Below, piece after piece: positions 1 through 64,000 of a stretch of DNA of 64,000 bases. The notes below the pieces were generated by a model. It saw nothing but the letters and a program-made list of their open reading frames with translations. It did no database searches and had not been told where the DNA came from. This DNA comes from Kineosporia mesophila (GTDB lineage: Bacteria; Actinomycetota; Actinomycetes; Actinomycetales; Kineosporiaceae). Location of the stretch: positions 1-64,000 of the forward strand of contig NZ_JAJOMA010000027.1 of assembly GCF_021129235.1 (NCBI RefSeq), in the 5' to 3' direction. The position numbers and the translations under genes are program-made. Every line of letters begins with the position of its first letter. The stretch's first letter is position 1.

Positions 1-564
1 TTCCTGCCTTTCGGCGTTCCGTCCTGGCGACGTTGTAAACAGTAGACCCTGTGTTGCTCGCCGGTCAAATCCGTGTTTCGCGATTTGAAAAGCGATAGAG
101 CTTTCCCCAGAACGGTAATAACCATAAGAGTGACGCGTACCCGGAAAGGGCACGCGAAGACTTCTCAGGCTTTTACTCAGGAGAACGGGTTGCTGTCACC
201 CCGGAACCGGCCACCTATATGTCCGTTGCTTCCGGAGCGTCGGCGTCCGCGTGAGCGACCCGCCGAAAACCCTTGGAGAACATTACCAGCTCCCTGGCAT
301 CCTTCAAGGCCCGCCCGACGCGACGGGCGTCACATGCCGATAACGGAGTCGGCCCTCGTCGATGAGATGCCCGGCAGGCGCCCCCATGACCGGGGAAGTG
401 GGCCCCGCCCGGCCGAAGACTGGGGGATCGCATGATCACGACCCAGGAGGGCGGGGCGACCCGCCAACGGTCGTGCCGCAACGCCACCGGTCCTGCCGGC
501 AGCGCTCGGGGTCGTGCCCCAGTGCTAGAGACAGGGCCCCAGTTCTAGAGACAGTGCCGCAGCG
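1..564. other. No recognisable gene in left-edge region
   Basis: I recognise no gene here. The first 200 bases or so are visibly richer in A and T than the rest of the window, as expected of a promoter or spacer region of a gene lying beyond the left edge. Open frames exist on both strands, but none has a credible start with a ribosome binding site or a recognisable domain. An isolated half-site GCATGATCACGA lies near 430-441 and resembles the REP-like family seen at 46-62 kb. A four-unit 20-bp tandem repeat closes the region. Confidence 0.5.
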
Positions 565-580
565 CTAGGGACGGGTGGCA
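501..580. repeat. Tandem repeat, four 20-bp units
   Basis: Four consecutive degenerate 20-bp units begin at 501, 521, 541 and 561. Each starts AG(C/T)(G/T)CT(A/C)G(A/G)G and is followed by a GC-rich tail. The last unit overlaps the stop codon of the downstream minus-strand DinB-like gene, so the array begins exactly at the gene's 3-prime end. No function is evident; it may be a slippage-derived spacer. Confidence 0.75.
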
Positions 581-1095
581 GACGCGCGCAGCAGTCGCAG
601 TGTCCCGATTTCCGCGGCGTTCTTCATCAGCTCCGCGTTCACCCATCCGGCCATGTCGGCCAGGCTCCGCTCGGCCTCCACCGGCCAGGGGAACAAGGAA
701 GGCGCGTCGAGCGCCTCGTCCTCAATCTCGTCCAGCAAACTCCGCCACTGCGAACCGAGCGTGCGCAGCCAGTCGACCGCCGCGTCCCCGATTCCCGGGT
801 ACTCCACCTCGGACGGATCGCGGAGAGCGCCACCGTTGGCCCGGTCGAGCGCAGCGCCCAGCCACCAGCCCAGATGCCAGCTGGTCCAGGCGATGGTGGG
901 CACCGGGATGGGGTCGGGCTGGCTCTCCGCCCAGTCGGGCACCCAGCTCCCGTCGGCCTGTGCGTGCAGGGTCCAGCACAGCGGCCCGGGCTCCCAGAGG
1001 AAGTCCTCGGCCTCCAGACGCTCCAGGTGGTACTCGAAGAACGACCAGGCCAGGTCGAACTGCCAGCGGAGCAGGTCGCGACGAGGGGACTCCAT
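565..1095 (-). CDS. DinB-like superfamily protein
   Basis: This 176-residue protein has the layout of the DinB/YfiT four-helix-bundle superfamily. It has an N-terminal helix (RDLLRWQFDLAWSFFEYHL), an EPGPLCWTLHAQADG segment matching the family's EPxxxxWTxR element, and TIAWTSWHLGWWL, where the histidine is a likely metal ligand. Members include mycothiol-dependent S-transferases and isomerases, so a thiol-dependent enzyme is plausible, but the substrate is unknown. It has no signal peptide or membrane segment. It starts at ATG and its stop lies inside a 20-bp tandem repeat. It is not clearly in an operon with its neighbour. The family call is fairly firm; function is open. Confidence 0.75.
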   Translation of the reverse strand: MESPRRDLLRWQFDLAWSFFEYHLERLEAEDFLWEPGPLCWTLHAQADGSWVPDWAESQPDPIPVPTIAWTSWHLGWWLGAALDRANGGALRDPSEVEYPGIGDAAVDWLRTLGSQWRSLLDEIEDEALDAPSLFPWPVEAERSLADMAGWVNAELMKNAAEIGTLRLLRASATRP

Positions 1096-1135
1096 GGCGC
1101 GACCCCATCACATGATCTTCCCCGCGGCAATGGTG

Positions 1136-1447
1136 CTACTCACCGGTCCGCTGTCGGTGGTGACCGCTGGGGCCGCTCCCGTCACGCATTTCTCGAGGCC
1201 GACGCCGCACGAGGGAATTCACGCCGTAGGCCAGGGCGAGCAGCGAACCGGCCCAGGGAATCACCACGGCTGCAATGATGGCTGCCCGGCCGAGTCGCCG
1301 GTCCTCTCCCTGCCACATCGCCATCAGGCTCACGGCAATGCCGACGAGGACGAGCAGGAGATAGGTGGCCTCGATGCCATTCAGAGCGAGCAATTCTTCA
1401 CCGTTCACTGAGACTCGCCGATGGCGGGCGTCACCGACGAGCCACAC
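1136..1447 (-). CDS. Small two-helix membrane protein (PLDc_N-like)
   Basis: This short protein has two hydrophobic helices, around YLLLVLVGIAVSLMAMW and RAAIIAAVVIPWAGSLLALAYG, followed by an arginine-rich cytoplasmic tail. The order helix, charged loop, helix with a central proline-glycine-like turn, basic tail resembles PLDc_N small membrane proteins, but I would not press that. The longest frame begins at GTG 1447. A second GTG at 1408 (VNGEELLALNG) is equally possible, and neither has a strong ribosome binding site. It has no obvious partner among its neighbours. Confidence 0.5.
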   Translation of the reverse strand: MWLVGDARHRRVSVNGEELLALNGIEATYLLLVLVGIAVSLMAMWQGEDRRLGRAAIIAAVVIPWAGSLLALAYGVNSLVRRRPREMRDGSGPSGHHRQRTGE

Positions 1448-1481
1448 CGGGGCCGGATCGCGGCGTGGCTCGTCGAGCTTG

Positions 1482-1817
1482 TCAGATCACGGTTCTCTCC
1501 TCGGTGACCAGGCTGAAGCTGGTCTCGAAGGAGACGAAGGTGGGCTCGTCCGGCTGGACGAGGGTCTTGTAGTTGTCCGAGGCGAAGAACGCGTCGTGGT
1601 CGGCCCAGTTGTCGAACCAGATCTCGGTGAGACCGTCATAGGTCGGCGCCGGGTAGTTCGGGGCTTCGATCGGGTGGGAAATGGTGTACCTCCGGACGTA
1701 CTGCTTCGCCTCCGGGATCGAGGCGAACAGCGGTGCATGCTGCTCCCGGTGGTGCCGGACGAACTCCTCGGGGCTCATGCCCTCGATCCGCCTGACCATG
1801 AAAGCAAGCTTGATCAT
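1482..1817 (-). CDS. EthD-domain / ferredoxin-like small protein
   Basis: This 111-residue protein starts MIKLAFMVRRIEGMSPEEFVRHHREQHAPLF, the typical opening of EthD-type dimeric alpha-beta barrel proteins, with the conserved HHREQHAPLF helix. The closing part (GLTEIWFDNWADHDAFFASDNY) also fits. EthD relatives support ring-cleaving or cytochrome P450 pathways, often with no defined reaction. The ATG at 1817 is preferred over longer frames because AGGAGA lies just upstream. The gene is divergent from a MerR regulator, and a 14-bp perfect palindrome lies between them, so MerR-type control of this gene is likely. Confidence 0.8.
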   Translation of the reverse strand: MIKLAFMVRRIEGMSPEEFVRHHREQHAPLFASIPEAKQYVRRYTISHPIEAPNYPAPTYDGLTEIWFDNWADHDAFFASDNYKTLVQPDEPTFVSFETSFSLVTEERTVI

Positions 1818-1874
1818 TGTGTTCTCCTGCCGTCTCGACCGCTGGATGCGGCGTGGTGCGGCTACGCTAAAACT

Positions 1875-1888
1875 TGACATGCATGTCA
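1875..1888. promoter_or_regulatory. MerR-type operator, perfect 14-bp palindrome
   Basis: TGACATGCATGTCA is a perfect palindrome in the divergent EthD/MerR spacer. Read toward the EthD gene, it sits between a possible -35 TTGTCC and a possible -10 TAGCGT with about 20 bp between them. This is the overlong, dyad-containing spacer typical of promoters activated by MerR regulators. The promoter elements are weak matches and are inferred. Confidence 0.65.
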
Positions 1889-1928
1889 GGGACAAGCCGA
1901 TGTGACGCAGCACACGACAGGGAGCAGG

Positions 1929-2312
1929 ATGCGGATCGGCGATCTGTCCGCCCGGACCGGTGTCAGTCAACGGTCTTTGCGGTACTACGAGAACCAGGGA
2001 CTGCTGAGCACCACCCGGTCTCCCGGAGGGCAGCGGCACTACGACGAAGCCGATGTGCCCCGGGTGCAGGAGATTCGGGCGTTCCTGGCCGCCGGCCTGC
2101 CCACCCGGGTGATCGCCGGCCTACTCAACGGCCTGGCCGTGTGCCGGGCAGCACCGGACGCCGACGAGGCCCTCCACTCCTGGGAGACCCTGAGCCGCGA
2201 ACGGAGCCGGATCACCTCCGTCATCGACGAGCTCGTCACCGCCCGCCACGCCCTGGACGAGCTCCTCGCGGTCAACCACGCCTTCCTGAAGGAACATCCG
2301 ACAGCACGGTGA
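1929..2312 (+). CDS. MerR family transcriptional regulator
   Basis: The N-terminus MRIGDLSARTGVSQRSLRYYE is a textbook MerR winged helix-turn-helix, followed by QGLLSTTRSPGGQRHYDEADVPRV. A dimerisation helix occupies about residues 80-125. There is no conserved cysteine pattern at the C-terminus, so a metal sensor is unlikely; a small organic ligand or redox signal is more probable. The ATG at 1929 is chosen because GGAGCAGG precedes it and it places the HTH at the usual position; an upstream ATG at 1902 adds nine residues. It is divergent from the EthD gene, which it probably controls through the palindrome in the spacer. Confidence 0.88.
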   Translation: MRIGDLSARTGVSQRSLRYYENQGLLSTTRSPGGQRHYDEADVPRVQEIRAFLAAGLPTRVIAGLLNGLAVCRAAPDADEALHSWETLSRERSRITSVIDELVTARHALDELLAVNHAFLKEHPTAR

Positions 2313-2325
2313 GCCGAGGTCTGTT

Positions 2326-2553
2326 CATCTCGCGCCCATGTGCGGTGACGTAGAGGCGCTGGCGTCGCCCGGATCAGGCGCGCGGGCCAGGTAGCCGCGT
2401 TCCTCCAGAGCGGTGACGGTCTTCGCGGCCGCCTGCTTGGTCACCGCCATCCGACCTCGGAAATGTCGGCCACCTGATCGCCCAGGGAACCCCGCAGGCC
2501 CTGGCCGATGCCCTGCTCGACTTCGCCGGCCAGGTCGACAAGGGCTGAAAGAA
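2326..2553 (-). pseudogene. MarR-family regulator remnant with frameshifts
   Basis: Reading the minus strand from about 2553, one frame gives LLSALVDLAGEVEQGIG and QVADISEV. A second frame then gives MAVTKQAAAKTVTALEERGY and LARAPDPGDA. A third frame gives RQRLYVTAHGREM. Joined, these make the recognition helix, wing and post-wing strand of a MarR-family regulator (VTKQ..K.V..LE.RGY...PDP.D.R...V..T..G). At least two frameshifts break the frame and no start codon is left. It abuts the stop of the VOC gene upstream, so the pair may once have been an operon. It is called from motif order alone. Confidence 0.6.
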
Positions 2554-2555
2554 GC

Positions 2556-3008
2556 TCAGGAACAGCAGAACTCGTTGCCCTGCGGGTCGCGCAGAACCCA
2601 CCAGCGCCCGGCCGGCCCCTGGTCCACCTCGTTCACCCGGGTCGCGCCGAGACCCTCCAGCCGGGCCACCAGATCGTCCAGTGATCCCGAACCCCGGTGC
2701 ACGTCGATGTGGAGCCGGTTTTTCACCGTCTTCTCCTCGGGCACCTCCTGGAACAGCAGCCGCCGCCCCTGCCCGATGCCGGTGAAGGCGTCGAACGGGT
2801 CGTCGGGATGCCGGATCGCGGCCATCCCCCGGAAGTACCGGCGGCCCTCGTGCTCCACCACCGCGGCCGGGGGCAGCTGCCCGGCCCCGACCAGGTGCTC
2901 GATCAGGGCGTTCTGGTCTTCGGGCGTGTACTCCAGCGCCGCCGCCCAGAAACCGGCGAGCGCGATCGCGTCGTGACTGTCGATGACCAGCTTCCACCCC
3001 AGAGCCAT
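2556..3008 (-). CDS. VOC / glyoxalase-like domain protein
   Basis: This 150-residue protein begins MALGWKLVIDSHDAIALAGFWAAALEY, the standard first strand and helix of a glyoxalase-like VOC domain. Further features are RLLFQEVPEEKTVKNRLHIDVH in the middle and WWVLRDPQGNEFCCS at the end. The last segment matches the DP.GNEF.. signature of this actinobacterial subfamily, whose substrates are mostly unknown. The ATG at 3008 is preferred to a longer frame reaching 3200, whose extra residues look non-coding. A decayed MarR gene follows immediately. Confidence 0.82.
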   Translation of the reverse strand: MALGWKLVIDSHDAIALAGFWAAALEYTPEDQNALIEHLVGAGQLPPAAVVEHEGRRYFRGMAAIRHPDDPFDAFTGIGQGRRLLFQEVPEEKTVKNRLHIDVHRGSGSLDDLVARLEGLGATRVNEVDQGPAGRWWVLRDPQGNEFCCS

Positions 3009-3226
3009 GATCCTATTGGTAGTGGTTACCGGGTGAGTAGGACAAGCGAGGTTCAGGCGCGGGCGGGCTCGCGTTGCCGTTCCTGGGTGACCCGCCGGGC
3101 GATGCGGTGGGCGGCGTCGCGGGTGAGGTGCCCACCCCGCGCGCGACGTCCCCCGGATCGTCCGGTTGACGCGCCCTCCATGGGTGCCCTGCTGGATCAA
3201 AACGGCGCTGCCTGAGGACGCGGGGG

Positions 3227-4903
3227 TCAGAGGAAGTAGAGACGGTTGAGTGCGGTGGACTCGGCCGGGGTGGAGGTGACGGGCTCGCCGTCGACCGTGA
3301 CCAGCCCGGATTCGGGGGCGACGCGGACGGTGGCGAGGCGGTGGTTGAGCAGCATCTGGGCGGGGCCGATGCCGCGGGTGCCGCGCACGCCGACGCGCCG
3401 GCGGCGGGTGGTCATGGTGTCGTTGCCGTCCTGGGCGGCGGCCTGGGAGGTGAACGCGACCGACAGATCGGCCGCGGTCGCGCCGTGCCCGCCGAACTGC
3501 GGCCCGTAGACCAGAGGTTCGGCCCGGTCGATCGCGGCGTTCGGGTCACCGGTGACCCCGTAGGCGGGAAAACCCGCCTTGAGCACGAGGTCGGGTTTCG
3601 CACCGAAGAACTGAGGACGCCACAGCACGACATCGGCGAGTTTGCCCACCTCGAGCGTGCCGATCTCGTGGGAGAGGCCGTGCGCGATCGCCGGATTGGC
3701 CGTCAGTTTGGCGATGTACCGCAGAGCACGGGCATTGTCGTTCCGCTCCGGCGCTCCCAGTTCGGCCTTCATCTTCCCGGCCATGGCGAAGGTCCGGCGC
3801 ACGGTCTCCCCCGCGCGGCCCATGCCCTGGGCGTCGGAGGAGGTGATCGGGATGATGCCCAGGTCGTGCAGCACGTCCTCGGCGCCCATCGTGCCGGCCC
3901 GGATACGGTCGCGGGCCAGTTCCGCGTCGCCGGGCAGGTCTTCCTTGAGGCCGTGCGCGGCCATGATCATGTGGAAGTGCTCGGCGACCGCGTCGCGCCC
4001 GAACGGCAGGGTCGGATTGGTGGACGAGCCGATCACGTTGGGTTCCCCGGCCAGGCTCAGCACGTTCGGCACGTGCCCGCCGCCGCAGCCCTCGATGTGG
4101 AACGCGTGGATCGTGCGCCCTTCCAGCACGGCGAGCGTGTCCTGCACCGACAGGGACTCGTTGATGCCGTCGGTGTGCAGCGCGACCTGCACGTCGTGTT
4201 CCTCGGCCACCCGTAGCGCGGTGTCCAGGGCGCGGGCGTGGGCGCCCATGTCCTCGTGCACCTTGAACCCGCAGGCTCCGCCCTCGACCAGCGCCTCCAC
4301 CGACGAGCCCGGTTCGGAGGCCGAACCCCGGCCCAGGAAGCCGATGTTCACCGGCCAGGCGTCGAACGCGTTGAAAGCGTGGCGCAGGGCCCAGGGCGAG
4401 TTCACGCCGACGCCCCAGACCGGGCCGAACTCCTGCCCGATGATCGTGGTGACACCGCTGGCCAGCGAGGCCTCCATGATGCGGGGGCTGAGCAGGTGCA
4501 CGTGGGTGTCGATGGCTCCCGCCGTGGCGATCAGGCCCTCCCCCGGCACGATCGTGGTGCCGGTGCCGACCACGACGTCCACCCCGTCCAGGGTGTCCGG
4601 GTTTCCGGCCCGGCCGATCGCGCTGATGCGGCCCTCCCGGATCCCGATCGAGACCTTGCGGATGCCCAGCACCGCGTCGATGACGACCACGTTCGAGATC
4701 ACCACGTCACAGGTCTCGCTCACCCGGGCGGCCTTGAGATGCATACCGTCGCGGGCGGTCTTGGCGAACCCGGCCAGGAACTCCTCCCCCGGCCGCTGGG
4801 AGTCCGCCTCGACCTCGATCACCAGGCCGGTGTCGCCGAGGCGGATGCGATCGCCCTCGCGGGGTCCGTAGGCGCCGGCGTAGTCGGTTCCGGTGAGGCT
4901 CAT
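3227..4903 (-). CDS. ureC: Urease alpha subunit (divergent)
   Basis: This 558-residue protein is the nickel-containing catalytic subunit of urease. Nearly all active-site residues align with the classical enzyme: H134 and H136 (IDTHVHLL), the carbamylated K214 and H216 (GFKVHED), H243, H269, flap histidine H317 and D357 (SSDAQGMGR). The mobile flap differs. The residue equal to the conserved Cys319 of Klebsiella is Ala316, and the residue after the catalytic His is Gly rather than His. Its ATG overlaps the stop of the fused ureAB gene by four bases, so translation is probably coupled. No ureD, ureE, ureF or ureG gene lies nearby. A urease-like fold is certain; urea as substrate is likely but unproven. 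Confidence 0.93.
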   Translation of the reverse strand: MSLTGTDYAGAYGPREGDRIRLGDTGLVIEVEADSQRPGEEFLAGFAKTARDGMHLKAARVSETCDVVISNVVVIDAVLGIRKVSIGIREGRISAIGRAGNPDTLDGVDVVVGTGTTIVPGEGLIATAGAIDTHVHLLSPRIMEASLASGVTTIIGQEFGPVWGVGVNSPWALRHAFNAFDAWPVNIGFLGRGSASEPGSSVEALVEGGACGFKVHEDMGAHARALDTALRVAEEHDVQVALHTDGINESLSVQDTLAVLEGRTIHAFHIEGCGGGHVPNVLSLAGEPNVIGSSTNPTLPFGRDAVAEHFHMIMAAHGLKEDLPGDAELARDRIRAGTMGAEDVLHDLGIIPITSSDAQGMGRAGETVRRTFAMAGKMKAELGAPERNDNARALRYIAKLTANPAIAHGLSHEIGTLEVGKLADVVLWRPQFFGAKPDLVLKAGFPAYGVTGDPNAAIDRAEPLVYGPQFGGHGATAADLSVAFTSQAAAQDGNDTMTTRRRRVGVRGTRGIGPAQMLLNHRLATVRVAPESGLVTVDGEPVTSTPAESTALNRLYFL

Positions 4904-5604
4904 GCCTGATCCTCCGCTGCGGTGTCCAGATACCCGCAGGCGTGGGCCTTCTCGAGGGCGGCGTCGATCGCGCCGGGGGCGTCCAGAGAGCCGTCGACCA
5001 GGCCCGCGAAACCGATGACGACGCGGGCACCACCGATCGGGGTCAGGTCGACCTCCCGGGTCTGACCCGGATCGAAGCGCACGGTGCCGCCGGCGTCGAT
5101 GGCGAGTCGTCGTCCGTAAGCGGCCCGCCGGTCGAACCGCAGACGGGGGTTGACCTCGAAAAAGTGGAAGTGCGAGGTGACGCTGATGGGAACGGGGGAC
5201 GTGTTGGTCACCGGGATCCTCAGCGCGTCGGGGAAGGTGATCGGCTGGGCGGGGCCGGGCAGCAACGCGCCCGGGGCATCCTCGCCCAGTGATCCATGTG
5301 GTCCTGCGAACGGCTCCGTGACCACCACCAGACGGGTACCGTCGTCGAACACGGCCTCCACCTCGACGCGGTCCACGACGTCCACGACGCCCGGCAGCAC
5401 CTCGTGCGGGCCGAGTACCGTGCGCCCCGCCTCCATCGCCTGAGCCAGGCGGGCACCGTCGCGCGCGGCCTCACACACCGTGTCGGCGATCAGCGCCGTG
5501 GCCTCCGGAATGTTCAGCCGCAGGCCGCGCGATCGTCGTGACCTGGCCAGTTCGGCGGCCGTGAAGATCAGCAGACGGTCACGCTCGGTGGGGGTCAACC
5601 GCAT
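4900..5604 (-). CDS. ureAB: Fused urease gamma-beta subunit
   Basis: The first 100 residues are a urease gamma domain (MRLTPTERDRLLIFTAAELA, then LNIPEATALI and MEAGR). The remainder is a urease beta domain (IPVTNTSPVPISVTSHFHFFEVNPRLRFDR, then PGQTREVDLTPIGG). Gamma and beta are separate genes in many bacteria; here one 234-residue chain carries both, so the enzyme should have two kinds of subunit. ATG 5604 lies 5 bases from the edge of a 35-bp palindrome and faces the divergent deiminase gene, leaving almost no leader. It overlaps ureC by four bases. Confidence 0.92.
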   Translation of the reverse strand: MRLTPTERDRLLIFTAAELARSRRSRGLRLNIPEATALIADTVCEAARDGARLAQAMEAGRTVLGPHEVLPGVVDVVDRVEVEAVFDDGTRLVVVTEPFAGPHGSLGEDAPGALLPGPAQPITFPDALRIPVTNTSPVPISVTSHFHFFEVNPRLRFDRRAAYGRRLAIDAGGTVRFDPGQTREVDLTPIGGARVVIGFAGLVDGSLDAPGAIDAALEKAHACGYLDTAAEDQA

Positions 5605-5608
5605 GCCG

Positions 5609-5643
5609 CCCACCTTAATCGAAATCGTTTCGGTTAAGGTGGG
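5609..5643. promoter_or_regulatory. 35-bp near-perfect palindromic operator
   Basis: The spacer between ureAB and the deiminase gene is almost wholly taken up by an inverted repeat, CCCACCTTAATCGAAA then TCG then TTTCGGTTAAGGTGGG, with one mismatch. Size and symmetry fit a TetR-family operator. The only regulator at the locus is the TetR gene at 6751-7365, so it is the likely ligand, acting on both transcription units at once. Its closeness to both start codons implies that it overlaps the promoters. Confidence 0.75.
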
Positions 5644-5668
5644 GGCACGCCCGACCCCCGGAGGACCC

Positions 5669-6691
5669 ATGCACGCCGGACGCCACATGCCTGCCGAATG
5701 GGAAGCGCACGAGCGCACCTGGATGGCCTTCCCCACGCCCAACCCCACGTTCGGTGAGACCGGTGGGCCCGACCTGGCCCGCGCGCGCACCGCCTGGAGC
5801 ACCGTCGCGAACACCGTCGCCGGGTACGAACAGGTCTCGATGCTCGTCGCCCCCGGTGACGACTCCGCCGCCAAAGCGCTGCTCGACCCCCGGATCCAGC
5901 TGGTCGAGGTCGCCATCGACGACGCCTGGCTGCGTGATTCCGGGCCCACGTTCGTACGTCAGGACGACGGCCTGATCGCCGTCGACTGGTGCTTCAACGG
6001 GTGGGGCGCCCAGAAATGGGCGAAGTGGGACCTGGACGCCTACGTGGCCACCGCGATCGCCGAACGCGCCGACCTTCCGGTCAGCACCTCGACCCTCACT
6101 CAGGAGGGCGGCGGCCTGCACGTCGACGGCGCGGGCACCGTGCTGCTGACCGAGACCGTGCAGCTCGACCCCGACCGCAATCCCGGCTGGACCCGCGAGG
6201 ACGTCGAGACCGAGATCCACGCCCAGCTCGGCACCACCACCGCGATCTGGCTGCCCCGCGGCCTGACCGCCGACTACGGCGAGTTCGGCACCCGCGGCCA
6301 CGTCGACATCGTCGCCGCGTTCACCCGCCCGGGCACCGTCGTCGTGCACACCCAGACCGACCCCGGTCACCCGGACTACGCCGTCTCGCAAGAGGTCTCG
6401 GCAATCCTGCGCGAGGCCACCGACGCCCGCGGCCAGCGCCTGGAGGTCATCGAGCTACTGGCCCCCGAACGCCACGAGGTGGACGGCGAACTCGTCGACC
6501 ACTCCTACGTCAACCACTACGTGGCCAACGACGTGGTGGTGCTCTGCTCGTTCGACGACCCCCGCGACGAGCAGGCCCGGGCCGTGCTGCAGACCGCCTA
6601 CCCCGACCGCACCGTGGTCAGCGTCGACGCCCGCGACATCTTCGCCTTCGGCGGTGGCATCCACTGCATCACCCAGCAGCAGCCCCGCTGA
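5669..6691 (+). CDS. Agmatine deiminase family protein (PAD_porph)
   Basis: This 340-residue protein belongs to the agmatine/peptidyl-arginine deiminase family, which hydrolyses guanidino groups through a cysteine thiouronium intermediate. Landmarks are MPAEWEAHERTWMAFP at the start, DDAWLRDSGPTF (guanidino binding), EGGGLHVDG, RGHVDIVAAF with the catalytic His, and the terminal FAFGGGIHCITQQQP with nucleophile Cys333. ATG 5669 has GGAGGA at the right distance; longer frames run through the operator and into the ureAB coding region. The gene is divergent from ureAB-ureC and upstream of the TetR gene. Shared control implies a common nitrogen-salvage role, but agmatine as the real substrate is not shown. 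Confidence 0.9.
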   Translation: MHAGRHMPAEWEAHERTWMAFPTPNPTFGETGGPDLARARTAWSTVANTVAGYEQVSMLVAPGDDSAAKALLDPRIQLVEVAIDDAWLRDSGPTFVRQDDGLIAVDWCFNGWGAQKWAKWDLDAYVATAIAERADLPVSTSTLTQEGGGLHVDGAGTVLLTETVQLDPDRNPGWTREDVETEIHAQLGTTTAIWLPRGLTADYGEFGTRGHVDIVAAFTRPGTVVVHTQTDPGHPDYAVSQEVSAILREATDARGQRLEVIELLAPERHEVDGELVDHSYVNHYVANDVVVLCSFDDPRDEQARAVLQTAYPDRTVVSVDARDIFAFGGGIHCITQQQPR

Positions 6692-6743
6692 CCCGGCCGA
6701 CCCGGCTGATCCCGCTGACCCGGCCGATCCGGCCGATCCGGCT
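6690..6743. repeat. Six 9-bp tandem units between deiminase and TetR genes
   Basis: Units of the form GA(C/T)CC(C/G)GC(C/T) repeat six times in phase from the stop codon of the deiminase gene to a few bases before the TetR start. The array fills the entire gene gap and leaves no recognisable ribosome binding site for the TetR gene. Confidence 0.8.
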
Positions 6744-6750
6744 GACCTGA

Positions 6751-7365
6751 ATGGCCCGCCCCGCCAAGCCTCTGCTCTCGCGCGAGGCAATCCTGCACGC
6801 CGCCCTGGCCCAGCTCGACGCCACCGGCACCCTCGCCCTGCCTGCGCTCGCCCGGGAACTCGGCGTCAGCACCTCCTCGCTCTACCACCACGTGAAAGGT
6901 GGCCGCGAAGAGGTGATCGAGGGCATCCGCGGGCTGCTGTCGGTGTCCGCGATGCTGTCCGACCGCCGCCCGGGTGAGACCTGGCGCGACTTCACCGCAC
7001 GCTGGGCCACCTCGTACCGCGCCGCCTACGCCGCCCACCCGGCGGTGGTGCCTCTGATGACTGCGCAGACCGTGGCCCACCCGGCCACACTCGCCTCCTA
7101 CGAGACCCTGGCGCAGGTGCTGCACGACGCGGGTTTCGGTGACCAGGACCTGCTGCACGTGATGACGGTGCTGGACAGCTTCATCCTCGGCTCGGCCCTG
7201 GACGCCGGGGCCCCGGTCGAGGTCTGGGCCGACAGTGGCGACCCGGACTCCGCCCTGTCGCGGGCCCGCGGGGCGACCCTGGCCCAGCCGGGAGACCGCT
7301 CGGAGCGGGCGTTCCGGCTCGGCCTGGAGAGTCTGCTCGCCGGACTCGAAGACCTGCGGCGCTAA
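6751..7365 (+). CDS. TetR/AcrR family regulator of the urease locus
   Basis: This 204-residue regulator has a typical N-terminal helix-turn-helix (ALPALARELGVSTSSLYHHVKGG) and a TetR_C-like all-helical ligand domain. It lies downstream of the deiminase gene and is separated only by a 9-bp repeat array, so it is probably co-transcribed with it. The 35-bp palindrome between the two divergent arms of the locus is the obvious operator. No Shine-Dalgarno sequence is visible in front of the ATG, which suggests coupled or leaderless translation. The ligand is unknown; a guanidino compound or its product would be logical, and that is inference. Confidence 0.88.
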   Translation: MARPAKPLLSREAILHAALAQLDATGTLALPALARELGVSTSSLYHHVKGGREEVIEGIRGLLSVSAMLSDRRPGETWRDFTARWATSYRAAYAAHPAVVPLMTAQTVAHPATLASYETLAQVLHDAGFGDQDLLHVMTVLDSFILGSALDAGAPVEVWADSGDPDSALSRARGATLAQPGDRSERAFRLGLESLLAGLEDLRR

Positions 7366-8615
7366 AGAGCCAGAACGACGAGCGCCGCAACGACCAGCAC
7401 GTCGTACCCGGCGACGGCCCGGTTCACGGTCTGGATCGGCAGTGGCCCGGCCGGGGTGGCCAGCAGCGTCAGTCCTTCGCAGCGGCGGGCCTGGTCCCGG
7501 CGCCACAGCGCCAGGGGCGGGACCGCCAGGAGCACGAGAACCGCCGGGAGCGGTGCGGACACGGCCGTCCAGGCCAGGCCGGCGACCAGCAGGGCACTGA
7601 CGAGCACTGGCGCGAACAGCTCGGCCGACGTCGAGCGGTGACCCCAGATACGCTGCAACGCCGGAGATTCCCGCCAGCTCTCGGCGCTGCGCCCGGTGGC
7701 CGTGGTCAGCCGGTACTGCAGCACCACGAACACGGCGAGCCCGGCCCCCGGCCCGAACAGACGGGCGGCGATCAGACCGGTCAGCACCAGGGCCGCCGTG
7801 GGCAGGAACGCACCGGTGAGGGCCCGCCAGAGGACGACGCCGGCGAGTGCCGTCGGTGTCCGGTAGCAGAATGCCGGCACGGGTTTGCGGGTCGGACGGC
7901 CCTGGCTCTCGTGCACGGCCTGGACGATGTCGCTGTCCAGCGCGAGGATGCCGGCGTTCACCGACCAGCGGTTGGTGTGGCCCCGGATCAGCTGCCAGCG
8001 GGGGACGAGGGGGTGCGCGGTGCCGAGGGCCCGGGTGAGTCGAAGCCCCTGGTTCAAACCGGTCACGAGAGCGGCGCCGGAACCGACGGCCGCACCGATG
8101 GGAAGTGACCAGGCCTGGGCTGCGGCCAGAGTCAGGGCGGTGAGCAGGAGGAGGGCCGACAGCAGGGCCACCAGGCCCGGGGCGTCCCGTCTCTGGAGCT
8201 GGACGATCGTCATCAGGCTCGCGCAGAACACGAGGGCGACACCCAGCGCGACGGGCGGACCCGGCCAGCCCATCGCCCGGGCCACCAGTACCGCCAGAAC
8301 GACCAGCAGGGCGATCACCGCCGTCACGACCAGCCAGGTCAGCATCCGGTCGCGCCCGAGCACGTCTCCGGTGGGCAGCCATTGCTGCTGGGCCGCCGAG
8401 GCCGCGATCGGCCCGGCGAAATACAGTGCCTGCAAACAGATCCCGGCCAGGGCCAGACCGGTGGCGAGCGCCAGGAGCTCGGGGGAGAAACCTCGCTCCT
8501 GCGCGGCCCGGAGCACGGCGGGCAGTATCTGGTGGCCGACGGACCAGAGGGTGGAGCCGAACATCGGCAGCGCGATGAGGGCGGAGACCGCCTGCTCGGC
8601 ATAGGGACGCCTCAT
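7362..8615 (-). CDS. ABC transporter membrane protein (DUF6297-like)
   Basis: This protein of about 417 residues has roughly ten hydrophobic segments and few charged loops. I do not recognise a permease signature with certainty; it most resembles the actinobacterial DUF6297 family found next to ABC ATPases. Its ATG overlaps the stop of the ATPase gene by four bases, so the two are co-translated and very likely form one transporter. The 3-prime end overlaps the convergent TetR gene by four bases. There is no solute-binding protein, so export or membrane remodelling is more likely than import. Substrate unknown. Confidence 0.72.
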   Translation of the reverse strand: MRRPYAEQAVSALIALPMFGSTLWSVGHQILPAVLRAAQERGFSPELLALATGLALAGICLQALYFAGPIAASAAQQQWLPTGDVLGRDRMLTWLVVTAVIALLVVLAVLVARAMGWPGPPVALGVALVFCASLMTIVQLQRRDAPGLVALLSALLLLTALTLAAAQAWSLPIGAAVGSGAALVTGLNQGLRLTRALGTAHPLVPRWQLIRGHTNRWSVNAGILALDSDIVQAVHESQGRPTRKPVPAFCYRTPTALAGVVLWRALTGAFLPTAALVLTGLIAARLFGPGAGLAVFVVLQYRLTTATGRSAESWRESPALQRIWGHRSTSAELFAPVLVSALLVAGLAWTAVSAPLPAVLVLLAVPPLALWRRDQARRCEGLTLLATPAGPLPIQTVNRAVAGYDVLVVAALVVLAL

Positions 8616-9226
8616 CGCACGACCTCGCCGGCCAGGCTGATCTGCGGGCAGTCCAGGGCCCGCAGCAGTGACGAGTCGTGGGTGGACAGCAGGATGCACC
8701 GCTCGGGGGTGAGCATCGCCAGCAGTTCGCGAGCCAGGACGCCGACCCCCGCGACGTCGAGGTGGGCCTCGGGCTCGTCGAGCAGCAGCACGTGCCAGGG
8801 CCGCACCCGAGCCGTGGCCAGGGCCACCCGCTGACGTTGCCCCGAGCTCAGGGCGGTCGGCTTGTGGTCGCCCACGTCAGGCACCCCGAAGGCCGCGAGC
8901 GCTGCGCGGACGTCGTGCGCCGGACGTGGCTGCAACAACATCAGGTGATCGGTGACGGTGAGCCCCGGTAGCCAGGTGAAGTCGTTGAGCACCCCGTAGA
9001 CCGACTGCCAGTGGCCGGCCGACGACGGCTGCGAGGGCCGGCCCAGGATCTCCACGGTGCCGGAGTCCATCGGCGCAGCTCCCGCGAGACAGTCGAGCAA
9101 CGTCGACTTCCCCGCCCCGTTCGGCCCGACCAGCGCCGCGATGCCACCGGCGGGAACCTCGAATGTGACGTCGGACAGGACTGTTCGGGAGCCGTAGCTC
9201 TTGTTCAGGCCGGTGACACGCAACAT
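8612..9226 (-). CDS. ABC transporter ATP-binding protein
   Basis: This 204-residue ATPase has all motifs in order: Walker A GPNGAGKST near residue 36, signature LSSGQRQR, Walker B LLLDEPEAHLD, and the switch histidine in LSTHD. It is a single compact nucleotide-binding domain and should act as a homodimer with the overlapping downstream membrane protein. The ATG start follows a spacer that contains 13-bp tandem repeats. Short length and lack of a C-terminal extension fit exporters of the CcmA/BcrA type. The substrate cannot be told from sequence. Confidence 0.9.
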   Translation of the reverse strand: MLRVTGLNKSYGSRTVLSDVTFEVPAGGIAALVGPNGAGKSTLLDCLAGAAPMDSGTVEILGRPSQPSSAGHWQSVYGVLNDFTWLPGLTVTDHLMLLQPRPAHDVRAALAAFGVPDVGDHKPTALSSGQRQRVALATARVRPWHVLLLDEPEAHLDVAGVGVLARELLAMLTPERCILLSTHDSSLLRALDCPQISLAGEVVR

Positions 9227-9398
9227 GAGCGCAGTTTAGGCTCTGCCGGTCCGGGCCTGGCCGGTGGAAGCTCTCGAGACCCAGGACGTGGGCTGAGCAC
9301 CCGGACCATCTCGGCCACGACCTGATCAACGTCTCCACTGCCCATCGGACGCATATCGAAAAGCCTGCCAGATCGTGCCCTGGCCCGGCACCTGAGCA

Positions 9399-9450
9399 CA
9401 CCCGGCCACTCCACCCGGCCACACCACCCGGCCACACCACCCGGCCACTC
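9399..9450. repeat. Four 13-bp tandem units
   Basis: CACCCGGCCAC(A/T)C is repeated four times without gaps, followed by about two 18-bp units of the form AGGCG(T/C)(A/T)TCTGGCCACTC up to about 9485. The array lies in the 325-bp spacer (9227-9551) between the ABC ATPase start and the TetR stop. I see no gene or other signal in that spacer. Confidence 0.78.
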
Positions 9451-9551
9451 AGGCGTATCTGGCCACTCAGGCGCTTCTGGCCACCCCGACGGCCCTGCTA
9501 GCTCCGGCAGCCTCCAGCCTCTGTCCAACCAGCCACGGCCGCACCACGTTC

Positions 9552-10175
9552 CTATCGGTGCGGCAGCCCCGATTCCTGCCAGGCCCTGTTGACCGAGGCG
9601 CGGCAACGGTCCGGTTCGTCGCCCACCCGCTCGAACAGGCCTTCCAGCAGAATCGGCCCTTGGCGCAGGGTTTCGTGCGACTGGGGGCCGGTGGCGACCA
9701 GGGCGGCCAGGCCGTGGGTCACGGCCCAGGTCTGCACCGCGAGGTCGAGCGGTGCGAACTCCGCGGCGAACCGGCCGGCGTCGATTCCCCGGGCGGCTGC
9801 CTGGACCATGCACTCCAGCCCATCGTCCGCGGCCTGGTCGTCTTCCAGGCCGAACGTCGCGTCGAACATGACCCGGTAGAGGTCTGGGTGCTGCAGCGCG
9901 TTGTGGATGTACGCGGTGGCGTGCGCGGCCAGGTCCAGCACCGGGTCATCCGTGATCGGCACGGCCCGGAACAGCACGCCCATACGGGTATGACCCTCCT
10001 GCCGCAGGGCCGTCCACAGCCCGTCCATACTGCCGAAGTGCGTGTACACGGCCATGGTCGAGTAGCCGGTGTCGGCCACCAGCGACCGGAGCGTGATCGG
10101 CTCACGGGTGCGCAGCATCTGCCCGGCCCGCTCGATGAGCATCGAGCGCACGGCCGGATCCTTCGGTCTCGCCAT
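9552..10175 (-). CDS. TetR/AcrR family regulator (WHG-domain type)
   Basis: This 207-residue protein has an N-terminal HTH (ITLRSLVADTGYSTMAVYTHFGSMDGLWTAL) and a C-terminal domain of the WHG class (LYRVMFDATFGL, then AVQTWAVTHGLAALV). It is divergent from a Rid-family gene. A 13-bp palindrome ATGGCATTGCCAT lies 13 bases before its ATG and is probably its operator. This arrangement usually means that it represses itself and the divergent gene. Ligand unknown. Confidence 0.88.
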   Translation of the reverse strand: MARPKDPAVRSMLIERAGQMLRTREPITLRSLVADTGYSTMAVYTHFGSMDGLWTALRQEGHTRMGVLFRAVPITDDPVLDLAAHATAYIHNALQHPDLYRVMFDATFGLEDDQAADDGLECMVQAAARGIDAGRFAAEFAPLDLAVQTWAVTHGLAALVATGPQSHETLRQGPILLEGLFERVGDEPDRCRASVNRAWQESGLPHR

Positions 10176-10188
10176 GCCCCGATGATAG

Positions 10189-10201
10189 ATGGCATTGCCA
10201 T
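10189..10201. promoter_or_regulatory. Candidate TetR operator ATGGC-ATT-GCCAT
   Basis: This perfect 5+5 inverted repeat with a 3-bp centre lies in the divergent spacer between the TetR gene and the Rid-family gene. Its position close to the TetR start fits autoregulation. The call rests on symmetry and location only. Confidence 0.5.
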
Positions 10202-10260
10202 GTTATGTTTCCGGAGAAGAGCGGGGGCTCCCCCCATCCATCGACCTCCAGGAGACATCC

Positions 10261-10668
10261 ATGTCCATCACCCTGAAGAACCCCGCCGGCCTGGCCGAGG
10301 TCCCGCTGTACCGTCACGTCTCGATCGCCAGCGGCTCGAAGATGGTGTTCATGGCTGGCCAGGTCTCCGTCGACCAGGACGGGAACACCGTCGGCGCAGG
10401 TGATTACGTGGCCCAGGTCGAGCAGTGCTACCTCAACGTCGCCACCGCCCTGGCCGAGGCCGGCGCCACCTTCGACGACGTCGCGAAGATCAACGTTTAC
10501 GCCGTGAACATGACCCCGGAACTGGTCGCGGCCTCCGGCGAAGGCATCGCGCGCGCCGAGAAGAAGCTCGGCGTCACCATCCAGGCCCCGCTCACCGGCA
10601 TCGGTGTGGCCGCCCTGGCCTCCCCCGAATACCTGGTCGAGGTCGACGCCATCGCCTTCATCGACTGA
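10261..10668 (+). CDS. Rid-family protein lacking the catalytic arginine
   Basis: This 135-residue protein has the YjgF/RidA fold: VFMAGQVSVDQDGNTVGAGDY, QCYLNVATALAEAGATFDDVAKINVYAVNM, and YLVEVDAIAFID at the end. In RidA proper, an arginine in the P-A-R-S segment before the last strand binds the imine substrate. Here the same stretch reads QAPLTGIGVAALASP, so leucine takes its place and imine deaminase activity is unlikely. It belongs with the other Rid subgroups of unknown activity. ATG 10261 follows CAGGAGA. It is divergent from, and probably repressed by, the TetR gene. Confidence 0.86.
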   Translation: MSITLKNPAGLAEVPLYRHVSIASGSKMVFMAGQVSVDQDGNTVGAGDYVAQVEQCYLNVATALAEAGATFDDVAKINVYAVNMTPELVAASGEGIARAEKKLGVTIQAPLTGIGVAALASPEYLVEVDAIAFID

Positions 10669-10768
10669 CTCCAGGCGGTGCGCCGCACCAGCCGGGCGCA
10701 CAGTGGCCGAGAGACCCACCACAGGCCCGTGACAACAGATCTCGTGGTCGGTTGTCTACTATTCCCCC

Positions 10769-11212
10769 ATGGCAGACTGGACCTTCCGCCCCACCACCCC
10801 AGATGATCTGGAGCGCATTGCCGACCTGAAGGTCCTGGTGATCCGCGAGCATCTGGAGCGCCTGCGCCCCTGGAACGAGCAGTCTGCGCGCGATTACCTG
10901 TACGAGCGCTTCGTTCCCGCCAATTCGCGCATCATCGAGGTGGGTGGCCAGTTCGCCGGGTGCGTGGCGCTACGGCAGGCGCCGGACTGCCGCTGGATCG
11001 AGCAGTTCTACCTGTATCCCGATCATCAGGGGCACGGCATCGGCAGCGCCGTCCTGACGACGCTGCTCGAGGAGTGCGATGCTGACGGCGTCGTCGTGCG
11101 CCTGGACGTCCTTCAGGGCAGCCCCGCCCGGCGTCTCTACGAACGTCACGGGTTCGTGTTCGAGCACGAGGACTCGCTCGACATCTTCATGATCCGCTAC
11201 CCGGCTTCGTGA
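10769..11212 (+). CDS. GNAT family N-acetyltransferase
   Basis: This 147-residue acetyltransferase contains the acetyl-CoA binding motif QGHGIGSAVLTTLLEE and the closing LDVLQGSPARRLYERHGFV strand-helix typical of RimI-like GNAT proteins. The acceptor is unknown. A -10-like TACTAT ends seven bases before the ATG, so the mRNA may be leaderless. An inverted repeat GACAAC-14-GTTGTC (10731-10756) lies just upstream of it. It stands alone between the Rid gene and a repeat-rich spacer. Confidence 0.88.
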   Translation: MADWTFRPTTPDDLERIADLKVLVIREHLERLRPWNEQSARDYLYERFVPANSRIIEVGGQFAGCVALRQAPDCRWIEQFYLYPDHQGHGIGSAVLTTLLEECDADGVVVRLDVLQGSPARRLYERHGFVFEHEDSLDIFMIRYPAS

Positions 11213-11313
11213 TTCGTCACCCGTCTTCGCGATTCGCTACCCGTGAGCATTCTCTGCTGAGAGCCCCAGCGCTGCGGCTACCAATGCACGCCCCGGCAGC
11301 CGAGGAGCTATGA

Positions 11314-11356
11314 CCGGGTGATTTCCGTGCCGTCATAGCGCACAGAAATCACCCGG
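11314..11356. terminator. 17-bp stem-loop downstream of GNAT gene
   Basis: CCGGGTGATTTCCGTGC (11314-11330) pairs with 11340-11356 with a single mismatch around a 9-base loop. It lies in the spacer between two convergent genes, where a bidirectional terminator is expected. No U-run follows, which is common in high-GC actinobacteria. It could alternatively be a REP-like element. Confidence 0.5.
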
Positions 11357-11400
11357 CCATGGACGCGCGCTCCCGCAAGGGTTCGTGGTGCCAGCACCAG

Positions 11401-11490
11401 TGCCGGCGCAGGCCGGCGCAGGCCGGCGCAGGCCGGCGCAGGCCGGCGCAGGCCGGCGCAGGCCGGCGCAGGCCGGCGCAGGCCGGCGCA
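11401..11490. repeat. Nine 10-bp tandem units (GGCCGGCGCA)
   Basis: Nine consecutive copies of GGCCGGCGCA occur, with only the first base of the array differing. It is nearly homogeneous, so recent slippage expansion is likely and copy number should vary between strains. The unit length of 10 bp is close to one helical turn. It lies in a non-coding spacer between convergent genes and is immediately followed by a 62-bp palindrome. Confidence 0.95.
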
Positions 11491-11502
11491 GGCCGAGCAA
11501 CT

Positions 11503-11564
11503 CTGGTCGTTGTGTACACCTGGTACATCCGGTACCGGATGTACCAGGTGTACACAACGACCAG
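11503..11564. repeat. 62-bp perfect palindrome (copy 1)
   Basis: Bases 11503-11533 are the exact reverse complement of 11534-11564, with no loop. The centre is CCGGTACCGG, and the arms contain GTACATCC, CCTGGTAC and GTGTACAC. The inner 52 bp recur exactly at 44077-44128. The site lies between the convergent GNAT and thioesterase genes. It could form a cruciform, a very strong RNA hairpin, or a site for a dimeric protein. Confidence 0.97.
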
Positions 11565-11656
11565 GACCCGTTCAGCCACAGAGCGCCGAAGGGGAGTCGC
11601 GAACGTCATCACGGCACGCGTGACACTGTTGTACGCACCGTCCAGCAGTCGGTAGC

Positions 11657-12211
11657 TCAGGCAAGCGGCCTTTCGCCGTCACCCACCGGAGTGCTCTTGG
11701 AGATCCGGACGCTGTCGGCCCACTCCCGCACCCACAGCGGCAGTTCCAGGTCGGCGGGATAGGCGCCGACGGCGTCCTGAAGTTCCGCGTGCGTCACCGA
11801 GCCACCCGTGCGCTTGAGGAACCGGATCTGGATCACCGCGCGGGCCATGATCTCGTCACCGCGCAGGAAGGTCTGCTCGATGTACGAGTTGCGCTCGTCG
11901 AAGCCGAGCATCCGCGTGTGCACATGGAACTTCTGCCAGAGCGTGAGCGAGCGCCGGTAGGTGATGGTCTGGGCGGCGACGACAGGGAACCAGCCGCGAC
12001 GCTTGACCTCGGCCCAGTAACCGGCGCGAGTCATCAGGTCGAGGCGGCCGAGGTCGCAGAATCCCAGGTAACGGCTGTTGTTGACGTGCCGGAACAGGTC
12101 GAGGTCGTTGGGCAGAACCCGGAACGGCGTGCGGGTGCCCTCCCACATGGAGACCTTCGGCCGGAGCCGGACGACGAGGCTGAGCAGGAACAGGCGCAGA
12201 TAAAGATTCAT
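11657..12211 (-). CDS. Acyl-CoA thioesterase (4HBT_2, THEM6-like)
   Basis: This 184-residue hotdog-fold protein has an N-terminal hydrophobic helix (YLRLFLLSLVVRL) that may tether it to the membrane. The core is FRVLPNDLDLFRHVNNSRYLGFCDLGR, the 4HBT_2 signature with D-x-x-x-H-V-N-N, then TITYRRSLTLWQKFHVHTRMLGFDERNSYIEQ. Such enzymes hydrolyse acyl-CoA thioesters; chain specificity cannot be read. It stands alone between two repeat-containing spacers, with its start 236 bases from the divergent phosphatase gene. Confidence 0.84.
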   Translation of the reverse strand: MNLYLRLFLLSLVVRLRPKVSMWEGTRTPFRVLPNDLDLFRHVNNSRYLGFCDLGRLDLMTRAGYWAEVKRRGWFPVVAAQTITYRRSLTLWQKFHVHTRMLGFDERNSYIEQTFLRGDEIMARAVIQIRFLKRTGGSVTHAELQDAVGAYPADLELPLWVREWADSVRISKSTPVGDGERPLA

Positions 12212-12320
12212 GTGTTCTTTCCCGGATCGGACCCGTGGTGGACCGATCGCGCCGCTGCGCTCGGCCCGGTCATTGTAGGAAGTCCGCTGAACAGCCGCTT
12301 ACCGGGTCTGGCCCTCACCC

Positions 12321-12350
12321 GATCGAGCACGGTCGAGCACGGTCGAGCAC
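12321..12350. repeat. Three 10-bp tandem units (GRTCGAGCAC)
   Basis: GATCGAGCAC is followed by two exact GGTCGAGCAC units in the spacer between the divergent thioesterase and phosphatase genes. No function is apparent; the rest of the 236-bp spacer holds no recognisable signal. Confidence 0.7.
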
Positions 12351-12447
12351 AGGTGGCACGCGTCTCCCGGCCCAGGCAGCACCGGTGACCGTGGGCTGAG
12401 CGAGGATGGAGGCCCGCACAGAATCCCCGCACAGAAACGGCATCCGC

Positions 12448-13041
12448 ATGCGCCTGCTGCTCATCCGCCACGGTCAGACTCATTCCAACGTGATCGGCGC
12501 CCTGGACACCGCACGCCCCGGCGCCGACCTCACCGATCTGGGCCATGAGCAGGCCGAGCTGCTGGTGGAGCGACTGAAGGACGAGTCGATCGACGCCCTG
12601 CACGCGACCACGCTGGTGCGCACGCAGCAGACCGTGGCGCCGCTGGCGAAGGCCCGCGGGCTGGAGGTCGCCATTCATGACGGCATCCGGGAGTGGGACG
12701 CCGGCGATCTGGAGATGAAGAGCGACGACGAGTCGGTCAACCTCTACGTGAAGATCACCATGAGCTGGGCCGCCGGCAACACGGGTGTGCAGATGCCCGG
12801 CGGCCCGACCGGTGACGAGGCCCTGGCCCGGTTCGACCGCGCGATCGGGGAGATCGCGGCGACCGGCGTCGAGTGTGCCGCGGTGGTCAGTCACGGCTCG
12901 GCGATCCGCACCTGGGTCGCGATGCGGGCCACGGACGTCGACGGCGCCTACACCGCGGCCCATCCGCTGCTGAACACCCAGGTGGTCAAGCTCGTGGGCG
13001 ACCCGCAGAACGGCTGGCAGGTAGAGGAGTGGGGCTGGTGA
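12448..13041 (+). CDS. Histidine phosphatase family protein
   Basis: This 197-residue protein opens with LLLIRHGQTHSN, the RHG phosphohistidine motif of the phosphoglycerate-mutase-like branch. It has a second catalytic histidine in AVVSHGSAIRTW. The middle (LHATTLVRTQQTVAPLAKARGLEV, IREWDAGDLE) also fits. Substrates in this family range from phosphosugars to nucleotides, and nothing here fixes one. ATG 12448 places the RHG motif at the usual residue 7; a frame extending upstream adds non-conserved residues. A GC-rich stem-loop follows the stop. Confidence 0.88.
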   Translation: MRLLLIRHGQTHSNVIGALDTARPGADLTDLGHEQAELLVERLKDESIDALHATTLVRTQQTVAPLAKARGLEVAIHDGIREWDAGDLEMKSDDESVNLYVKITMSWAAGNTGVQMPGGPTGDEALARFDRAIGEIAATGVECAAVVSHGSAIRTWVAMRATDVDGAYTAAHPLLNTQVVKLVGDPQNGWQVEEWGW

Positions 13042-13048
13042 AGCCGGC

Positions 13049-13071
13049 CGCCGGGCCGTGCGGGCCCGGCG
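13049..13071 (+). terminator. GC-rich stem-loop after phosphatase gene
   Basis: CGCCGGGCC pairs with GGCCCGGCG across a 5-base loop, a few bases after the phosphatase stop and just before the stop of the convergent PIG-L gene. It is a probable bidirectional terminator. There is no U-tract. Confidence 0.5.
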
Positions 13072-13081
13072 ACGCGAGGTG

Positions 13082-13948
13082 TCAGCGCTCCAGGCCCTCG
13101 AACAGATCGGTCTCGCGCGTGGCGCCCAGGGCGGCGCCGACCAGCTGAAACGTCTCCACGCCCATCATCGCGCCGAACCGCTCGACCCCGAGCGCGAGCA
13201 TCTGCGCGCTGTCGGACTGGCTGGCGTGAGCCGACAGGGCGTCGAATTTCTGCTGGTTCCAGGCCTTCACGTCAACCCAGGTGGTGAGCTCCTCGTCGGG
13301 CAGACCCATCGGGAGCCGGTCACCGCGGGCCAGAGCGGCGTTCATCCCGGCCTCCATCGTGGCCATCTCGGCCTTCTCCGCCTCGGTGCCGAACTCCCGG
13401 GTGAGGTCGCCCCACATCTTCATCTGCGAGTAGGGCGGTGAGGACCAGTACACCTTCGAGGGCTGCCACGGCTCGCCGGCAAGCAGCTCCACGGCGGCCA
13501 TGGTGATGCGGTGAGCCTGGATGTGGTCGGGATGGCCGTACACACCATTGGCGTCGTAGGTGACGACGACGTCGGGCCGGTGGGTGCGCATCAGGTCGGC
13601 CAGACGAGCGGCCGCCTCGGCCACCGGGGTGTTCCAGAAGGCCCCCGGCAGCGTGTTGGTGTCCCAGCCCATCATCCCGGAGTCGTGGTAGCCGAGCTGC
13701 TCGACCACTTCGAGCCCCAGAACCTTCGCACTGCGCTCCAGCTCGCCCGCGCGCACCTTCACCACAGCCTCGGCGTCGTGGGCGGCATCGCCCGGCTTGA
13801 CCCCGCCCGGACCGTCGCCGCAGCGCCCGTCGGTGCAGGTGACGAGCACGGTGCGGATGCCCTCGGAAACGGCCTTGGCGAACACGCCACCGGTACCGGT
13901 GGCCTCGTCGTCGGGGTGGGCATGGACGGCCATGAGGGTCAGGGTCAC
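13082..13948 (-). CDS. PIG-L family amidase (mycothiol S-conjugate amidase-like)
   Basis: This zinc-dependent deacetylase/amidase has MAVHAHPDDEATG (metal site) near the N-terminus, VTCTDGRCGDG, and a second metal and catalytic element YGHPDHIQAHR. The length of about 289 residues and the Mca-like LMAVHAHPDDE opening fit mycothiol S-conjugate amidase, which cleaves mycothiol-bound toxins, better than MshB. GTG 13948 is favoured because a -10-like TAGGGT lies about nine bases upstream, suggesting a leaderless message. ATG 13933 and GTG 13972 are alternatives. It is convergent with the phosphatase gene. Confidence 0.82.
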   Translation of the reverse strand: MTLTLMAVHAHPDDEATGTGGVFAKAVSEGIRTVLVTCTDGRCGDGPGGVKPGDAAHDAEAVVKVRAGELERSAKVLGLEVVEQLGYHDSGMMGWDTNTLPGAFWNTPVAEAAARLADLMRTHRPDVVVTYDANGVYGHPDHIQAHRITMAAVELLAGEPWQPSKVYWSSPPYSQMKMWGDLTREFGTEAEKAEMATMEAGMNAALARGDRLPMGLPDEELTTWVDVKAWNQQKFDALSAHASQSDSAQMLALGVERFGAMMGVETFQLVGAALGATRETDLFEGLER

Positions 13949-14006
13949 ACCGGCGACCCTAATGGCGACCACCGACAGAACCGGACCGCTGTTCGCGCTC
14001 GGCGCA

Positions 14007-14588
14007 TCAGGCTTCGCGCAGGAATACCTCGCGGACGTCCATCAGGGCGAACCCCAGCAGGTTGAGACCCCGCCAGCGCGTGGGATCGGTCGCCGCCTCG
14101 TTGTCGGCCGCCAGGCCGATGCCCCAGATCCGGTCGACCGGGCTGGCCTCGACCAGCACCCGGGAGCCGGAGGCGCGCAGCACCTCGGCGTACTTCGGGT
14201 ACTGACCGAACTTGGCCAGGTTCCCCTCGGCGACCAGCTGGTACCGGTGCTCCAGCCAGCGATCCTGGTCGAAACCCCGCACCTGACGACCCAGCTGCTT
14301 CGCCTGCGCCGGGGAGGGCGCGGCCAGTATCTTCGCCAGCACCGGCTCGTCCCCGAACAAGCGCGCCTTACCGGCCATCATCCAGTGCTCGGCCGTGCCG
14401 TAGGTGACACCGTCGACCGTGAACGGCGACGGCCACCACTGGCTGAAGCATCCCTGCCCCACCCGCCCGTCCCGCTCCGGGCGATGCCCCCAGAAGAAGA
14501 TGAATTTCTGCTTCTTCCCGGCGGCGTGCCGCGCACGGATCGCGGCCAGACGTTCGTCAGGGTTCGTCCAGGACATGAATGCCATCAT
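14007..14588 (-). CDS. NADAR domain protein (YbiA-like)
   Basis: This 193-residue protein has the NADAR fold: FIFFWGHRPERDGRVGQGCFSQWWPSPFTVDGVTYGTAEHWMMAGKA, then the NLAKFGQYPKYAEVL helix and VDRIWGIGLAADN. Characterised relatives act on N-glycosidic bonds of riboflavin intermediates or remove ADP-ribose from guanine in DNA. The tryptophan, aspartate and glutamate residues of the active-site region are kept. No toxin partner is visible beside it. Three ATGs lie close together at the start; the longest is given. Confidence 0.88.
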   Translation of the reverse strand: MMAFMSWTNPDERLAAIRARHAAGKKQKFIFFWGHRPERDGRVGQGCFSQWWPSPFTVDGVTYGTAEHWMMAGKARLFGDEPVLAKILAAPSPAQAKQLGRQVRGFDQDRWLEHRYQLVAEGNLAKFGQYPKYAEVLRASGSRVLVEASPVDRIWGIGLAADNEAATDPTRWRGLNLLGFALMDVREVFLREA

Positions 14589-14656
14589 GAACTCGTCGTC
14601 ACCGTGACGCGAAGTATTTTCCGGCGCACCCGCGCCCGGAACCCCGGAGGCCCACC

Positions 14657-15073
14657 GTGACCACCCCCGTAGTCCCGCCTCACCCGGGCCCCGGCGCCGG
14701 TGACCCCTTCGATCCGTTCGCCCTGGAGGACGTCCGCAAGCGGGTGGTCGAACCGGTGCTCGCGTGGATGCTGCGGGAAGGTGAGCTCGAGGAGTACGCC
14801 CTCGGCTGGACCAACGGCGATGTGCACGACTGGGCCGAGCCCCAGAACTCCCCCGGCGCGCTCCGCCTCACCGAGCTCACCGTCATCGTCCGGGCCGGCG
14901 GCCAGTTCCAGTACTGCCTCTGGTCACCGGAGCACCCCCACGACGCCGAGACCCTCGACCAGGTCGCCCACCGCTTCGCCAGCGAGATGCAGGACTGGGT
15001 GGCCGAGTGGGTCCGATGGGGCGAGTTCCGCTCGATCGCCTACAGCATCCCGGCCCGCGACAACAACCAGTGA
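14657..15073 (+). CDS. Conserved hypothetical protein
   Basis: I do not recognise this 138-residue protein. After a proline-rich N-terminus it has an acidic alpha-beta sequence with many tryptophans (LGWTNGDVHDWAEPQ, YCLWSPEHPHD, MQDWVAEWVRWGEF). It lacks a signal peptide, membrane segment or cysteine motif. GTG 14657 has GGAGG eight bases upstream, a strong site that supports a real gene. It is divergent from the NADAR gene and convergent with the acyl-CoA dehydrogenase gene. Confidence 0.72.
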   Translation: MTTPVVPPHPGPGAGDPFDPFALEDVRKRVVEPVLAWMLREGELEEYALGWTNGDVHDWAEPQNSPGALRLTELTVIVRAGGQFQYCLWSPEHPHDAETLDQVAHRFASEMQDWVAEWVRWGEFRSIAYSIPARDNNQ

Positions 15074-15122
15074 TTCACCTCGACGTGATCCGCGGTCACC
15101 ATCACCAGCCGTTCAGCGCAAT

Positions 15123-16298
15123 TCAGCGGAACGCGTCGATCCCGGTCAGTGCCTTTCCGATGACCAGGGTGTGCATCTCCACGGTGCCCTCGTAGGTGAG
15201 CACCGACTCGAGGTTGTTCATGTGCCGAATCACCGGGTACTCCAGCGAAATTCCGTTCGCCCCGAGAATCGTGCGGGCCGTCCGGCAGATCTCCAGGGCC
15301 TCCCGCACATTGTTCAGCTTGCCCAGGCTGACCTGCGCGGACCGCAACGTTCCGGCGTCTTTACGCCGGGCCAGATGCATGGCCAGCAGCATGCCCTTGA
15401 CGTACTCCAGTTCCATGTCGGCGAGTTTCTGCTGGGTGAGCTGGAACCCGGCGACCGGGCGGCCGAACTGCGAGCGCTCCACCGCGTACCGCAGTGCAGT
15501 GGAAAGGCAGGTACGGGCGGCCCCCATGGCCCCCCAGACGACCCCGAAGCGGGCCTCGGCCAGACAGGTCAGGGGACCGCCCAGCCCCCGCACCTCCGGA
15601 AAGACACACTCCTCGGGCACCCTCACCTCGTCCATGGTCAGCTCACTGGTGATCGAGGCCCGCAGCGACAGCTTGTGCCGGATCTCGACGGCGGAGAAAC
15701 CAGGGGTGGAGGTGGGCACCGCGAAACCGCGGATGCCCTCGTCCGTCTGTGCCCAGATGACCGCGACATCGGCGATCGAGCCGTTGGTGATCCACATCTT
15801 GCCGCCGTTGATCACCCAGTCCGAGCCGTCCCGCCGGGCGCGCGTCGTCATTCCCGAGGGGTCCGAGCCGTGATCGGGTTCGGTCAGCCCGAAGCAGCCC
15901 ACGGCGTCCCCGGCCGCCATCGCCGGCAGCCACTGCGTCTTGACCTCCTCCGAGCCGAACCGCCACAGCGCGTACATCGCCAGCGATCCCTGCACCGAGA
16001 CCAGGGAGCGGATGCCCGAGTCGACGGCCTCCAGCTCCAGGCAGGTCAGCCCGTACTCGGTGGCGCTGAGACCGGCGCAGCCGTAGCCGGTCAGGTGCAT
16101 CCCCAGCACCCCGAGCTCACCCAGTTCCCTCACCAGCCCGCGGGGGTCGTCCACCGTTCCGCGCTCGAACCAGTCGGCCACATAGGGGGCGATCCGGGAC
16201 TGTGCCATGGTGCGCACGGCACGCTGAACATCCCGTTCGTCGTCATTGAGCAGTTCGTCGAGACCGGCGAGATCCACGGCCGCATCGTTGAGGTCCAC
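15123..16298 (-). CDS. Acyl-CoA dehydrogenase, glutaryl-CoA dehydrogenase-like
   Basis: This 391-residue flavoprotein has the full acyl-CoA dehydrogenase layout: N-terminal helical domain, CFGLTEPDHGSDPSGMTTRA (FAD and substrate contacts), GGKMWITNG, RSQFGRPVAGFQLTQQKLA, and catalytic base Glu370 in TYEGTVEMHTLV. The last motif and overall pattern fit the glutaryl-CoA dehydrogenase group, which oxidises and decarboxylates glutaryl-CoA in lysine and tryptophan breakdown. The GTG start lies six bases after TAGTTT, so the mRNA is probably leaderless. It is divergent from an aldehyde dehydrogenase gene. Confidence 0.88.
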   Translation of the reverse strand: MDLNDAAVDLAGLDELLNDDERDVQRAVRTMAQSRIAPYVADWFERGTVDDPRGLVRELGELGVLGMHLTGYGCAGLSATEYGLTCLELEAVDSGIRSLVSVQGSLAMYALWRFGSEEVKTQWLPAMAAGDAVGCFGLTEPDHGSDPSGMTTRARRDGSDWVINGGKMWITNGSIADVAVIWAQTDEGIRGFAVPTSTPGFSAVEIRHKLSLRASITSELTMDEVRVPEECVFPEVRGLGGPLTCLAEARFGVVWGAMGAARTCLSTALRYAVERSQFGRPVAGFQLTQQKLADMELEYVKGMLLAMHLARRKDAGTLRSAQVSLGKLNNVREALEICRTARTILGANGISLEYPVIRHMNNLESVLTYEGTVEMHTLVIGKALTGIDAFR

Positions 16299-16353
16299 GA
16301 GGGCAAACTAGGCTCAGCCCCGACGCAACCACCAGCCCCTGCAGGAGAAGCGC

Positions 16354-17724
16354 ATGAGCCCTACGCAGCCGTCGTACCAGGTCACCGACCCCGCTACCGG
16401 TGAGGTGCTGAAGACCTTCCCCTTCGCGACGGACGCCGAGATCGAGTCGGCGATCGCCGGAGCCCACACGGCCTTCACCGCCTGGCGCAACCGTTCGCTG
16501 GAAGAGCGCGCCGCCGTGGTGAAGCGCGTGGCCGAGCTGTTCGGCGAGCGCGCGCAGGAACTGGCGAAGCTGTCGCAGCAGGAGATGGGCAAGGCCTACG
16601 ACGAGGGCAAGGAGGAGTCGGAGTTCAGCCAGGCGATCTTCGACTACTACGCCACCCAGGGCCCGCGGCTGGGTGCCGACCAGACGATCCCGACCAGCAG
16701 CGACACCGGTGGCACGGCCGTGGTCGAGCGGCGCCCGGTGGGCCCGGTGCTGGGCATCATGCCGTGGAACTTCCCGACCTATCAGATCGCCCGGTTCGCG
16801 GCGCCCAACCTGGTGCTGGGCAACACGGTGATCCTCAAGCACGCCGAGAGCGTGCCGCAGGTGGCGCTGGCCGTTGAGCAGATCATGAAGGACGCGGGTG
16901 TCCCCGAGGGCGCGTACGTCAATGTCTTCGCCACGCACGACCAGATCGAGACGATCATCGCCGACCAGCGCGTGCAGGGCGTGTCGCTGACCGGCTCGGA
17001 GCGGGCCGGCGCGGTCGTGGCGCAGCTGGCGGGCAAGTACCTGAAGAAGTGTGTGCTGGAGCTGGGCGGCTCGGACCCGATGGTGGTGCTGGACACCGAC
17101 GACGTGGCGAAGCTCGCCGCCACGGCGTGGGACTTCCGGGTCTACAACAACGGTCAGGTCTGCAACTCGAACAAGCGCATGATCGTGATGGACTCGGTGT
17201 ACGACGAGTTCGTCGCGCAGCTGACCGAGAAGGCCCAGGCGATCGACGCGTCCGCCCACGCCCCGATGTCCTCGCGGCGGGCCGCCGAATCGATCGACGA
17301 GCAGGTGCAGGAGGCCGTCGGCCGGGGCGCGACCCTGCACGCCGGTGGTGTGCTGGGTGAGGGCCCGGCGGCCCACTACTCCCCCGGTGTGCTGACCGGG
17401 GTGACCCCGCAGATGCGGGCCTACAGCGAGGAGCTGTTCGGGCCGGTCGCGGTGGTCTACAAGGTCAGCAGTGAGGACGAGGCGGTCGAGCTGGCGAACG
17501 CCACCCGTTTCGGTCTGGGTGGGTCGGTCTTCAGCGTCGACACCGAGCGCGCCAAGCGCATCGCCCGTCGTCTGGACGTGGGGATGACCAACGTCAACAC
17601 CCCGGCCGGCGAGGCCGCGGAGCTGCCCTTCGGCGGCACCAAGAGCTCGGGCTTCGGCCGCGAGCTGGGCCCACTGGGCTTCGACGAGTTCTGCAACAAG
17701 CGGCTGACGTACATCGCTGATTGA
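16354..17724 (+). CDS. NAD(P)-dependent succinate-semialdehyde dehydrogenase-like
   Basis: This 456-residue aldehyde dehydrogenase has GIMPWNFPTYQIARFAAP, LTGSERAG, general base Glu236 in VLELGGSDP and catalytic Cys270 in NNGQVCNSNKR, plus the closing PFGGTKSSGFGRELG. It best fits the GabD-like short succinate-semialdehyde dehydrogenases, which make succinate from 4-aminobutyrate-derived semialdehyde. AGGAGA precedes the ATG. Divergence from the glutaryl-CoA dehydrogenase gene suggests a shared role in amino-acid or dicarboxylate catabolism. A strong hairpin follows the stop. Confidence 0.88.
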   Translation: MSPTQPSYQVTDPATGEVLKTFPFATDAEIESAIAGAHTAFTAWRNRSLEERAAVVKRVAELFGERAQELAKLSQQEMGKAYDEGKEESEFSQAIFDYYATQGPRLGADQTIPTSSDTGGTAVVERRPVGPVLGIMPWNFPTYQIARFAAPNLVLGNTVILKHAESVPQVALAVEQIMKDAGVPEGAYVNVFATHDQIETIIADQRVQGVSLTGSERAGAVVAQLAGKYLKKCVLELGGSDPMVVLDTDDVAKLAATAWDFRVYNNGQVCNSNKRMIVMDSVYDEFVAQLTEKAQAIDASAHAPMSSRRAAESIDEQVQEAVGRGATLHAGGVLGEGPAAHYSPGVLTGVTPQMRAYSEELFGPVAVVYKVSSEDEAVELANATRFGLGGSVFSVDTERAKRIARRLDVGMTNVNTPAGEAAELPFGGTKSSGFGRELGPLGFDEFCNKRLTYIAD

Positions 17725-17730
17725 GATGTC

Positions 17731-17765
17731 CGTGCGGGAGGGACGTTCAGCGTCCCTCCCGCACG
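17731..17765. terminator. 15-bp perfect stem-loop, bidirectional terminator
   Basis: CGTGCGGGAGGGACG and its exact complement flank a 5-base loop six bases after the aldehyde dehydrogenase stop. The right half encodes the last residues of the convergent TetR gene, so one element serves both genes and overlaps coding sequence. Confidence 0.82.
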
Positions 17766-18388
17766 AATCGGGGGTCGGGGGGAAGATGAAGCGAGAGCGC
17801 CCGCACCAGAGCCGGTTCCAGCTCGGTCTGGGGGTTCTCGACCCAGTACTCGTGCGCGGTCAGCATGGCCGCCACCAGTGCCTGCCCGACCGCCAGCGGG
17901 AAGAAGCCATCCTCGTCGAGCCCCGTCTGCCGGGCCGCGAAAGCCCTTCCCTCGCTGCGCCATCCCTGGAAGGCACCCCAGATCTGGGCCTGTACGGCCG
18001 GAGCGCTGAACACCAGTTGCGCCCGGTGCAGGGCCCATTCGCGCTGCCCGGGCGAGGTGATGCGATGGGTGATCAGCGCGGCCTGAGTGATCACCTGGTC
18101 GTAGGGCAGGGCCGGGTCGGCGTGAGCCAGGAGCTTGGCGAACTGCTCGTTCTCACCCGGGGTCTCCACCCACAGCACGTCCGACTTCGTCGAGAAGTAC
18201 CGGAAGAACGTGCGCCGGCTCACCCCGGCGGCGGCCGCGATGTCCTCGACGGTCACGTTCTCGAAGCCACACTCCAGGAACAGCCGCTGCGCGGTGTCGG
18301 CCAGCTCCCGCGCGCTGGTCGTGGCCGGGCGACCACCCGGAGGTCGTGTCATGGAAGTCATGGTGCGGCCGATGGAGCCTCCCAACAA
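17747..18388 (-). CDS. TetR family regulator, MftR-like
   Basis: The HTH region ([55 protein letters not shown]) closely matches the regulators found with mycofactocin genes, notably RRTFFRYF followed by a K-x-D motif. Later segments ([30 protein letters not shown]) are a TetR ligand domain. The divergent gene is a mycofactocin-coupled SDR, which supports the assignment. The longest frame starts at 18388; internal ATGs at 18361 or 18352 are equally likely. An AAGTTA-15-TAACTT repeat in the spacer is a candidate operator. Confidence 0.82.
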
Positions 18389-18442
18389 ACCGTGACATGA
18401 AATGGTGCATCACGGGGTGGACAGGGTCAAACCCCCTTCGTT

Positions 18443-18469
18443 AAGTTACGTCACGCTGTGCCATAACTT
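18443..18469. promoter_or_regulatory. Candidate operator AAGTTA-N15-TAACTT
   Basis: These 6-bp inverted arms with a 15-bp gap lie 25 bases before the SDR start, in an A/T-rich patch of the divergent spacer. The likely ligand is the MftR-like TetR protein encoded next to it. Symmetry and location are the only evidence. Confidence 0.45.
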
Positions 18470-18493
18470 CTCTCCCACCACCGAAGGAGCCTC

Positions 18494-19321
18494 ATGGGCC
18501 GCGTCGAAGGCAAGGTCGCGTTCATCACCGGAGCTGCGCGCGGGCAGGGCCGCAGCCACGCGATCAAGCTGGCCGAGGAGGGTGCCGACATCATCGCCGT
18601 CGACATCGTCGACCAGGTCGAGTCCGCCCCGTACGCCACCGCCACCGCCGAGGACCTGGCCGAGACGGTCAAGGCCGTCGAGGCCCTGGACCGCCGCATC
18701 ATCGCCCGCACGGCCGACATCCGTGACCTGGCCGCGCTGACCGCCGTCGCCCAGGAGGGTGTCGCGGAGTTCGGTCGTCTCGACATCGTCCTGGCCAACG
18801 CCGGTATCTCGAGCATGGCCCCGCTGCTGGACCTCACCGAGGACCAGTGGAACGAGATGATCGACATCAACCTGTCCGGCGCCTGGAAGACCCTCAAGGC
18901 GACCGTTCCCCACATCATCGATGGTGGACGTGGTGGCTCGGTGGTCATCACCAGCTCGCTGGCCGCGATGGTCGCCAACGGCAACAACGGCCACTACTCG
19001 GCCGCCAAGGCCGGTCTGGTCTCGCTGATGAAGACCGCCGCGAAGGAGTGGGCCCCCCACAACATCCGGGTCAACACCATCCACCCCACCACGGTGCAGA
19101 CCCCGATGATCCTGAACGACGCCACCTACGCGTTGTTCCGCCCCGACCTGGAGAAGCCGGGCTACGACGACTTCATCGTCGCCGCCAACACGCTCAACGC
19201 CCTCCCGGTGCCGGTCACCGAGCCGATCGACATCACCAACGCCGTGCTGTACCTGGTGACCGAGGACGGCCGTTACGTCACCGGCACGACGCACGTCGTC
19301 GACGCCGGCGGCGCCCTGTAG
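18494..19321 (+). CDS. Mycofactocin-coupled SDR family oxidoreductase
   Basis: The 275-residue sequence begins GRVEGKVAFITGAARGQGRSHAIKLAEEGADIIAVD, the hallmark of the SDR subfamily that co-occurs with mycofactocin biosynthesis. It has NAG (ANAGISS), Ser in VVITSSLAA, and the catalytic YSAAK. Residues 36-60 form the insertion typical of this subfamily (DIVDQVESAPYATATAEDLAETV). Such enzymes hold NAD tightly and pass electrons to the peptide-derived redox carrier mycofactocin. The substrate is probably an alcohol or steroid-like compound. GGAG precedes the ATG. It is divergent from the MftR-like regulator and ends at a hairpin terminator. Confidence 0.9.
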   Translation: MGRVEGKVAFITGAARGQGRSHAIKLAEEGADIIAVDIVDQVESAPYATATAEDLAETVKAVEALDRRIIARTADIRDLAALTAVAQEGVAEFGRLDIVLANAGISSMAPLLDLTEDQWNEMIDINLSGAWKTLKATVPHIIDGGRGGSVVITSSLAAMVANGNNGHYSAAKAGLVSLMKTAAKEWAPHNIRVNTIHPTTVQTPMILNDATYALFRPDLEKPGYDDFIVAANTLNALPVPVTEPIDITNAVLYLVTEDGRYVTGTTHVVDAGGAL

Positions 19322-19330
19322 GTCCGGTTC

Positions 19331-19358
19331 AGGCGGCGCCGGAGACCCGGCGCCGCCT
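19331..19358. terminator. 12-bp stem-loop between SDR and LysR genes
   Basis: AGGCGGCGCCGG pairs exactly with CCGGCGCCGCCT across a 4-base loop, nine bases after the SDR stop and touching the LysR stop codon. It is a bidirectional terminator for convergent genes. Confidence 0.75.
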
Positions 19359-20235
19359 ACTGGTTCCGCAACGCCTCCAGCGCCACCGGCAGCGCCGGGT
19401 TCTGGCTGTCGCGAGCCCAGAGCAGATGCAGTTCAACCGGTTTCGGGGTCGGGGTGGCGAACGGCAGAAAGCTCACCCCGTCCACCCGGATCAGTTCGGT
19501 GCTGTGCGGCACCAGGGCGACGCCTCGTCCCCCCTGCACCAGCCAGACCATGGTGAGGATCTGGCTCACCGAGTGCACGACGTTGTCGTGCCGCACCGGC
19601 ATCAGCCCCACCACCAGGTCGTAGAAGTACCGGGCCTTGGCGTCCGAGTGCATGATCAGCGGCTCGGCGACCAGATCCTCCGGATGCACCGGACGGTCCA
19701 GCCGCGTCAGCGGGTGGGTGTCGGGGACGGCGACCACCAGCGCCTCGCGCATCAGCAGCCGGTGCCCGAACGTCGCCGCGTCGAACGGCGGACGCGCCAG
19801 CCCCAGATCGATCTCGTGACCCTGCACCGCCTCCACCTGGTCGCGGCTGACCATCTCGAACAGCTCCAGCTCCAGATCGGGCAGCTGCGCGGACAGATGG
19901 TTGAGCAACCGCGGCAGCACCCCGTACCCCGCCCCCGCGGTGAAGCCCACCCGCAACCGGCCGGCCGACCCCTCCGAGATGCGCCGCGCCTGCTGCGGCG
20001 CGCTCTCCGCCAGCGCCAGCAGCCGCCGGGCCTCGCCGTAGAACGCGGTCCCGGCCGGCGTCAGCCGCACACCGCGACTGTCCCGATCGAACAGCCGCAC
20101 CCCCACCTCGCGTTCCAGTTTCTGCACCAGACGGGACAACGGTGGCTGCGTCATCGACAACCGGGTGGCCGCCCGGCCGAAGTGCAGTTCCTCGGCCACG
20201 GCGACGAAACCGCGCAGTTGCTCGAACGAGAACAT
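19357..20235 (-). CDS. LysR family transcriptional regulator
   Basis: This 292-residue protein starts MFSFEQLRGFVAVAEELHFGRAATRLSMTQPPLSRLVQKLE, a canonical LysR winged HTH. A linker helix and the substrate-binding fold follow (LRVGFTAGAGYGVLPRLL, DLGLARPP, EPLIMHS, GRGVALVP). It is divergent from the CoA transferase gene, with about 97 bases between starts, and LysR proteins commonly control the divergent gene. The ligand is unknown; an aromatic acid or acyl compound would suit the neighbour, but that is inference. Confidence 0.9.
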   Translation of the reverse strand: MFSFEQLRGFVAVAEELHFGRAATRLSMTQPPLSRLVQKLEREVGVRLFDRDSRGVRLTPAGTAFYGEARRLLALAESAPQQARRISEGSAGRLRVGFTAGAGYGVLPRLLNHLSAQLPDLELELFEMVSRDQVEAVQGHEIDLGLARPPFDAATFGHRLLMREALVVAVPDTHPLTRLDRPVHPEDLVAEPLIMHSDAKARYFYDLVVGLMPVRHDNVVHSVSQILTMVWLVQGGRGVALVPHSTELIRVDGVSFLPFATPTPKPVELHLLWARDSQNPALPVALEALRNQ

Positions 20236-20332
20236 GGCGCCGGACGGTACGCGAGATCGCGGCCCGTCGATACCCGTGCGGCATGATGGGGCGGTCGGCG
20301 GTTACGCCGCGGGTATCTTCCGGAAGGCTGGC

Positions 20333-21646
20333 ATGACGGACCGGATCCTCCCTCCGCTGGAAATCGGCGCCGGCGAACCCACCTACGGGCCGCGGCGCTG
20401 GTGGGGCGGCGCGCTCGACGTGGAGGGACTCGCCCTGGCCTCGACCGGGCTGGCCTGCGCGGCCGTCGACGACCTGCTGAACCGCCCCGGTGCGCTGCGC
20501 GCGTCCTCCCTCCGGGTCGCCGCCGCGTTCGATTCCCTCGGGCACCTGCGCATTGACGGACGACGTCCGATCGGCTTCGCGTCGATGTCGGGGTTCTTCG
20601 CCACCACCGACGGCTGGGTGCGCACCCACGCGAACTATCCGCATCACGAGGCCCGGTTGCGTCGGGCGCTCGGGGCCTCCACCGCGCAGGACGTCGTGGA
20701 CGCCTTGCGGCGTCTGGGTTCCGTCGAGGCGGAGCGGGTGATCGGGGAGGCCGGGGGGATCGCGGCCGCCGTGCGCACCCGGGCGCAGTGGCTGGCCTCA
20801 CCGATGGCAGCCGGAGCCCCACCCCGCGACTGGATCTCCTTCGACGTCTCACCCTCGCCCTCGGTCGCCTGGCGCCCGGGCACCGACCTGCCGCTGACCG
20901 GCCTGCGGGTGCTCGACCTGACCCGGGTGGTCGCCGGCCCGGTCGCGACCCGCACCCTGGCCGCGCTCGGCGCCGACGTGCTGAGGATCGATCCGCCCCA
21001 CCTGCCCGAGCTCGAGGATCAGCACGTGGACAGCGGTTTCGGCAAGCGCACGGCCCTGCTCGACCTCGTCGCATCCGCGCAAACCCGGCACGACCTCCTG
21101 GCCCGGGCCGACGTGGTGGTGCTCGGCTACCGCAACGGTGCGCTGGGCCTGTCCCCCGCCGTCCTGCGCGAGCAATACCCGTCGCTGATCGTGGTGAACC
21201 TGGATGCCTGGGGCGATCGCGGCCCCTGGGCCCAGCGCCGGGGCTTCGACAGCATCGTCCAGGCCGCCACGGGAATCGCCGACGTCTATCGTCTGCGCGA
21301 CGGCCGCCCCGGAGCCCTACCGGTGCAGGCTCTGGACCACGCCACCGGCTACGGCATCGTCGCGGCGGTCGTGGGCCTGGCCGCAGCCCGCCGGAAACAC
21401 GGCGTCAGCGGCATCGCCCACCTGTCCCTGGTCCGGGCCGCCGACCTGCTGTTCCGCAGCCGGGCCCCCGAGACGCCGGTCCAGCCGATCCTGGATCCCG
21501 ACCTCCTGACCACCCCGAGCCCCTACGGCGAACTCAGTTACGTGCCGTCCCCTTTCGACCTGTACGGCGCCCCGCTCAGCTACCCCCACGCCCCGCACCG
21601 CTACGGCATCGACACCGCAACTTTCCCCCACCAACACCCCTCTTGA
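20333..21646 (+). CDS. CoA transferase family III with swapped or duplicated lobe
   Basis: This 437-residue CaiB/BaiF-type enzyme moves CoA between carboxylic acids. The usual family start, LTGLRVLDLTRVVAGPVATRTLAALGADVLRID, appears only near residue 180. GYRNGALGLSP, VNLDAWGDRGPW and RRGFDSIVQAATGI follow. The preceding 170 residues look like the family's C-terminal lobe (SGFFATTDGWVRTHANYPHHEARL, then RTRAQWLASP). The order is therefore permuted relative to canonical members. ATG 20333 has a purine-rich upstream sequence. It is divergent from LysR, the probable regulator. Confidence 0.85.
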   Translation: MTDRILPPLEIGAGEPTYGPRRWWGGALDVEGLALASTGLACAAVDDLLNRPGALRASSLRVAAAFDSLGHLRIDGRRPIGFASMSGFFATTDGWVRTHANYPHHEARLRRALGASTAQDVVDALRRLGSVEAERVIGEAGGIAAAVRTRAQWLASPMAAGAPPRDWISFDVSPSPSVAWRPGTDLPLTGLRVLDLTRVVAGPVATRTLAALGADVLRIDPPHLPELEDQHVDSGFGKRTALLDLVASAQTRHDLLARADVVVLGYRNGALGLSPAVLREQYPSLIVVNLDAWGDRGPWAQRRGFDSIVQAATGIADVYRLRDGRPGALPVQALDHATGYGIVAAVVGLAAARRKHGVSGIAHLSLVRAADLLFRSRAPETPVQPILDPDLLTTPSPYGELSYVPSPFDLYGAPLSYPHAPHRYGIDTATFPHQHPS

Positions 21647-21650
21647 TGGC

Positions 21651-21869
21651 TTATCGAGCTTCAGATTCGGCGACGTACTCGATGATGTCGCCCGGCTGGC
21701 AGTTGAGTTCGCGGCAGATGGACTCGAGGGTGGAGAGCCGGACGGCCCTGGCCTTGCCGGTCTTGAGAATGGAGAGGTTCGCGACGGTGATACCGACGCG
21801 TTCGGAGAGCTCGGTCAGCGTCATCTTGCGCTCGACCAGTTCCCGGTCGAGCCGGATCACGATGGGCAT
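21651..21869 (-). CDS. XRE-family helix-turn-helix regulator
   Basis: This 72-residue Cro/C1-type regulator starts MPIVIRLDRELVERKMTLTELSERVGITVANLSILKTGKA and ends with LSTLESICRELNCQPGDIIEY. That is the compact HTH usually encoded next to DUF2975 membrane proteins. Its ATG overlaps the stop of the DUF2975 gene by four bases, so the two are translated as a unit. The pair is widespread in Gram-positive bacteria, but the process it controls is not established. An inverted repeat upstream of the operon (22665-22686) is a candidate binding site. Confidence 0.88.
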   Translation of the reverse strand: MPIVIRLDRELVERKMTLTELSERVGITVANLSILKTGKARAVRLSTLESICRELNCQPGDIIEYVAESEAR

Positions 21870-22618
21870 CAGACCGTCAGCCTGCGCTCGGCCTCGACGG
21901 CCGCACCATGGCGGAAAGCCTCGGCGAGAAGAAGAATCAGCCCACCGAGAGCAAGCTGCGTGAGATTGACCCCGGCCTCGCCCATCTTTTCCACGAAGGG
22001 GTGACCGTAGCCGAACATCGGCATCGCGTAGCCATCGTCGAAGCTCACGGCGAAGGCCACGACCGGCTTGACCACGTTGCCGAGGATGACCAGCCACCCG
22101 ATACCTCGCACCTGCCCTACCGCGCGAGCGCTGAAGACATCTCCGGCCGCCGAGTTCGCCAGCAGCCGCCAGAGCAGGAGCAGCACGGCACTGATCACCA
22201 TCAGGCTGATGGCCTTGCGGGTCACCGATGCCGCGACGAGCGGACTCCACCCGCCCGTCGTGGCCAGGGAGATCGCCCCGGTCGCATACAGGTCGTTGGG
22301 CCGGACATCCGCGTCCTGAACGTGAACCGGCCCGCCCCCGCTGTTCTCGCTGCCTTGATGCATGAAGAGCCGCAGGCAGTCGCTCGGTTCGCCCGAGTCG
22401 TAGGTGCTGGCCTTCTGGCACACCTCTTGCCAGACCGCGACCGGCATCGATACCCGGTCATGAACCGAGAACGGTCCCAGGCTGACGTTCACCGGATACG
22501 TCACCCGTCCGGTCAACGCCAGTGCGCCGGTCACCACCACCGTCACCGCCGACAGAGCAGCCAGAACGCCGAGCACCAGGGCGGCCCAGCTACCTGTCCG
22601 GAAAACTCTTCGGGTCAT
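21869..22618 (-). CDS. DUF2975 membrane protein
   Basis: This 249-residue protein has four predicted membrane helices: near residues 10-35, then about 130-150 (ISLMVISAVLLLLWRLL), 170-190 and 220-240. A long extracytoplasmic loop (about 38-125) contains two cysteines (EVCQKAS, PSDCLRL). The pattern and the overlapping XRE gene identify the DUF2975/HTH pair. A likely role is to sense envelope or small-molecule state and modulate the HTH partner, but this is inference from gene pairing. Confidence 0.8.
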   Translation of the reverse strand: MTRRVFRTGSWAALVLGVLAALSAVTVVVTGALALTGRVTYPVNVSLGPFSVHDRVSMPVAVWQEVCQKASTYDSGEPSDCLRLFMHQGSENSGGGPVHVQDADVRPNDLYATGAISLATTGGWSPLVAASVTRKAISLMVISAVLLLLWRLLANSAAGDVFSARAVGQVRGIGWLVILGNVVKPVVAFAVSFDDGYAMPMFGYGHPFVEKMGEAGVNLTQLALGGLILLLAEAFRHGAAVEAERRLTV

Positions 22619-22664
22619 CAGGCAATGTCCTCATCATGGCGCCACGCCGGGCATTCGTATCGAA

Positions 22665-22686
22665 TTGCGATGTTCTCATATCGCAA
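22665..22686. promoter_or_regulatory. Inverted repeat TTGCGA-N10-TCGCAA upstream of DUF2975-XRE operon
   Basis: These perfect 6-bp arms lie in a notably A/T-rich patch 47 bases before the DUF2975 start. The element may bind the XRE protein encoded in the same operon, giving autoregulation. Only symmetry and position support it. Confidence 0.45.
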
Positions 22687-22717
22687 ATCAATATGACAAC
22701 CACGCAGACCGACCTCC

Positions 22718-23064
22718 TCAACGTCCCTCGTCCAGTTCAACCGTCTCCAGCGGCAGACCGGCATGCCCCGGGGAACTGCGCCAGGCCCAGATCACCAGCG
22801 GGATCAGTGGAATGACACCGATCAGGTTCAGCATCTCCCCGCTGATCTGGCCGGTGTCCACCATGAGCGCGGACGGGAGCATCCAGAGGACGAAGTTGTT
22901 GCCGGCGTGCGCCAGGCTCGGCACCCAGATACTGCCGCTGCGTTCGTAGAGACCGGTCAGGATGGCCTGGAGCGGAAAGAAGATCGCCGTCCAGCAGAGC
23001 AGCCCCAGGAACACGTTGCCGATTGCGCCGTAGCTCTGACGACAGCCGCACGAGATCGGTGCTG
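22718..23064 (-). pseudogene. CPBP intramembrane protease, C-terminal remnant
   Basis: The frame reads GNVFLGLLCWTAIFFPLQAILTGLYERSGSIWVPSLAHAGNNFVLW, then a last hydrophobic segment and a short tail. The S-G-S-x-W-x-P-x-x-A-H-A-x-N-N element is the last conserved motif of CPBP (CAAX/bacteriocin-processing) membrane proteases. The earlier EExxxR and HxxF/HxxP motifs, about two thirds of a normal protein, are missing. Upstream sequence is not recognisable. It is probably a deletion remnant rather than a functional gene. Confidence 0.65.
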
Positions 23065-23190
23065 GTTCGAGTAGACATGTACCCAAATTCGCCGGTCACC
23101 GGCGAGTGCCGCCATCCGGCCAACCCCCGCAGAACAGGTGGGGCATCCCCCTTCTCAAGCCGTAAGGGGAATGACCGCGATCCGGAAGGG

Positions 23191-24111
23191 TCAGCCGGGC
23201 AACACCTCTGCCGTCGACTCGCTACCGAGGAAGCCCTCCAGGATCTCGACGAACCGCACCGGCTGCTCCTCGGCCACGTAGTGGCCGCAGTCGTCGACGA
23301 CCACCTCGGTGACGTCGTCCGCCACCAGTCGCATCGTCCCCGCAGCCTGCGCGCCGCTGTACAGCGCGCCGCCGACGGCGAGCACCGGCAAGGTCAGCCG
23401 GGTCTCCTTGCGCTGCTCGTTCTGCGCGATCGTCTCGTCCAGCGCCCGGTAGTACCCGAAACTCGCCTGTAGGCCGCGAGGATCCGAGGCGATCGCGTCC
23501 ACGTAGACATCGACGGCGTACTCGGGGATCGCGTCCGGGGTGGCTGCTTTCCTGGCGAACTGGTAGCCGAAGTAGAGCCGCTCCCGCCCCCGCACCAGTT
23601 CCTCGTTCAGATCGCTGAGACGGTTGAAACCGAAGTGCCAGAGCCGCTGGCTGACCGCGGCCGAGGTGAAGAACGACGGGGTCGGCGTCAGACCGGGGAT
23701 GATGGCGTCCACCACTGCGAGCCGGCCCACCCGCTCGGGATGATCGGCGGCCAGGGCGTACCCCGTCCACATGCCGATGTCGTGGCCCACCACGTCGAAC
23801 CGGTCGTGCCCCAGCTCCGCCATCAGAGCGACCAGGTCGGCGGCCAGGGTGCCGGCGTCGTACCCGTCGCCGGGCTTGTCCGAGAGCCCGCACCCACGTG
23901 AGTCGACGGCGACGACAGTGTGGTGGCGGGCGAGCGCGGGCATCACTTCCCGCCAGGCGTACCAGGTCTGGGGCCACCCGCTGATCAGCAGCAGCGGCGG
24001 GCCGTCCCCGCCGGTGACCGCGTGCAGTCGTAGCCCGTTCAGCTCCACGAACCGGCTGCTGAAGACATCGGCGAATCCTGCGGGCAGCCGCAGCGAACTC
24101 AAGCTCGTCAT
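23191..24111 (-). CDS. Alpha/beta hydrolase, epoxide-hydrolase-like
   Basis: This 306-residue hydrolase has an oxyanion element LLLISGWPQTWYAW, the nucleophile elbow VVGHDIGMW with aspartate as nucleophile, a cap domain and catalytic histidine in DDCGHYVAEEQP. An aspartate at the elbow indicates epoxide hydrolase or haloalkane dehalogenase chemistry rather than esterase. ATG 24111 is chosen because a promoter-like TTGACC-17-TATGGT ends about seven bases upstream, which also implies a leaderless message. It is divergent from a TetR gene with overlapping promoters. Confidence 0.86.
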   Translation of the reverse strand: MTSLSSLRLPAGFADVFSSRFVELNGLRLHAVTGGDGPPLLLISGWPQTWYAWREVMPALARHHTVVAVDSRGCGLSDKPGDGYDAGTLAADLVALMAELGHDRFDVVGHDIGMWTGYALAADHPERVGRLAVVDAIIPGLTPTPSFFTSAAVSQRLWHFGFNRLSDLNEELVRGRERLYFGYQFARKAATPDAIPEYAVDVYVDAIASDPRGLQASFGYYRALDETIAQNEQRKETRLTLPVLAVGGALYSGAQAAGTMRLVADDVTEVVVDDCGHYVAEEQPVRFVEILEGFLGSESTAEVLPG

Positions 24112-24118
24112 GCATGCG

Positions 24119-24160
24119 ACCATACGCATCTTGGAACGATCGGTCAAAGAAGTGTAGAGT
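24119..24160. promoter_or_regulatory. Overlapping divergent promoters of hydrolase and TetR genes
   Basis: Leftward, a -35 TTGACC (24147-24142) is followed after 17 bp by a -10 TATGGT (24124-24119). Rightward, a -35 TTGGAA (24131-24136) is followed after 18 bp by a -10 TAGAGT (24155-24160). Each -10 ends 7-8 bases before its start codon. The two promoters share DNA, so one bound TetR dimer could block both. Confidence 0.55.
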
Positions 24161-24168
24161 GGTCAACC

Positions 24169-24738
24169 ATGGCGGGCCGTAAGCAATTCGACGTGGACGA
24201 GGCACTGCAACGGGCGATGTACGTCTTCTGGCGCTGGGGCTACCCGGAAGCCTCGATCGACCGCCTGACCGAGGGCACGGGTCTGGGCCGGGGCTCGCTC
24301 TACAGCACCTTCGGCGACAAGAGCGCCCTCTTCCGCCAGAGCCTCGACCGGTACGCGCAGACCTACCACCCGCTGTACGACCAGGCCCTGTCCGGCCCGC
24401 ACCCGAACCCGGGCGCCGTGGTGACCGCCTACCTCCAGGTCACCCTGAACCGCATTGCCGACCCCAACGTCCCGGACGGCTGCCTGCTCACCATGTCGGC
24501 AGCCCAGTTCCCGGCCCTCGACGCGGAGGGCCAGGCCCTGGTCCGCACCATGATCGACACTCTGCGTGCCCTGCTGACGCAGGCATTCCTGGCCGCCGGC
24601 GCCGACGACCAGGAGGCAGCCGAGCTGGCGCTGTGCACGCTGGCGACGAACCAGTCCCTGGCCGTGCTGAGTCGCACGGGCTTCTCGAGCGACGACCTGG
24701 CCACCGTCGCCACCGCCGCCGCCCGCATCCCCCGGTAG
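24169..24738 (+). CDS. TetR/AcrR family regulator
   Basis: This 189-residue protein starts MAGRKQFDVDEALQRAMYVFWRWGYPEASIDRLTEGTGLGRGSLYSTFGDKSALFRQSL. The W.WGYP.AS element and the GSLYSTFGDK recognition helix mark the YxaF/LmrA-like TetR group. The C-terminal domain includes PDGCLLTMSAAQF, the cysteine-containing segment common in this group. It is divergent from the hydrolase gene, its probable target. Confidence 0.9.
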   Translation: MAGRKQFDVDEALQRAMYVFWRWGYPEASIDRLTEGTGLGRGSLYSTFGDKSALFRQSLDRYAQTYHPLYDQALSGPHPNPGAVVTAYLQVTLNRIADPNVPDGCLLTMSAAQFPALDAEGQALVRTMIDTLRALLTQAFLAAGADDQEAAELALCTLATNQSLAVLSRTGFSSDDLATVATAAARIPR

Positions 24739-24767
24739 ACCGCATCCACCGCCGTGAGCAAGGCGGA

Positions 24768-25304
24768 CTACCCACTGACGTCCTTGACCACATCCTTCAG
24801 CGTCTCCTTGCTGACCGCGCCCACGTAGCGAGCGGCGATCCGCCCCCGGGCGTCAAGAACCAGGGTCACCGGAATCGCCCGGGAGGTGACTGCCCCGTTC
24901 AGTTGCAGCAGCAGATCACCTTCGTCCAGCAAGCTCGGATAGGTGACCCGGTACTTCTTTTCATGCGTCTGAGCACCCGCCCGGGTGTCATCGAACGCGA
25001 TCCCGACGAAGTTGGTGGTGCCCCTCAGCTCGTCGTACGCCTGCTGCAGGGCCGGTGCTTCTTTCCGGCACACCCCGCACCAGGATCCCCAGACATTCAT
25101 CACCAGCGGCTTTCCCCGCAACACGGCGATGTCCAGCTTCTCGCCGTCCACGGTCGTCGCCGACATCTCGACGGGCGATTGACGATCCGCAACGGGAATG
25201 ACGGTGATTGCCCCGGTAGCTGATGACCCGGAGCAACCGGCGGCGGTGAACACGAACGCCGGGACAACGGCGACACTGACCCAGTGGCCCACCCTGAACC
25301 TCAT
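24768..25304 (-). CDS. TlpA/ResA-like thioredoxin-fold lipoprotein
   Basis: This protein of about 178 residues has a lipoprotein signal ending VFTAAGC|SGSS. The mature part is a thioredoxin-fold domain with the redox pair WGSWCGVC, a RKEAPAL helix, and IPVTLVLDARGRIAARYVG containing the cis-proline. Such proteins reduce or shuffle disulphides outside the membrane, often for cytochrome c assembly. No ccd or ccs gene is adjacent, so the partner is elsewhere. ATG 25304 gives a normal signal; a TTG at 25322 is a weaker option. Confidence 0.87.
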   Translation of the reverse strand: MRFRVGHWVSVAVVPAFVFTAAGCSGSSATGAITVIPVADRQSPVEMSATTVDGEKLDIAVLRGKPLVMNVWGSWCGVCRKEAPALQQAYDELRGTTNFVGIAFDDTRAGAQTHEKKYRVTYPSLLDEGDLLLQLNGAVTSRAIPVTLVLDARGRIAARYVGAVSKETLKDVVKDVSG

Positions 25305-25477
25305 CCGGCCAGGATTCCGCAATGAGTTCCAGGCGAACAGCCAACACGCTGACCTGATTCAGGCCCCGGCCCAGCGATCCACCGTCCGCAGCCCCCAGCC
25401 GGCTTCCGGCCGATGCAACGGGCTCAGGCGGTCAGCGGCTTCCCCCCGGGGCGGGAGCCGGCCCGGTGGTTGCGCGG

Positions 25478-26062
25478 CTAACGCGCCGATGACGCGGGCA
25501 GGGCGCTGTCGATGAGGACGACGGCGATCGCCTTGGCGGTGGACCAGGATTCGCGATTGAGGACTCGGGTGCGGGCCGAGGCCCCGTCGATCAGCAGCGC
25601 CAGTTGCTCGCCGAGCTGCTCGGGATCGGTGGCTCCGGCTTCACGGGCGGCCCCGGTGAGCCGCGCGGCGATGGACGTCTTGTATTCACGGGCGTACCGG
25701 GACGCCGGGTGTTCGGGGTCGTGGAGTTCGACGGCCGCCCCGATGTAGGGACACAGGGGTGTGGACGCGGGCATCTCGAAGGCAGCCAGAAGTCGTTCAC
25801 GGGGCGTGAGGTCGGCGCGGTCGAACACTGTGGGCATGACCTCGGGATCGAATCGGCGCAGGTATTCGGCGACGAGCTCGTCCTTGCCGGCGAAGTGCTG
25901 GTACGCCGTGCGTTTGGACACCTGGGCCACGGCACAGAGCTGGTCCATCCCGGTGCTGTTGATGCCCTGCTCGCGGAACAGCTGCTGAGACGCGCCGAGG
26001 ATGCGCTCGCGGGCGCCCCGGCCGCGCCGCCGACCCAGGGGGCCCTTCTCCAGCTCCGTCAT
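25478..26062 (-). CDS. TetR/AcrR family regulator
   Basis: The N-terminal region (RGRGARERILGASQQLFREQGINSTGMDQLCAVAQVSKRTAYQHFAGKDELVAEYL) is a clear TetR HTH. The ligand domain includes a PLCPYIGAAVEL segment and a conserved GASARTRVL near the C-terminus. ATG 26062 (MTELEKG) is favoured over a start five codons upstream. It is divergent from an SDR gene across an A/T-rich spacer with TACTTA/TAAGTA half-sites, so regulation of that gene is likely. Confidence 0.88.
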   Translation of the reverse strand: MTELEKGPLGRRRGRGARERILGASQQLFREQGINSTGMDQLCAVAQVSKRTAYQHFAGKDELVAEYLRRFDPEVMPTVFDRADLTPRERLLAAFEMPASTPLCPYIGAAVELHDPEHPASRYAREYKTSIAARLTGAAREAGATDPEQLGEQLALLIDGASARTRVLNRESWSTAKAIAVVLIDSALPASSAR

Positions 26063-26211
26063 ACCCGCAGCATACATCGCCCGGTACCGATCGGTGTACT
26101 TAGCTTGCGTCGCGGTCGCCAGCCGGTCTACGTTAAGTATACAGCCTGGTGTTCATAAGAGCCGGGCTGCTGCACATCCCCCTTCATCCAGGCCAATTCA
26201 ACGGAGTGATC

Positions 26212-26946
26212 ATGGGAAAGCTCGATGGCAAGGTCGCAGTGATCACCGGTGCATCCACCGGCCTGGCGCTGGCCGGCGCCAAGCTGTTCGTCGAGGAAGG
26301 CGCCTACGTCTTCATCCAGGCCCGGCGGCAGGAAGCACTGGACGACGCCGTCCAGCTGATCGGTGGCAACGTCACCGCCGTCCAGGGCGACGCGTCCGAC
26401 CCGGCCGATCTGGACCGCCTGTACAAGACCGTCCAGCAGGAGAAGGGCTCGATCGACGTGCTCTGGGCCAGCGCCGGGACGGGTGAGCCCGCCGTCCTCG
26501 GCGAGATCACCGAGGAGATGTACGACCGCTCCTTCTCCCTCAACGTGCGCGGCACCCTGTTCACCGTGCAGAAGGCGCTGCCGCTGATGAACGACAACGG
26601 CTCGATCCTGATGACCGGATCCAACGCATCCCTCGGCGCCTTCCCCGGCTGGAGCCTCTATGCCGGGAGCAAGGCCGTCCAGCAGGCCTGGGCCCGGGTC
26701 TGGCTCAATGAGCTGCGCGACCGCAAGATCCGGGTCAACGTCCTGACCCCGGGCCAGGTGGCCACCGCCAAGCAGGCAGAACTGTTCGACGAGGCGACCA
26801 AGGCCGCCTTCGAGTCCCTCATCCCGCGCGGGACGATGGGCAGCCCGGAGGAAATCGCCGCCATCGCCCTGTTCCTCGCCTCGGACGACTCCGCCTACGT
26901 CAACGGCCTGGAACTGGTCGCCGACGGCGGCGTCACCGCCATCTGA
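26212..26946 (+). CDS. SDR family oxidoreductase
   Basis: This 245-residue classical short-chain dehydrogenase has NAD(P) motif TGASTGLA, DxD-type GDASD, ASAG in place of NNAG, Ser in MTGSNAS, and catalytic YAGSK. The third glycine of TGxxxGxG is alanine, and NAG appears as SAG; both are tolerated variants. RRQEALDD after the second strand suggests an NADPH preference. ATG 26212 is chosen because it places the first strand correctly. It is divergent from the TetR gene, which probably represses it. The substrate is unknown; the pattern resembles inducible quinone or carbonyl reductases. Confidence 0.9.
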   Translation: MGKLDGKVAVITGASTGLALAGAKLFVEEGAYVFIQARRQEALDDAVQLIGGNVTAVQGDASDPADLDRLYKTVQQEKGSIDVLWASAGTGEPAVLGEITEEMYDRSFSLNVRGTLFTVQKALPLMNDNGSILMTGSNASLGAFPGWSLYAGSKAVQQAWARVWLNELRDRKIRVNVLTPGQVATAKQAELFDEATKAAFESLIPRGTMGSPEEIAAIALFLASDDSAYVNGLELVADGGVTAI

Positions 26947-27098
26947 CCCCGTCACACAAGCCGTTCGGCGCCTTCCAGTTGCGCATCGTGATGCTTGTGC
27001 CGCATCGTGCGACTCATGCTGGTCATGTGTTCGTCACGGGGCGAAACGCATGATTCGCCTAGCATCGAGAAGTTGGGCTTCAGCGGGAGGTCGTTCAC

Positions 27099-28496
27099 AT
27101 GATCAGCGTCTTCGACATCTTCAGCATAGGTCTGGGGCCGTCGAGCTCGCACACGGTCGGGCCGATGCGTGCGGCGGCGGAGTTCGCCGAGACCCTCGAC
27201 AAGCTCGGGCGTACCGAGCTGGTGAGACGGGTACGGGTCGACCTGTTCGGGTCGCTCGCGGCCACGGGTGAGGGGCACGGCACGCTGATCGCCTCGGCGG
27301 TCGGCCTGGAGAACGTGCGCCCGGAGTCCGTCGAACCCGACGACTACACCCGGATCGCCGGGCGCATCCGCAAGGACCTCGTCCTTCATCTGGGTGGCCG
27401 GCACGAGATCGCCTTCAGCCTGGACGACGACGTGGTGCTGCGCCCGCTCACCGTGCTCCCGGGGCACCCGAACGCCCTGCGGTTCACCGCCTACGACGGC
27501 CTGAGCCTGGAACTGGCCTCCGAAACCTACTTCTCGGTGGGTGGCGGGTTCATCGTGCGCGAGGGCGCGCAGGCCCCGGCGGGTGTGGACGGGCCGCAGA
27601 AGGGCGAGCACACCCCCGACTGCTTCACCTCCGGCGACGACCTGCTCGAACGCTGCGAGCGCCTGGACCTGAGCATCAGCGAGGTCATGCTCCGGCAGGA
27701 ACTGATGTTCAGCACGCAGGAGCAGGTCCGGCTGGGGCTCAAGCGGATCCACGAGGTGATGGACGACTGTGTGCAGCGCAGTGTGCGCGAGGAGGGGAAC
27801 CTGCCCGGAGGCCTGAACGTGAGGCGGCGGGCGAAGAAGTGGTACGACGACCTCGTCACCGAAGACCCCGACCACGAGCCGGGTATGGCGATCGAGTGGG
27901 TGAATCTGATCGCCCTGGCGGTGAACGAGGAGAACGCGGCCGGTGGACGCGTGGTCACGGCTCCCACGAACGGCGCCGCGGGCATCATCCCGGCGGTGCT
28001 GTACTACGCGATGACGTACATCCCGTGGATCGAGGTCGCGCCGCAGGACGAACGTGACCAGGCGGCGGCCGAGTTCCTGCTCACCGCAGCGGCGATCGGG
28101 TTGTTGTTCAAGGAGCGCGCGTCGATCTCCGGCGCCGAGGTCGGCTGTCAGGGTGAGGTGGGTTCGGCCTCGGCGATGGCCGCGGCCGGGCTGGCCGAAC
28201 TGCTGGGCGGCACCCCGTTGCAGGTGGAGAACGCCGCCGAGATCGCGATGGAGCACAACCTGGGCCTGACCTGCGACCCGATCGGCGGGCTGGTGCAGAT
28301 CCCGTGCATCGAGCGCAACGCGATCGCGGCGGTGAAGGCCATCAACGCGGCCCGGATGGCCATGCGCGGCGACGGTCGCCACCACGTCAGCCTCGATCAG
28401 GTCATCGAGACCATGCGGCAGACCGGCGCCGACATGAGCCACAAGTACAAGGAGACGGCCCTGGGCGGGCTGGCCGTCAATGTGCCCCTGTGCTGA
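27099..28496 (+). CDS. sdaA: L-serine ammonia-lyase, iron-sulphur type
   Basis: This 465-residue single-chain enzyme converts L-serine to pyruvate and ammonia with a [4Fe-4S] cluster. The beta domain opens [24 protein letters not shown]. The alpha domain holds the cluster cysteines in [22 protein letters not shown] and IPCIERNA. The protein ends in ...NVPLC, and in structurally known relatives this terminal cysteine caps the cluster iron (tail-in-mouth). GGGAGG lies upstream of the ATG. It stands alone and ends at a GC stem-loop shared with a convergent gene. Confidence 0.95.
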
Positions 28497-28527
28497 GGTG
28501 TATCGATCGGTCAATGATGGACGCGTG

Positions 28528-28545
28528 CCCGCCCCCTGGGGCGGG
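28528..28545. terminator. Short GC stem-loop between sdaA and the convergent gene
   Basis: CCCGCCCC and GGGGCGGG flank a 2-base centre, so the real loop is probably four or more bases. It lies 32 bases after the sdaA stop and 5 bases before the stop of the convergent dehydratase gene, suiting a bidirectional terminator. Confidence 0.55.
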
Positions 28546-28549
28546 TGGT

Positions 28550-29674
28550 TCAGGGAAGCTTTCCGCATTCGGCCGTGGCCACGGTCCAGGCCCGGGCCTG
28601 ACCGGTCAGGGTGATACCCAGCCCGGGTCGCTCGGAGACCCGCATGCGTCCCCCGTTCGTCACCAGTGACTCCTCGAACAGCGGCTCCAGCCAGTCGAAG
28701 TGCTCCACCCACGGCTCCAGCGGGTAGGCCGCGGCCAGGTGCAGGTGGATCTCCATGGCGAAGTGCGGGGCCAGGTCGAGCTGTCGGTGCTCGGCGTAGG
28801 CGGCGAGCTTCTGGAACTGGGTGATGCCGCCGACGCGTGGGGCATCGGGCTGCACGATGTCGCTGGCCCCGAGGTCGATGAGCCGCACGTGCTCGGCCAC
28901 GCTCGTCAGCATCTCCCCGGTGGCGATGGGGGTGTCCAGGGATCTCGCCAGGTCGGCGTGCCCCTGCGCGTCGTAGGCGTCCAGCGGCTCCTCGATCCAG
29001 ACCAGGCCGAACTCCTCCAGGACCCGCCCCATCCGCATGGCCGTGGCCCGGTCCCACTGCTGGTTCGCGTCCACCATCAGCGGCACGTCCTCGCCGAGCG
29101 CTTCCCGCACAGCGGTGACCCGGGCGATGTCGGTACGCCAGTCCGGCTGTCCCACCTTGAGTTTGATGCCACCGATCCCGGACGCGACCGAGGCCTTCGC
29201 ATTCTCGATCACCTGCTCGACCGGAGTGTGCAGGAAGCCGCCCGAGGTGTTGTAGGTGCGCACCGAGTCACGATGGGCACCGAGCAGTTTGGCCACGGAC
29301 AGGCCGGCCCGGCGAGCTTTGAGATCCCACAGGCACACGTCGAACGCCGCGATCGCCTGCGTGGCCAGACCACTGCGTCCCACCGAGGCCCCCGCCCACG
29401 ACAACTTCGTCCACAATCGGCCGATGTCGCTGGGATCCTCGCCGATCAGCACCGGAGCGATCTCCTGAGCGTGAGCGAACTGCCCCGGCCCACCGGCCCG
29501 CTTGGAGTAGGAGAACCCGATCCCCTCGTGCCCGCCCGCGGTGGTGATCTCGGCGAACAGGAACACGACCTCGGTCATCGGTCTCTGCCGCCCGGTGAGA
29601 ACCTTGGCGTCGCTGATCGGCGTGCGCAGCGGCAGCACCACCGAAGACAGCCTCACGTGCGCGATCTCGTCCAT
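28550..29674 (-). CDS. L-talarate/galactarate dehydratase
   Basis: This 374-residue enolase-superfamily enzyme matches the Salmonella talarate/galactarate dehydratase pattern almost throughout: SDAKVLTGRQ, FSYSKRAGG, WAGASVGRSG, YNTSGGFLHTP. The catalytic set is K171 and K173 (KLKVGQ), metal ligands D202, E228 and E254, and H304 (LAPHFAMEIHLH). It dehydrates six-carbon acid sugars to 5-keto-4-deoxyglucarate. No kinase, aldolase or acid-sugar transporter gene is beside it, so the pathway must be completed elsewhere. The specific call rests on motif memory, not a search. Confidence 0.88.
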   Translation of the reverse strand: MDEIAHVRLSSVVLPLRTPISDAKVLTGRQRPMTEVVFLFAEITTAGGHEGIGFSYSKRAGGPGQFAHAQEIAPVLIGEDPSDIGRLWTKLSWAGASVGRSGLATQAIAAFDVCLWDLKARRAGLSVAKLLGAHRDSVRTYNTSGGFLHTPVEQVIENAKASVASGIGGIKLKVGQPDWRTDIARVTAVREALGEDVPLMVDANQQWDRATAMRMGRVLEEFGLVWIEEPLDAYDAQGHADLARSLDTPIATGEMLTSVAEHVRLIDLGASDIVQPDAPRVGGITQFQKLAAYAEHRQLDLAPHFAMEIHLHLAAAYPLEPWVEHFDWLEPLFEESLVTNGGRMRVSERPGLGITLTGQARAWTVATAECGKLP

Positions 29675-29784
29675 GCAGTGACGTTACGAACCGGCTCGGG
29701 TGGGGGTCCAAGACCAGTTGTGGATCGGACGATGCCCAACGGGTATCCCGCCTCGGCCGGGCGGCCGCGGCGCCGAAAAGTCCC

Positions 29785-30381
29785 CTACACCGGGGGCTCG
29801 GGGTCGTACTGGATTCCCCGGCGCACGTCTCGCGCCCGGTCGGGGAAGCTCAGCCGGGAGACCAGGTGCAGGGCCATGTCTATGCCGGCCGACACCCCCG
29901 CACTGGTGACGACGGTGACGTCGTCCACGAACCGGGCCTTCTCGTCCACCCGGATGGTCGGGTCGAGTTCGGCGAGCAGATCGAGTGAGCCCCAGTGGGT
30001 GGTGGCCGGGCGGTTGGCCAGCAGGCCGGCCGCGGCGTAGACCAGGGATCCGGTGCAGACGCTGGTCATCAGCTCGGCGTGGGCGGCCTGCTCACGAACC
30101 CAGTCCAGGTGCTGGGCCTGGCGCAGGAGCCGGCGCGTGCCCTGGCCACCCGGATGCAGCACCACGTCGAGCGCGGGGGCGGAGGCGAAGGAGTGGTCGG
30201 GGGTGATCCGCAGGTTCTTGGCGCAGGTCACGACCTCACCGTCGGGCGAGAGGGTGAGCACCCGGTAGCCGTCGTCGGGGTGGTTCTGCGTCCAGTACGC
30301 CAGCACCTCCCACGGGCCGACGGCGTCCAGTTCCTCGACGCCGTCGAACAGCACGATCCCGATGGTCTTCGACTCCGTCAT
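29785..30381 (-). CDS. DJ-1/PfpI family protein (isonitrile hydratase-like)
   Basis: This 198-residue protein has the DJ-1 fold: IGIVLFDGVEELDAVGPWEVL with the conserved acidic residue, LHPGGQGTRRLL, and the nucleophile elbow MTSVCTGSLVYAAAGLL with its cysteine. RPATTHWGSLDLL follows. These features put it with isonitrile hydratase and GATase1-like regulators' enzymatic relatives. It has no AraC DNA-binding domain, so it is not a regulator. The substrate is unknown. It lies between two catabolic genes on the same strand but too far from either for clear coupling. Confidence 0.85.
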   Translation of the reverse strand: MTESKTIGIVLFDGVEELDAVGPWEVLAYWTQNHPDDGYRVLTLSPDGEVVTCAKNLRITPDHSFASAPALDVVLHPGGQGTRRLLRQAQHLDWVREQAAHAELMTSVCTGSLVYAAAGLLANRPATTHWGSLDLLAELDPTIRVDEKARFVDDVTVVTSAGVSAGIDMALHLVSRLSFPDRARDVRRGIQYDPEPPV

Positions 30382-30453
30382 GCGGTGACTCCCATCTTGA
30401 GCGAGGTGCCATTGTGCCGCTTGATGCCCGCGTGGCCCAGAGGTGGATCCCCT

Positions 30454-32484
30454 TCAGCCGAGCATGAGGTGCGCACCGAAGGCGTCAAGAGCGATCGATT
30501 CCCCGGTGACCGTTTTCACCGTCGTCTCCTGGCCGCTCCAGTTGAACAGGAACCAGGCGCGCCGCCCGTCGGGCAGCAGCCCCGACGAGACGGTGACGGG
30601 CAGGTCCGGATTATGGACGATCTGGTCGGCGATCGTCGTCGGCACCAGCCAGCCGACGAGGGACGCGGCGAGCGCGGGGTTGGGCACGGTGCCGACCGTG
30701 GTGATCCGGCCGGCGTCGTGGGGGTGGGTGACGACGGCGGGGAAACGGCCCAGCTGCGGGTGGTCGTAGGTGGCGAGGGTCTGGGCGCCGTCGGGGATCA
30801 GGCCGTCGATCCAGGCGGTGGCCGCGGCGGCCTCGCTGAGGACGAGGGTCTCGCCACCCGTGACCGGGATCGGGGCGTCGATGTTGGTGTACTCGTCGTA
30901 GTGGACGCCGCCGGGTCCGTCGAGGCGGGCCGGGGCCACCTCGACGCGGGCGCGGGCTTCCTGGTCGCCGTAGCCGGTGCGGACACCGATGACGAGATGA
31001 CCTCCGGCCGCGGCATAGTCGCGCAGGAGCTCGAGGTCGGCGTCGTCGGCGACGTACAGGGCCGGGGCGATCAGGACGGGGTGGCGGGCCGCCAGTTCCT
31101 CCGGGCCCAGATCGCGCGCCTGTTCGGTGTGCAGGATCCGGGCCTGGGCTCCGGCATCGATGACGCCGCGGTGGAAGGCGTCGAAAATCCTCTCGTACGA
31201 CTGCGGGTCGGGCTGACCGGCGACGGCCAGGGGCGGGAAGAACTGCAGGGCCCAGCGGGAGGGGTTCGACCACAGCAGGGTGACGTCGGCGTCCGGTACG
31301 AAACCGTCGAGCTGGTCGCCGATCCGGGCCAGTTCGGCGCCGATGCCCGCGACCTCGCGGTAGACCCGGCCGGGCTTGAGCGAGTGCGGCAGCACCCCGC
31401 CCCAGTAGGTCTCGGTGCCGTAGGGCAGCGTGTGCCAGTGCCAGTACTCGATCATCGAGGCGCCCCGGCTGATGAGGGCCAGCGTGGCCTGGCGCAGCTG
31501 ACCGGGCCAGGCCGGGCGGTTCTCCCAGCTGCCGTCGATGCTCTGGGCGTTGGTCTCGGTGACCAGGAAGCGTTCCTGCCGGGAGGAGAACAGCCGGTCG
31601 GCCTGCCGGAACAGCCCGGCCACCCCACTGGTGGTCCAGTTCGTTAGGGCGGCAGTGTCTTTCGTGGCGTCGAGGTGGTCCTGCATGGCGTAGTAGGGGT
31701 TGCCGGCGGTCACGTCCAGCACGCCGGCCAGGGTGCGGTCGTCGGCGGCCGGGCGCGGGTAGCTGATGCACGTGGTGACGAACTGGCCCTCGCGGGCGTA
31801 GGAGCGCACGATCTGCGCCTGCCAGTCGATGAACTCGGTGGTCAGGTCGGCCTGGTAGCGGCGCCAGGCCAGGTCGTACTGCGGCAGCGTGTTGCCCTCG
31901 GGGCGCCACAGCTGCGAGAAGTCGGTGATGCGGTGCGACCAGTAGGTCAGGCCCCACTCACGGTTGAGGGTCTCGGTGTCGCCGTACTGCTGTTGCAGGC
32001 GGCGCACGAAACGGGTGAAGGCACCGTGGTTGTGGAAGAGCTCCAGGCCGGGCTCGTTGTCGACCTGGTAGCCGATGACCGCCGGGTGCTGGGCGTAGCG
32101 CCCGGCCACGGCGCGGATCACCCGCTCGGCGTGGAACCGGAACGCGGGATGGGAGTAGTCGACCTCCTGGCGCCCGCCCCAGGCGATCGCGCTGCCGTCG
32201 GGCCGGGCCGCGGCGATCTCCGGGTAGGCCTGCTGGAGCCACGGCGGCACCGCATAGGTGGGGGTACCGAGGATGACGCCGATGCCGCGGGAGTGCGCGC
32301 CGTCCAGCACGGGCAGCAGCCATTCGAGGTCGAACTCGCCCTCGCGCGGCTCCCAGGTGGACCACACCGACTCCCCGACCCGGATCACCGTGAACCCGGC
32401 CTCTTTCATCAGGTCGAGGTCGGTCCCGGTGCGGTCGTCGCGGTGGTACTCGGCGTAGTACGCGGCACCGTAGAGAACACCCAT
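30454..32484 (-). CDS. Beta-galactosidase, GH42
   Basis: This 676-residue enzyme has the three GH42 domains. The catalytic barrel covers residues 1-390, with acid/base Glu144 in YQVDNEPG and nucleophile Glu310 in LVTETNAQ. A trimerisation domain follows (LLWSNPSRWALQFFPP, VLIAPALYVADD), then a C-terminal beta domain (RRAWFLFNWSGQETTVK). There is no signal peptide, so it acts inside the cell on imported beta-galactosides. No sugar transporter or LacI regulator is next to it, which is unusual for GH42 genes. ATG start. Confidence 0.94.
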   Translation of the reverse strand: MGVLYGAAYYAEYHRDDRTGTDLDLMKEAGFTVIRVGESVWSTWEPREGEFDLEWLLPVLDGAHSRGIGVILGTPTYAVPPWLQQAYPEIAAARPDGSAIAWGGRQEVDYSHPAFRFHAERVIRAVAGRYAQHPAVIGYQVDNEPGLELFHNHGAFTRFVRRLQQQYGDTETLNREWGLTYWSHRITDFSQLWRPEGNTLPQYDLAWRRYQADLTTEFIDWQAQIVRSYAREGQFVTTCISYPRPAADDRTLAGVLDVTAGNPYYAMQDHLDATKDTAALTNWTTSGVAGLFRQADRLFSSRQERFLVTETNAQSIDGSWENRPAWPGQLRQATLALISRGASMIEYWHWHTLPYGTETYWGGVLPHSLKPGRVYREVAGIGAELARIGDQLDGFVPDADVTLLWSNPSRWALQFFPPLAVAGQPDPQSYERIFDAFHRGVIDAGAQARILHTEQARDLGPEELAARHPVLIAPALYVADDADLELLRDYAAAGGHLVIGVRTGYGDQEARARVEVAPARLDGPGGVHYDEYTNIDAPIPVTGGETLVLSEAAAATAWIDGLIPDGAQTLATYDHPQLGRFPAVVTHPHDAGRITTVGTVPNPALAASLVGWLVPTTIADQIVHNPDLPVTVSSGLLPDGRRAWFLFNWSGQETTVKTVTGESIALDAFGAHLMLG

Positions 32485-32569
32485 GCCAGTGGCTCCGTCA
32501 CATCGTCGTCTTCAGCCCGGGGCGACCGGGCCGGTCCGCGGCAAATCTAGGCCGGGGCCCCCGGCCCCT

Positions 32570-32925
32570 CCCCCACCGGGGCAGCACCAGGGTGAGGAAC
32601 CCGAACGTGTCGCGGTAGCCGCGCAGCCGGCCCTCAAGATGTTCCTGCGACACCGCCAAGGCCCTAGGAGGTGAGCTGACCGGCGTCCTCAAGCTGGAAA
32701 CGCACCCGCCCCGCCTCAGCCGTGGCGTGCGCGAGCGCGGGCTCCGAGACGTCGACACCGACTGCGCTCGCCTGCCCGGACCGTTCCAGGGCCGCAGGAT
32801 CCACTCTCCGCCGCCACACCCCAGATCCACCCGCGGCCCCGGGCGTGCCGCAGCACCTCACCGACCGCCGCGTCGTGCAGCGGGGCGGCGATCGGATGGT
32901 CGCGATGCGCGAAGCGGGAGACGCG
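32570..32925 (-). pseudogene. Class I SAM methyltransferase remnant
   Basis: On the minus strand, FAHRDHPIAAPLHDAAVGEVL continues after a frameshift as LDLGCGGGEWIL (SAM-binding motif I). After another shift it reads SAVGVDVSEPALAHATAEAGRVRFQLEDAGQLTS and stops. A further fragment, HLEGRLRGYRDTFGFLTLVL, looks like the last helix and strand of the same family. The middle of the protein is missing. Two frameshifts plus an internal deletion show a dead gene. The rest of the 550-bp spacer (32485-33035) holds nothing else I recognise. Confidence 0.7.
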
Positions 32926-33035
32926 GTGACGGTCCCGGCCCGGATGCTCACCGGATCGCTGTCGTGAAGCCACTGAATTACCGGACGCGGATCGACTAGT
33001 TTGTGGGGTCGCTTCACCAGGGAGGAACGCGCGCG

Positions 33036-33575
33036 GTGAGTCCGGGTACCGAGATTCTGAGGGCCCTCGAACTGGGGACGTCGACGCGGCCGCAGGCGTC
33101 CGTCGAGCTGCGTGAGTTCATCGCCGCGACCGGGCCCGGGCGGCAGGAGCTGCGCTGCGCCTCCGTCGTGGCCCTGGCCTGCCTGGCCGGGACCGGCGCC
33201 ACCGGTGACCTGGCCGCGCTCCTGACCGACCGCACCCGGGCGGTGCGCGAGTGCGCGGCCGACCTGCTCTACCACGTGGGCGACGGGCGGGCCTGGGACT
33301 CGGTGATGGAGTACTTCGCCGGTGAGGTGATCGAGCGTGGGCCCCGGCGGGCCCAGCTGCCGCCCGCGATGCCGATCTCCTACCTGCTGATCCACGCCCC
33401 GGTGGGCTCACGCAAGGCGGTGGAGCTGGTCGGGTTCCTGCGCCAGGAGTGGATCCGGCTCTCGGCGCTGGAGCGCCAGTGGCTGGCCGACCACGCCCCC
33501 GAGGCGATGCCCAGCTCGCTCGACGCGGCCCGCGTGGCCCTGCCCTCCCGCACCCAGCTGGCCCTGACGGTCTGA
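33036..33575 (+). CDS. HEAT-repeat-like helical protein
   Basis: This 179-residue protein is almost wholly alpha-helical and shows HEAT/armadillo-like repeats: RQELRCASVVALACLAGTGATGDLAALL, then TRAVRECAADLLYHVGDGRAWDSVMEYF. The middle C-terminal part lacks clear repeats. It has no signal peptide or catalytic motif, and a protein-binding scaffold role is likely. GTG 33036 is chosen because GGAGG lies about ten bases upstream; a longer ATG frame would read through it. It precedes the zinc-ribbon SDR gene with a 129-bp gap, so co-transcription is possible. Confidence 0.72.
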   Translation: MSPGTEILRALELGTSTRPQASVELREFIAATGPGRQELRCASVVALACLAGTGATGDLAALLTDRTRAVRECAADLLYHVGDGRAWDSVMEYFAGEVIERGPRRAQLPPAMPISYLLIHAPVGSRKAVELVGFLRQEWIRLSALERQWLADHAPEAMPSSLDAARVALPSRTQLALTV

Positions 33576-33704
33576 CGGCCGGCCGGCGGGCATCTGACGG
33601 CAACGGGTGAACGCGTCGCGGTCCGGTCCGGCGATTGCGTATCTTCTTCAGGTCACCCCGACCTCACCAGCTTCCCGAGCAGAAACCCGAGCGGTTCACA
33701 CATC

Positions 33705-35225
33705 ATGACGGCGCAACTCGACGACCAGGCCGAGACCGACCCGACCGACGACACCACCGTCGAGGGCATCGACCCCGCTGACCTGGAACTCTGCCTACAG
33801 GTACTGGCCCGCGTGGAACAGCTGCCGGCCGAGCACCCGGACTTCCTGAAGGTGCGGCTGGCCACGGCCAAGATCTTCAAGGCGGCCAAGCTGGACCGTC
33901 GCGCCCAGCGCCGGGCCACGATCAACACCAACGACGCCGCCGTGACGGCCGCCACAGCCACCGGGGCCCCGGGCCGCATCGACGACGAGACCCAGGGCCT
34001 GCCCCTGTCCTCCGCGGCCGCCGCCGCGGGCGACGAGAACGGCTCGGCGGGTGAGTACATGCGCCCGCGCGGCTGCTACACCTGCAAGAAGCGCTACACC
34101 CGGGTCGACGCGTTCTACCACCAGCTGTGCCCGGACTGCGCCGCGAAGAACCGGCAGCGCCGCGACGCGCGCACCGACCTGACCGGCCGCCGCGCCCTGC
34201 TCACCGGCGGGCGGGCCAAGATCGGCATGCACATCGCGCTGCGGCTGCTGCGTGACGGCGCGCACCTGACCATCACCACGCGCTTCCCGGCCGACGCCGT
34301 GCGCCGCTTCACCTCGATGGACGACAGTCAGGACTGGATCCACCGGCTGCGTATCATCGGCATCGACCTGCGCGACCCGGCCCAGGTCAGCGCGCTCGCC
34401 GACGACGTGGCGGCGCAGGGTCCGCTGGACATCCTGATCAACAACGCCGCGCAGACCGTGCGCCGCTCCCCCGGCTCGTACGCTCCGCTGGCGGCCGCCG
34501 AGTCAGCGCCGCTGCCGCCGGGCCCGCTGCCGCAGATGCTGACGATCGGCCGCACCCCCGACGCGCACCCGGCGTCCATCGACGCGATCACCGGGACGAC
34601 GGCCGAGGCAGGTACGGGCCACTGGGCCCCTTCTCCCCACGCACTGACCGCTCTGGCACTCACCGCGGGTTCCGCGTCCCCTGCTCGCATCGCCGCCAAC
34701 ACCGCGATCGACGCCGGGGGCCTGGTGCCCGACCTGCACCACACCAACAGCTGGGTGCAGCCGGTGCAGGAGGTCGACCCGGTGGAGCTGCTCGAGGTGC
34801 AGCTGTGCAACAGCGTCGCGCCGTTCATCCTGATCAGCCGGCTGCGCCCGGCGATGGCCGCGGCCGGTTCGCACCGCAAGTACGTGGTCAACGTGTCGGC
34901 CATGGAGGGCAAGTTCAGCCGGGGCTACAAGGGTCCGGGCCACCCGCACACGAACATGGCCAAGGCCGCCCTGAACATGCTCACACGCACCAGCGCGCGG
35001 GAGATGTGGGAGAGCGACCGCATCCTGATGACGGCCGTCGACACCGGCTGGATCACCGACGAGCGGCCCCACCCGACCAAGATCCGGCTGGCGGACGAGG
35101 GTTTCCACGCCCCGCTGGACCTGGTCGACGGTGCGGCCCGGGTCTACGACCCGATCGTGCGGGGCGAGGCCGGCGAGGACCTGTACGGCATCTTCCTCAA
35201 GGACTACGACCCCACCGACTGGTAG
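33705..35225 (+). CDS. SDR-like protein with N-terminal zinc ribbon, catalytic Tyr absent
   Basis: This 506-residue protein has an acidic N-terminus, a helical segment (ADLELCLQVLARVEQL), then a zinc ribbon with cysteines 124, 127, 142 and 145 (RGCYTCKKRYT, LCPDC). From residue 158 it is an SDR Rossmann domain: RALLTGGRAKIGMHIALRLLRDG, LINNAAQTVRR, and VVNVSAMEGKF. Where YxxxK is expected the sequence is HPHTNMAKAALNML, so lysine is kept and the tyrosine is threonine. A low-complexity insert lies around residues 260-340. Classical oxidoreductase activity is doubtful; a binding or regulatory role is possible. Its 3-prime end nearly touches the convergent kinase-cyclase gene. Confidence 0.85.
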   Translation: MTAQLDDQAETDPTDDTTVEGIDPADLELCLQVLARVEQLPAEHPDFLKVRLATAKIFKAAKLDRRAQRRATINTNDAAVTAATATGAPGRIDDETQGLPLSSAAAAAGDENGSAGEYMRPRGCYTCKKRYTRVDAFYHQLCPDCAAKNRQRRDARTDLTGRRALLTGGRAKIGMHIALRLLRDGAHLTITTRFPADAVRRFTSMDDSQDWIHRLRIIGIDLRDPAQVSALADDVAAQGPLDILINNAAQTVRRSPGSYAPLAAAESAPLPPGPLPQMLTIGRTPDAHPASIDAITGTTAEAGTGHWAPSPHALTALALTAGSASPARIAANTAIDAGGLVPDLHHTNSWVQPVQEVDPVELLEVQLCNSVAPFILISRLRPAMAAAGSHRKYVVNVSAMEGKFSRGYKGPGHPHTNMAKAALNMLTRTSAREMWESDRILMTAVDTGWITDERPHPTKIRLADEGFHAPLDLVDGAARVYDPIVRGEAGEDLYGIFLKDYDPTDW

Positions 35226-35226
35226 G

Positions 35227-38200
35227 TCAGACAGTCCCGACCTGGTTGCGCCCGCCCTCCTTGGCCTTGTAGAGGCCCTGGTCGGCGCGGGCCAGCAGGG
35301 CGGCCACGTCCTCGTCGTCCGCGCGCAGGTGCGCGGCGCCGATGCTGATCGTGATCTCCAGCGGGCCGGTGCGGGTCTGGATCGGCGCCTCGGCGATGCA
35401 GACGCGCATCCGCTCGGCCAGTTCCAGACCCGGGTCGTCGCCCTGCTGCAACAGGGCGAACTCCTCACCACCGTAACGGCCGATGATATCGGTGGTGCGT
35501 ACCTCCGCGGCCAGGCGGCGGGCGACCTCGGCGATCACGTCGTCACCGGTCGGGTGGCCGTGGTTGTCGTTGACCCGCTTGAAGTGGTCGATGTCCATCA
35601 TCATGCCGATCAGCGGCCGGTCCTGGCGCTGGGCCGCCTCCAGGTCGCGGGCGGCGATCTCGAAGAACCGGCGCCGGTTGGCCAGCTGGGTCAGCTCGTC
35701 GACCACGGCCAGTTCCTGCACCCGCTCGAACAGCGCGGCCCGGTCGTAGGCGGTCATGCCCTGGGCCACGAGGGCGGCGGCCAGGTCGACCGACGCCGAC
35801 AGCGGGCTCTCGGCGTCCTGTGCCCCCAGTACGAGCAGCCCCAGGTCGACGTCGGTGGCCCGCAGCGGCAACGCCACCCACGAGGCGAGGCCCGGCAGCC
35901 GGTCGGGCAGGGGCGCCGGGGCGTCGGACGCGTCCCCCGAGACCGGGGTCAGCACACCGGAGATCGCCGCCGCGCTGCCGTCGTCGGTGAACGCCGTCAT
36001 CAGGGGCTGGCGCACGTCCGGGGTGAGGACGATGCCCGTGCGGTTCCCGACCCCGGACCGACCGGGCCGCAGCACGAACGCGGTGTCGGCGCCGAGCACC
36101 CCACCGCCCCGGCCGGCCGACAGCAGGAGCTGATTGAGCACACCCATCGGCTCGACCGGCTCGGCCATCCGCTCCTGGGCCTGCTGCAGGGCCTTCGCCA
36201 GCTCGGCCGACCGCTCGGCGGTCTGCGCCTTGATCGCCAGCTGGGCGGCACGGGCCGTCTCCAGGGACGAGGCCACGAAACTGGTCAGGGCGCCCAGGAT
36301 GACGGTGTCGTGGTGGGTGAAGATGCCCTTGGCGACCTGACTGTCGAGGTACACCACACCCCGCATCCGGCCGTCGAGCATCATCGGGGCCACCAGGATC
36401 GAGCGCAGGCCGTGCAGCACCACGCTCTGGGCCCCGAGCGCGGCTCCCTCCTCGGTGCCGGCCAGCACCTTGGGCTCGCCCGTGCGCCAGACCATCTCGA
36501 CCACGCTGGTGCTGTAACCGGTCAGCCGCTCCAGGTCCTCCCCGGCGGCCGACCGGCCCAGGTACTGGGCCAGCGTGCCGGTGTCGGAATCGACGAGGAA
36601 CAGGAACGCGCGGTCGGCGGCGAGGATCCGGATGGTCTCGTCCAGGGCGATCCGGGCCAGGACGCGGGGGTCCAGCACCCGGGCCGCGGCCGCGCTGACC
36701 TCCTGCAATGCTTCCAGGCGCTCGCGTTCATGACCGCCCGAGTAGGTGTTGCCGTGGCTGCCGCCGGTGAGCAGGACGCGGTCCTCGACCGGCAGGGAGA
36801 ACTCCCCGACCACGGACGCGGCCCGCTGGGGCCAGCCCTCCGCGACCGCCACCGCGTAGGCCGTGCGGGCGCGGCGGCGTCCCTCCTGCGGGTTCAGCGA
36901 GCGCAGGGCCCGCGCCGCGATCCGGGCCACCTCGAAGGCCACGGTCGGCAGGTCGTCCTCGACCGCGACGTCCAGGGCGGCCAGCACGTCCAGGGCCTTG
37001 CGGGGCTCGTCCTGCAGCACCAGCAGGTCGGCCCGGGCCACGGCCCAGAAGGCCTTGAGTTCCTCGGTGTTCGCCGCCCGGCCGAGAGTCTCGACCGCCT
37101 TGTGGGCCTGGCTCATCCGCAGCGCCTGCTGCTTCATCGCCTCGGGTGTGGTGGGGCGCGCGCAGGCCCGGGCCTGGGCCAGGCGGGCCGAGGCGATCAG
37201 CCAGAAGATCGGCCGCTGCGCGCGCCAGACCAGGCTCGGTGACAGCCGCAGCGCCTCGACGTCGCTGACCAGGTGGTCGACGGACTCGACGGTGCCGTCG
37301 TCCTCCAGCTGGACGAACAGGCCGGCCATCAGCCGGATGAAGTTCAGCTGCCGGGCGCCGATCTCGTCGGCCACCCGGTTCAGGCGGGACATCTCGGTCT
37401 CGGCCTCCACCGAGCGGCCCAGCAGGGCGGCCGTCATCGCCGGGGCGATGACGAACGAGGTGATCTCCTCGGCGCGGTCGCTGAGCCGCAGGCGGCCCTG
37501 GGCCAGCCAGTGCTGGGCGTCCTGCGTGCGCCCGGCGAAACAGGCGTTCAGGTTGAAGGTGCTCATCGAATCGATCAGCGGCACGAAGTCGAGCCACGGA
37601 CTGAAATCGTCGAACTGCGGACGCCAGCCCCGCCCCTCGGGGCGGTTGCCCGCCCAGGCACCGCCCAGACGGAACGAGCGCAGCATCGAGCGGGTCTGCG
37701 GCGTCTGCGCCGAGGGGTCACCGTCGCAGCGACGGAAACAGCGCTCCGCGGCCCGGTTCAGCCCCACGGCCGCGCAGAGCACGCCGACGTTGGCCTGGGC
37801 CGCCACGAACCGGCGGCCGTGGCCGAGCTTCGCCGCCCAGTACAGCGAGCGCAGGTTGTGGGCGATGAAGTCGGGCACCCGCATGCCCAGGTTCGCCCCG
37901 ACGATCGCGGCCTCGTGCAGCCCGGCCATCGTCAGCGCGCGGCGCCGGGCCTCACCGGTGGCGTCGCCGAGCAGCGGACGCAGACGACGGCGCACGACGG
38001 AGGCCAGGGCCATCGCCGCCGAGCTCAGGATGAACCAGAAGGTGCTGCGCGGCAGGGGTTTACCAGCTGCCGCGAAACCCTTGGCAATGGCGTCGGTGAG
38101 TTCCTCGCTGCGGTACCCGGCCCGGTGCACCTCGGCCAGCAGGGTGTAGATGGCCGCCTGGGACAGCGGATCCTTCTCGACCGCCAGAGCCTGTTCCAGC

Positions 38201-40707
38201 CGGCGCCGGGAGGCACTGAACTGCCCGGCCTGTTTCAGGGCCCGGCCCAGCAGCACGAGCACCACGCTGGAGCCGTTCTCGCGCCGGCGGGCCAGATGGG
38301 CGGCGTGCTCGAGGAACATCACGGCGTCCTCGCCCGCGGACTCCTCCAGCGCCAGTTTTCCCGCCTCCAGGCAGGCGGCGTAGACCTTGTCGGCCGAGGC
38401 CGCGGAACCGGCCTTCAGGTAGTGCCGGGCCACGGCGAAGGTGTGGGCGGCGGCCTGGGTGAACGAGGCGGAGCGGCGGGTGGCCAGCACGTCGGCGATG
38501 CGCAGGTGCAGTTGCTCCAGCTGCGCGGGGGTGAGCTCGGCCAGCACCGCCTCGGCGATCCGGCCGTGCAGGAACCGGAACGTGCCTCCCTCGGCCGGCT
38601 CGACCAGGCGCTGGCGGGCGGCCTCGGTGAACACGCCCAGCACGCTCGTGGTGCTGCGCCGCTCCACCGCCGCGACCACGTCGACCCGCACCTCGGCCCC
38701 CATCGCGGCGGCGACCACGAGCAGGTCGCGGGCGTGCGGGGCGAGGTTCTGCACACGGTTGACCAGCAGGCCCATCGCGTCCTGGGGCAGGTCCAGGGCG
38801 TCGAGGCGGTCCAGGTCGAGCTGCCACGTGCCCCAGTCCGGCCACAGCAGGCCGGCGTCCAGCACCGCCCACAGGTACTCCTGGGCGATGAACGGGTTGC
38901 CGTTGCTGCGGGTGGTGAGGGCGGCCAGATCGTCGTCGGGCAGTCGCTGGCCGGGGATCAGCGAGCGGATCTGGGAGCCGACGGCCGACTCGTCCAGCGG
39001 CGCCAGGCGCAGGTCGACGTCGAGCACCCGGGACGCCTGGGCGACGTAGGAGGCCAGGTCGGCGTTGCTGAGCACCCGCTCCAGCTCACCGTCGCGGCCG
39101 GTCCCCAGGTAGAGCATCGGCGCGTCGCGGATCTGCTCGGCGAGGTGCCCGATCACCTGACGCACGGACGCGTCGGCGGCGGTCACGTCGTCGAGGATCA
39201 GCAGCAGCCCGCCGGAGGTGCGGGCCAGGTCGAGAAGGGCCGCGGCGATCGCCGCGCCGAGCTGCTCGTCGTTCTGCTGCTCGACCAGGGCGTCGGCCCG
39301 GAGCTCGCCGGTGCCCTCGGCGGGTCCCTCGGCCAGGGGTATCTGCCCGGTGAGGGCCGCGATCTCGCTGGGCGAGTGCAGGGTCTCCTCGGCCGAGGCC
39401 GAGGCCGACGTCGGCTCGGTCGCCTCCCCGCCCGGGCGCACCACGGCGTCGAGCCCGGGGGCGATCCGGGCCAGCATCGCCGGTGACCAGGTCTCGAACA
39501 CCGCGCGCAGCCGGCCCGCCCGCGCCGACCGCTCGCCCCAGGGCAGGCGGGCGATCTGCTGCAGATGGTTGACGAAGACCTCACGGAACGCCGCGAAGGG
39601 CAGCGCCTCGTCGGTGAGCACCCGGGCCCGCAGCACCAGACCGCCGGTCTCCTCGAGCAGGTCGCCGAACTCGTGCACCAGACGGGTCTTGCCCAGCCCG
39701 TTGTCGCTGCGCGCGAAGGCGAACCCGCCGTTCCCGGCGCGGACCCGCGTCCATTGCTGTCGCAGGGTGTCCAGCTCGTTCTGCCGCCCGAACATCGGGG
39801 GCTTCTCCGCCCGGGCCGGGGCGCTCTGCTTGCCGGCCACGGCCCGCAGGTCACCGGCCAGCGCGCGGCCGTCCTGATAGCGGTCGTCGGGGTCCTTGGC
39901 CAGCAGGGTGGCCACGATCAGGGCGAGTTCCGGCGGGGTCTCGGGCACCAGGCCGGTCAGGTCCGGCGCGGCCAGCGAGGCGTGCGCCCGCAGCAGTTCG
40001 CCCACGTCGCCGGTGGGGAACGGCAGCACCCCGGCGAGGGCCTCGAACATGATCACGCCGAGCGAGTACAGGTCGGACCGGTTGTCCACGGGGCGCTTGA
40101 GCATGCCCGACTGCTCCGGCGCCGAGTAGGCGAGCGTGCCCACCGCGACCGGTGTCTCGTTCTCCTCGTCCTCACCCTCGCGGGCCGTGAGGCCGAAGTC
40201 GATGAGCCGGGCCTGCCCGTCGGGCAGCACCATGACGTTCTGCGGCTTGAGGTCGCGGTGCACCAGACCGCGCGCGTGCACCGCGGCCAGCGGCTCGATC
40301 ACGTCCAGCACCAGCGCCACCACCCGCTCGGCGGGCAGCGCGCCCCGGGTCAGCTCGTCGGCCAGGGAGGTACCGCGCACCAGGTCCATCACCAGGAACG
40401 GGCGGCGCTCGGCCACCCCCACCTGGTGCACCCGGGGCAGGCCGGGATGGTCCACCGCGGTGAGCAGCGCGGCCTCACGCCGCAGGCCGGCCAGCCCGTC
40501 GGGGCGGTCCAGCAGCTTCAGGGCGTACTCCTGGGAGTCCTGAAGCTCCCCGGCCTTCCCGACCGCACGACGCCGCACCCGATACACGGTGCTTCCCGCT
40601 CCACCACCCAGCTGACCCAGTACCTCGAAATCGGGTAGGTCGACGGGCACACCGACCGACGCCGTGCCCGCCCCGGCGCCCGGGGTCCCCCTCTGCTCCG
40701 GACTCAC
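35227..40707 (-). CDS. Ser/Thr kinase - AAA/TPR - GAF - GGDEF diguanylate cyclase fusion
   Basis: This 1,826-residue protein begins with a complete protein kinase domain (about 27-290): glycine loop LGGGAGSTVY, Lys64, HRDLKPQN with Asp152, and DFG at 170. An ATPase module follows from about 305 (FGRQNELDTL, NGLGKT with Lys340, LLLILDDV) whose first P-loop glycine is replaced. A long TPR-like region covers about 700-1290. A GAF domain lies near 1330-1490, a second weaker sensor follows, and a GGDEF domain ends the protein: DELTQLANRR, DIDHFKRVNDNHGH, and GGEEF at 1746-1750. An RTTD I-site stands five residues before RYGGEEF's Gly pair. The active loop is intact, so c-di-GMP synthesis is expected. 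GTG start; no signal peptide or membrane helix is obvious. It is convergent with the zinc-ribbon SDR gene. Confidence 0.93.
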   Translation of the reverse strand: MSPEQRGTPGAGAGTASVGVPVDLPDFEVLGQLGGGAGSTVYRVRRRAVGKAGELQDSQEYALKLLDRPDGLAGLRREAALLTAVDHPGLPRVHQVGVAERRPFLVMDLVRGTSLADELTRGALPAERVVALVLDVIEPLAAVHARGLVHRDLKPQNVMVLPDGQARLIDFGLTAREGEDEENETPVAVGTLAYSAPEQSGMLKRPVDNRSDLYSLGVIMFEALAGVLPFPTGDVGELLRAHASLAAPDLTGLVPETPPELALIVATLLAKDPDDRYQDGRALAGDLRAVAGKQSAPARAEKPPMFGRQNELDTLRQQWTRVRAGNGGFAFARSDNGLGKTRLVHEFGDLLEETGGLVLRARVLTDEALPFAAFREVFVNHLQQIARLPWGERSARAGRLRAVFETWSPAMLARIAPGLDAVVRPGGEATEPTSASASAEETLHSPSEIAALTGQIPLAEGPAEGTGELRADALVEQQNDEQLGAAIAAALLDLARTSGGLLLILDDVTAADASVRQVIGHLAEQIRDAPMLYLGTGRDGELERVLSNADLASYVAQASRVLDVDLRLAPLDESAVGSQIRSLIPGQRLPDDDLAALTTRSNGNPFIAQEYLWAVLDAGLLWPDWGTWQLDLDRLDALDLPQDAMGLLVNRVQNLAPHARDLLVVAAAMGAEVRVDVVAAVERRSTTSVLGVFTEAARQRLVEPAEGGTFRFLHGRIAEAVLAELTPAQLEQLHLRIADVLATRRSASFTQAAAHTFAVARHYLKAGSAASADKVYAACLEAGKLALEESAGEDAVMFLEHAAHLARRRENGSSVVLVLLGRALKQAGQFSASRRRLEQALAVEKDPLSQAAIYTLLAEVHRAGYRSEELTDAIAKGFAAAGKPLPRSTFWFILSSAAMALASVVRRRLRPLLGDATGEARRRALTMAGLHEAAIVGANLGMRVPDFIAHNLRSLYWAAKLGHGRRFVAAQANVGVLCAAVGLNRAAERCFRRCDGDPSAQTPQTRSMLRSFRLGGAWAGNRPEGRGWRPQFDDFSPWLDFVPLIDSMSTFNLNACFAGRTQDAQHWLAQGRLRLSDRAEEITSFVIAPAMTAALLGRSVEAETEMSRLNRVADEIGARQLNFIRLMAGLFVQLEDDGTVESVDHLVSDVEALRLSPSLVWRAQRPIFWLIASARLAQARACARPTTPEAMKQQALRMSQAHKAVETLGRAANTEELKAFWAVARADLLVLQDEPRKALDVLAALDVAVEDDLPTVAFEVARIAARALRSLNPQEGRRRARTAYAVAVAEGWPQRAASVVGEFSLPVEDRVLLTGGSHGNTYSGGHERERLEALQEVSAAAARVLDPRVLARIALDETIRILAADRAFLFLVDSDTGTLAQYLGRSAAGEDLERLTGYSTSVVEMVWRTGEPKVLAGTEEGAALGAQSVVLHGLRSILVAPMMLDGRMRGVVYLDSQVAKGIFTHHDTVILGALTSFVASSLETARAAQLAIKAQTAERSAELAKALQQAQERMAEPVEPMGVLNQLLLSAGRGGGVLGADTAFVLRPGRSGVGNRTGIVLTPDVRQPLMTAFTDDGSAAAISGVLTPVSGDASDAPAPLPDRLPGLASWVALPLRATDVDLGLLVLGAQDAESPLSASVDLAAALVAQGMTAYDRAALFERVQELAVVDELTQLANRRRFFEIAARDLEAAQRQDRPLIGMMMDIDHFKRVNDNHGHPTGDDVIAEVARRLAAEVRTTDIIGRYGGEEFALLQQGDDPGLELAERMRVCIAEAPIQTRTGPLEITISIGAAHLRADDEDVAALLARADQGLYKAKEGGRNQVGTV

Positions 40708-40859
40708 ATTTCTCGTTCGGCCGGAACCGGCGGCAGCTTGACCGGGGCTGTCACCCCTCCGGGTGAGTCAGGCCGATGTCGTCCCCCGCCCGGACACAGG
40801 ACAGAATGAGCCTCGGCCAACGAGGCCACCTACTCGACCCACCCCAGTGGAGCGCACCG

Positions 40860-41873
40860 ATGACGTACCGCCCCGATCCCGCCCGTTACGACGGCAGCAT
40901 GAGCTACCGCCGCACGGGTCGCTCCGGGCTCGACCTGCCGATGCTGTCACTCGGCTTCTGGCACAACTTCGGCGACGACAAGCCGTGGAGTGTTCAGCGG
41001 GACATCGCACTGCGCGCGTTCGACCTGGGCATCACCCACTTCGACCTGGCCAACAACTACGGCCCGCCCTACGGCAGCGCCGAGATCAACGCCGGCCGGC
41101 TGTTCTCCAGTGATCTCAAGCCGTACCGCGACGAGCTGGTCATCTCGACCAAGGCCGGGTACGACATGTGGGCCGGCCCGTACGGCCAGGGCGGCGGCGG
41201 CCGCAAGTACATGCTGTCGTCGCTGGACCAGTCGCTGACGCGTCTGGGCCTGGACTACGTCGACATCTTCTACTCGCACCGCTTCGACCCGACCACGCCG
41301 CTGGAGGAGACCGCCTCGGCGCTCGACGCCGCGGTGCGGGCCGGTAAGGCGCTGTACGTGGGCATCTCCAGCTACAACGCCGCGCAGTCGCGCGAGATCG
41401 CCGGGCTGCTGCGTGAACTGGGCACCCCGCTGCTCATCCACCAGCCGTCCTACTCGATGCTGAACCGCTGGATCGAGGACGACGGCCTGCTCGACGCCGC
41501 GGCCGACGAGGGCTTCGGCGTGATCGCGTTCATGGCGCTGCAGCAGGGCCTTCTGACCAATCGTTACCTCAACGGCATCCCCGAGGGCTCGCGCGCCACC
41601 CAGGGCAAGACCCTCGACGCCGGTGTGATCACGCAGGACCTCCAGGCCGGCCTGCGCCGCCTGGCCGCGATCGGTGAGAAGCGCGGTCAGTCCCTGGCCC
41701 AGCTGGCCCTGGCCTGGGCGCTGCGCGACGAGCGGGTCACCTCGCTCGTCATCGGCGCCTCGTCGGTGTCGCAGCTGGACCAGAACGTCGAGGCACTGGG
41801 CAACATCGCCCTGTCCGAGGACGAGGTGGCCCAGATCGAGGAGATTCTCTCCGGGATCCAGTTCAAGGGCTGA
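40860..41873 (+). CDS. Aldo/keto reductase, L-glyceraldehyde 3-phosphate reductase-like
   Basis: This 337-residue TIM-barrel reductase starts MTYRPDPARYDGSMSYRRTGRSGLDLPMLSLGFW. It has the catalytic tetrad in HFDLANNYGPPYGSAE (Asp, Tyr), STKAGYDMW (Lys) and FYSHRFD (His). The NADPH site is at the end (LVIGASSVSQLDQNVEAL). Opening and length closely match the YghZ group, which reduces L-glyceraldehyde 3-phosphate and methylglyoxal. ATG 40860 follows a GGAG; a longer frame has no such signal. It is divergent from the kinase-cyclase gene. Confidence 0.9.
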   Translation: MTYRPDPARYDGSMSYRRTGRSGLDLPMLSLGFWHNFGDDKPWSVQRDIALRAFDLGITHFDLANNYGPPYGSAEINAGRLFSSDLKPYRDELVISTKAGYDMWAGPYGQGGGGRKYMLSSLDQSLTRLGLDYVDIFYSHRFDPTTPLEETASALDAAVRAGKALYVGISSYNAAQSREIAGLLRELGTPLLIHQPSYSMLNRWIEDDGLLDAAADEGFGVIAFMALQQGLLTNRYLNGIPEGSRATQGKTLDAGVITQDLQAGLRRLAAIGEKRGQSLAQLALAWALRDERVTSLVIGASSVSQLDQNVEALGNIALSEDEVAQIEEILSGIQFKG

Positions 41874-41890
41874 GCTTGCCAGGGCCTGTC

Positions 41891-42841
41891 CTAGGCCCAG
41901 GCTCTCGCCGAGCGCTGCGCCCAGTACTCCCGAGGGGGCTGGGCCAGGCCGGTGAGGTCCTGGGCCAGGTCCAGTCCCGTCGCCCCGAGGTTGGCCCGCA
42001 GCTGATCGATGGTCACCGCCCCCGACAGCACCCGCCACGCCCACGGCTGGGCCAGCGCCGCGGCCGTCGCCACCTGGTCCACGCCCGCGCCCAGTTCCGC
42101 GGCGACCCGCCGGGCCTGCACGGCCGCCGGATGCGGGTCGTCCTCGGCCGGGGTCAGCCGGCCGTTGGCCACGGCCTCCTTCACGATCACCGTCGCCCCC
42201 GCCTCGGCCGCCTCGGCCAGGGCCGGCCCGGCCGACGGCTCCAGCACGTTCCAGGTCGACTCCACCGACGTGAACAGCAGCTGGCCGTCCACCTCCAGTT
42301 CCAGGGCCCGGCGCACCACCTCGCCCTGGTCCGGCCCGGAGGTGGAGAACCCGACCCGGGTGCCCGAGGCCCGCAGCCGCGCCAGGGCCAGGTGCAGCGC
42401 GCGATCCTCCAGCGCCGGGGAGTCGGGGGTCAGCGAGTGCAGGTGGTAGATCGCCAGCCGCTCGCCCAGCAGCCCGTGGCTGAGCGGGTACTGCGTGCGG
42501 AACGCGTCCAGCGAGTGGTCTTTCACCTCGTGCACGTCCGCGTCCAGGCGCCAGTCGCCCACGTACCGGTAGCCCCACTTGGACCCGACCACCACGTCCA
42601 CCGCCTGCGGTCGCACCGCCAGCCAGCCGGCCAGGAAGTCCTCGGCCAGACCGTAGGAACGGGCCACGTCCACGTACCGCACCCCGGCCGCGTAGGCGGC
42701 GTCGAGCAGGGCGTGGCTGCGGGCGCGCAGCCGCTCCACAGCCCGGTCCCCGCCCAGGTCGCAGCCCCGGGCGGGCGTGATGTAGGCGGGCCGGGCCGCC
42801 GCGGCGAGCCCGATCCCGATCCGGATCGTGGGGAAGGTCAT
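41891..42841 (-). CDS. Aldo/keto reductase, second type
   Basis: This 316-residue reductase is unlike its neighbour. It has no NNYGPPYG signature but keeps GVRYVDVARSYGLAEDFLAGWL, VVGSKWGY, LAIYHLHSL and LSGAVTIDQLRANLGA. The tetrad (Asp, Tyr, Lys, His) is present. The early segment ARPAYITPARGCDLGGDRA resembles actinobacterial members annotated only as aldo/keto reductase. It is convergent with the preceding AKR gene, with only 17 bases between stops. ATG 42841 is preferred over an upstream GTG-type start. Confidence 0.86.
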   Translation of the reverse strand: MTFPTIRIGIGLAAAARPAYITPARGCDLGGDRAVERLRARSHALLDAAYAAGVRYVDVARSYGLAEDFLAGWLAVRPQAVDVVVGSKWGYRYVGDWRLDADVHEVKDHSLDAFRTQYPLSHGLLGERLAIYHLHSLTPDSPALEDRALHLALARLRASGTRVGFSTSGPDQGEVVRRALELEVDGQLLFTSVESTWNVLEPSAGPALAEAAEAGATVIVKEAVANGRLTPAEDDPHPAAVQARRVAAELGAGVDQVATAAALAQPWAWRVLSGAVTIDQLRANLGATGLDLAQDLTGLAQPPREYWAQRSARAWA

Positions 42842-42912
42842 GGAAAGATCCTCGCCCATTCCGGCCCCCGCGAGGGCACCCGGCACAGCGCGCGCCGGTA
42901 GCGTTCGCCCCG

Positions 42913-43962
42913 ATGCCTGAATCTCATGCCCCCGAGGCCGTCCGTGTGATCGTTCAGGGCCGGGTCGGCCGGATCACCCTGACCCGCCCGCAGGCGATCA
43001 ACGCGCTGACCCACGCCATGATCCGCACCATCTTCGCCAGTCTGCTCCAGTGGCAGGACGACCCGGAGATCGAGTGCGTGCTCCTGGACGGCGAGGGCCC
43101 GCGCGGGTTCTGCGCCGGCGGTGACATCAAGGCCGTGTCCATCTCCACGCTGATCGACGGCGGTGACTCGGCCCGGGCGCTGTGGCGCGACGAGTACCGG
43201 ATGAACGCCGTGCTGGCCGACTACGGCAAGCCGGTGGTCTCGCTGCTGAACGGCATCACCTACGGCGGCGGTGTCGGCCTGGGCTGTCACGCCGGGCCCC
43301 GGGTGGTCACCGCCGACTCCCGGCTGGCCATGCCCGAGACGATCATCGGCCTGGTCCCGGACGTGGGCGGCACCTGGCTGCTGGCCCGCGCGCCCGGTGA
43401 GCTGGGCACCCACCTGGCCCTGACCGGCCTGCCGGTGGGCCCCGCCGACGCGATCCTCTGCGGCCTGGCCGATGTGCACACCCCGGCCGGCGCCCTGCCC
43501 GACCTGGCCCACGCCACCTCGCTGAAGGTCGTGCAGGACATCCTCGGCACCTGGGCGACCGCCCCCGAGCCCGGGCACCTGGCCACCGACCAGGAGTGGA
43601 TCGACCGCTGCTACACCGGTGACGACGTGGCCGCGATCATCGAGCGCCTCGAGGACGACCCGGCGCCGGCCGCGCAGGAGGCCGCGAACGTGCTGCTGAC
43701 CCGCTCGCCCACCTCGCTGCAGATCACCCTGGCCGCGATCCGCCGCTGCGCCTCGCTGCCCGGCCTGCGCGCCGCCCTGGTGCAGGACTACCGGATGATG
43801 TCGCACAGCCTGGACCGCGACGACGTGCGCGAGGGCATCCGCGCGCAGGTGGTGGACAAGGACCGCAAGCCGCGCTGGAACCCCGCCCGGGTGAAGGACG
43901 TCGATCCGGCCGTGGTGGCCCGGGCCTTCACCGAGGCGCCGGGTGGGGACCTGACCTTCTGA
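42913..43962 (+). CDS. Enoyl-CoA hydratase/isomerase family, 3-hydroxyisobutyryl-CoA hydrolase-like
   Basis: This 349-residue crotonase-fold enzyme has the oxyanion segments LLDGEGPRGFCAGGDIKAV and NGITYGGGVGLGCHAGPRVVTADSRLAMPETIIGLVPDVGGTWLLAR. A long C-terminal part follows (TSLQITLAAIRR, MSHSLDRDDVREGIRAQVVDKDRKPRWNP). The MPE...G..PD.G pair and the DVREGIRA-DKD..P.W end are typical of 3-hydroxyisobutyryl-CoA hydrolase of valine breakdown. It fits the 2-oxoacid dehydrogenase operon at 54-58 kb, though the two are 10 kb apart. Confidence 0.88.
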   Translation: MPESHAPEAVRVIVQGRVGRITLTRPQAINALTHAMIRTIFASLLQWQDDPEIECVLLDGEGPRGFCAGGDIKAVSISTLIDGGDSARALWRDEYRMNAVLADYGKPVVSLLNGITYGGGVGLGCHAGPRVVTADSRLAMPETIIGLVPDVGGTWLLARAPGELGTHLALTGLPVGPADAILCGLADVHTPAGALPDLAHATSLKVVQDILGTWATAPEPGHLATDQEWIDRCYTGDDVAAIIERLEDDPAPAAQEAANVLLTRSPTSLQITLAAIRRCASLPGLRAALVQDYRMMSHSLDRDDVREGIRAQVVDKDRKPRWNPARVKDVDPAVVARAFTEAPGGDLTF

Positions 43963-43980
43963 GGCCTTCCCCGAGCCATG

Positions 43981-44006
43981 GTCGCCGGTGGTCGCCGGTG
44001 GTCGCC
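43981..44006. repeat. GTCGCCGGTG tandem units
   Basis: About two and a half copies of a 10-bp unit occur just downstream of the hydrolase stop and about 70 bases before the second long palindrome. A tandem repeat next to the palindrome is also seen at copy 1. Confidence 0.6.
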
Positions 44007-44075
44007 CATGACCACGGTGACTGAGGTGAACTTCGAGCGCCGACCACGACGCCCCGAACTGAGGCCGACAGGTCC

Positions 44076-44129
44076 GCGTTGTGTACACCTGGTACATCCG
44101 GTACCGGATGTACCAGGTGTACACAACGC
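44076..44129. repeat. 54-bp perfect palindrome (copy 2)
   Basis: Bases 44076-44102 are the exact reverse complement of 44103-44129. The central 52 bp are identical to the palindrome at 11503-11564, while the outermost bases differ between copies yet stay self-complementary. It lies between two genes of the same direction, after the hydrolase gene and about 100 bases before the hybrid histidine kinase. Confidence 0.97.
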
Positions 44130-44226
44130 TTCCCCTGCTCAGCCGTGGATCGCCCTCCGGCCACAGTCCCGAGCGGGCCGGAAACACCGAGCCGGCCCCG
44201 TCCCCGGCCGGGGCTGATCCGACCGG

Positions 44227-46422
44227 GTGACGACCGGGGTGGCTGCTCACCCGTCCGGCTCCTGGGGTCGAAAAGGCCGTGTGGGCGCGGATCAGGGAAC
44301 GACCCGGCACGTGGGTCCGTGGCCTACGGCATCGGTCGTGGTGATGGTGCCGATGTTCACCGTCGTCTACGCCGTGGCGGTGCTGCTGGGCCGGCTCTCC
44401 CGGCTGCCCGGCACCTCCCTGTCCCTGGTCTGGCCGGCCGCCGCCGTCGCGTTCGCCTGGCTGCTGTGGGCCTCGTCCCGGGGCCGGGCGCCGTTGATGG
44501 TCAGCTCGGTGGTGCTGGCCGCCGTCGCCACCGCGATCAACCACCTCACCGGCAACCTGTCCCTGCCGGTGTCGCTGGCGCTGGGCGTCGCCAACGTGAT
44601 CCAGGCTCTGGTCGAGACGGCCGTGCTGAGCCGGTTGCGGCCGGATGCCTGGCGGCTGAGACGCTCGGCCGACCTGGCCTTCTGGGTGCTGGCCTGCCTG
44701 GCCGGGGCCGCGGCCGGCTCCCTGCTCGGCCCCGCCGCCCTGGCCACCTCGTCCCACCTGGAGTTCTGGAACCTGGCCGGGGCCTGGACGCTGCGCAACG
44801 CCACCAACACCTTCGTCTTCGCCGCGCTGGCCCTGCGGATCGCCGGGAACGGCCTGGCCGGGCTGGTCCCGCCCCGCGACCGAGAACTGGAACTGGTCGT
44901 GGCCACGCTGCTGTTCACGGTGGCCTACGGGGTGGTCTTCGGGCTCGCGGACGGTCTGCCGCTGTCCTATCTGGTGCTGCCCCTGTCGATGTGGTTCTCG
45001 TTGCGGTTCGACACCACGCTGGTAGCCGCCCATGTGTGGCTGGTGGCCGCCGGCGTCCTCAGTTTCACCCTGACCGGCCACGGACCGTTCGTGGCCACCT
45101 CCCCCGCCGCCCGGGTCCTGCTCGCCCAGGCGTTCGTGGCGATCGTGGCGCTGGTGGCCCTCGTCCTCGCGCTGCACCGCGACGAACGGCAGGAACTGAT
45201 CACGCAGTTGCGCCGGGCCCGGGCCACCTCCGACGAGCAGGCGCAGGAGCTGCGCGTGGCGTCCCGGCACAAGAGCGACTTCCTGGCCACGATGAGCCAC
45301 GAGATCCGCACGCCGCTGAACGGGGTGCTCGGCTACACCTCACTGCTGGCCGAGAACCCGGGCTCCCCGCAGACTCCCGAGTGGATATCGGGCGCCGACC
45401 GGGCCGGGCACGTGCTGCTCGACATCGTCAACGACAGCCTGGACGTGGCCAAGATCGAGGCCGGCGGGATCGACCTGGAACAGGTCCCGCTGGACGTGGT
45501 CGCCGTGGCCCGGGAGGCGCTGCTGCCGTCCCGCCCGCGGGCCGAACAGGCCGGGATCCAGCTGACTCTCCAGACCCCCGAGGGCCTGCACCGCTACCGC
45601 ACGGGCGATCCGACCCGGCTGCGGCAGATTCTCACCAACCTGATCGCCAACGCGGTGAAGTTCACCGATCAGGGGTCGGTCACGGTCACGATCGAGGACG
45701 CGGGTGACCGCGTGCGTCTGGTGGTCGCCGACACCGGGATCGGGATGGACACCGAGCAGATGAAGAACCTGTTCCGGCCCTTCGTGCAGGCCTCGTCCGA
45801 CACCACCCGGCGCTACGGCGGCACCGGCCTGGGCCTGTCGATCGCGCAAGGGCTCACGCTGGCGATGGGCGGGCACCTGAGCGTCAGTTCCGAGCCCGGC
45901 CGGGGCACGCAGATGTGCCTGCTCGTGGTGCTGCCCCGCACCACGGCGCCGGTTCCGGTCGCGGCACTCCCCCGTCCGCGCCGGTCCCCGGAGGCCACCC
46001 TGGCGGGCAAACACGTGCTGGTGGCCGAGGACAACGAGACCAACCAGCTGATCGCCCGGGCCATGCTCACCTCCCGCGGGCTGGTGGTGGACATGGTGGA
46101 CGACGGCGAGGCCGCGGTCGCGGCGGTGCGGGCCGGCACCTACGACGCCGTCTTCATGGACGTGCACATGCCGGTGCTGGACGGGCTCGAGGCCACCCGG
46201 CGCATCCGCGCGGACGAACTCACCCGGGGCCTGCGCACGCCGGTGATCGCGATGACGGCCAACGCCTTCGACGACGACCGGCAGGCCTGCCTGGAGGCCG
46301 GGATGGACGATTTCCTGCCCAAACCCTGGAAGGCCGGCCAGCTCTCGGAGGTCCTGGAACACCTGGCCACCGGCGACTTCCCGCAGCGGCGGGGAAAGCT
46401 CTCGGCAACCCCCGAGAATTGA
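44227..46422 (+). CDS. MASE1-type hybrid sensor histidine kinase
   Basis: This 731-residue protein has about eight membrane helices (residues 35-315) arranged like a MASE1 sensor. A HisKA domain follows with phospho-accepting His358 in [16 protein letters not shown]. The HATPase domain has N box [25 protein letters not shown] and [13 protein letters not shown]-terminal receiver domain has Asp645 in [19 protein letters not shown] and a conserved MTANAF segment. No separate response regulator or HPt gene is adjacent, so the phosphate acceptor lies elsewhere. The GTG at 44227 has a weak ribosome binding site; internal starts before the first helix are possible. Confidence 0.92.
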
Positions 46423-46437
46423 GGAACCCCCCTCCTG

Positions 46438-46474
46438 GTTCGTGATCAGGCACAGTGTCCCCGGAGTTCTGCAA
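46438..46474. repeat. REP-like element, degenerate single copy
   Basis: TTCGTGATCA...CCCCGGAGTTCT resembles one arm plus core of the longer element at 49160-49242, with a few changes. It lies between the hybrid kinase stop and the convergent Lrp gene. Confidence 0.55.
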
Positions 46475-46494
46475 CCCTCCGGGCGGAGCCCGGG

Positions 46495-47508
46495 TCAGTC
46501 GGCCGGGGCAGCCAGGCGCCCGTCCCTCATGAACGTCCCGTTCTGCTTGAGACGGCGCAGGATGGGCGAGATCTCGAGCTGCTGCACCCCCGGGACGGAT
46601 CCCACTCGCCGGGTGACGTACTGGTAGAGGTGTTCGGGGTCGCGGGTGATGGCCGAGGCCGTGAGGTTGCGGTTGCCGCTGATCGCCGCCACGTAGGCGA
46701 TCTCCTTGTGCTCGGCCAGCTCCAGCCCCACCCGGTCCAGGTCGGCCGGGGCGACCGTCAGCCAGAGCGTCGCGTGGGTGAAGAAACCCAGGGCCTCGAT
46801 GGCCATCTCGACATCGAAGTAGAACAGCCCGGCGTGCACCAGCTCGTCCAGGCGCCGCTGCACCCGGGCCGCGCTCCAGCCGGTGGCCTGGGCCAGCCGG
46901 GAGACCGGCGCCCGGCCGTCGGCCCGCAGCCCCGCCAGCAGCGTGTCGTCGTCCGGGCCGATCGGTACCGCCGGGTCGGCACCCTCGACACGCATCAGGG
47001 CCCCCCGCCGGATCTCGGCCACCTGCGCCGGGTCCAGCTCCGTCAGGTGACCCATCGAACCGAGGCGCTCGTCGAAACGGTGCATCACCATCTGGGCGGT
47101 GAAGTCGATGACCTCCTTGGTGTGCGGCAGGCGGCGCAGCAGCAGTTCCCGGCCGGGCTCGGTGCCGTATCCCGTGTGCGAGCGCGCCGCGCACAGGATC
47201 TCGGTGCCGCCCGAGGTCAGTGACACCCAGGAGACGTCGGGGCGCTGGGCCAGGGCGTCGGCCAGCGGGCCGGCCGCATCGGGACGCGCCCGGATGCGCA
47301 CCATCCAGTTGCCCTGACCATTGGCGAAGGGGTCGACGACCCCCATCACCCGCACCACTCCGTGCTCGCGCAGCCGCCGGAACCGGCGAGCCACGGTCTG
47401 CTCGGAGACGCCGGTGAGTGACGAGAAACGGGCGAACGGGATGCGAGGATCCAGCCGCAGCGCGTGGATGAGCTTCTGATCCAGATCATCGGTCGTGAGG
47501 ATTTCCAT
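46495..47508 (-). CDS. Duplicated Lrp/AsnC family regulator
   Basis: This 337-residue protein is about twice the normal Lrp length and contains two Lrp halves. Half one: DDLDQKLIHALRLDPRIPFARFSSLTGVSEQTVARRFRRLREHGVVRVMGVVDP plus a ligand domain. Half two: DDTLLAGLRADGRAPVSRLAQATGWSAARVQRRLDELVHAGLFYF plus a second RAM domain ending GVQQLEISPILRRLKQNGTF. A fused pair could bind as an internal pseudodimer. ATG 47508 is preferred to a TTG one codon upstream. It is divergent from an MFS exporter gene, which is its probable target. Confidence 0.9.
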   Translation of the reverse strand: MEILTTDDLDQKLIHALRLDPRIPFARFSSLTGVSEQTVARRFRRLREHGVVRVMGVVDPFANGQGNWMVRIRARPDAAGPLADALAQRPDVSWVSLTSGGTEILCAARSHTGYGTEPGRELLLRRLPHTKEVIDFTAQMVMHRFDERLGSMGHLTELDPAQVAEIRRGALMRVEGADPAVPIGPDDDTLLAGLRADGRAPVSRLAQATGWSAARVQRRLDELVHAGLFYFDVEMAIEALGFFTHATLWLTVAPADLDRVGLELAEHKEIAYVAAISGNRNLTASAITRDPEHLYQYVTRRVGSVPGVQQLEISPILRRLKQNGTFMRDGRLAAPAD

Positions 47509-47622
47509 CAAATCACCACCCTTCGATGGAGGATTCTAATGCTCTGAGGACTTCTGGCGACATTCGCCGGACTACTTGCCCCATGCTCCTGCCATCACCC
47601 GCAAACTACTGGGAGTCGTTCC

Positions 47623-49137
47623 ATGCGTAAGTGGACCCCGCTGCTGGCGGTCTGCCTGGGCACCTTCATGTTGCTCATCGACATCACGATCGTGAATGTC
47701 GCCCTGCCCGACGTCACCCGCGACCTGGACGCCAGTTTCAGCCAGGTGCAGTGGGTGATCGACATCTACGCCCTGAGTCTGGCCGCACTCATGCTCGGCG
47801 CCGGGGCCCTGGCCGACGCGCTCGGCCGTCGCCGGGTGTACCTGGCCGGCCTGACGGTCTTCGCCGCCGCCTCGGTCGCCTGCGGCCTGTCGCAGAACAT
47901 CACCGTGCTGATCATCGGCCGGGCCGTGCAGGGCATCGGCGGCGCGGCGATGTTCGCCACCACCGTGGCCCTGATCAGCGTGTCCTACTCCGGCCGCGAC
48001 CGGGGCACCGCCTACGGCATCTGGGGCGCCGTGGCCGGGGCCTCCGCCGGTGTCGGCCTGGTCATCGGGGGCGCGCTCACCGACCTGCTGTCCTGGCGCT
48101 GGGCGTTCTGGGTCAACCTGCCGGTCTCGATCCTGGCCATCGCGCTGTCGCTGATCGTGTTCCAGGACGCCGAACGCCGCCGCGTGCGCCTCGACGTGCC
48201 CGGCATGCTCACCTTCACCGCGGCCGCCGGCCTGATCACCTACGCGATCATCGAGGCCGGCGAGGAGGGCTGGACCGCCACCACCCCGATCCTCACGGCC
48301 GTGCTCGGCGTGATCGCCCTGGCCGTGTTCGTGCTGCTGCAGCGCCGCACCGCGAACCCGCTCATCGACCTGGGCCTGCTGCGCAGCCCGGTCTTCACCG
48401 GGGCGGTGCTGGCCGCGGCGGTGCTCTCGTCCACAGCCTTCGGCTCGAGCGCCCTGATCTCGATCTGGCTGCAGTCGGTCGTCGGCCTCAGCCCGCTCAA
48501 GACCGGCCTGGTGCTGCTGCCCATGTCGGCCGTGGCGTTCACCGTGGCCGGTGGTCTCAGCTCAAGGCTGCACGGCATCCCGGTGGCCCGGCCGATCGGG
48601 GCCGGGCTGTTCCTGATCGGGTGCGGCACCCTGCTGATGCTCTTCGTGCACCCCGAGTCGTCGTGGACGGCCCTTCTCGCGGGTCTGCTCGTCGTCGGTC
48701 TCGGCGTCGGTATGGCCACTCCCCCGCTCACCGCCGCGGCCCTGTCGGCTGTCCCGGTGCAGCGCAGCGGCATGGCCTCGGGTGTACTCAACACCGCCCG
48801 CCAGCTGGGCCTGGCCTTCGGTGTGGCGATCCTCGGGTCGGTGTTCACCTCCCGTGCCGCCGACACCCTGGCCTCGCACGACGTGCCCGGTGCCGACGGG
48901 CTGGCCTCGGCCGTGTCCGGCGGTCAGACCCAGGCCGTCCTGCGGGCTGCCCCGGAGAACTTCCGGGGCCAGCTCGAGACCGCCATCCACGAGGCCTTCG
49001 CCTCGGGCCTGCACGGCGCCTTCCTGATCGCCGGCCTGGTCGGCGTGCTCGGCTCGGTGATCGTGTTCCTGCTGCTGCGCCGGGAAGCCGCCCCTCAGCC
49101 GCAGACCACCCCCGAACCCGCCACCGCCGCGAGCTGA
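47623..49137 (+). CDS. MFS transporter, DHA2 (EmrB/QacA) drug efflux family
   Basis: This 504-residue transporter has 14 predicted membrane helices. It carries the first-helix motif C LGTFMLLIDITIVNVALPDV, GALADALGRRRVYLAGL (motif A), GRAVQGIGGAAMFATTVALIS (motif B) and GAVAGASAGVGLVIGGALTD (motif C), which together define DHA2 proton antiporters exporting drugs or metabolites. Substrate cannot be told. The ATG follows GGGAG. It is divergent from the duplicated Lrp gene, so amino-acid-like inducers or toxic analogues are conceivable. A palindromic REP-like element follows the stop. Confidence 0.92.
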   Translation: MRKWTPLLAVCLGTFMLLIDITIVNVALPDVTRDLDASFSQVQWVIDIYALSLAALMLGAGALADALGRRRVYLAGLTVFAAASVACGLSQNITVLIIGRAVQGIGGAAMFATTVALISVSYSGRDRGTAYGIWGAVAGASAGVGLVIGGALTDLLSWRWAFWVNLPVSILAIALSLIVFQDAERRRVRLDVPGMLTFTAAAGLITYAIIEAGEEGWTATTPILTAVLGVIALAVFVLLQRRTANPLIDLGLLRSPVFTGAVLAAAVLSSTAFGSSALISIWLQSVVGLSPLKTGLVLLPMSAVAFTVAGGLSSRLHGIPVARPIGAGLFLIGCGTLLMLFVHPESSWTALLAGLLVVGLGVGMATPPLTAAALSAVPVQRSGMASGVLNTARQLGLAFGVAILGSVFTSRAADTLASHDVPGADGLASAVSGGQTQAVLRAAPENFRGQLETAIHEAFASGLHGAFLIAGLVGVLGSVIVFLLLRREAAPQPQTTPEPATAAS

Positions 49138-49159
49138 CCCCCAACCCCTCCAATCCTTC

Positions 49160-49242
49160 CGTGATCATGCAAAACCTCCCCGGAGTTCTAGAACTGCGAG
49201 ACCGAGAGTTCTAGAACGCTGGGGAGGTTTTGCATGATCACG
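49160..49242. repeat. REP-like palindromic element, complete copy
   Basis: Perfect 22-bp arms (CGTGATCATGCAAAACCTCC... and its complement) enclose a core that contains two AGTTCTAGAAC sequences in palindromic order. At 83 bp it is the most complete member of a family seen at several other places in the window. It lies between convergent MFS and LLM genes and may double as a terminator. Confidence 0.88.
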
Positions 49243-49265
49243 AAGAAGTGGGTGGGGTGCTCGCC

Positions 49266-50126
49266 CTAGCCGCCGATCTGGGCGATGATCCCGTCCCGCA
49301 CCCGGTGGGCCACCTGGTCGGTGTACGGGGCGGGCAGGATCAGCACGATGTGCCCGAATCCCGCCCCGATCGCCCGTTTCACGGCCTCGCGGGTGCCGGC
49401 CGGGTTCTGCGGGTCGGCGGCCAGGGCCATCGAGCGGGTGATCTCGTGCGGGTCGCGGCCGATCTCCCCACAGAACCGGTCGAGCAGGCGGCTGCGGTCG
49501 ACGCAGTCGTCGAGGTCGCCGCCGGCGATGTTCCAGATGTCCGCGTGCCGGGCCACCACTCGCAGAGTGCTCGCCGCCCGGCCCGCGAGCAGGAACGGCT
49601 TGGGCGTGGCCGGGCGGGGGTTGCAGAAGGCTCCGGTCAGGTCGACGTACTCGCCGTGGAAGTCGAAGGGTTCGGGTTCGGTCCACAGTCGCCGGATCAC
49701 GGTGCAGGCCTCGTCCAGCGCCTTCACCGCATCTCGAGGTTCCTGGAACGGCAGTCCGTGCGCCGGGTACTCGCGCCGGGCCGACGGCGGGTTCGGCCGT
49801 GATCCCACACCGAGACCGAACTCCATCCGGCCACCGGCGACCACGTCGACGGTCGCGGCGATCTTGGCCAGCATCGCCGGCGGGCGGAACCGGTTGCTCG
49901 TGACCAGCAGACCCACCCCGATCCGCGTGGTCTGGGCGGCCAGGGCGCTCAGCAGCGACCAGCCCTCGAAGGCCGGGCCGCCGGGATCGCCCCCGATCGG
50001 CATCAGGTGGTCGAAGAGCCAGGCGTGCCCGATCTCCGGCACCTCGTCCGCCTCCTTCCAGACGCGCACGAGATCCTCGTACGCCACCTGCACAGGCGGG
50101 GTCATGATGCCGAAACTGGTTGCCAT
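49266..50126 (-). CDS. LLM class oxidoreductase (probably F420-dependent)
   Basis: This 286-residue bacterial-luciferase-like TIM barrel has HAWLFDHLMPIGG, RIGVGLLVTSNRFRPPAMLAKIAATVDVVAGGRMEFGLGVGS, then FQEPRDAVKALDEACTVIRRLWTEPEPFDFHGEYV. These are LLM family hallmarks. The last element and PKPFLLAGRAASTLRVVARHADIWN are typical of actinobacterial F420-dependent members, though FMN use cannot be excluded. ATG 50126 is chosen for its fit to the first strand. A CGGAAC-ATC-GTTCCG palindrome lies about 60 bases upstream. Confidence 0.88.
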   Translation of the reverse strand: MATSFGIMTPPVQVAYEDLVRVWKEADEVPEIGHAWLFDHLMPIGGDPGGPAFEGWSLLSALAAQTTRIGVGLLVTSNRFRPPAMLAKIAATVDVVAGGRMEFGLGVGSRPNPPSARREYPAHGLPFQEPRDAVKALDEACTVIRRLWTEPEPFDFHGEYVDLTGAFCNPRPATPKPFLLAGRAASTLRVVARHADIWNIAGGDLDDCVDRSRLLDRFCGEIGRDPHEITRSMALAADPQNPAGTREAVKRAIGAGFGHIVLILPAPYTDQVAHRVRDGIIAQIGG

Positions 50127-50185
50127 CGGGCCCTCCGGGAGATCAGTGGCCGCGCCACGCAACGGAACCTTGCTCCGCAAACATA

Positions 50186-50200
50186 CGGAACATCGTTCCG
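50186..50200. promoter_or_regulatory. 15-bp palindrome CGGAAC-ATC-GTTCCG upstream of LLM gene
   Basis: Perfect 6-bp arms with a 3-bp centre in an A/T-richer patch make a good operator candidate. No regulator gene is adjacent, so a distant regulator is implied. Confidence 0.5.
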
Positions 50201-50243
50201 CATCGCAACGACAGCGGCGACCGCTTCGTCCTCCCTTGACAGA

Positions 50244-52403
50244 TCAGCGGGCGAAGCGCTCCACCAGACGGGTCAGCTCGCGCGCGTTCTCATCCAGCGT
50301 GCGCGCGGCCTCCCGCGAACTGCCCACCGCCGTCAGGGTGCTCGCGACGGTGTCCTTGACCTCGCCGATACCGGCGCTGATCTGGGTACCGCCGGCCGTG
50401 ACCAGGTGCACGCTGCGGCTCATCTCCGAGGTCACCGAGCTCTGCTCCTCCACGGCACCGGCGATGGCCTCCTGGAAACTGCTGACCCGCTCGATGGCGT
50501 CGCCGATGGCCACGATGGCCGCCACCGCATCGTCGGTATCGGTCTTGATCGCGTTGACCCGCGTGGTGACGTCGACGGTGGCCTCGGCCGTCTGGCGCGC
50601 CAGTTCCTTGACCTCGTTGGCGACCACGGCGAAGCCCTTGCCGACCTCACCGGCCCGGGCCGCCTCGATCGTCGCGTTGAGCGCCAGCAGGTTGGTCTGG
50701 CCGGCGATCGCGTTGATCACCTCGATCACGTCGACGATCTGGGCACTGGAGTTACCCAGCCGGTTGATCACGGCGCGGGCCTGTTCGGTGCGCTGCACCG
50801 TCTCCTGGGCCACGGACGCGGCCTGGGTGGCGTTGCGCGCGATCTCACCGATGGCGGCGGACATCTCGTTGGAACCGGTCTCCATCGTGGCCATCGTGCG
50901 GGCCACGTCGTCGGCCTCGGTCGCGACGTGCGTGGTGCGGGCGGCGACCGCGTCGGCGGCCCCGGCCACCTCGTCCCCCACGCTCGTGACCTGATCGGCG
51001 GCCCGGGCCACCCCGGTGGCCGTGCGGGCCATGTCCGAGAGCAGGGAACGGATCTCGCCGACCGCCGTGTTGAGGGCCGCACTCATCGTGCCGATCTCGT
51101 CCGTACCCTCGGTGACCTGTACGTTCAGGTCCCGCCGGGCAACCTTGTCCAGGGCCGCGGTGAGGGTGTCCAGCCGCAGCACCGTGCGCCGCGCCCAGTA
51201 CCAGGCCAGGCCGCCACCGATGACGGTCAGCAGCACGGCCGCCAGGGCCAGGATCATCAGCATGCTGCTGCGGCCGTCGCTCAGAGCGTTACTGGCAGCG
51301 GCATAGTCGGGGTTGTACGTCTGCACCGCGATGGCCCATTTGTAGGGCGTGTAGTACATCACCCGTACCGTGCTGTCGGCCGCCGTGGCATTGTCCCGGC
51401 CGGGCAGCCTGTACTCGCCCGTCCACTCCTGGCCGTCCTCGAGTTTGGCTGCTGCGTCGACGATCTGCTGGACGTAGGGGGCGCCCGAGGCATCCACGAC
51501 CTCGAGCGGCTTGTCCCCGGCCGGGGCCGGCAGACCCGAGGCGATGATCCGCCCGCGGTCGGCGGTCTCGTTGCTGAAGATCGAGACTCCGCCGTGCTGG
51601 CCAATTTTCGTGGCCGCGATGCTCTCGGTCAGTTCATTGATCGCGTCGGCCTGCGGAACCCCGAAGAAGACCGCCCCGATCACGTCACCGTTCGCGTCCT
51701 TCAGCGGGTCGTAGGCCGTGACGTACCAGGTACCGACCACCTGGGCCACGCCACGATACGGCTTGCCGGCCTTGATGGCGGCGACCACGGCGTTCGGGCT
51801 GCCGTCGGCGCCCACCGACGGGATGTACGTGCCGATGGCCCGTCTGCCCTCGGCATTGGTCACATTCGTCGCGACGCGGAGCAGGTCACCGGCCTGGTTC
51901 ATCCGCTGGAAGATCGTGACGCTGCCGCCCACCTTCGCCGCGAGGGTGTCCACGACGGGGGTGGCCTTCTTCACGTTCCGGTTCTGGCCCAGCCAGGTGC
52001 CCTCGACGTTCACCCGCGGCAGCTGGACCGTGCCGGCCTTCTGGCTGACCTGGTTGACCGCGTTCCACGTCACCGTCGAGTCGCCGAGCTCGAGCCCGCC
52101 CTTCTCGGCGAGATCGGCCAGCGCCACGGTGTTCGCCCGGTTCACCCGGTCCTGCGTGGCCGCCCCCGCGTTGTTGACCAGCTGATAGACCTGCGACGTG
52201 AGACTGTCGAGCTCACTGTCGCGTTGATCGGCGATCGTCTCGTCGGCCTTGTTGCTGAAGACACCGCTCTGCCAGGCGGCGACCCCTCCCAGCACCCCGG
52301 CCGTCAGCACGATGCCTCCGACACCCAGCAACAACAGGGTGACCCGCAGGGTCACGGTGCGCGGCGGTCTTCTCACACTCTGCTCCTCGACCCGGAACAG
52401 CAC
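50244..52403 (-). CDS. Methyl-accepting chemotaxis protein with Cache sensor
   Basis: This 719-residue receptor has two membrane helices (about residues 18-45 and 385-405). Between them is a periplasmic Cache-type sensor ([49 protein letters not shown]). A HAMP domain follows ([26 protein letters not shown]) and a cytoplasmic coiled coil with the tip [41 protein letters not shown]. The sensor resembles those for organic acids or amino acids. It implies a motile organism with CheA/CheW elsewhere. The GTG start is uncertain because several GTGs lie before the first helix. Confidence 0.92.
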
Positions 52404-52461
52404 CGACTGAAGCTCCGGGGGCGGGCAATCGTCACCGATCGGCGCAACACACCGCGGGCAG

Positions 52462-52947
52462 CTACCGATGCGACCCGGCCACCAGGTGCTCGAAGATCAC
52501 GTTGGTCTCGGTGAAACCGACCTCCCGCCGCGCGCTCAGGTTGCGCACCACGAAATCGCGCAGGGCGGCGGGTGACTCGACCGCGATGTGGACCTGGAAG
52601 TCGTTGGCCCCACCGAGGAAGAACACATTGAGGACGCCGTCGAGCGCCGCCATCTCCTGGGCGAAGGCCCCGATCCGGTGGCGGGACGGGGTGGTCAGGC
52701 GCACCGCCACCAGGGCCTGCAGCGAACGGCCCATCGCCTCGGGCGACAGCTCGGCGCGAAAACCCCGGATCACCCCCGCCTCCTGCAGACGGCGCACCCG
52801 CAACAGGCACGTGGACGGCGCGACCCCGACCCGCGCGGCCAGCGCGTTGTTCGGCAGACGGGCGTCCGCGACCAGCTCGGCGAGGATCTGGCGGTCGATC
52901 TCGTCGAGTTCGGCCGGGCCCTGACCGGATCGACGATTGTTCGCCAT
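52462..52947 (-). CDS. Lrp/AsnC family regulator, AldR-like
   Basis: This 161-residue Lrp-type protein has the [59 protein letters not shown], followed by a RAM ligand domain ([43 protein letters not shown]). It is divergent from alanine dehydrogenase, the same arrangement as AldR and ald in mycobacteria, so it is likely an alanine-responsive regulator of that gene. The 150-bp spacer holds candidate sites at 52972-52981 and 53003-53017. Confidence 0.9.
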
Positions 52948-52971
52948 GACAAGCCTTCCACCTGGGCGGAT

Positions 52972-53017
52972 ACGAATTCGTCAGCAGACTAACCGGTCAA
53001 AATCGAATATCCTTCGA
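52972..53017. promoter_or_regulatory. Candidate AldR-type binding sites
   Basis: The ald/Lrp spacer has a 10-bp palindrome ACGAATTCGT (52972-52981) and, 22 bases further on, TCGAA-TATCC-TTCGA (53003-53017). The stretch is clearly A/T-richer than surrounding DNA. Lrp proteins bind such spaced imperfect palindromes as octamers. Assignment is by position. Confidence 0.5.
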
Positions 53018-53097
53018 CGAAACAACCTGGAAACGGAATCATCACGCACTCTGCCGTCACGAGGCCGGACAGGCCCCTTCGTGACAAGGAGCGCAGC

Positions 53098-54213
53098 ATG
53101 CTGGTCGGTGTCCCCCAGGAGATCAAGAACCACGAGTACCGCGTGGCCATCACCCCCGCCGGGGTCCGCGAGCTGACGCTGCGGGGGCACGACGTGGTCA
53201 TCGAGCGCGGCGCCGGCATCGGCTCGGCCCTGCCGGACGCCGGCTACGAGGCGGCCGGGGCGAAGATCCTCGACACCGCCGAGGAGGTCTGGAGCGCCGC
53301 CGAACTCGTACTCAAGGTCAAGGAGCCGGTGGAGGCCGAGTACTCCCGGCTACAGTCCGGGCAGACCCTGTTCACCTACCTGCACCTGGCCGCGTCCCGT
53401 TCCTGCACCGACGCCCTGCTCACCGCCGGCACCACCGCCGTGGCCTACGAGACCGTGCAGACCGACGCCGGCGCCCTGCCCCTGCTGGCCCCGATGAGCG
53501 AGGTCGCGGGCCGTCTGGCCCCGCAGGCCGGTGCCCACCAGCTGATGCGCTCGGCCGGCGGCCGCGGTGTGCTGCTGGGTGGGGTGCCCGGTGTGCGCCC
53601 GGCCCGCGTGGTCGTGATCGGCGCGGGCATCTCCGGGATGAACGCCGCCACGATCGCCGCCGGGATGGGCGCCGAGGTGCAGCTGCTCGACCTGGACGTG
53701 GACCGGCTGCGCGCCGCCGACCAGGTCTTCGGCGGCCGTGTACGGACCATCGCCTCCTCGGCCTTCGAGATCGAGCAGGCCGCGCTGCAGGCCGACCTGG
53801 TGATCGGCGCGGTACTGGTGCCCGGTGCGAAGGCCCCCATCCTCATCTCCAACGACCTGGTGCGCCGGATGAAGCCAGGTGCCGTTCTCGTCGACATCTC
53901 CATCGACCAGGGCGGATGCTTCGAGGACTCGCGTCCCACCACGCACGCCGAGCCGGCCTACGCGGTGCACGACACGATCTTCTACTGCGTGGCCAACATG
54001 CCCGGCGCGGTGGCGAGCACCTCCACCCGCGCCCTCACCAACGTCACTCTGCCCTACGCGGTCGCGCTCGCCGACCGGGGCTGGAAGGACGCCCTGGCCG
54101 CCGACCGGGTGCTGGCCCGCGGCCTGAACACGCACGACGGCAAGGTGACGTACGCCCCCGTCGCCCGGGCCCACGGGCTTGAGTACACCGAGACGGCCTC
54201 TCTCCTGGGCTGA
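53098..54213 (+). CDS. ald: Alanine dehydrogenase
   Basis: This 371-residue NAD enzyme converts L-alanine to pyruvate and ammonia reversibly. It begins MLVGVPQEIKNHEYRVAITPAGV, with the substrate-binding Arg15. It has ELVLKVKEP with the conserved lysine, TYLHLA with the catalytic His near 97, the Rossmann element VVIGAGISGMNAATIAAGMGA, and DISIDQGGCFEDSRPTTH with the catalytic Asp. The sequence is complete and typical. AAGGAG precedes the ATG. Control by the divergent AldR-like regulator is likely. A strong terminator hairpin follows. Confidence 0.96.
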   Translation: MLVGVPQEIKNHEYRVAITPAGVRELTLRGHDVVIERGAGIGSALPDAGYEAAGAKILDTAEEVWSAAELVLKVKEPVEAEYSRLQSGQTLFTYLHLAASRSCTDALLTAGTTAVAYETVQTDAGALPLLAPMSEVAGRLAPQAGAHQLMRSAGGRGVLLGGVPGVRPARVVVIGAGISGMNAATIAAGMGAEVQLLDLDVDRLRAADQVFGGRVRTIASSAFEIEQAALQADLVIGAVLVPGAKAPILISNDLVRRMKPGAVLVDISIDQGGCFEDSRPTTHAEPAYAVHDTIFYCVANMPGAVASTSTRALTNVTLPYAVALADRGWKDALAADRVLARGLNTHDGKVTYAPVARAHGLEYTETASLLG

Positions 54214-54219
54214 TCCGTT

Positions 54220-54259
54220 CACGAGAGGCCCGCCGGACGATTCCGGCGGGCCTCTCGTG
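54220..54259 (+). terminator. 18-bp perfect stem-loop terminator of ald
   Basis: CACGAGAGGCCCGCCGGA pairs exactly with its complement across a 4-base loop, starting seven bases after the ald stop. No U-run follows; the stem alone is very stable. Confidence 0.92.
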
Positions 54260-54336
54260 CGTCGCTCCCCCACCCCACCGACGCGAGCTCGTACGCGTCC
54301 ACCATTGACGCACCGCCACCCGCAGGCAAGGATTAA

Positions 54337-54350
54337 TGACCGTACGGTCA
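54337..54350. promoter_or_regulatory. TetR-type operator TGACCGTACGGTCA
   Basis: This 14-bp perfect palindrome lies 40 bases before the first gene of the 2-oxoacid dehydrogenase operon, in an A/T-richer patch with GATTAA and GTATTT around it. TnACCGnnCGGTnA-like sites are a common TetR-family operator form. No TetR gene is adjacent, so the regulator must act from a distance. Confidence 0.65.
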
Positions 54351-54389
54351 GTATTTCGCGTCCGCATTCAAGGGTGAAGGTGGAACCGG

Positions 54390-55508
54390 GTGACTGAGGG
54401 TTGGCTGGGCCTGTTGCCGTCCGAGGGGCCGGTGCGGCTCATCGATGCCGCCGGCGTCGCGACCGGTGACGGCACGTACGAACTGCCCGATCACGAAACG
54501 CTCGTCGCGCTCTACCGGGCGATGGTCGTGGGCCGTCGGTTCGACGCCCAGGTCACGGCGCTGACGCGGCAGGGGCGCCTCGCGGTCTACCCCTCCTCGC
54601 GGGGTCAGGAGGCCTGCCAGGCCGGGACCGCGCTGGCGTTGCGCCCGCAGGACTGGCTGTTCCCGACCTACCGCGACTCGGTCGCGGTGGTCACCCGCGG
54701 GGTCGATCCGGTGGACGTGCTGGTCAACTTCCGCGGGGACTGGCACTGTGGGTACGACCCCTACGAGCACCGGGTCGCGCCGCAGTGCACCCCTCTGGCG
54801 ACGAACACGCTGCATGCGGTCGGAGTGGCGCACGCGGCCCGATTGCGACGTGAGGACGCGGTGGCGGTGGTGCTGCTGGGCGACGGGGCCACCAGCGAGG
54901 GAGACACGCACGAGGCGCTGAACTTCGCGGCCGTGTGGAAGGCGCCCGTGGTGTTCGTGGTGCAGAACAACGGGTATGCCATCAGCGTGCCACTGCACCG
55001 GCAGACCGCGGCTCCCTCCCTGGCGCACAAGGGTATTGGTTACGGCATCCCCTCGACCCTGGTTGACGGGAACGATGCGGCGGCGGTGCATGCGGCGGTC
55101 TCCGGCGCGATCGCCTCCGCCGCGGCCGGGGGTGGTCCTGCGCTGATCGAGGCCCTCACCTACCGGATCGAGGCGCACACCAACGCCGACGATGCCTCGC
55201 GGTACCGGCAGGACGACGAGGTGGCCGGCTGGCTGGAGCGCGACCCGGTCCGGCGGCTCGCCGTCTTTCTTTCTTCCTCAGGGGTTTTCGATGCGGCTGG
55301 GTTCGATGCCGAGGCCGAGGGTCTGGCTGCCGGATTGAGGACGCGGATGGGCACCGATGCACCGGTCTCACCGTCGCATCTGTTCGAGTACGTGTACGCG
55401 CGGCCGACGGCCGCGCTGGCCCGGCAGCGGGCAGACGCGCTGGACCTTCCGGTAGGGGGAGGGGCCACGATGGACGGACAAGAACCCGGCGGGAGGGGGA
55501 TCCGGTGA
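54390..55508 (+). CDS. 2-oxoacid dehydrogenase E1 alpha (branched-chain or pyruvate type)
   Basis: This 372-residue protein carries the thiamine diphosphate motif VVLLGDGATSEGDTHEALNFAAVWKAPVVFVVQNNGYAIS (GDG...NN). It has YPSSRGQEACQAG, TYRDSV and the phosphorylation-loop region YRIEAHTNADDASRYR found in E1 alpha. Together with E1 beta it decarboxylates a 2-oxoacid. The actinobacterial pattern fits the branched-chain (Bkd) type somewhat better than pyruvate, but the distinction is not secure. GTG start with GAAGGTGG upstream. First gene of a three-gene operon; its stop overlaps the next start by four bases. Confidence 0.9.
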   Translation: MTEGWLGLLPSEGPVRLIDAAGVATGDGTYELPDHETLVALYRAMVVGRRFDAQVTALTRQGRLAVYPSSRGQEACQAGTALALRPQDWLFPTYRDSVAVVTRGVDPVDVLVNFRGDWHCGYDPYEHRVAPQCTPLATNTLHAVGVAHAARLRREDAVAVVLLGDGATSEGDTHEALNFAAVWKAPVVFVVQNNGYAISVPLHRQTAAPSLAHKGIGYGIPSTLVDGNDAAAVHAAVSGAIASAAAGGGPALIEALTYRIEAHTNADDASRYRQDDEVAGWLERDPVRRLAVFLSSSGVFDAAGFDAEAEGLAAGLRTRMGTDAPVSPSHLFEYVYARPTAALARQRADALDLPVGGGATMDGQEPGGRGIR

Positions 55509-56542
55509 GTACCGTGACCGAACGCGCAGGCCAGGTGAATTCAGCGGTGCATCAGCCGGTCTCGCTGGCCGGGGCGCTGAACCGGGCACTCGGTGACGCG
55601 CTGGAGGCCGACGAGCGGGTGGTCGTGTTCGGGGAAGACGTCGGGCCGCTGGGCGGGGTGTTCCGGGTGACCGACGGCCTGGCCGCGCGGTTCGGGTCCG
55701 ACCGGGTCTGGGACTCGCCGCTGGCCGAGTCCGGCATCGTCGGCACCGCGATCGGCATGGCGATGAACGGGCTGCGCCCGGTGGTGGAGATGCAGTTCGA
55801 CGCCTTCGCCTACCCGGCCTTCGAGCAGATCACCAGCCATCTGGCCAAGATGCACAACCGCACCAGAGGCCGCGTCGGGTTACCGATCGTGGTGCGCATC
55901 CCGTACGGGGGCGGCATCGGTGGGGTGGAGCATCACTGCGACTCCTCCGAGGTCTACTACACGCACACCGCCGGGCTGCGCGTGGTCACGTGCGCCACGC
56001 CGTCCGACGGGTACCGCCTGCTGCGCCAGGCCGTCGACAGTCCCGATCCGGTGATCTTCCTGGAGCCGAAACGCCGCTACTGGAGCAAGGAGACGATCGA
56101 TCTCGCGGTGGAGGGCCCGGAGCTCCACCAGGCGCGGGTGGTGCGGCCGGGTACCGATGTCACGGTGATCGCGTACGGCGGCACGGTGGAGACCGCGCTG
56201 GAGGCCGCCCGGATCGGCCACGACGAGGGGTACGACCTGGAGGTGGTCGACCTGCGCAGCCTGAGCCCGTTCGACGACGAGACCGTCACGGCCAGCGTGC
56301 GGCGTACCGGCCGGGCCGTGGTCGTGCACGAGGCGGCGGGGTTCTGCGGGTACGGGGCCGAGGTGGCCGCGCGTCTCACCGAGCAGTGCTTCCATTCCCT
56401 CGCCGCCCCGATCCTGCGCGTCACGGGGTACGACATTCCTTATCCACCGCCCAAACTCGAGCACCAGCACCTGCCCGACGCCGATCGCGTCCTCGACGCG
56501 GTCAGCCGCCTGCAGTGGGAAGAGGGGCCCCGTCATGGCTGA
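55505..56542 (+). CDS. 2-oxoacid dehydrogenase E1 beta
   Basis: This 345-residue transketolase-like subunit has LGDALEADERVVVFGEDVGPLGGVFRVTDGL, DSPLAESGIVGTAIGMAMNGLRPVVEMQFDAFAYPAFEQITSHLAKM, and IPYGGGIGGVEHHCDSSEVYYTHTAGLRVV. The C-terminal domain (VIAYGGTVETALEAA, GYDIPYPPPKLEHQHLPDADRVLDAV) is also complete. It pairs with E1 alpha, with a GTGA overlap upstream, and overlaps the E2 gene by eight bases, so the three should be made in a fixed ratio. Confidence 0.93.
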   Translation: MSTVTERAGQVNSAVHQPVSLAGALNRALGDALEADERVVVFGEDVGPLGGVFRVTDGLAARFGSDRVWDSPLAESGIVGTAIGMAMNGLRPVVEMQFDAFAYPAFEQITSHLAKMHNRTRGRVGLPIVVRIPYGGGIGGVEHHCDSSEVYYTHTAGLRVVTCATPSDGYRLLRQAVDSPDPVIFLEPKRRYWSKETIDLAVEGPELHQARVVRPGTDVTVIAYGGTVETALEAARIGHDEGYDLEVVDLRSLSPFDDETVTASVRRTGRAVVVHEAAGFCGYGAEVAARLTEQCFHSLAAPILRVTGYDIPYPPPKLEHQHLPDADRVLDAVSRLQWEEGPRHG

Positions 56543-58070
56543 CTTCCTCCTGCCCGACCTGGGCGAGGGCCTGACCGAGGCCGAGATCGTGACCTGGCTG
56601 GTGGATGTCGGCGACGAGGTGAGCGTCGACCAGCCCGTCGTCGAGGTGGAGACCGCCAAGGCCTCGGTCGAGGTCCCGGTCCCCTTCGCCGGTGTCGTCA
56701 CGGTGTTGCACGCCGAGCCGGGCGACGTCCTGGCCGTCGGCACACCCCTCATCACCGTCGCCGAGACCCGGCACTGGGAGCCGTCCTTCGGTGGCCTGCG
56801 CGAGCCCGGCGTGGAGGTCGCCCCGCCGGAGACAGACGCTGCCGGCGGTGACGAGAACACCGGCAGCGGCAACGTCCTGGTCGGCTACGGCACCTCGGCC
56901 GAGGGAACCCCCACGCCCCGCCGCCGCAGACCCCTGCGTCGGCCGGGCACACAGACCACTGCCCCCGAAGCTGCCGCCGTCACCGGCGCGGGCACCCCCT
57001 CACCGGCTCCCCGCGCTCTTCCACCGGGCACGGAAACACACGCCCTGCGCGTCATCTCCCCGCTGGTCCGGCGCCTGGCCCGCGACGCCGGGATCGATCT
57101 GCGTCAGGTGAGCGGCAGCGGCCCCGGCGGCCTGATCCTGCGGGCCGACGTCGAGCAGACAGCCCGAACCCAGACCAACCAGCTTCCCGGGCCCGGCGAT
57201 GTACCGCACCCGGCCCCCACCACCGCGAAGGCCGCATCACCCGGCCCCGCATCACCCGGCCCGGCATCACCCGCACCCCTCTCGCCGGGAACTGGTTCCT
57301 CCGAAAGTCTCCGCACCGCAGCATCTCCGCGTCCCTCTTCCAGCCCCGCCTCCGCACCGTCCCCCGACCGCGGATTCGAGCGCATCGCCCTGACCGGGAT
57401 CCGGCGGATGGCTGCCGAGAAGCTCAGCCGGTCGCGGCGGGAGATTCCCGAGGCCACGATCTGGGTCGATGCCGATGCGACCGGGTTGCTCGAGGCCCGG
57501 GCCGTTCTCAACGGCTCATCTCATGGTTCGGCCCAGGGGCCGTCGGTCAGCATCGTCGCGTTGCTGACCCGGTTCACCGTGGCGGGGCTGCGGCGGTATC
57601 CGGAGCTGAATGCCACGGTCGAGGGTGGGGAGATCCATCGGCATCGGGCGGTGCATCTGGGGTTCGCGGCGCAGACGGATCGGGGTCTGGTGGTGCCGGT
57701 GGTCAAGGACGCGGATCTGCTCAGTACCCGGCAGCTGGCCGGGGCGATCGGCGCGATGGCGGAGAGAGCGCGGGAGGGGGTGCTCACGCCGGGTGATCTG
57801 AGCGGCGGGACGTTCACGGTCAACAACTACGGGGTGTTCGGCACCGATGGCGCGGCGGCGATCATCAATCATCCGGAGGCGGCGATCCTCGGGATCGGGC
57901 GGATCGTCGAGCGGCCCTGGGCCGTGGCTGGTCAGGTGGTGGCGCGGCAGGTCACGCAGCTGACGCTGAGCTTCGATCACCGGGTGTGCGACGGCGCGGT
58001 GGCGGGTGGTTTCCTGCGGTTCGTCGCCGACTGCGTGGAGAGGCCGGTGACAGCGCTGGGTGACCTCTGA
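56535..58070 (+). CDS. Dihydrolipoamide acyltransferase E2
   Basis: This 511-residue protein has one lipoyl domain (residues 1-78) with Lys42 in VEVETAKASVEVP. A long Pro/Ala linker follows, then a peripheral-subunit binding domain (RVISPLVRRLARDAGIDLRQVSGSGPGGLILRADVE, about residues 173-210), a second linker with PASPG repeats, and a catalytic domain from about 280. The catalytic domain ends with His482 and Asp486 in FDHRVCDG. It transfers the acyl group to CoA. No E3 (lipoamide dehydrogenase) gene follows, so E3 must be shared. The riboswitch for the next unit begins right after its stop. Confidence 0.93.
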   Translation: MADFLLPDLGEGLTEAEIVTWLVDVGDEVSVDQPVVEVETAKASVEVPVPFAGVVTVLHAEPGDVLAVGTPLITVAETRHWEPSFGGLREPGVEVAPPETDAAGGDENTGSGNVLVGYGTSAEGTPTPRRRRPLRRPGTQTTAPEAAAVTGAGTPSPAPRALPPGTETHALRVISPLVRRLARDAGIDLRQVSGSGPGGLILRADVEQTARTQTNQLPGPGDVPHPAPTTAKAASPGPASPGPASPAPLSPGTGSSESLRTAASPRPSSSPASAPSPDRGFERIALTGIRRMAAEKLSRSRREIPEATIWVDADATGLLEARAVLNGSSHGSAQGPSVSIVALLTRFTVAGLRRYPELNATVEGGEIHRHRAVHLGFAAQTDRGLVVPVVKDADLLSTRQLAGAIGAMAERAREGVLTPGDLSGGTFTVNNYGVFGTDGAAAIINHPEAAILGIGRIVERPWAVAGQVVARQVTQLTLSFDHRVCDGAVAGGFLRFVADCVERPVTALGDL

Positions 58071-58084
58071 GGTAGCGTGAGGAT

Positions 58085-58256
58085 GCCGTGGTGTTCGGGA
58101 ATTCCGGTGTGATACCGGAGCGGCCCTCGCCACTGTGATCGGGAAGCTGCCGGTTCGCACAGTCCGAATCGGGCGCCACTGGGTGGGACCGTCCTGACGG
58201 GACCGCCTGGGAAGGTTCGCCGGCAGCGCTTGACCCGAGAGCCAGGAGACCGGCCA
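58085..58256 (+). promoter_or_regulatory. Cobalamin riboswitch
   Basis: The region contains the conserved elements in order: GGAATTCCGGTGTGATACC, GCCACTGTGA near 58130, GGGCGCCACTGGG near 58170, CCTGGGAAGG near 58206, and the B12 box GAGAGCCAGGAGACC near 58238. This is the standard adenosylcobalamin-sensing aptamer. It lies 46 bases before the start of a solute-binding lipoprotein gene, so binding of the vitamin should hide that gene's ribosome binding site. Transporter expression would therefore rise when cobalamin is scarce. Confidence 0.95.
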
Positions 58257-58301
58257 CGGCACTTGTTTCGCAACCACGAGGTGCTGGAGGCGGTCTGTTC
58301 C

Positions 58302-59804
58302 ATGGACCATGCGCGTGTTCTGAAGACTTCGGCGATCGCTACGGCGTTCGTCCTCTCCCTGCTCCCCCTGGCCGCCTGCGGCAGCGATTCCGACGCTGCC
58401 GGTAGTGACGGGCCCCAGACCCTGCGGTACGCCTACGCGTTCACACCGGTCGCGGCGCTCTCCCCGTACAGCGACGACGCGGTGACCAGCTACGGCGTCG
58501 GCGCCACGGAGACCCTGGCCAAGCTCGACGCCTCCGGCAGCCCCGAGGCGTCGCTGGCCACGGGCTGGGAGCAGACCGACGCCAGGACCTGGGAGCTCAC
58601 GCTGCGCCCGGGCGTGACGTTCCAGGACGGCACCGCTATGGACGCCCAAGCCGTGGCCGGCTCCCTGACACACGCCACCGAGGCCGACCCGGCGCCGCGC
58701 TCGCTGTCGGGCACCGACCTGACCGTGACCGCCGACGGCGACACCAAGGTCACGATCGTCACCAAGACCGCCGACCCGGTGTTGATCCAGCGGCTGACCT
58801 CGCCCGAGCTGGCGATCCTCTCGGCGAAGGCGTACGCCGACCCGGCCTCGCCGTCCGTGGTCGGCACCGGAACCGGTCCGTACACGATCACGCAGCTGAA
58901 CGGCACGACCTCGGCCGACCTGACGGCGAACACGAGCTACTGGGGCGGGCAGCCCGCGCTGGCCGGTATCGAGCTGAGCTTCGTGGCGGACGGCGACCAG
59001 CGCGCGTCCGCGCTGCGGGCCGGTCAGACCGACGTGGCGCAGGCCGTCCCGGCCGACCAGCTGGAACCGATCGGCACCGATCACGTGCTGGCCGTCCCCC
59101 TGCCGCGCACCGTGTCGCTGCACCTGACGCAGAGCTCCACGGTGTTCAGCGACCCGGCCCAGCGCGAGGCCTCCCGCGCGGCCCTCGACGGCCTGGACCT
59201 GGCCGGCACCATCTACGCCGGTGCCGCCGACCCGGCCAAGGGGCTGTTCTCGTCCGTGTCCACCTGGGCCGACGACCGCCCGACGCCGGACTACCCGAAG
59301 GCCGCGACCCCGCAGAAGCAGAAGATCACCCTGGCCACGTTCTCCGACCGCCCGGAGCTCGCCGAGATCGCCACCGTCGTCGCCGACCAGTGGCGCAAGG
59401 CCGGGTTCGACGTCAAGACGGTCGTGCAGGAGTACAACCAGATGGAGAGCGACTACCTGGCCGGCACCTACGACGCCGTGATCATGAGCCGCTCGTACGG
59501 GCAGGACACCGCCGACCCGATCAGCTACCTGCAGGCCGACTTCAGCTGCGACGGCGGCTACAACATCAGCCGGTTCTGCGACAAGACCCTCGACGCGGAC
59601 CTGGCGAAGGCCGCCACCCAGACCGACGTGAACGCCCGCAACCAGGCCGCGGTCGCCGCCGAGCACGTGGTGCTGTCCGACGTCGCCGTCATCCCGCTGA
59701 TCCACGACCGCACCCAGTTCGGCCTGGCCGACGGGGTCTTGGGACTGGCCGGTGACCCCTGGGAGCGTGCGGTGATCACGGCGAAGACCACGATCAGCCA
59801 CTGA
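58302..59804 (+). CDS. ABC transporter solute-binding lipoprotein (SBP family 5), B12-controlled
   Basis: This 500-residue protein has a lipoprotein signal ending SLLPLAACGSDSD and a Dpp/Nik-type binding fold: ETLAKLDASGSPEASLATGWEQTDARTWELTLRPGVTFQDGTAMDAQAVAGSL is the typical opening, then TGPYTITQLN and a C-terminal QTDVNARNQAAVAAEHVVLSDVAVIPL. Family members bind peptides, nickel or other small solutes. The cobalamin riboswitch upstream points to cobalt or a corrinoid-related ligand. ATG 58302 follows GGAGG, and a longer frame would run through the riboswitch. The next gene encodes the permease. Confidence 0.92.
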   Translation: MDHARVLKTSAIATAFVLSLLPLAACGSDSDAAGSDGPQTLRYAYAFTPVAALSPYSDDAVTSYGVGATETLAKLDASGSPEASLATGWEQTDARTWELTLRPGVTFQDGTAMDAQAVAGSLTHATEADPAPRSLSGTDLTVTADGDTKVTIVTKTADPVLIQRLTSPELAILSAKAYADPASPSVVGTGTGPYTITQLNGTTSADLTANTSYWGGQPALAGIELSFVADGDQRASALRAGQTDVAQAVPADQLEPIGTDHVLAVPLPRTVSLHLTQSSTVFSDPAQREASRAALDGLDLAGTIYAGAADPAKGLFSSVSTWADDRPTPDYPKAATPQKQKITLATFSDRPELAEIATVVADQWRKAGFDVKTVVQEYNQMESDYLAGTYDAVIMSRSYGQDTADPISYLQADFSCDGGYNISRFCDKTLDADLAKAATQTDVNARNQAAVAAEHVVLSDVAVIPLIHDRTQFGLADGVLGLAGDPWERAVITAKTTISH

Positions 59805-59913
59805 TCGTCGCCCCATGAACGTGCCCGTCGTGTCCCCGCTCCTGCACGGTCCAGGGGCCCGGCGATGCGGCGGGCCGGGCCCGATGGCCGACCACGCCCG
59901 CCCCACCACCTCT

Positions 59914-59969
59914 TTCGTGGTCAGGCAGTCCCTCAGCACCCGTCCGGGGAAGGTCTGCATGATCACGAA
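59914..59969. repeat. REP-like element
   Basis: TTCGTGGTCAGGCAGTCC at the left and GGGGAAGGTCTGCATGATCAC at the right are imperfect inverted arms of the same family as 49160-49242. It lies in the gap between the binding-protein and permease genes, where it may weaken read-through into the permease. Confidence 0.7.
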
Positions 59970-60026
59970 TAAGGTCGGGCGCCACCGCACCCGCACCCGT
60001 GCTCGTCACGTCACCGGGACAGGCCG

Positions 60027-61787
60027 ATGAGCCGCGGATCGGCACCGTCCGGGCTGCGTTCCGTCCCCGGCACTTTCGCCACGTTCCTGCTCCTGCTGGT
60101 CGTGGTCGCCGCGCTGCCCTGGCTGCGGGGTGAAGACCCGGCGCAGACCGTGCTGCGGGTGCGCTTCACCGCACGGGGTGACGACCCGGCCGCGGTCGAG
60201 GCTCTGCGCCGGGAACTGGACCTTCCCTCGTCCCCCATTTCCGGGGTGCTGACCTGGCTCTCCCACGCCCTGCGGGGTGATCTGGGCACCAGCTGGGTGA
60301 GCCGCCGGCCCGTCGGTGAGCTGGTCGGCCCGGCGCTGGGCACGTCGCTGACCCTGGCCGGCACCGCCCTGGCGATCGCGATCGCCGTCGCCGGGCTGCT
60401 GCTCACCCCGACGATCCGGCGGGGCGCCCGCTCCGGCCCGAAACCCCGCTCCCGCCGTCCGGGTCTGCTCTCCGGGCCGGTGCCGGCGGCGCTCGCGGCC
60501 CTTCCCGAGGTCGTGGTGGCGGTCGCCGGGGTACTGCTGTTCGCCGTGACCTGGCGGGTACTACCGGTCTTCGGCTGGAACGGTCCGGCGAGCGCGGTGC
60601 TGCCGGGACTGTCACTGGGTCTTCCGGCGGGAGGGCTGCTCGCCCGGATGCTCTCGGCCAGTGCCGAGCAGATTCTGACCGAACCGTGGGTCCGGGCGTG
60701 GCGGGCGTCCGGTCTGGACCTGCGTCCTCTGCGCCGTGCGGTCGTGCGCCGCGTGGTCGCGGTGGGGGCGCCGCAGGCCGTGGTGGTGGGTATGTCGATC
60801 GTCGGTTCCTCGGTCGCGGTGGAGAAGGTCTTCTCGATCCCGGGGGCAGGCACGCTCGCTCTCGACGCGGTGCTGGCCGAGGACCTGCCCGTGGTGCAGG
60901 CGGTGCTGGCCGGGGTCGTCGTGGTCGGTCTGGTCGCCGCGGCGGTGGCCGCCGCGGTGCACCGGGTGCTCGCCGTGCCCGATGCCGAGCGCGCCGCCGG
61001 CGAGCCCACCCACCGGGGCACCCAGAATGAAGGACGACGCACCGCCTGGGTCCTCGTCCTCACTTTCGCGCTGGTGGTCGCGTCGGTCGGGTGGTTCCGC
61101 AACGGCACCGCGACCGATCTCTCCCTCCGCCTGGCCGCCCCGAGCCTCGCCCATCCCCTGGGCGCGGACGCCGTCGGGCACGACCAATGGGGACGCCTCG
61201 CGCACGGCACCCTCCTCACCGTGTCGCTGGCCGCGGGCATCACGCTGCTCGCGCTGGTGATCGGGGCACTGGCCGGCACGGCGGCGGGTCTGGCCGCACC
61301 GGGCCCCACCCCGGGCGCTCTCGACGTGCTGGCCACCGTGCCCTCGAACCTGGCCGGGCTGCTGGTCGCGGCCGCGCTCGGGCCGGGCCTGCGCGGGGCC
61401 TGCCTGGCGGTGCTGCTCGTAGCCTGGATCCCGCTGGCCGTGCACGCCCGCACCCTGGCCTCCGAGGCCCGGTCGGCCGGATACGTGCGGGCCGCGATCC
61501 TGACGGGGGCCGGTCCCGGGCGACTGCTGCGGGTGCACGTGCTGCCCGCCGTGCTCGGACCCCTGTTACGTCACGCCCTGGTCCGCCTGCCCGCCGCTGC
61601 CCTCGGCATAGCCGGCCTGAGCTTCCTCGGCCTGGGCGCCGACCCCGACCGCCCGGAACTGGGCGCCATGCTCGCGGCCGGGGTCGGCTACCTGGAGACC
61701 GCGCCCTGGCTCGTGCTCGGCCCGGCCGGCATCCTCGTCATCCTGGCCGTGCTCACCACCAGCAGCGCCCGTTCTGCTCAGCACTGA
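60027..61787 (+). CDS. Fused DppB/DppC-type ABC permease
   Basis: This 586-residue protein joins two permease halves. The first has ISGVLTWLSHALRGDLGTSWVSRRPVGELVGPALGTSLTLAGTALA and LRRAVVRRVVAVGAPQAVVVGMSIVGSSVAVEKVFSIPGAGTLALDAVLAEDLPVVQAVL, the DppB/NikB pattern. The second, from about residue 340, has HPLGADAVGHDQWGRLAHGTLLTVSLAAGITLLALVIG and LSFLGLGADPDRPELGAMLAAG, the DppC/NikC pattern. Two halves in one chain can form the whole channel. No ATPase gene follows; the next gene is on the other strand. It is probably the permease for the B12-controlled binding protein. Confidence 0.9.
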   Translation: MSRGSAPSGLRSVPGTFATFLLLLVVVAALPWLRGEDPAQTVLRVRFTARGDDPAAVEALRRELDLPSSPISGVLTWLSHALRGDLGTSWVSRRPVGELVGPALGTSLTLAGTALAIAIAVAGLLLTPTIRRGARSGPKPRSRRPGLLSGPVPAALAALPEVVVAVAGVLLFAVTWRVLPVFGWNGPASAVLPGLSLGLPAGGLLARMLSASAEQILTEPWVRAWRASGLDLRPLRRAVVRRVVAVGAPQAVVVGMSIVGSSVAVEKVFSIPGAGTLALDAVLAEDLPVVQAVLAGVVVVGLVAAAVAAAVHRVLAVPDAERAAGEPTHRGTQNEGRRTAWVLVLTFALVVASVGWFRNGTATDLSLRLAAPSLAHPLGADAVGHDQWGRLAHGTLLTVSLAAGITLLALVIGALAGTAAGLAAPGPTPGALDVLATVPSNLAGLLVAAALGPGLRGACLAVLLVAWIPLAVHARTLASEARSAGYVRAAILTGAGPGRLLRVHVLPAVLGPLLRHALVRLPAAALGIAGLSFLGLGADPDRPELGAMLAAGVGYLETAPWLVLGPAGILVILAVLTTSSARSAQH

Positions 61788-61796
61788 TCAGACTGA

Positions 61797-62924
61797 TCAG
61801 AACGGCACCCGCACCGCCACGAGAAACCCGAGCACCACGAAGACCACGGCCAGCACCACCACGCCCAGATCCGCCCCCGATGCCGCCCGCCGCCGCGGGA
61901 AGACCCGCACCCGGGGCAGGCCCAGCGAGGGCAACGCCGGCAGTCCCAGCCGAGGCCCGCGCGGCATCCCCACCCGCGGAAACCGCGGTAATCCCAAGCG
62001 CGGCAGGCGAATACGCCGCCGTCGCCGAGGACCCCGCGGCGACGAGACCCGTGAACCAGTACCCGTCCGGTGAGGATCGGTGAAGGGCACGGACGAGGCG
62101 GGTGGGGTGGGCCGGGCAGCGGGGCGAGCGCTTGGCCCAACCCCTTGTCCGTGATCATGCGAACTTTCCCGGGGAATGTATGCACGATCACGCCCGGATG
62201 AGGGGGATGTCGTGGTGCGGGCGGCCGGGCGGGTATGCAGCCCGTCTTCGCCGTCGTGGTCAGGGGTTCCCACCTTCGGCCCGGAAGCGTACTCACCGCC
62301 CTGGGGAAAGTTTGCATGATCACGAACAGGGGTGGGAGTGGCTCCGCCCGGGGCCGAAGGCTCACTGCCGGAAGCCGACTCGGGCCGGGTTCGGCGTTCC
62401 TCCTCGGCTTCCCGCCGCTGCCGGCGACGTTTCGCCACCTCCGCGCGGCTGGCGTCCAGAGGCCCGGTGCCACCTCCGGACTTCCACAACGCCGTATCCC
62501 GGTCACGGCCGTCCCACTGCTCACGACGCTGCCGCTCGGCCCACTCCGCCGCCCGCTCGGCCATGCGCTCGCCCGCCGAACTTCTCAGGGCCGAGGTTCT
62601 CAGAGCCGGACGACGGGTGGCCCGCCCCGAGAACCGCCCCCAGTACGGATCGGCCTGCCGCCGGGTCAGCACGAACGCGTCGTACGCGGCCCGGTGCCGG
62701 ATCAGCCAGCGGTGCGCGGTGGTGACCTGGTGGGTCTCGTCCTCGACCCCTGAGTCATCACCACGCTCCGGCCGGCGGTCCGGATGCAGCTCGAGCATGC
62801 GCTGCCGGTAGCCCTTGTTGATCTCGTCCGGCCCGGCGCTCTCGGCCACCCCCAGTACCTCGTAGGCACTGCGACCGGAGAGGTCGTGGAAGCGGACGGC
62901 GTTCACCGGGAGATTGTCCCGCAC
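61797..62924 (-). CDS. J-domain membrane protein with intragenic repeats
   Basis: Residues 15-85 form a J domain (SAYEVLGVAESAGPDEINKGYRQRMLELHPDRRPE) with the HPD motif needed to stimulate Hsp70 ATPase. A long charged and Pro-rich linker follows. The C-terminus has a repetitive basic segment (RLPRLGLPRFPRVGMPRGPRLGLP) and one membrane helix (LGVVVLAVVFVVLGFLVAV). Two stretches of the linker, VRDHANFPQ and RDRAYIPRESSHDH, are translations of REP-like elements found elsewhere between genes. The GTG start is uncertain; a GTG six codons later also fits. It is not part of the dnaK operon. Confidence 0.8.
   Translation of the reverse strand: MRDNLPVNAVRFHDLSGRSAYEVLGVAESAGPDEINKGYRQRMLELHPDRRPERGDDSGVEDETHQVTTAHRWLIRHRAAYDAFVLTRRQADPYWGRFSGRATRRPALRTSALRSSAGERMAERAAEWAERQRREQWDGRDRDTALWKSGGGTGPLDASRAEVAKRRRQRREAEEERRTRPESASGSEPSAPGGATPTPVRDHANFPQGGEYASGPKVGTPDHDGEDGLHTRPAARTTTSPSSGRDRAYIPRESSHDHGQGVGPSARPAARPTPPASSVPFTDPHRTGTGSRVSSPRGPRRRRRIRLPRLGLPRFPRVGMPRGPRLGLPALPSLGLPRVRVFPRRRAASGADLGVVVLAVVFVVLGFLVAVRVPF
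62151..62191. repeat. Intragenic REP-like inverted repeat
   Basis: GTGATCATGCGAACTTTCCC and the imperfect complement GGGGAATGTATGCACGATCAC form a 41-bp inverted repeat of the same family as 49160-49242. Here it lies inside the J-domain protein gene and keeps the frame open. Confidence 0.72.
62301..62326. repeat. Intragenic REP-like single arm
   Basis: CTGGGGAAAGTTTGCATGATCACGAA is one arm of the REP-like family inside the J-domain protein gene, about 110 bases from the inverted copy. Confidence 0.7.
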
Positions 62925-62945
62925 CCGGCCGGGCGTCGAGGCGGC

Positions 62946-63710
62946 TTAACCCAAGGTCTCCGAGAACAGGTCGAGCATGGCCCGCCAGCTGCGCCGGTCG
63001 GCGAGCTCCCGGTACGGCGGGATACCGGGCAGCGTGAACGCGTGCGGGGCCCCGGCGTAGACGGTCACGGTCCAGTCCAGCTCCTCGCGGGTGCGCAGCT
63101 CGTTCTGGAACGCGACCAGGGTCTCGTCGGGCACCACCGGGTCGGAGCCACCGGTCAGCACCAGCAGTGGCCCGTTGATCTTGTCGACGTCGGCGGGCTC
63201 GTGCACCACCAGAGCACCGTGGAAGGACACCGTCGCGGCCACCGGGGCGCCGGTGCGGGCGAACTCCAGCGCCGCGCTGCCGCCGAAGCAGTAGCCGATC
63301 ACGGCGATGCGGGCGTTGTCGGCGCGCTCGTCGAGCACCACCCGGTCGTAGGCGGCACCCACCCGGGCCTGCAGCAACGGCAGGTCACCGTAGTACTTGC
63401 CCGACTCGGTCTCGCAGTCTTCCATCGCCTCGAACCGGCGCCCCTGGCCGTAGACGTCCGCGCAGAACACGAAGTAGCCCAGCCGGGCCAGCATGTGGGC
63501 GCGGGCCTTGGGGTACTCGCGCAGACCGGTCCAGTCGTGCACCACGACGACCGCCGGGCGGGGCCCGGTGAGCGCGGCGTCGAACACCACGAAACCTTCG
63601 AGCGTGACGCCGTTGTGGTCGTAGACCACGACCTCTTCCTCGATCCGCGCGTCCGGTGAGAGCGGTACGCGGTCGATCAGGTCACGATGCACGGGGGAAA
63701 AGTCGGTCAC
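62946..63710 (-). CDS. Dienelactone hydrolase family protein
   Basis: This 254-residue alpha/beta hydrolase has PAVVVVHDWTGLREYPKARAHMLARLGYFVFCADVYGQG, the nucleophile elbow IGYCFGGSAALEFA with cysteine as nucleophile, TGGSDPVVPDE with the catalytic Asp, and YAGAPHAFTLPG with the His. The Cys-Asp-His triad is the dienelactone hydrolase type, which opens lactones in chlorocatechol breakdown; general esterase use is equally possible. No other catechol pathway gene is visible. GTG start. The stop lies 21 bases from the J-domain protein start on the same strand. Confidence 0.88.
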   Translation of the reverse strand: MTDFSPVHRDLIDRVPLSPDARIEEEVVVYDHNGVTLEGFVVFDAALTGPRPAVVVVHDWTGLREYPKARAHMLARLGYFVFCADVYGQGRRFEAMEDCETESGKYYGDLPLLQARVGAAYDRVVLDERADNARIAVIGYCFGGSAALEFARTGAPVAATVSFHGALVVHEPADVDKINGPLLVLTGGSDPVVPDETLVAFQNELRTREELDWTVTVYAGAPHAFTLPGIPPYRELADRRSWRAMLDLFSETLG

Positions 63711-63773
63711 TCTCGGTCTCCCAGGTCTAGAAGGACGGGTGGTTGCCCTCTCAACCTATTCGCAGGCCGGGTC

Positions 63774-64000
63774 TCACCGCTCGCCGAGCCGGTTCACATC
63801 GATGCGCGTGTACACCTCCCGCAGGACCGCCAGGTGGCCCCGCATCGCCCGGCTCGCGGCCCGGCTGTTGCGATCGCGCACGTGCTGAAGAATCTCGACG
63901 TGATCGGCCCCGACCCGGTCCCAGAACTGCGGGTCGTTCTGCTCGCGCCCGAACCGGTCGCGCAGCACCGCGAACACCGGCCGGGCCGTCATGTCGAGCA
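63774..64000 (-). CDS. GntR family regulator, FCD domain (partial, cut by window edge)
   Basis: Only the last 75 residues or so are in the window. They end DPQFWDRVGADHVEILQHVRDRNSRAASRAMRGHLAVLREVYTRI, which is the last part of an FCD ligand-binding domain (H.xILxAVRxRDxxAAxRAMRxHL). The histidine before EIL is a likely metal ligand. The N-terminal winged HTH must lie beyond 64000. It could regulate the dienelactone hydrolase gene downstream on the same strand. Confidence 0.75.
   Translation of the reverse strand, partial: LDMTARPVFAVLRDRFGREQNDPQFWDRVGADHVEILQHVRDRNSRAASRAMRGHLAVLREVYTRIDVNRLGER

Follow-up and report, generated by a model that had tools for sequence, protein, structure and literature searches.

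The general plan of a kinase joined to a cyclase is not new. It was described in 2005, when a survey reported a protein with a kinase, six TPR and a GGDEF domain in Clostridium thermocellum and already suggested a role for it in c-di-GMP production (PMC1262709). As described there, this protein (gi|23020879) has an N-terminal Ser/Thr kinase, a repeat region and a C-terminal GGDEF domain and, like the protein considered here, is 1826 aa long, but the passage concerned gives no AAA or GAF domain, and the comparison is by description only (PMC1262709). A 2019 paper cites a kinase-tail-FHA-GGDEF fusion from Sorangium (BE21_29150, 974 aa) and presents Bdellovibrio DgcB as phosphopeptide-gated (PMC6733907). 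Both resemble the present protein in joining a kinase or phosphopeptide input to a GGDEF domain, but they are FHA-based, and no STAND/solenoid/GAF hub is described for them in the relevant part of that paper (PMC6733907). Leptospira lic12324, given as PK-AAA_16-GAF-SpoIIE (PMC5100919), has the same kinase-AAA_16-GAF order, but its reported output is a SpoIIE phosphatase. The dual Ser/Thr-His kinases of cyanobacteria and other organisms are described as combining a Ser/Thr kinase and GAF in one chain (PMC1262709). Their output is a histidine kinase, whereas HisKA and HATPase are absent here, according to Pfam. Kinases of this dual type are known as HstK. The TOMM kinase/cyclase fusion family TIGR03903 matches the whole protein with an E-value of 2.4e-54, the best stretch lying in the kinase (residues 71-290), but its 184.7 bits fall short of the family's 705.75 cut-off, and the protein has no Pfam match to a class III cyclase. 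No experimental study of a protein of this kind was met in the literature searched, which covered few subscription journals.

The gene lies on the minus strand of the window (the whole stretch of DNA analysed, 64,000 nucleotides), in which positions 35227-40707 form one open frame of 1826 aa, with a GTG start at 40707 and 0 internal stops. A preliminary description had proposed a single polypeptide with a kinase at the N-terminus and a GGDEF domain at the C-terminus, separated by about 1,400 residues that included GAF-like sequence. This layout holds: the frame is uninterrupted, the separation runs from residue 277 to residue 1667, a Pfam GAF match is found between the two enzymes, and the four families named for a domain check (Pkinase, PF00069; AAA_16, PF13191; GAF, PF01590; GGDEF, PF00990) each score above their curated cut-offs. 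The domain order, from N- to C-terminus, is Ser/Thr kinase, STAND-type AAA_16, long helical stretch, GAF, degenerate GAF-like domain and GGDEF. The protein thus shares with the 2005 plan an N-terminal kinase and a C-terminal GGDEF domain in one chain. A cyclase had also been considered an unusual output for such a protein; a GGDEF domain does replace the histidine kinase here, but the claim is weakened because the combination of kinase, TPR and GGDEF was already reported in 2005 (PMC1262709). The features are as follows.

35227..40707, minus strand: whole gene, 1826 aa, open frame with a GTG start at 40707; orthologs in 5/5 other genomes of the genus.
39877..40629, minus strand: Ser/Thr protein kinase domain, residues 27-277 (Pfam PF00069, E 1.4e-34, 120.1 bits, cut-off 31.7).
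39121..39795, minus strand: AAA_16 (STAND-type) ATPase domain, residues 305-529 (Pfam PF13191, E 5.6e-14, 53.4 bits, cut-off 32.6).
39685..39708, minus strand: P-loop SDNGLGKT, residues 334-341, with Ser in place of the first Gly (Ser in 6/6 of the ortholog group, Gly in 6/6 paralogs).
39268..39435, minus strand: low-complexity, poorly conserved stretch in the interval from P-loop to Walker B, residues 425-480 (block pLDDT 25-46; dN/dS 0.51-0.90).
36754..38817, minus strand: helical stretch, residues ~631-1318, possibly a TPR-like solenoid (predicted model; no Pfam TPR match).
36265..36672, minus strand: GAF domain, residues 1346-1481, well conserved (Pfam PF01590, E 6.2e-12).
35773..36165, minus strand: tentative degenerate second GAF-like domain, residues ~1515-1645 (mixed alpha/beta, block pLDDT ~31-66).
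35242..35709, minus strand: GGDEF diguanylate cyclase domain, residues 1667-1822, with GGEEF and an RxxD inhibitory site (Pfam PF00990, E 3.4e-42, 144.4 bits, cut-off 23.8).

The 1826-aa protein is confirmed as a genuine single chain running from kinase to GGDEF. A frame break or assembly chimera is ruled out by full-length orthologs and paralogs in 5/5 other genomes of the genus; the architecture is not an assembly accident, because all six genomes, including that of the strain itself, carry both an ortholog and a paralog, each full-length. The paralog is 48-50% identical to this protein. Ten neighbouring frames were scanned with Pfam: four have matches (short-chain dehydrogenase, GH42, aldo/keto reductase and enoyl-CoA hydratase) and six have none. 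No operon partner was found among these ten frames, the Pfam-matched ones being metabolic. Long frames of 703 and 737 aa lie opposite the gene (window 35131-39486, plus strand); they are as expected from high-GC DNA and were not counted as genes.

The kinase domain, for which PknA and PknB are the best solved sequence matches, has the Lys, HRD Asp and DFG Asp of a bacterial Ser/Thr kinase, and these are found where the preliminary description had placed them (Lys64, Asp152 and Asp170). The GGDEF domain carries the GG[D/E]EF motif in the form GGEEF, with an RTTD inhibitory site before it, again as first described. Thirty-eight proteins, this one included, were aligned. Four were left out of the count: a protein truncated at a contig end, with no kinase; a protein lacking GGDEF; an HD-GYP protein; and a GGDEF-EAL protein with a probable pseudokinase. 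Across the 34 that were kept, complete kinase-GGDEF proteins that are related and not independent rows, Lys64, Glu78, His150, Asp152, Asn157 and Asp170 of the kinase are invariant, as are Asp1705, Asp1707, Asn1713, Asp1714, Asp1722 and GGEE of the cyclase. At other positions, Lys154 is replaced by Thr in two proteins, Lys1710 by Arg in one and Phe1750 by Met in one; the inhibitory site reads RxxD in 31/34. The residues taken to bind metal and substrate and the Asp at the presumed Hypr position are present in 34/34. Hypr enzymes are reported to have Ser at the position where canonical enzymes have Asp (PMC6456294). Judged by these main catalytic residues, the kinase and GGDEF ends are both apparently intact.

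The ATPase P-loop is more variable than the catalytic residues of the kinase and cyclase among the same 34 proteins. The STAND ATPase is recognised by AAA_16, but its P-loop, SDNGLGKT, departs from the canonical GxxGxGK[ST]; the altered first glycine pointed out previously is Ser334. At this position, 27 proteins have Gly, six Ser and one Val, and the P-loop Lys is replaced by Arg in one protein. The six Ser P-loops are those of this protein and its five orthologs, the paralogs having Gly in 6/6, and Ser is a derived state in this ortholog group. The HD-GYP protein dropped from the count also has Ser at this position. The ATPase of the ortholog group probably binds nucleotide with weakened turnover or none. 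Residues 425-480 are not clearly an insert in the ATPase, because the distances from P-loop to Walker B overlap (161 residues in this protein, 143 in the paralog and 142-162 in the other orthologs, except one of 448); they form a variable stretch instead. In the G002 ortholog (L179:875-7501), the interval from P-loop to Walker B is 287 residues longer than in this protein and consists of low-complexity sequence rich in Gly, Gln and Ala.

Identity to five distant relatives (the protein's own paralog, G008_a, G169, G153 and the Corallococcus protein) is 43-68% for the kinase, first GAF and GGDEF domains, 26-49% for parts of the ATPase, 25-38% for the helical stretch and 23-32% for the second GAF, for which the Corallococcus value rests on four aligned positions; a sixth distant row, G010_a, lacks GGDEF. 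Conserved enzymes flanking a divergent middle would be expected for a variable receptor. Within the genus, dN/dS between this protein and three of its five orthologs (G005, G003 and G002) ranges over 0.18-0.22 in the kinase, 0.05-0.23 in the first GAF, 0.32-0.42 in GGDEF and 0.17-0.43 in the helical stretch; the low-complexity stretch has both the lowest identity and the highest dN/dS among the regions compared. The kinase and GGDEF domains are both under purifying selection, GGDEF being no more constrained than the helical stretch. This selection, together with the presence of the main catalytic residues at both ends, makes it very improbable that the protein is a scaffold with one working end and an inactive enzyme at the other, even though the altered ATPase shows that decay of parts does happen.

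The middle region had been called TPR-like, a designation that is weakly supported. A model of residues 300-1345, built on four sequences (mean pLDDT 63.5), consists of helices beyond the ATPase. The top solved match to this model is a STAND-TPR protein (6mfv, E 2.3e-7, with a TM of only 0.22-0.30), and an entry concerned with maltose-system regulation stands at rank 50. Against this, Pfam TPR families gave no match in the protein at E-values up to 0.1, and no Pfam family matches the interval from ATPase to GAF. The paralog has one TPR-family match below the cut-off (TPR-S, 22.8 bits against 27.6). In the C-terminal model, the GAF domain is followed by a long helix, then by a second GAF-like fold of poor model quality, and finally by a further helix and GGDEF; the phytochrome-activated diguanylate cyclase of Idiomarina is the top solved match. 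The arrangement of domains relative to one another is unreliable, because both models are weak (mean pLDDT 66.2 for the C-terminal one, pTM 0.36-0.37 for the two, four sequences each). Three homologs (L095, L130 and L131) each have two GAF_2 stretches, the second GAF-like domain is nearly absent in Corallococcus (4/131 positions aligned), and no solved relatives of the GAF domain were found at E-values up to 0.01.

Beyond conservation, the only sequence evidence for coupling between kinase and cyclase comes from one genome, G010, in which one of two family proteins ends just before GGDEF. In this truncated protein, DFG has become GFG and Asn157 has become Thr; its P-loop is canonical. The kinase tree places it beside the Kineosporia proteins as their sister (100/95), nested among GGDEF-bearing proteins, so that both losses look secondary. 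The second copy in G010 (L178) keeps both kinase and GGDEF. The gene next to the truncated one, running toward it, presumably encodes a signal peptidase. The joint loss lends support to kinase-cyclase coupling, although it is a single event in a genome whose second copy is complete, and, taken with conservation, it favours a functional link between the two ends. The preliminary description had proposed that kinase activity gates the cyclase. Such a link could take the form of gating in cis, in which phosphorylation of the linker or the GAF/GGDEF region by the protein's own kinase would switch the cyclase on or off. The joint loss and the intact kinase in all 34 complete GGDEF-bearing relatives aligned would both fit gating in cis, and precedents are reported in phosphopeptide-gated DgcB and the Sorangium kinase-tail-FHA-GGDEF fusion (PMC6733907). 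This reading is unlikely, however, as the Pfam matches include no phosphopeptide-binding domain such as FHA, and a protein on the same chassis combines a probable pseudokinase with GGDEF-EAL. This 2094-aa protein of Kineosporia babensis (L148:205-6486; G060:C2) has the order probable pseudokinase-AAA_16-GAF-GGDEF-EAL; in its kinase the Lys is missing and DFG has lost its Asp (NFD), HHD retains the catalytic Asp, and GGDEF-EAL is kept, so kinase activity is not required in every case. Its kinase falls outside the 30-row clade of the kinase tree, and no full-length counterpart was found among 20 stretches compared from the strain's own genome.

Other outputs are found on the same chassis elsewhere: a histidine kinase (L145), a histidine kinase with a receiver (L140), HD-GYP (L138) and the GGDEF-EAL of L148. 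In the cyanobacterial metagenome bin RYN_339 (G059; loci L133-L144), chassis relatives end in GGDEF, HD-GYP, histidine kinase plus receiver, or nothing recognised. One of them (L138:562-6090) is a kinase-AAA-TPR-GAF-HD-GYP protein with a c-di-GMP-breaking output. Its HDVGK, HHE and GYP motifs are present, and the kinase tree places its kinase as sister to one from a GGDEF protein (99/90); therefore, making and breaking outputs occur on closely related chassis. The range of outputs and the sister relationship of these two kinases would suit two parallel outputs, the kinase acting on other proteins and the cyclase making c-di-GMP under a shared sensor, with no action of one on the other. We consider this unlikely, since the joint loss in G010 would then be a coincidence or a common relaxation after a lost job.

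The best reading, although it has only about an even chance of being right, is that of a signal-triggered oligomerising scaffold that switches the kinase and a feedback-inhibited cyclase together. The protein would be a stand-alone, probably cytoplasmic signalling hub that has c-di-GMP synthesis as its output on a kinase-STAND-solenoid-GAF chassis. Sensing of a partner or a small molecule would lie with the variable solenoid, and perhaps with GAF too; the STAND core would then change its nucleotide state or oligomerise; this would bring two kinase and two GGDEF domains together and so start autophosphorylation and c-di-GMP synthesis at the same time; and product feedback through the RxxD site would damp the cyclase. 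The location, the sensing, the oligomerisation, the order of events and the effect of phosphorylation on the cyclase are all steps that we infer. GGDEF enzymes act as dimers, bacterial Ser/Thr kinases are commonly activated through dimer-dependent autophosphorylation, and STAND cores that carry a solenoid commonly serve as oligomerisation switches. The simplest single step to account for both ends would be their joint control through oligomerisation. In favour of this reading are the four significant domains, the invariant catalytic residues, the conserved enzymes around a divergent middle, the G010 loss and the top solved matches of the two models. Against it are the G010 loss being a single event in a genome with a complete second copy, the K. 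babensis protein with its probable pseudokinase, a GGDEF domain that within the genus is no more constrained than the helical stretch, the weakness of both models, and metabolic neighbours that point to no partner.

The fused GGDEF domains are likely to have several origins, to judge from the trees. Those of actinomycetes form one group (29 rows, 98/96, in a 118-row tree with unsettled bootstrap), as does the matching set of 30 fused rows in a 119-row tree (81/86, bootstrap likewise unsettled). One common origin for every fused GGDEF is disfavoured, as the 35 fused rows need five changes on the best 118-row tree and the starred branches force two. The G002 ortholog is absent from the kinase tree and the 118-row GGDEF tree; a fragment with an identical domain grouped with the orthologs in the 119-row tree. 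The Corallococcus kinase lies inside the actinomycete clade and its GGDEF outside the actinomycete group; the tree test does not reject a placement together (p-AU 0.371), and a domain swap is not claimed. A tentative wider reading, possible but with the balance against it, is that the widespread chassis is a general adaptor between phosphorylation and c-di-GMP, to which c-di-GMP enzymes were fitted more than once and whose own kinase is needed for control of the cyclase. If so, this would explain why kinase and GGDEF decay jointly while the ATPase can decay alone, and the outputs on the chassis would comprise c-di-GMP synthesis (GGDEF), c-di-GMP breakdown (HD-GYP) and a mixed type (GGDEF-EAL). 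Studies usually treat Ser/Thr phosphorylation and c-di-GMP as two distinct networks. The presence of both enzymes, apparently intact, in one conserved protein, in two copies in 6/6 genomes of the genus, offers a direct test of control of one by the other, and the derived P-loop of one copy versus the canonical P-loop of the other provides a natural comparison for the contribution of the ATPase.

Similar proteins occur in other actinomycetes, in Corallococcus and in the cyanobacterial bin, the closest named relative being from K. babensis (67% by tblastn). With 4 to 36 candidates scored per genome, so that counts are lower bounds, matches at an E-value of 1e-80 or better were found in at least 8/13 genomes of Kineosporiaceae. 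Matches were also found in at least 4/118 genomes of a class sample (the strain's own included), at least 10/35 genomes of the family of one class-sample match (two genomes being common to the class sample) and at least 1/58 of a Myxococcota sample, in which the Corallococcus genome itself was the only one among the candidates scored. The bin RYN_339 has 54 matches to the chassis profile at an E-value of 1e-60 or better, a figure that includes hits to single domains and to several pieces of the same protein and is not a protein count; Pfam gives the order kinase-AAA-TPR-GAF-GGDEF for three proteins of the bin (L133, L134 and L135). The strain's own genome also encodes a 1323-aa kinase (L150:1041-5009) with a PsbP-like C-terminal match.
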